A stretch of 11,481 bases of DNA from Phycisphaerae bacterium (GTDB lineage: Bacteria; Planctomycetota; Phycisphaerae; Phycisphaerales; UBA1924): contig JAEUIX010000006.1 in assembly GCA_016794945.1 (NCBI GenBank), forward strand, positions 1-11,481. Direction: 5' to 3'. Below, one piece after another: positions 1 through 11,481 of this stretch. The notes under the pieces were generated by a model. That model ran no database searches. It was not told where the DNA came from and saw only the letters and a list, made by a program, of their open reading frames with translations. The translations under genes were made by a program, and so were the position numbers. Each line of letters starts with the position of its first letter. Within the stretch, counting starts at the first letter, position 1.

Positions 1-1
1 A

Positions 2-718
2 CAGGGTGGGCTGACCAGCGCGACGATCATGCCCCGCATGCCGTGCACCGCGCGAGCCGTCGAGTTCGCGCGCTCCAATCCGCGATTTGGGTTCGGCGTG
101 CACCTGACGTATGTCTGTGAAGGAGACGCCACGCCCGAGCGCCCGGTTCTCGCGCCCGATCAGGTGCGCAGTCTCGTCCGGTCCGACGGCCGTTTTCTAC
201 CGTCGAACGAAACGCGGAAACTCGCGCTCAGGGGCCGGCTCGACGTCGATCAGATCGCGAGCGAGACCGAAGCGCAGATTCGCCTCCTGCTCGACGCCGG
301 CGTCGCGGTGACGCACGTCGACAGCCACGGCCACCTGCACAAGTTCGGGCCGTTCCGAGAGGCGCTCCGCCGTGTCCTGCCGCGCTTCGGGATCACCCGT
401 GTTCGGGGCGTGCAGGACGTCTACCTCCGTCGGCCGCTCAAATCGTTCACCTACTGGTTCGGGCCGGTGTGGCGCCGCCGGATTCGCGCCGCGTTCTCGA
501 CCGCTGACGCGTTCTACATGCCCTCCAGTGCGGGCGACATGGATTGGCCCGGACCGCTTTTGAAGCGCCTTGAGGCGCTCGGCGTCAACACCGTGGAGGT
601 AGGGGTTCACCCGGGCGCGGCGGAGACTTGGCGACAACGGGAGTTCGAAGGGGCGGTGTCGTTGGGCGAGTTGGCTCGCCGAGCCGGCCACGAACTGGTG
701 ACATACCGCGACGTCTGA
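2..718 (+). CDS. YdjC/ChbG-family carbohydrate deacetylase (5'-truncated by window edge)
   Basis: Family members are metal-dependent deacetylases acting on N-acetylated sugars. Counting from the ATG at 29, the sequence shows GVHLT (residues 23-27, with the metal-ligand type His), THVDSHGHLH (95-104, the His/Asp-rich core) and EVGVHPG (190-196, near the C-terminus), in family order. The same frame stays open upstream of position 29 and reads GGLTSATIMPRM, which matches the segment that normally follows the N-terminal NADDFG metal motif. The ATG at 29 is therefore internal, and the true start and the first metal-binding Asp lie left of the window. The TGA stop is at 716-718, followed by 79 bp before comM. 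The substrate cannot be told. In clusters with glycosyltransferases such enzymes often act in glycan synthesis or export, but no such partner is visible directly beside it. Confidence 0.9.
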   Translation, partial: QGGLTSATIMPRMPCTARAVEFARSNPRFGFGVHLTYVCEGDATPERPVLAPDQVRSLVRSDGRFLPSNETRKLALRGRLDVDQIASETEAQIRLLLDAGVAVTHVDSHGHLHKFGPFREALRRVLPRFGITRVRGVQDVYLRRPLKSFTYWFGPVWRRRIRAAFSTADAFYMPSSAGDMDWPGPLLKRLEALGVNTVEVGVHPGAAETWRQREFEGAVSLGELARRAGHELVTYRDV

Positions 719-763
719 CTTCCTTCCTCCGCTCCGTAGACCCCACCCCGGGGATTTCCCCTA

Positions 764-791
764 TTGCGGATCGTGCTTTGTTCGGTATGCT
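764..791 (+). promoter_or_regulatory. Candidate comM promoter giving a leaderless mRNA
   Basis: A -35-like TTGCGG (764-769) and a -10-like TATGCT (786-791) are separated by 16 bp. The -10 hexamer ends exactly 6 nt before the comM ATG at 798, so transcription would start at or next to the A of the start codon. No Shine-Dalgarno sequence precedes the ATG, which agrees with a leaderless message. An inverted repeat, GGGGA-TT-TCCCC (750-761), sits just upstream of the -35 and could be an operator or chance. Confidence 0.5.
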
Positions 792-797
792 CCGGGC

Positions 798-2468
798 ATG
801 CTCGCCCGCATCGGCTCTTTCCTTATGCAGGGCATCGACGCCCACCTCTGCGAGGTGGAGATCGATCACGACGGCACGCAGGAGAAGCACACCCAGCTCG
901 TCGTCGGGCTGCCGGACGCGGCGGTGAAAGAGTCGCTCGAACGCGTGCGCTCGGCGCTGGAGAACTCGTCGTACCAGTTCCCGTACGGCCGGGTGCTGGT
1001 GAGCCTGGCACCGGCGGACGTTCGGAAGGAGGGGCCGGCGTACGACCTGGCGATCGCGCTGGGGCTGCTGATCAGCCAGGGCGTGATCCGCTCAGGACCG
1101 CGGCCCGTGGTTTCGGCGACGGCGCGGGCCGGGGCGGGCTCGGCAACCGGTTCCGGACGTTCCAAAGCCGCAGCCCCGTCGTACTCCAGAAGCGGTACGG
1201 GCGCCGATGAGGACGAAGTGCCGACGTTCGACGCCCCGCGGTTCGAGCCGCTGGGCATCGGCGACTACCTGTTCGCGGGCGAGCTGGCGCTCGACGGCCG
1301 CCTGCGCCCGGTCAAGGGGGTGATCGCCATGGCGGCGCTGGCCAAGAGCCTGGGGCTCCGCGGCGTGGTGGTGCCGCGCGACAACGCGCCGGAGGCTGCG
1401 GTGGTGCCGGGGGTGGAGGCGATCGGGGCGGCGACGCTGGCGGAGGTGGTGGGGTACCTGACCGGCGCGGTAGAGCCGAGCCCGCTGCCGACGGTGGACG
1501 TGGAGTCGCTGCTGCGGACGGCGACGGCGGAGATCGACTTCGCCGAGGTGCGGGGGCAGGAGGCGGTCAAGCGGGCGATCGTGGTGGCGGCGGCGGGCGG
1601 GCACAACCTGCTGATGCTCGGCCCGGCGGGCACGGGCAAGAGCATGATGGCCAAGGCGCTGCCCGGGGTGCTGCCGGCGCTGACGGCCGAGGAGGCGGTG
1701 GAGATCACGCGGATCTACTCGGCCGCGGGCATGATGCCCGCCGGCGCCGGGCTGATCACGACGCGGCCGGTGCGGACGCCGCACCACACGGCCAGCGCGC
1801 CGGCGATCATCGGCGGCGGGATGATCCCGCGGCCGGGCGAAATCAGCCTGGCGCACCGGGGCGTGATGTTCCTGGACGAACTGCCGGAGTTCCCGCGGAT
1901 GGTGCTCGAGACGCTGCGGCAGCCGCTGGAGGACCATGTCGTGACGATCGCCCGGGCCCATTCGGCGGTGCGGTTCCCGGCGAACTTCATGCTCGTGGCG
2001 GCGATGAACCCGACGCCCAAGGGGGACTTCGCGCAGGACGAGTTCGGGCGGCGGGAGATGGAGCGCTACCTGTCGCGCCTGAGCGGCCCGCTGATCGACC
2101 GCATCGATATCCACGTCGAGGCGCCGGCGGTCCCGTTCAAGCAACTGGCGGCGGCCCCCCGCGGCACCAGCACGGCGGACATGCGGTCCCAGGCCGAGCG
2201 GGCACGGGCGGCGCAGATCGCGCGACAGGGCCCCGGCGTGCCCAACGCGCGCCTGAGCGGGAAGCAGCTGGACAAGGTGGCCGCGATGGACGACGCGACG
2301 CGCGACATGCTCGGGCGGGCGATGGGCGAACTGGGGCTCTCGGCCCGCGCGTACGACAAGATCCGGCGGGTGGCGCGCACGATCGCGGACCTGGCGGGCA
2401 GCGAGCGCGTGGGGTCCGAGCACGTGAGCGAGGCGATCGGCTACCGGCTGCTGGACCGCAAGGTGTGA
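798..2468 (+). CDS. comM: ComM/YifB Mg-chelatase-like AAA+ helicase
   Basis: ComM is a hexameric AAA+ branch-migration helicase that helps integrate incoming single-stranded DNA during natural transformation. The 556-aa protein has the usual three parts: an N-terminal ChlI-like domain (about 5-97 and 150-225, with VVGLPDAAVKES and LAPADVRKEGPAYDL), the AAA+ core with Walker A GPAGTGKS (275-282), Walker B MFLDEL (357-362) and sensor-1 MNPTP (403-407), and a C-terminal domain with SARAYDKIRRVARTIADL. Two oddities stand out. Residues about 98-149 form a Gly/Ala/Ser-rich insertion inside the N-terminal domain, where relatives run almost directly into the GELAL segment. The cysteine cluster many homologues carry after MNP (CPCG and later Cys) is absent: MNPTPKGD is followed by no Cys. 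The gene ends 6 bp from the convergent gene at 2475-2828. The ATG start is supported by the promoter spacing and homology from residue 3. Confidence 0.95.
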   Translation: MLARIGSFLMQGIDAHLCEVEIDHDGTQEKHTQLVVGLPDAAVKESLERVRSALENSSYQFPYGRVLVSLAPADVRKEGPAYDLAIALGLLISQGVIRSGPRPVVSATARAGAGSATGSGRSKAAAPSYSRSGTGADEDEVPTFDAPRFEPLGIGDYLFAGELALDGRLRPVKGVIAMAALAKSLGLRGVVVPRDNAPEAAVVPGVEAIGAATLAEVVGYLTGAVEPSPLPTVDVESLLRTATAEIDFAEVRGQEAVKRAIVVAAAGGHNLLMLGPAGTGKSMMAKALPGVLPALTAEEAVEITRIYSAAGMMPAGAGLITTRPVRTPHHTASAPAIIGGGMIPRPGEISLAHRGVMFLDELPEFPRMVLETLRQPLEDHVVTIARAHSAVRFPANFMLVAAMNPTPKGDFAQDEFGRREMERYLSRLSGPLIDRIDIHVEAPAVPFKQLAAAPRGTSTADMRSQAERARAAQIARQGPGVPNARLSGKQLDKVAAMDDATRDMLGRAMGELGLSARAYDKIRRVARTIADLAGSERVGSEHVSEAIGYRLLDRKV

Positions 2469-2474
2469 GGCGGC

Positions 2475-2828
2475 TCACTCGGCGTCGTTGCGGACGCGCT
2501 TGCGGCCCGCGCCCGGCCCGTCGCCCGCGTCGACCCGAACGAACCGCCCGCGAAGGCCGCGACGGCCGCTGTAGCTCTGGGCGCTGAAGAAACCCAGGTC
2601 GATGAGGATCGCCAGGATGAAGACCACCAGCCACAGGCCGCTGACGCTCCGCTGGTTCTCGTTCATGGCGCCGGCGTACGCGAGCGTGGTGCAGGGCATG
2701 AACAGGAAGCCCATGAAGGGCCAGAAGTTGGTGGAGAAGGCGCGTCCGAGGTAGTCGCTGAACAGGAACACCAGGAACAGCGCAACCCTGGGGAAGAAGA
2801 ACGCGATGGCTCCGACGAGGCAGGGCAT
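2475..2828 (-). CDS. Hypothetical 117-aa membrane protein downstream of pgpA
   Basis: I do not recognise this family. The ATG at 2828 is preceded by a good Shine-Dalgarno AAGGGGG with an 8-nt spacer, and lies 20 bp after the pgpA stop on the same strand, so the two are probably one operon. The protein has three likely membrane helices (about 5-23, 34-54 and 64-82) and a basic, Gly/Arg-rich cytoplasmic tail (88-117). The first two helices are rich in Phe, a composition expected of real membrane protein rather than an antisense shadow. The frame is open much further upstream, but there it runs antisense-like through pgpA and is Arg/Pro/Gly-rich, so a longer start is unlikely. It converges on comM with a 6-bp gap and no room for a terminator. 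A role near phospholipid synthesis is only guessed from the neighbour. Confidence 0.6.
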   Translation of the reverse strand: MPCLVGAIAFFFPRVALFLVFLFSDYLGRAFSTNFWPFMGFLFMPCTTLAYAGAMNENQRSVSGLWLVVFILAILIDLGFFSAQSYSGRRGLRGRFVRVDAGDGPGAGRKRVRNDAE

Positions 2829-2848
2829 GAGTCGGTCCCCCTTGGCGG

Positions 2849-3349
2849 TTACAGCAGCAACCACGCGGCCGCGGCGCACGGCACGCCCGCGTACACGCCC
2901 GCGATCAGGTCGTCGATGAGGATGCCGGCGCCGGCGTGCAGGGCTTGCAAGCGGCGAGCCGGGGGCGGCTTGAGGATGTCCGCCAGCCGGAAGAGCACGA
3001 ACGCGGCGCCGATCCAGATCGCCGCTCTCTGCGGCGAGGCGAAGCAGGCGTGCGGGAGGCACAGAAGGGCCAGGGCCATGCCGGCGGTTTCGTCGGCGAC
3101 GACCTGGCTCGGGTCCTTCCTGCGGAAATGCCGTTCCGCGGCGTTTCCACACGCCAGGCAGGCGGCGCTGAACAGCGCGACCGTGGCCGTCAGCAGGGCG
3201 TACCAGAGGAGCCCGTCGGAGGCGGGGCCCCTGCCGAGCAGCACCAGCAGCATGGCCAGCCCGGCCGGAGGGAGGGATCCCCACGTGCCGGGCGCCGGGC
3301 GCAGCAGGCCGAGTCCGAACGTCGTGATGGACCAGAGCGAGGCCGGCAT
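2849..3349 (-). CDS. pgpA: Phosphatidylglycerophosphatase A
   Basis: PgpA is an inner-membrane enzyme that removes the phosphate from phosphatidylglycerophosphate to give phosphatidylglycerol, the step after PgsA. The 166-aa product is close to the usual 160-170 aa. Conserved blocks are LLRPAPGTWGSL (15-26), KDPSQVVADETAG (78-90) and FVLFRLADILKPPPAR (117-132), followed by HAGAGILIDDLIAGVYAG (138-155), with the acidic residues expected to bind Mg2+. Hydrophobic stretches at about 28-40, 47-67 and 112-122 fit membrane association. The ATG at 3349 is chosen because PgpA homology begins within ten residues of it. The frame continues upstream to 3739, but that part lies antisense to the PqqD-like gene and is low-complexity Arg/Pro. 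No Shine-Dalgarno precedes the start; instead a TACGCT box ends 6 nt before it, suggesting a leaderless transcript. Confidence 0.93.
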   Translation of the reverse strand: MPASLWSITTFGLGLLRPAPGTWGSLPPAGLAMLLVLLGRGPASDGLLWYALLTATVALFSAACLACGNAAERHFRRKDPSQVVADETAGMALALLCLPHACFASPQRAAIWIGAAFVLFRLADILKPPPARRLQALHAGAGILIDDLIAGVYAGVPCAAAAWLLL

Positions 3350-3355
3350 GGCGGG

Positions 3356-3361
3356 AGCGTA
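3356..3361 (-). promoter_or_regulatory. Candidate -10 box of pgpA (leaderless geometry)
   Basis: Read on the minus strand, TACGCT is followed by six bases and then the pgpA ATG. This is the same geometry as in front of comM and pgsA. I see no convincing -35 element at 16-18 bp spacing, so the call rests on the box position and on the lack of a Shine-Dalgarno. Confidence 0.35.
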
Positions 3362-3383
3362 CCCAGCCGCCGGGGTTGCGGCG

Positions 3384-3392
3384 TGGTAGCAT
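3384..3392 (+). promoter_or_regulatory. Candidate extended -10 of the PqqD-like operon
   Basis: TGGTAGCAT fits an extended -10 (TGn followed by a TANNNT hexamer, 3387-3392). It would start transcription near 3399 and leave a short leader of about 37 nt carrying the Shine-Dalgarno for the gene at 3436. No matching -35 is visible. The site lies between this operon and the divergent pgpA. Confidence 0.3.
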
Positions 3393-3435
3393 GCCCCCGC
3401 GTCCGCGCACGTGGGAGATGCGAGGGGATTCCCGG

Positions 3436-3852
3436 ATGACCATGCACCCGACTTCCGATCGACTGATCCTGCGGCCAGAGGTCGTTTCAACCGTGCTTCA
3501 TGACGGGGCGGTGCTGCTGGACCTGCGCAGCAAGTACTTCTATTCCGCCAACGCCAGCGCGTGGGCGATCGTGCAGCGGTTCGAAGGGGGCGCGACGCCG
3601 GACGAGGTTCGGCGTGCGTGCGAGCTGCTGGGCGCCGGCGCGGTTGATACGCCGGCCATCGAAGCTGTGATCCAGCAGCTGATCGCCGACGACCTCGTGG
3701 AGGTCGCCGACGGATCCGCCGCGTCGGCGGGCGACGCACCGGCGATCGTCGGCGGCGTCGGTTGGGTGTTGCCCGCGCTGGTGCGACACCAGGAGCCGCT
3801 GCAGCGGATCATGGTCAGCGCGTTCGATCCCGGCATCCCCCTGGCCGAGTGA
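3436..3852 (+). CDS. PqqD-like (RRE-type) protein with a leader-like C-terminal tail
   Basis: PqqD-family proteins are small winged-helix domains (RiPP recognition elements) that bind a peptide leader and present it to modifying enzymes. In this 138-aa protein the domain spans about 8-92: VVSTVLHDGAVLLDLRSKYF (about 16-35) gives the beta-strand part, SANASAWAIVQRFEGG (37-52) the central helix, and EAVIQQLIADDLVEV (76-90) the final helix. After a short Ala/Gly linker there is a conserved-looking tail (about 108-138) containing WVLPALVRHQEPL. This resembles the YxxPxL recognition motif of lasso-peptide leaders, with Trp for Tyr. The ATG at 3436 has Shine-Dalgarno GAGGGGA at a 7-nt spacing; an in-frame ATG at 3418 is a less likely alternative. 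The stop TGA overlaps the next gene's GTG. Identification as PqqD-like is by pattern; the meaning of the tail is inference. Confidence 0.85.
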   Translation: MTMHPTSDRLILRPEVVSTVLHDGAVLLDLRSKYFYSANASAWAIVQRFEGGATPDEVRRACELLGAGAVDTPAIEAVIQQLIADDLVEVADGSAASAGDAPAIVGGVGWVLPALVRHQEPLQRIMVSAFDPGIPLAE

Positions 3853-4922
3853 CCATGCCCGCCGCCGAGAGTCCAACAGGCGTTGCGTCCGGGCGTGCCG
3901 GGAGGACCGCTTCGCGGCACGCGTGGGGGCCGGTCCGGCTCGACGCCGAGTGGCCTGACCCGGCGCTGGCCGCGGCGCTGTCGCGTCACTGCAACCAGTT
4001 CGACGCGCCGTGGACTTCTGGTCCGGGCGAGCCGTGCTGCTGGCGGCTGTGCGTGGGGGAGGCCGAGCCCGGGGGGGCGGTCGGCGGCACGGCGGTCGGC
4101 GGGTTCCTCACGACGGTGCACCTGAGCGTCGATCGCGCCGCCGGCGGGGCGATCGAGAGCCGCGGGCGTCGGGGGAGTCTTCTGCGGATCGACGAGTCGG
4201 CGCGCACCGCCCTGCTGTGGGTGCCGGCGTGGGCGCGGCGTCCGGAGGTGATCGAGGAAGCCGAGCAGCAGCTGACCTTGCTGTCGTCGCGGGCGTGGGC
4301 GCTGGCGGGGTGGACGCCGGTGCACGGCGCGACGCTAGTGGCGCCGGGGGCCGACCGCTGCGCGGTGATCTGCGCGCCGTCGGGCTCGGGCAAGACGACG
4401 CTGACGTTCAGCCTGCTGCGCCGGGGCTGGCGCACGCTGGGCGACGACAAGCTCCTGGCGCGTCGCGTGCCGGGGGGCGTCGAGGCGCGGTCGCTGGCCC
4501 GTCGCCTGCACCTGGACCCGGCCGCGTCGCGATGGCTGGCGGAGGCCGGCGACATCCGCCGGTTCCCGGCCTACTCGCCCTGGACCGACAAGCGGCACGT
4601 GGATCTGGAGGCCGTGTGGCCCGGCCGGCTGCTCAGCCGCGCGATGATCGCGCTGGTGGTGCGCATCCGGCGCGAGCCGGGAACGGCGGGCCTGCGGTGG
4701 GCGCCGCTGGACCAGGCGGGGAGGTTCGACACGGCGGCGCGGCAGGTGGCGATTCCCGGCGAGGCGGGGGCGGCCCGGCCGCTGGTGGGCGTCGTCGGCG
4801 CGATCGCGTCGGTGGCCCAGGGCATCGAACTGGTGGTCGGGGACGACGCGTTCGACGATTCGTCGGCGCTCGACGCGCTGAGCCGGGCGCTGGGCGCGAC
4901 GCTCGCGGGGGGGACCGCGTGA
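3849..4922 (+). CDS. HPr kinase/phosphorylase-like ATPase (HprK-related)
   Basis: HprK-type proteins are P-loop kinases that phosphorylate a serine; relatives in paeninodin-type lasso clusters modify the precursor peptide. Numbering from the ATG at 3855, the HprK signature comes in order: GWTPVHGATLV with the conserved HxG (His157), Walker A APSGSGKTT (174-182), RGW followed by GDDK (197-200), corresponding to the acidic pair of HprK, then TDKRHVDL (244-251). The N-terminal 140 residues are not catalytic HprK and have a Cys-rich patch (CCWRLC, 61-66). Length is about 355 aa, typical of HprK-related proteins outside the Firmicutes. The GTG at 3849 overlaps the upstream stop as GTGA, the junction style used by most of this operon; ATG 3855 is two codons in and equally possible. 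No HPr gene is seen nearby, so a classical sugar-repression role is unlikely. Confidence 0.85.
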   Translation: MTMPAAESPTGVASGRAGRTASRHAWGPVRLDAEWPDPALAAALSRHCNQFDAPWTSGPGEPCCWRLCVGEAEPGGAVGGTAVGGFLTTVHLSVDRAAGGAIESRGRRGSLLRIDESARTALLWVPAWARRPEVIEEAEQQLTLLSSRAWALAGWTPVHGATLVAPGADRCAVICAPSGSGKTTLTFSLLRRGWRTLGDDKLLARRVPGGVEARSLARRLHLDPAASRWLAEAGDIRRFPAYSPWTDKRHVDLEAVWPGRLLSRAMIALVVRIRREPGTAGLRWAPLDQAGRFDTAARQVAIPGEAGAARPLVGVVGAIASVAQGIELVVGDDAFDDSSALDALSRALGATLAGGTA

Positions 4923-5824
4923 GCGACGCGCCTCTGGTGAGCGTCGTGATCCCCGCGCTCAACGCCGAGCGCACGATCGGCGACACGCTCGCGGCGCTGC
5001 GCGCCCAGGCCGGCGTGCCCGGGCCGGTGGAGATCATCGTGGCGGACAACGGGTCTTCCGACGGCACCGTCGGGATCGCCCGCGCCGCGGGCGCCACGGT
5101 GATCCACGCCCACGAGCGCGGACCCTCGGCCGCGAGGAACGCGGGCATCGGCGCGGCGCGCGGGCGGGTCATCGCGCACACCGACAGCGACACCGTGCCG
5201 AGCCGGCGCTGGCTGGGCGCGCTGGTGAGCGCGCTGGACCGCGCCGGTCGCGCGGTGGCCACCGGCCCGATCGTGGGCTGGCCGGCTTCGACGGCGGCCG
5301 AGCGATTCGTGGAGGCCCGGGGCGCGTACACACGGAGCGTGAGCGTCGATCACCCGGTGCACCCGTACGCGACGGGCATGAACCTCGCGATCCGCGCCGA
5401 CGACCTGCGCGACGCGGGAGGGTGGGACCCCTGGATGGGCAGCGGCGAGGACATCGACCTGTGCATCCGCCTGCGTCGGCGCGGGGTCGGGATCGCCTGG
5501 TCGCAGGGTGCGAGCCTGTTCCACCGGCACCGATCCGACGACGCTGCGCTCTGGAGGCAGGCCCGGTGGTACGGATCGGGCTACGCGCAATTGCACCTGA
5601 AGCACCCGGATCTTCTGACGTGGCGGCTGTGGCAGACGCTGTGGGTGGGCGCCGGGGTGGGGTGCCTGTTCGCCGCGGCGCCCGTGGCGGCGGCGGGTCG
5701 GGCGCTGGGTCTGCTGAGCCCGGCGCGGGCGGAGTTCGAGCGGTACTACCGGGCGTGGAACGCGCACTACTGGGGTGCGTTCTTCCTCCGGCTGGCGTCG
5801 GGCGAAGGGCCCCGGGGCACGTGA
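4919..5824 (+). CDS. Family 2 glycosyltransferase with C-terminal membrane segment
   Basis: A GT-A-fold inverting glycosyltransferase that would transfer a sugar from a nucleotide-sugar donor. In the 301-aa product the nucleotide-binding part begins at once with VSVVIPALNAERTI (7-20), then VADNGSSDGT (41-50), ARNAGIGAARG (72-82), the DxD metal motif in HTDSD (Asp89/Asp91), and GEDIDLCIRLR (176-186), which holds the acidic catalytic ED. A hydrophobic stretch at about 239-265 may be a membrane helix or amphipathic anchor, so the enzyme probably works at the inner face of the cytoplasmic membrane. The GTG start at 4919 overlaps the preceding stop (GTGA); the frame is open far upstream but only as an Arg/Gly-rich shadow. 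It is closely similar to the next gene, indicating a tandem duplication. Donor and acceptor are unknown. Confidence 0.93.
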   Translation: MSDAPLVSVVIPALNAERTIGDTLAALRAQAGVPGPVEIIVADNGSSDGTVGIARAAGATVIHAHERGPSAARNAGIGAARGRVIAHTDSDTVPSRRWLGALVSALDRAGRAVATGPIVGWPASTAAERFVEARGAYTRSVSVDHPVHPYATGMNLAIRADDLRDAGGWDPWMGSGEDIDLCIRLRRRGVGIAWSQGASLFHRHRSDDAALWRQARWYGSGYAQLHLKHPDLLTWRLWQTLWVGAGVGCLFAAAPVAAAGRALGLLSPARAEFERYYRAWNAHYWGAFFLRLASGEGPRGT

Positions 5825-6702
5825 TGCGCGTGACGGTCGTCATCCCGGCGTACAACGCCGTCGCCACCGTGGCCGAGGCGGTCCGCGCGGTCGTGCAGCA
5901 GGTGGGCGTGCCGGCGGATCAGCGCGAGTGCATCGTGGCATCCGACGCTTCGAGCGATGGCACCGACGGGGCCGCCCGGGCCGCCGGGGCGACGGTCGTG
6001 CGCCTGCCCTTGAACCGCGGCTGCGGCGCGGCCCGCAACGCCGGGATCCGCGCGGCCCGGGGCCGCTGGATCGCGTTCACGGACGCCGACTGCGTGCCGT
6101 CGCGCCGCTGGCTGGCCGAGCTGCTGTCCAGCGCCGAGCGCGCGGATCGGCGGACGCTCGGTGTCGCGGGGCGCACGGTCGGGCTGGAATCGGCCACGCC
6201 GGCCGCGCGGTTCATGGACCTGATCGGCGCGCTGGACGCCGAGAATTACGTGCGGCACGCCGTGTCGCCCTGGGCTCCGTCGTGCAACCTGGCGTACCGA
6301 CGGGAGGATCTGCTGGCCGTCGGCGGGTTCGACCCGTCGATGCGTTCCTACGAGACGTGCGAGCTTCACCGGCGGCTCGTCCGCGCGTTCGGGGGCGGTA
6401 TCGAGCTGGCGCCCCGGGCGGTGGTGATGCACCGGCACCGGGCGACCTGGGCCGCGCTGTGGCGGCAGCAGCTGTCGTACGGGCGGGGCCACGGCGAGTT
6501 CCTGCGCCGGCACTCGGAGGTCTGGCCCTGGTCGCGCCGGCAGGAACTGGGCGCGTGGGCGCGCACGCTGGGCCTGGCGGTGCGGGCCGCGGCGTCGGCG
6601 CGCGGCGACGAGGGACTGGTTCGGCGTGGACTGCTGGTCAAGCACCTGGCGCAGCGCATCGGGTTCGCGCAGGCGTACTTCGGCGATGGGGGGCGGCCGT
6701 GA
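5824..6702 (+). CDS. Family 2 glycosyltransferase, tandem paralogue
   Basis: A second GT-A glycosyltransferase of 292 aa. It shows VTVVIPAYNAVATV (3-16), VASDASSDGT (38-47), CGAARNAGIRAARGR (67-81), the DxD motif in FTDADCVPSRRW (85-96), and HRHR-ALWRQ-YGRGHGEF near the C-terminus. Shared blocks with the upstream enzyme (SSDGT, ARAAGATV, AARNAGI, VPSRRWL, HRHR, AALWRQ) show they are paralogues. The acidic motif that reads GEDIDL in the first copy reads YETCEL (176-181) here, so the position normally held by Asp is Thr and the general base may differ. There is no C-terminal membrane helix, unlike the first copy. The ATG at 5824 overlaps the upstream TGA (TGATG); a GTG at 5821 is an alternative one codon earlier. 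The two enzymes may add consecutive sugars. Confidence 0.93.
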   Translation: MRVTVVIPAYNAVATVAEAVRAVVQQVGVPADQRECIVASDASSDGTDGAARAAGATVVRLPLNRGCGAARNAGIRAARGRWIAFTDADCVPSRRWLAELLSSAERADRRTLGVAGRTVGLESATPAARFMDLIGALDAENYVRHAVSPWAPSCNLAYRREDLLAVGGFDPSMRSYETCELHRRLVRAFGGGIELAPRAVVMHRHRATWAALWRQQLSYGRGHGEFLRRHSEVWPWSRRQELGAWARTLGLAVRAAASARGDEGLVRRGLLVKHLAQRIGFAQAYFGDGGRP

Positions 6703-7271
6703 CCGAGGCGCGTCCGGTCGGATCATCACCGTTGCCGGCGATGACCGGTTCGGGCCTGCCGCTGTGGGCGGCGGTGGGACACTTCGTGGCCCGGGCGCCG
6801 GCGCGCCTGGCCCGCACGGCGCTGCCGGTGTTCCTGGAGCGGCTGGCGCGCCAGCCCGGGCGCACGGCCGACGAGGCCAGGGTGCACCGCCTGACGCGGC
6901 GCTGGCTGCGCGTGCCGGGTCTGCGCTCACGCGACACGTGCTACGTGCGGTCGCTGGTGCTCTTCCGATTCCTCGATCCGCGGGGCGGGGACCTGCGGCT
7001 GCACCTGGGCGTGGACGAACCGGAGAGCCCGGGCGAGCGGCTTCACGGTCACGCGTGGGTCAGCCTGGACGGCCGGCCGCTGAACCCGCCGGGATCGCTC
7101 GGCCGGGGTCGCCTGCGCGAGATCTACTGGTTCAGCTCCGTGACCGGCGGCGCTTCAGGAGTTGACGCAGCGCTTGCCGCCGCCATGATCCGGCGCGGCG
7201 ACGGGGCCCTTGAGCCCGGGAGACCAGGTCCGGCGGCATCAACCAGCGCGCCGCGGCCCGGGGCCAGCTGA
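6699..7271 (+). CDS. Transglutaminase-like protein of the lasso-peptide B2 type
   Basis: B2-type proteins (PF13471) are transglutaminase-fold cysteine proteases; in lasso-peptide pathways they cut the leader from a precursor delivered by a PqqD-like partner. The 190-aa product has the expected catalytic order: Cys81 in RDTCYVRSLVLFRFL, His118 in HGHAWVSL and Asp124 in LDGRPLNPPG, with LRLHLGV (99-105) between. The first 60 residues are not conserved by eye. The GTG at 6699 overlaps the stop of the glycosyltransferase (GTGA); the ATG at 6741 would be a shorter alternative. After EIYWFSSVTGG (141-151) the tail is low-complexity (Ala/Pro/Gly), and its 140 bp lie on top of the 3' end of the opposite-strand nucleotidyltransferase gene. 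It is the last gene of the operon that starts with the PqqD-like gene, its likely partner. Confidence 0.85.
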   Translation: MTEARPVGSSPLPAMTGSGLPLWAAVGHFVARAPARLARTALPVFLERLARQPGRTADEARVHRLTRRWLRVPGLRSRDTCYVRSLVLFRFLDPRGGDLRLHLGVDEPESPGERLHGHAWVSLDGRPLNPPGSLGRGRLREIYWFSSVTGGASGVDAALAAAMIRRGDGALEPGRPGPAASTSAPRPGAS

Positions 7272-8139
7272 TTTCGAGCTGGGCAAGCAGCCGCTCGCAC
7301 GCGTGGCAGCCAAGGGTTCGACCGGCCAGATCGAGGCCCCAGCCGACGCACATGCCCGCGCCTGTGCGGTCGATCGCGACCAGAAGCTCGGAGGCGTCGA
7401 CCGGCCCGGCCGCGCCGCGCGCCGCCAGCGCGACGTCGCACAGGTGCTGGAGCTTGTCGAAGCCGTGGCTGGTCGCGCCGTGGATGCAGGCGATCAGGAG
7501 CAGGCCCGCCGCGGTGGGCCGCACGCCGCCGCCGGGGCCCCGCTCCAGAGGGACGTCGCGGAACTCGGCCGAGACGCCCCGGCGGAGCGTGGGGGAGTTC
7601 ACCAGGTTGGTGTGCAGCTCGACTTCCGCGCCGGGGACCGTCGGGTGCTCGAAGGCGCGCTGCCCGTAGCCGGACCCGTACTTCATGGCGTCGATTCGCT
7701 CGCGGTAGCCGTCGGCGGAAAGCACCTCGGCGGCGCGCGCTTCGTCGGCAACGGGGACGAGGATGTCCATGTCACCGAAGGTGCGCTGGGCCGGCGCGGC
7801 GTACAGCCGGGCGGCGAATTCCGCACCCTTGAGGATCACGGCCGGAACGCCGGCGCGGTCGAGGGCGCGGACCACGCGCCGGGACTCGGCGGTCAGGAAC
7901 ATGATCATCGCGCTGCGTTCGACCAGGCGACGGTTGGCCGATTGCAGCGCTGCGCCCGGCTCGACGCCGGGCCAGGCGGCGCGCAGGTTGGCCAGGAAAA
8001 CCGGCAGCACGCCGTGCAGTTCGGCCTGCGGCAGCAGGCGGAGCAGTTCTTCATTCCCGGGCGGGTCTCTGGGCAAGCCGGGACCGGGTCCCGCGGGGTC
8101 CGCCAGCAGCGCGATGAGGCGTTCTCCGGTCCCGGTCAT
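7132..8139 (-). CDS. Nucleotidyltransferase-fold protein (PF14907 type)
   Basis: A 335-aa member of the uncharacterised nucleotidyltransferase family often found beside HprK-related kinases and B2-type proteins. The polymerase-beta-like core is visible: GVPAVILKGAEFAARLY (97-113), TFGDMDILV (120-128) with the two metal-binding Asp (123 and 125), and VELHTNL (173-179) supplying the third acidic residue. A second conserved part, IACIHGATSHGFDKLQHLCDVAL (216-238), is typical of the family's C-terminal half. The tail is very basic (RRRAGSW...LLKRRRSRS). The ATG at 8139 overlaps the pgsA stop as ATGA, so it is translationally coupled to pgsA although by function it should belong to the opposite-strand cassette. 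Its last 140 bp overlap the B2-type gene tail to tail. Whether it transfers a nucleotide, and to what, is unknown. Confidence 0.85.
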   Translation of the reverse strand: MTGTGERLIALLADPAGPGPGLPRDPPGNEELLRLLPQAELHGVLPVFLANLRAAWPGVEPGAALQSANRRLVERSAMIMFLTAESRRVVRALDRAGVPAVILKGAEFAARLYAAPAQRTFGDMDILVPVADEARAAEVLSADGYRERIDAMKYGSGYGQRAFEHPTVPGAEVELHTNLVNSPTLRRGVSAEFRDVPLERGPGGGVRPTAAGLLLIACIHGATSHGFDKLQHLCDVALAARGAAGPVDASELLVAIDRTGAGMCVGWGLDLAGRTLGCHACERLLAQLEISWPRAAARWLMPPDLVSRAQGPRRRAGSWRRQALRQLLKRRRSRS

Positions 8140-8882
8140 GCGCGTTGCCGACCCCGATTCCGGGCCAGTTCGTGGAAGCAGCGCACCACGTACGGAACAC
8201 CCGACAGCACGGTCACCACGAGCGTGGTCCACACGATCAGGTCGATCATCACGCGGCCCGTGTCGCCCTTCCAGAATTCACCGCCGGGGTTCGGCTGCAC
8301 CGGCGCCAGCGCGATGATCACCAGGATGGCGGGGATCGCCGCCGACTGGAGGATCATCTTGCCCTTGCCCCACCAGTCGCTGGAGAACTTCACGCCCTGC
8401 CCCTCCAGCACGGCGCGGATGCTGGTGATCAGAAGCTCGCGTGCGACCATCAGCACGGCCATCCACGGGTAGACGCCCGAGACCTGCAGACCGTGCCCGC
8501 TGATGCGGGCGGGGTGGCCTTCGGGGAATCGCCACCAGAAATCGGGCCCGGCAAGGAACACCAGCGCCCCGAGCACCAGAATCTTGTCCGCGAACGGGTC
8601 CATGATCCGGCCGAAGGTCGATTCGACCTTCCAGCGGCGGGCCAGGTAACCGTCCAGCGCGTCGGTCGCCACGGCGATGCCGAACAACGCCGCCGCGCCC
8701 AGCAGCATCCAGTCGACCTTCAACGAACTGGCGGCTGAATCCTCGAACCGCCAGAGCGTCAGGACCGCGAAGAAGACTCCGGCGAGCACGACACGGCTGG
8801 CCGTGAGCCAGTTGGGCAGCGCCCGCTGGATCGCCGACGGTGCCGGGAGCACAAGGATGGCCGGTCGTGGCACCGACGTCAT
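8136..8882 (-). CDS. pgsA: CDP-diacylglycerol--glycerol-3-phosphate 3-phosphatidyltransferase
   Basis: PgsA joins glycerol-3-phosphate to CDP-diacylglycerol to make phosphatidylglycerophosphate at the cytoplasmic membrane. The CDP-alcohol phosphotransferase signature is complete: DALDGYLARR (74-83) through GRIMDPFADK (91-100), with Asp74, Asp77, Gly78, Ala81, Arg82, Gly91, Asp95 and Asp99 all present. The N-terminal LPNWLTASRVVL (22-33) is the usual start of PgsA and favours it over phosphatidylserine synthase. Hydrophobic segments lie at about 31-44, 58-72, 101-114, 146-158, 188-204 and 219-236. At 248 aa it is longer than the 180-200 aa norm, because of a loop after the signature (about 115-140) and another before the last helix (204-217). 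The ATG at 8882 leaves a 20-residue lead-in; the frame is open to 8972 but without homology. There is no Shine-Dalgarno, and a TACGAT box ends 6 nt upstream. Confidence 0.93.
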   Translation of the reverse strand: MTSVPRPAILVLPAPSAIQRALPNWLTASRVVLAGVFFAVLTLWRFEDSAASSLKVDWMLLGAAALFGIAVATDALDGYLARRWKVESTFGRIMDPFADKILVLGALVFLAGPDFWWRFPEGHPARISGHGLQVSGVYPWMAVLMVARELLITSIRAVLEGQGVKFSSDWWGKGKMILQSAAIPAILVIIALAPVQPNPGGEFWKGDTGRVMIDLIVWTTLVVTVLSGVPYVVRCFHELARNRGRQRA

Positions 8883-8888
8883 GCACCC

Positions 8889-8894
8889 ATCGTA
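8889..8894 (-). promoter_or_regulatory. Candidate -10 box of pgsA (leaderless geometry)
   Basis: Read on the minus strand, TACGAT is followed by six bases and the pgsA ATG. It matches four of six positions of the -10 consensus. No -35 is clear in the GC-rich sequence behind it. Geometry is identical to the comM and pgpA boxes. Confidence 0.4.
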
Positions 8895-8964
8895 CCGGAC
8901 CATGGCCGGCGGCCGGGGCGCGGACGGGGAGGCCGATCCCGCCGGTGCGGCCGGCCGGGGTTTG

Positions 8965-8993
8965 TTGAACACGGGGGGTCCCGCCTCTATCCT
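8965..8993 (+). promoter_or_regulatory. Candidate promoter of the nuoJKL unit
   Basis: TTGAAC (8965-8970) and TATCCT (8988-8993) are separated by 17 bp, the ideal spacing for a housekeeping sigma factor, with four matches to consensus in each hexamer. Transcription would begin near 9000, giving a leader of about 65 nt with a Shine-Dalgarno AGGAAAGG at 9051-9058. The promoter sits between the divergent pgsA and nuoJ. Confidence 0.5.
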
Positions 8994-9009
8994 CTCGCCC
9001 TTGCTGGGT

Positions 9010-9035
9010 CCGGGCCCGGGGCCGGTCGAAACCGG
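9010..9035 (+). other. Inverted repeats in the nuoJ leader
   Basis: A 10-bp palindrome CCGGGCCCGG (9010-9019) is followed by a small hairpin, CCGGT (9022-9026) and ACCGG (9031-9035) around a CGAA loop. Both would lie near the 5' end of the nuoJ message. They may fold in the RNA or be a product of the high GC content; there is no U-run, so this is not an intrinsic terminator. Confidence 0.25.
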
Positions 9036-9064
9036 AGCGCGCCCGTTGACAGGAAAGGCCCGCC

Positions 9065-10054
9065 TTGGAGCACGTGATCAGCCCGATTCTGCTCTACGGC
9101 GCGTGCGCGGTCGGCGCGCTGGGCGTGCTGGTGGCCTTGCCGCGTGAGCGGCTGACGCCCGCCATCTTCGGCGCCATCATGCTCGCCGGGGCGTTCGGGG
9201 CGCTGGTGCTCGGGCTGGGCTTCGCCGCACCCGATCAGGTTCCGAACTTCCATTTCTATGTGTTCTCGCTGATCGCGCTGCTGGCCTCGCTGCGGGTGAT
9301 CACGCACCCGCGCCCGATCTACTCGGCGCTCTACTTCATCCTCACGATCCTCGCGGCGTGCGGGTTGTACCTGATTCTGTCGGCCGAGTTCCTGGCGTTC
9401 GCGCTGATCATCGTGTACGCCGGCGCGATCCTCATCACGTACCTGTTCGTGATCATGCTGGCCACCGAAGGGCCGACGGCCGACCAGGTTGAAGCCCTGA
9501 ATGAGTACGACCGGGTGGCGCGCGAGCCGGTGCTGGCGGCGGGGGCCGGGTTCATCGTGCTGGCGGCGCTGACCACGCTGCTGGTCGGTGGTTCTGGTGC
9601 GATCAAGGCGGACCCGCGGCTGATGCCCGGCGACACGCGCCTGGCGGTCATGCCCCAGAAGGTCAACGACAGCCTCCGCGCGGCCGGCCTGATCCAGGGC
9701 GACGAGGGCGTGATCTACATCGAGAAGGAGCGCCGCTGGGGCATCACCCCCCGGCGCGACGGCAACGGCTCGCTGTACGTCGCTGACAAGATGGGGCTGG
9801 GCGCCTCGACGCGGCTGATCCCGCAGGCTCAATGGCCGGCGGACCTGCGCTTGAGCAACACCGAGGGCGTCGCCTTCAGCCTGATCGACGGCCATCCCGG
9901 CGCGATCGAGATCGCCGGCGTGATCCTGCTGATGGCGATGCTCGGGGCGGTGGTGCTGGCCCGGAAGAAAGTGGAACTGGACGAAGCGGCCAAGTCGCAG
10001 GCGCAACGGCACGCCAAGCTGGACGAGCCCGACGTCGCGGGGGTGACCCGGTGA
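9065..10054 (+). CDS. nuoJ: NADH-quinone oxidoreductase subunit J, extended form
   Basis: NuoJ is a membrane-arm subunit of respiratory complex I, next to the quinone-coupling region. The canonical protein starts at about residue 63 here (FHFYVFSLIALLASLRVITH) and includes the conserved bulged helix EFLAFALIIVYAGAILITYL (108-127), another helix (157-175) and the final helix AIEIAGVILLMAMLGAVVLAR (280-300). At 329 aa it is far longer than the 165-200 aa norm. The excess comes from an N-terminal piece of about 60 aa with two extra membrane helices (6-24 and 31-52) and a soluble insertion of about 85 aa (178-263) before the last helix. The TTG at 9065 is chosen for its Shine-Dalgarno AGGAAAGG at a 6-nt spacing; a GTG at 9074 is possible but too far from it. 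It is first in its unit, and the stop overlaps nuoK (GTGA). Confidence 0.93.
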   Translation: MEHVISPILLYGACAVGALGVLVALPRERLTPAIFGAIMLAGAFGALVLGLGFAAPDQVPNFHFYVFSLIALLASLRVITHPRPIYSALYFILTILAACGLYLILSAEFLAFALIIVYAGAILITYLFVIMLATEGPTADQVEALNEYDRVAREPVLAAGAGFIVLAALTTLLVGGSGAIKADPRLMPGDTRLAVMPQKVNDSLRAAGLIQGDEGVIYIEKERRWGITPRRDGNGSLYVADKMGLGASTRLIPQAQWPADLRLSNTEGVAFSLIDGHPGAIEIAGVILLMAMLGAVVLARKKVELDEAAKSQAQRHAKLDEPDVAGVTR

Positions 10055-10413
10055 TCGCCGGCACGCTTCCATCGCTGCTGGCCCAGGGGCCGATCCCCGC
10101 CGACATGGGCGGGGTGACGCTGGCGCACTACCTGGTGGTGTCGGCGGTCATGTTCGTGCTGGGGCTGGTCGGCTTTATGGTCCGGCGCAACCTCATCATC
10201 ATGTTCCTGTGCACCGAGCTGATGTTCCAGGCCGCGGGCATCGCCCTCATCGCCTTCAGCCGGTTCCACATGAACCACACCGGGCAGACGTTCGTGATCT
10301 TCGTGCTGACGGTCGCGGCCGCGGAGGCGGCGATGGCCTTGGCGCTGGTCGTGCTGCTGTTCAGAAGGAAGGAAACCCTGGACGGCGCCGCGTGGCGCGA
10401 GCTCAAGGGCTGA
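10051..10413 (+). CDS. nuoK: NADH-quinone oxidoreductase subunit K
   Basis: NuoK is a three-helix subunit of the complex I membrane arm, homologous to MrpC, and carries buried glutamates needed for proton coupling. The helices are about 25-43, 48-70 and 80-103. Both key glutamates are present: Glu56 in CTELMFQAAG and Glu92 in AAAEAAMALAL. The N-terminal core reads AHYLVVSAVMFVLGLVGFMVRRNLI, and the C-terminus ends in a usual short charged tail. With the GTG at 10051, which overlaps the nuoJ stop, the protein is 120 aa with about 20 residues before the first helix, against about 100 aa in the family. The ATG at 10105 would give 102 aa, closer to the norm, but it has no well-placed Shine-Dalgarno, so the start remains open between the two. 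Confidence 0.95.
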   Translation: MIAGTLPSLLAQGPIPADMGGVTLAHYLVVSAVMFVLGLVGFMVRRNLIIMFLCTELMFQAAGIALIAFSRFHMNHTGQTFVIFVLTVAAAEAAMALALVVLLFRRKETLDGAAWRELKG

Positions 10414-10417
10414 TGCC

Positions 10418-11481
10418 GTGACCCACCTGCTTTCCCATCTCGCGTCCGTGGCGCTCGCCGCCAGCCCGCCCGCCGAGGCCGCCGCGCGTGCGGCGGCTCC
10501 GGTGCTGGGCAAGGTGGTCGAGGCGCCGTGGACGGCGGTGCTGATCCCGGGTCTGCCGCTGCTGGCGGCGGTGCTGGTGGCGCTGTGCGCCGCCGGCCGG
10601 GTCAAGAGCAAGCTCCCGGCGTGGATCACGGTGGGCTGCCTGGCCGGCGCGTTCGCCGCCGCGGTGCACGCGTACCTGGCGGTGGTGAATCAGCCCGGCC
10701 TGGCGCAGGGCGTCCGGGTGCTCGAGTGGATCCACCTGTCGTGGGGCGACAAGCCGGGGCAATCGTTCGCGGCGGATTTCGGGCTGTACCTCGACAGCCT
10801 GACGATGCTGTGGATGCTCTTCGTCACGGGGCTGGCGACGCTGATCGCGCTGTACGCCAGCGAGTACATGTCCCACGACCTGGGGGCGGGGTACAACCGC
10901 TTCTATTTCGCCTTCGCCCTGTTCGTCTTCAGCATGTCGTGCCTGGTGATGGGCGACAACCTGATCCTGCTCTACCTGGGGTGGGAGGGCGTGGGCCTGT
11001 GCTCCTACCTGCTCATCGGGTACTTCTACAAGAAGCCTTCGGCCGTCGCGGCGGCCAAGAAGGCGTTCATCATGAACCGCATCGGCGACCTGGGCCTGGC
11101 GCTGGGCATCATGCTCACGTTCGTTCAGTTCGGCTCGGTGCGGTACGCGGAGATCTTCGAGGCCGCCAAGCCGTACATCACGCTCGCGGGCGAGGGGCGG
11201 ATCGGTGAGATTCCGCTGCTGATCCAGCTGATCCCCGTGCTGTTCACGGTCGGGGCGTTCGGCAAGAGCGCCCAGCTTCCGCTGTACGTCTGGCTGCCCG
11301 ACGCGATGGAGGGCCCGACGCCCGTCAGCGCGCTGATCCACGCGGCGACCATGGTGACCGCCGGCGTGTACCTAGTCGCCCGCTTCCTGCCGCTGTACCA
11401 GTGCAGCACGTGGGCGCTGCCGATCGTCGCCTGGACCGGCGCGGGCACCGCGCTGCTGGCGGCCACCATCGGCATGGCCCA
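10418..11481 (+). CDS. nuoL: NADH-quinone oxidoreductase subunit L (3'-truncated by window edge)
   Basis: NuoL is the distal antiporter-like subunit of complex I, with the long lateral helix in its missing C-terminal part. The frame is open from the GTG at 10418 to the window end, 354 codons. Family blocks are plain: FGLYLDSLTMLWMLFVTG, then LYLGWEGVGLCSYLLIG with the conserved Glu, AAAKKAFIMNRIGDLG, and GKSAQLPLYVWLPDAMEGPTPVSALIHAATMVTAGVYLVAR with the pump-channel Lys. The start has Shine-Dalgarno AAGGG (10405-10409) at an 8-nt spacing and lies 4 bp after nuoK. About 40 residues precede the first family helix (normally near residue 5); they begin HLLSHLASVALAAS, which resembles a signal peptide or extra helix, followed by an Ala-rich linker. 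The ATG at 10413 is not the start: it reads Met-Pro-stop. Confidence 0.96.
   Translation, partial: MTHLLSHLASVALAASPPAEAAARAAAPVLGKVVEAPWTAVLIPGLPLLAAVLVALCAAGRVKSKLPAWITVGCLAGAFAAAVHAYLAVVNQPGLAQGVRVLEWIHLSWGDKPGQSFAADFGLYLDSLTMLWMLFVTGLATLIALYASEYMSHDLGAGYNRFYFAFALFVFSMSCLVMGDNLILLYLGWEGVGLCSYLLIGYFYKKPSAVAAAKKAFIMNRIGDLGLALGIMLTFVQFGSVRYAEIFEAAKPYITLAGEGRIGEIPLLIQLIPVLFTVGAFGKSAQLPLYVWLPDAMEGPTPVSALIHAATMVTAGVYLVARFLPLYQCSTWALPIVAWTGAGTALLAATIGMA

Follow-up and report, generated by a model that had tools for sequence, protein, structure and literature searches.

The question raised by this locus is what a set of lasso peptide-type enzymes works on when neither a cyclase nor a separate precursor gene accompanies them. 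The window (the whole stretch of DNA that was analysed, 11,481 nucleotides) encodes, on its forward strand, a PqqD-like protein of 138 aa (3436..3852), an HprK-like kinase of 355 aa (3855..4922), two GT2 family glycosyltransferases termed GTa (4919..5824) and GTb (5824..6702), and a homologue of the B2 cysteine leader peptidase (6699..7271). An NTP_transf_5 nucleotidyltransferase (7132..8139; PF14907, 113 bits) is encoded on the reverse strand, convergent with B2. A preliminary description had reported these six genes, and their families and arrangement are confirmed; the kinship that it proposed to paeninodin-type machinery also holds, with an RRE, a B2, a kinase with the HKDD residues and a nucleotidyltransferase all present. 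It had further supposed that cyclase and free precursor were missing and that the two glycosyltransferases took their place. The absence of the cyclase was borne out, but a leader motif and a candidate core lie at the C-terminus of the PqqD-like protein. The precursor thought to be absent is probably this C-terminus, and it is here, rather than in a replacement by glycosyltransferases, that the candidate substrate was found.

A Conserved Gene Cassette

The loci used to judge recurrence were fetched with B2 alone, so that the conserved tail discussed below played no part in their selection. The gene order PqqD/RRE, HprK-like kinase, glycosyltransferase, glycosyltransferase, B2 was constant in all eight uncut loci (L006, which is cut off, was excluded), and the nucleotidyltransferase gene adjoins B2 in 8/8 genomes. 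All six families thus recur together, unscattered, and the set is a conserved though rare unit. Among 72,556 plasmid records there was no B2 match, and the PqqD query found a single one, a Streptomyces lasso PqqD aligned to query residues 5-89 only, with the tail not covered.

The asparagine-synthetase cyclase (PF00733) had no nearby match in any of the eight genomes. On the cassette contig itself there was none in seven of the eight (the contigs being pieces of MAGs, and the window 11.5 kb), and G006 has a single weak match (22.7 bits) some 53 kb from the cassette. An ordinary lasso cluster with a cyclase close by is ruled out by this search. A separate precursor gene near the cassette was likewise ruled out by a scan of positions 2600-9100 of the window, which contained no ORF of 25-150 aa bearing the leader motif. 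The gap upstream of the PqqD gene is 83 bp, and a promoter and terminator scan picked out a single promoter-like site and a single terminator-like site, each within a gene. A repeat scan confirmed the gene names ComM (Mg chelatase), NuoJ/K/L and ABC-2 permeases, as well as the identities of the L104 nucleotidyltransferase and the L142 GT2 enzyme.

A Recognition Element, Leader Motif and Candidate Core in One Chain

The PqqD-like protein begins with an RRE domain (residues 13-92; 3472..3711, forward strand), modelled by AlphaFold2 with pLDDT mostly above 90, for which the top PDB hit is TbiB1 with the TbiA leader (E 8.7e-4). Beyond a linker lies the leader motif W110-x-x-P113-x-L115 (3763..3780, forward strand), which is conserved in homologues; a strand is predicted at residues 115-118, and the block 111-120 has a mean pLDDT of 92. 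The chain ends in the tail EPLQRIMVSAFDPGIPLAE (residues 120-138; 3793..3849, forward strand), which is loose in the model (pLDDT 55-58) and whose nearly invariant consensus, (R)IMVSAFDP(G/S)xPLAE, runs up to the stop codon. By the spacing in BsfA and LppA, the core after B2 cleavage is predicted to be residues 127-138 (3814..3849, forward strand), which would make I125 leader position -2; alternatively, cleavage may fall after I125. Ser128 (3817..3819, forward strand) is the predicted site of phosphorylation and glycosylation, on account of its invariance.

The fusion and the motif are plain to see, and so is their conservation. In 118 homologues, which were gathered through shared words possibly including the tail and, being related, are not 118 independent cases, W and P of WxxPx[LIV] are fixed, and L/I/V at +5, I/V at +15 (V in 15), Ser at +18 and the chain-terminal Glu are each found in 118/118; His at +8 occurs in 90. 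Shuffling of the 35 residues before the tail reproduced the motif at its position in a mean of 0.18 of the 118 sequences and in no more than 2. Individual loci vary a little, with Met at +5 in L007 and Leu at +15 in L004 and L109. The tail closes the PqqD protein in 8/8 loci found by B2 and in 15/15 PqqD-bearing loci (six of them retrieved with a PqqD profile in which the tail was included), Ser128 being kept in all 15 while the codons beneath the tail change synonymously. Mean pairwise identity in nine of the 15 loci is 0.24 for the linker versus 0.76 for the tail. The idea that the tail is the most conserved element of the cassette was rejected, as its 11-mer scores 0.856 against 0.894 for the DxD site of GTb; it ranks with enzyme active sites and not above them, so a tail that serves for docking could look alike.

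The Modifying Enzymes and B2

The kinase was assigned from a fold match and from residues H157, K180, D197 and D198, which are invariant in an alignment of 26 rows (alignment A4). Against the HPr-rel-A kinase model TIGR04352 it scores 25.3 bits, below the cut-off of 200, and a search of the PDB by sequence gave no credible relative of either the kinase or B2. Both glycosyltransferases rest on PF00535 (99.6 bits for GTa and 96.4 for GTb) and on alignments. GTa has DSD and GED motifs; GTb has a DAD motif and lacks the usual ED motif, with Y[ED][TA][CP][ED]LH in its place. That GTb is a dead subunit is less likely, because L108 retains GTb in a cassette from which GTa is absent. B2 exceeds the cut-off of NF033537, and in alignments Cys81 and His118 are conserved; a complete triad was not upheld, the conserved Cys and His being settled and no third residue.

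For both glycosyltransferases the best NCBIfam match is MftF, the mycofactocin enzyme and so likewise a glycosyltransferase of a PqqD-family RiPP pathway, yet at 150.9 and 149.8 bits they fall below its cut-off of 280. Unlike mycofactocin, the cassette has no radical SAM gene among the 14 window genes, and a single MftF N-terminus showed no clear similarity to PqqD (hhalign probability 8%).

Comparison with Known Systems

Several phosphorylated peptides offer parallels to the proposed product. Precursors of the Linear Polyphosphorylated Peptides (LPP, 2026), known from the lpp cluster of Paenibacillus alginolyticus, carry YxxPxV..H and a Ser at +18, and the Ser of LppA is phosphorylated by an HprK-like kinase; deletion of lppN, encoding an RRE-bound NTP transferase, changed no detectable product in its host (PMC13381572). 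Both systems have a discrete RRE, an HprK-like kinase, an NTP transferase and no cyclase, and share the leader [Y/W]xxPx[V/L] followed by His (+8) and Ser (+18), the cassette having W for Y. However, the LPP precursor is separate and highly variable at its C-terminus, whereas the one proposed here is fused to the RRE and its core is near-invariant, and the two GT2 genes belong to the cassette, unlike LPP. LPP employs an archaeal-type SpI peptidase and an MsbA-like pump, whereas the peptidase of the cassette is B2. TIGR02228 reached its cut-off in 0/8 cassette genomes (weak matches in six, none on the cassette contig), and neither an SpI peptidase among the scanned window genes nor an MsbA-like transporter among the window genes was found. 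In L008, L106 and L108 an ABC-2 type transporter, which may or may not be of the MsbA kind, does precede PqqD.

BsfA has Y(-17)xxPxL and Ile(-2), is phosphorylated on Ser3 with the help of B1 and is cleaved by B2 (PMC10368454). The Ile stands at +15 from the leader motif in both proteins; Ser is at +18 in the PqqD-like protein versus +19 in BsfA. Single or double Ala changes at Y(-17), P(-14) and L(-12) left phosphorylation and cleavage intact, a triple Ala change hindered cleavage only partly, and the I(-2)V and I(-2)L variants underwent hardly any cleavage (PMC10368454). BsfA is thus intolerant of V or L at a place where the cassette family has V in 15/118 homologues and L in two loci. In pseudomycoidin, PsmK is needed for the phosphate and PsmN for the hexose on the same Ser (PMC9266682, also the source of the lasso kinase His-Lys-Asp-Asp motif). 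Paeninodin, pseudomycoidin and BsfA share with the cassette a B1, a B2, an HKDD kinase and a nucleotidyltransferase (PMC9266682, PMC10368454, PMC5067487), the last of the Pfam family named for lasso and LPP pathways. In paeninodin-type leaders YxxPxL is accompanied by Thr or Ile/Val at -2; the counterpart here is WxxPx[LIV] with I/V at +15. Unlike the phosphorylated lasso peptides, the cassette has no cyclase, no separate precursor gene and two glycosyltransferases. Lasso rings are closed on an Asp or Glu at core position 7-9; the candidate core, with either predicted cleavage site, places its Asp at position 5 or 6 and its Glu at position 12 or 13, with neither residue at 7-9.

Fusion of a core peptide to the C-terminus of a biosynthetic protein is known from the borosins, where the partner is an N-methyltransferase; here it is an RRE. 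The HPr-rel-A, HprK-rel-B and SynChlorMet cassettes of NCBIfam, to judge by model names and gene content, also place an HprK-like kinase beside a PqqD-like protein, but the kinase of the window scores far below those models and the window has no radical SAM gene. 'Ca. Eudoremicrobiaceae' belong to the Eremiobacterota. Phospeptin of this group rests on EmbA/EmbM, and the term 'hprk' is absent from the text that describes it (PMC9259500).

Proposed Pathway and Alternatives

On balance, we favour the reading that the cassette makes a small, linear, cyclase-less phospho-glycopeptide RiPP from a precursor fused in cis to its own RRE. All the chemistry in this reading is inferred, as are docking, cleavage site and sugar, together with any role of the product. 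Weighing against it are the BsfA mutants, the lppN deletion without effect, the sister family described below and the missing ED motif of GTb. The chain would run from the RRE through a variable linker and a lasso/LPP-type leader (W110xxPxL ... I125) to a core of 12-13 residues, (V)SAFDP(G/S)xPLAE. The leader may dock back onto its own RRE or that of a neighbour and so present the core for modification. Ser128 would first be phosphorylated by the HprK-like kinase; a sugar would then be put on the phospho-Ser by the nucleotidyltransferase together with the pair of GT2 enzymes, and B2 would cut near I125, releasing the modified peptide of 12-13 residues. In some hosts, an adjacent ABC-2 transporter or flippase may export it.

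A less likely reading, though one with some weight, is that the PqqD tail serves for docking: as a short linear motif it would bind the kinase, a glycosyltransferase or B2 and organise a complex whose true substrate is some other peptide or protein encoded elsewhere. Conservation at active-site level and looseness in the model would fit this, as would a sister PqqD family with a different but equally spaced tail, DP[IV]HEV...GWP. That family is accompanied by a similar kinase and by GT2 genes, and it has no invariant Ser. Its residue at +18 is Asp, and B2 was unmatched in 8/8 loci looked at, so not every such tail is a Ser substrate for B2. Docking alone does not account for the RRE-binding leader motif, with its known spacing to Ile and Ser, right before the tail, nor for the invariant Glu at which the chain stops. 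In favour of the cis-fused precursor, six other kinase/PqqD/B2 clusters (L110-L113, L118 and L120), in which PqqD is tailless, serve as a negative control; L112 and L118 contain radical SAM genes.

It is improbable that the tail stays attached, with PqqD as a carrier on whose Ser128 a phospho-glycan is assembled before its transfer to the cell surface, and with B2 acting as a transferase or hydrolase. The two GT2 enzymes would suit such a scaffold, and so would polysaccharide-type neighbours: a flippase after the nucleotidyltransferase in L009, a GT1-type enzyme in L004, and an ABC-2 type transporter upstream of PqqD in L008, L106 and L108. Yet B2 is a member of the lasso leader-peptidase family, with Cys81 and His118 retained, and the scanned flanking genes of the window, L002 and L003 include no polysaccharide genes. 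Decay of a paeninodin-like cluster that lost cyclase, precursor and function would account for the enzyme families and the missing cyclase, but is very improbable. It is already contradicted by conservation, with ORFs in constant order across distant genomes, tail amino acids kept over changing codons, and protein distances of the cassette that increase in step (Pearson r 0.71 to 0.94, nine loci).

Significance

If the cis-fused precursor is correct, a single protein would combine recognition element, leader and core, and the cassette may, more tentatively, represent a new class of RiPP. Its near-identical phospho-glycopeptide of 12-13 residues would be common to five phyla, as judged from record titles. 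In its invariance it would resemble a cofactor or a shared signal, in contrast to the diversity of antibiotics, and the DPIHEV...GWP family, with its HprK-like kinase, GT2 and nucleotidyltransferase genes, would follow the same in-cis design. RiPP mining relies on a small precursor gene close to the enzymes and could skip this cluster, where it would find none. According to PMC12710340, 21% of PF05402 proteins exceed the size of a discrete RRE without another annotated domain, so further precursors may hide there. The cassette also offers a compact system for learning how NTP_transf_5 enzymes act on a phosphorylated peptide, a question that comes from the LPP work (PMC13381572), and the invariance of its core across distant bacteria raises the question of a conserved target or a cofactor role.

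Organization and distribution of the cassette

The six genes were found where the preliminary description had placed them. Five, encoding a PqqD-like protein with an RRE, an HprK-like kinase, two GT2-family glycosyltransferases (GTa and GTb) and a homologue of the B2 leader peptidase, lie on the forward strand with a single 2 bp gap followed by overlaps of 4, 1 and 4 bp, and the NTP_transf_5 (PF14907) nucleotidyltransferase gene opposes them. The cassette is flanked by YdjC, ComM, a small unnamed protein, PgpA, a CDP-alcohol phosphatidyltransferase and Nuo genes, and a locus titled Phycisphaeraceae (L001) is syntenic with the window, with 94% identity for ComM and 95–98% for NuoJKL, which places the window in a planctomycete near that family.

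Genome contigs searched with a B2 alignment (A1) yielded nine loci (L001–L009), of which L004 and L005 are close relatives. The order PqqD, HprK-like, GTa, GTb, B2 was kept in all eight that were not cut off, so the proposed association does recur across genomes; the 3.4 kb L006 is cut off and displays the end of GTa, GTb and B2. PF14907 was present in 8/8 genomes (that of L006 left out), with one match adjoining B2 in each, by coordinates. The nucleotidyltransferase gene is convergent with B2 in the window and L001–L003 and codirectional in the remaining loci. The convergent 3' ends share 140 bp of coding sequence in the window (7132–7271) and in L001, 98 bp in L002 and 65 bp in L003; in the alignment, B2 is extended at its C-terminus in these four but not where the genes are codirectional. 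In L003, GTb and B2 form a single open frame of 463 amino acids with no stop between them (9089–10480), which may reflect either a true gene fusion or misassembly. GTb (window 5824–6702) lacks the usual GT2 ED motif in 10/10 loci and has Y[ED][TA][CP][ED]LH instead; the GED of GTa is kept in 9/9.

By title, the records belong to Phycisphaeraceae, Desulfobacteraceae, Verrucomicrobiia, Eremiobacteria, Eremiobacterota and Chromatiales, with L004–L006 named only "bacterium"; the genomes of L004 and L005 were placed in the same phylum as the Eremiobacteria genome. Since all are MAGs, single contigs may be misbinned. The cassette is rare among genomes. With the kinase profile, full-length matches came from 1/392 genomes for the phylum of L001 and 1/387 for the phylum of L003. 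With the PqqD profile they came from 1/398 genomes for the Chromatiales phylum, 1/247 for the Desulfobacteraceae phylum and 1/266 for the class of L003. Each of these single matches is the starting genome itself. The PqqD profile also matched ten of 149 genomes of the Eremiobacteria phylum at full length, four of them known before. Weaker partial matches were seen in 66 and 27 further genomes (phyla of L001 and L003), in 2, 11 and 4 (Eremiobacteria, Chromatiales and Desulfobacteraceae phyla) and in 6 (class of L003), and misses are possible because the candidates scored per genome were limited (five in the kinase-profile searches). Parts of the cassette are commoner in protein databases (118 proteins for PqqD and 88 for B2, counting those of the window).

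Six Eremiobacterota loci were newly found. Of these, L104 and L106 have PqqD, kinase, both glycosyltransferases, B2 and nucleotidyltransferase; L108 (genome G873) has all of these except GTa, with an ABC transporter upstream; and contig ends truncate L105, L107 and L109. Over 9 of the 15 loci, the six proteins show correlated pairwise distances (r 0.71 to 0.94), as for genes moving together as a unit.

The C-terminus of the PqqD-like protein

The window PqqD has 138 residues and exceeds a lone RRE. An AlphaFold2 model is confident for the RRE and for a strand at 115–118, less certain in the linker (about 70) and loose in blocks 121–138 (55–58). Its top Foldseek match, the only one below 0.001, was the lasso B1 protein TbiB1 with bound leader (E 8.7e-4). 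Mean pairwise identity over nine loci is 0.48 in the RRE, 0.24 in the linker and 0.76 in the tail (residues 120–138). All 118 homologues, which were gathered by shared words, possibly tail words, end in Glu and have invariant S128, F130, D131, P132 and P135; the tail was also present in 8/8 loci found through B2, a set free of that bias. In all 15 loci where PqqD could be read, that of the window among them, the S-A-F-D-P block, the terminal Glu and the Pro three places before it are unchanged, although most of their codons vary. Tolerated changes include Met at +5 from the linker Trp (L007), Leu at +15 (L004, L109) and an LVE end (L104, L105). The codon of the invariant Ser (window 3817–3819) is AGC in all 15 loci; a nearby variable Ser, present in 11 of the 15, uses AGC, AGT, TCC and TCG.

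As controls, 11 regions (L110–L120) around distant kinase or B2 matches were taken from the phylum of L001. Kinase, PqqD and B2 occur together in six (L110–L113, L118, L120), and in all six PqqD ends after the RRE, with no tail. These six may represent a further RiPP set, not yet described, close to the SynChlorMet models; a radical SAM gene is present in the three examined further (L111, L112, L118).

A candidate precursor in cis

The strongest evidence for a putative hidden precursor is in the linker, which contains W110-x-x-P113-x-[L/I/V]. PMC13381572 gives [Y/W]xxPx[L/V/I/A/F/Y] as the consensus recognised by most discrete lasso RREs, and PMC12710340 likewise gives YxxP. Counted from the Trp, all 118 homologues have Ile or Val at position +15 and Ser at position +18. 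When the 35 residues preceding the tail were shuffled, the motif fell at that place in a mean of 0.18 of the 118 (maximum 2), and it occurs elsewhere in these proteins three times. The LPP (Linear Polyphosphorylated Peptides) precursor motif, YxxPxVLxHQxIxFETxxS, also has Ser at +18, and Ser3 of LppA is phosphorylated by LppK (PMC13381572); the window PqqD aligns with it gap-free from W to S, including His at +8 (90/118 homologues). In the phosphorylated lasso precursor BsfA, as described in PMC10368454, the motif spans −17 to −12, with Ile at −2 (= +15) and Ser3 at +19; the kinase phosphorylates Ser3 with help from B1, and B2 removes the leader. B2 would thus cut after M126 if the BsfA spacing holds, or after I125 if that of LPP does. 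In the same source, single and double Ala changes in the BsfA motif were silent and a triple change only partly hindered cleavage, and V or L at −2 nearly abolished it. Since the motif mutants were mild, and V (15/118) and L (two loci) occur at the −2 equivalent in this family, too literal a transfer from BsfA is unwarranted.

The tail might instead be a binding motif for docking. Enzyme active sites match it in conservation, and therefore tail conservation alone is no proof of a product. A sister family bears on both readings: among 24 weaker PqqD matches that were inspected, 8 have the C-terminus D[ML]..L...DP[IV]H[ED]V...GWP. In six (L101/L103, L140, L141, L142, L146, L148), [YWF]xxPx[LVF], whose Phe falls outside the published [Y/W] consensus, lies exactly 18 residues ahead of the DP Asp; it is absent at that spacing in L143 and L144. 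L140–L144 have HprK-like and GT2 neighbours by profile or Pfam, as does L103 with a weaker kinase match, and NTP_transf_5 was found in L141, L142 and L143, where scanned. In L141 the HprK-like and GT2 domains are fused (4528–6312, reverse strand; 595 amino acids), and PqqD ends DPIHEV...GWP. The family suggests a wider in-cis design; however, its tail has no invariant Ser and none of the eight loci, two of them just 3.3 kb, gave a B2 match, which counts against a precursor in cis and keeps docking alive.

Relation to known phosphorylated RiPPs

The cyclase reported missing is indeed absent from the neighbourhood: PF00733 occurs in 6/8 cassette genomes, never near the cassette, and its sole match on any cassette contig lies ~53 kb off (22.7 bits). 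No ORF of 25–150 amino acids carrying the leader motif was found in window 2600–9100. The preliminary interpretation thus stands as to a conserved gene set with no cyclase nearby, but not as to an absent precursor, since a leader and core candidate ends the RRE protein. The available portions of the open-licence literature yielded no paper on the cassette or on an RRE-precursor fusion; RRE-glycosyltransferase fusions are mentioned in PMC7470986 and PMC12710340. The preliminary observation was confirmed and, beyond what it saw, the sequence indicates that the end of the RRE protein probably holds both leader and core. On these features the cassette is filed as a putative variant of the phosphorylated RiPPs, of the LPP and paeninodin kind, and as a member of neither, because defining features of each were tested and not found in it.
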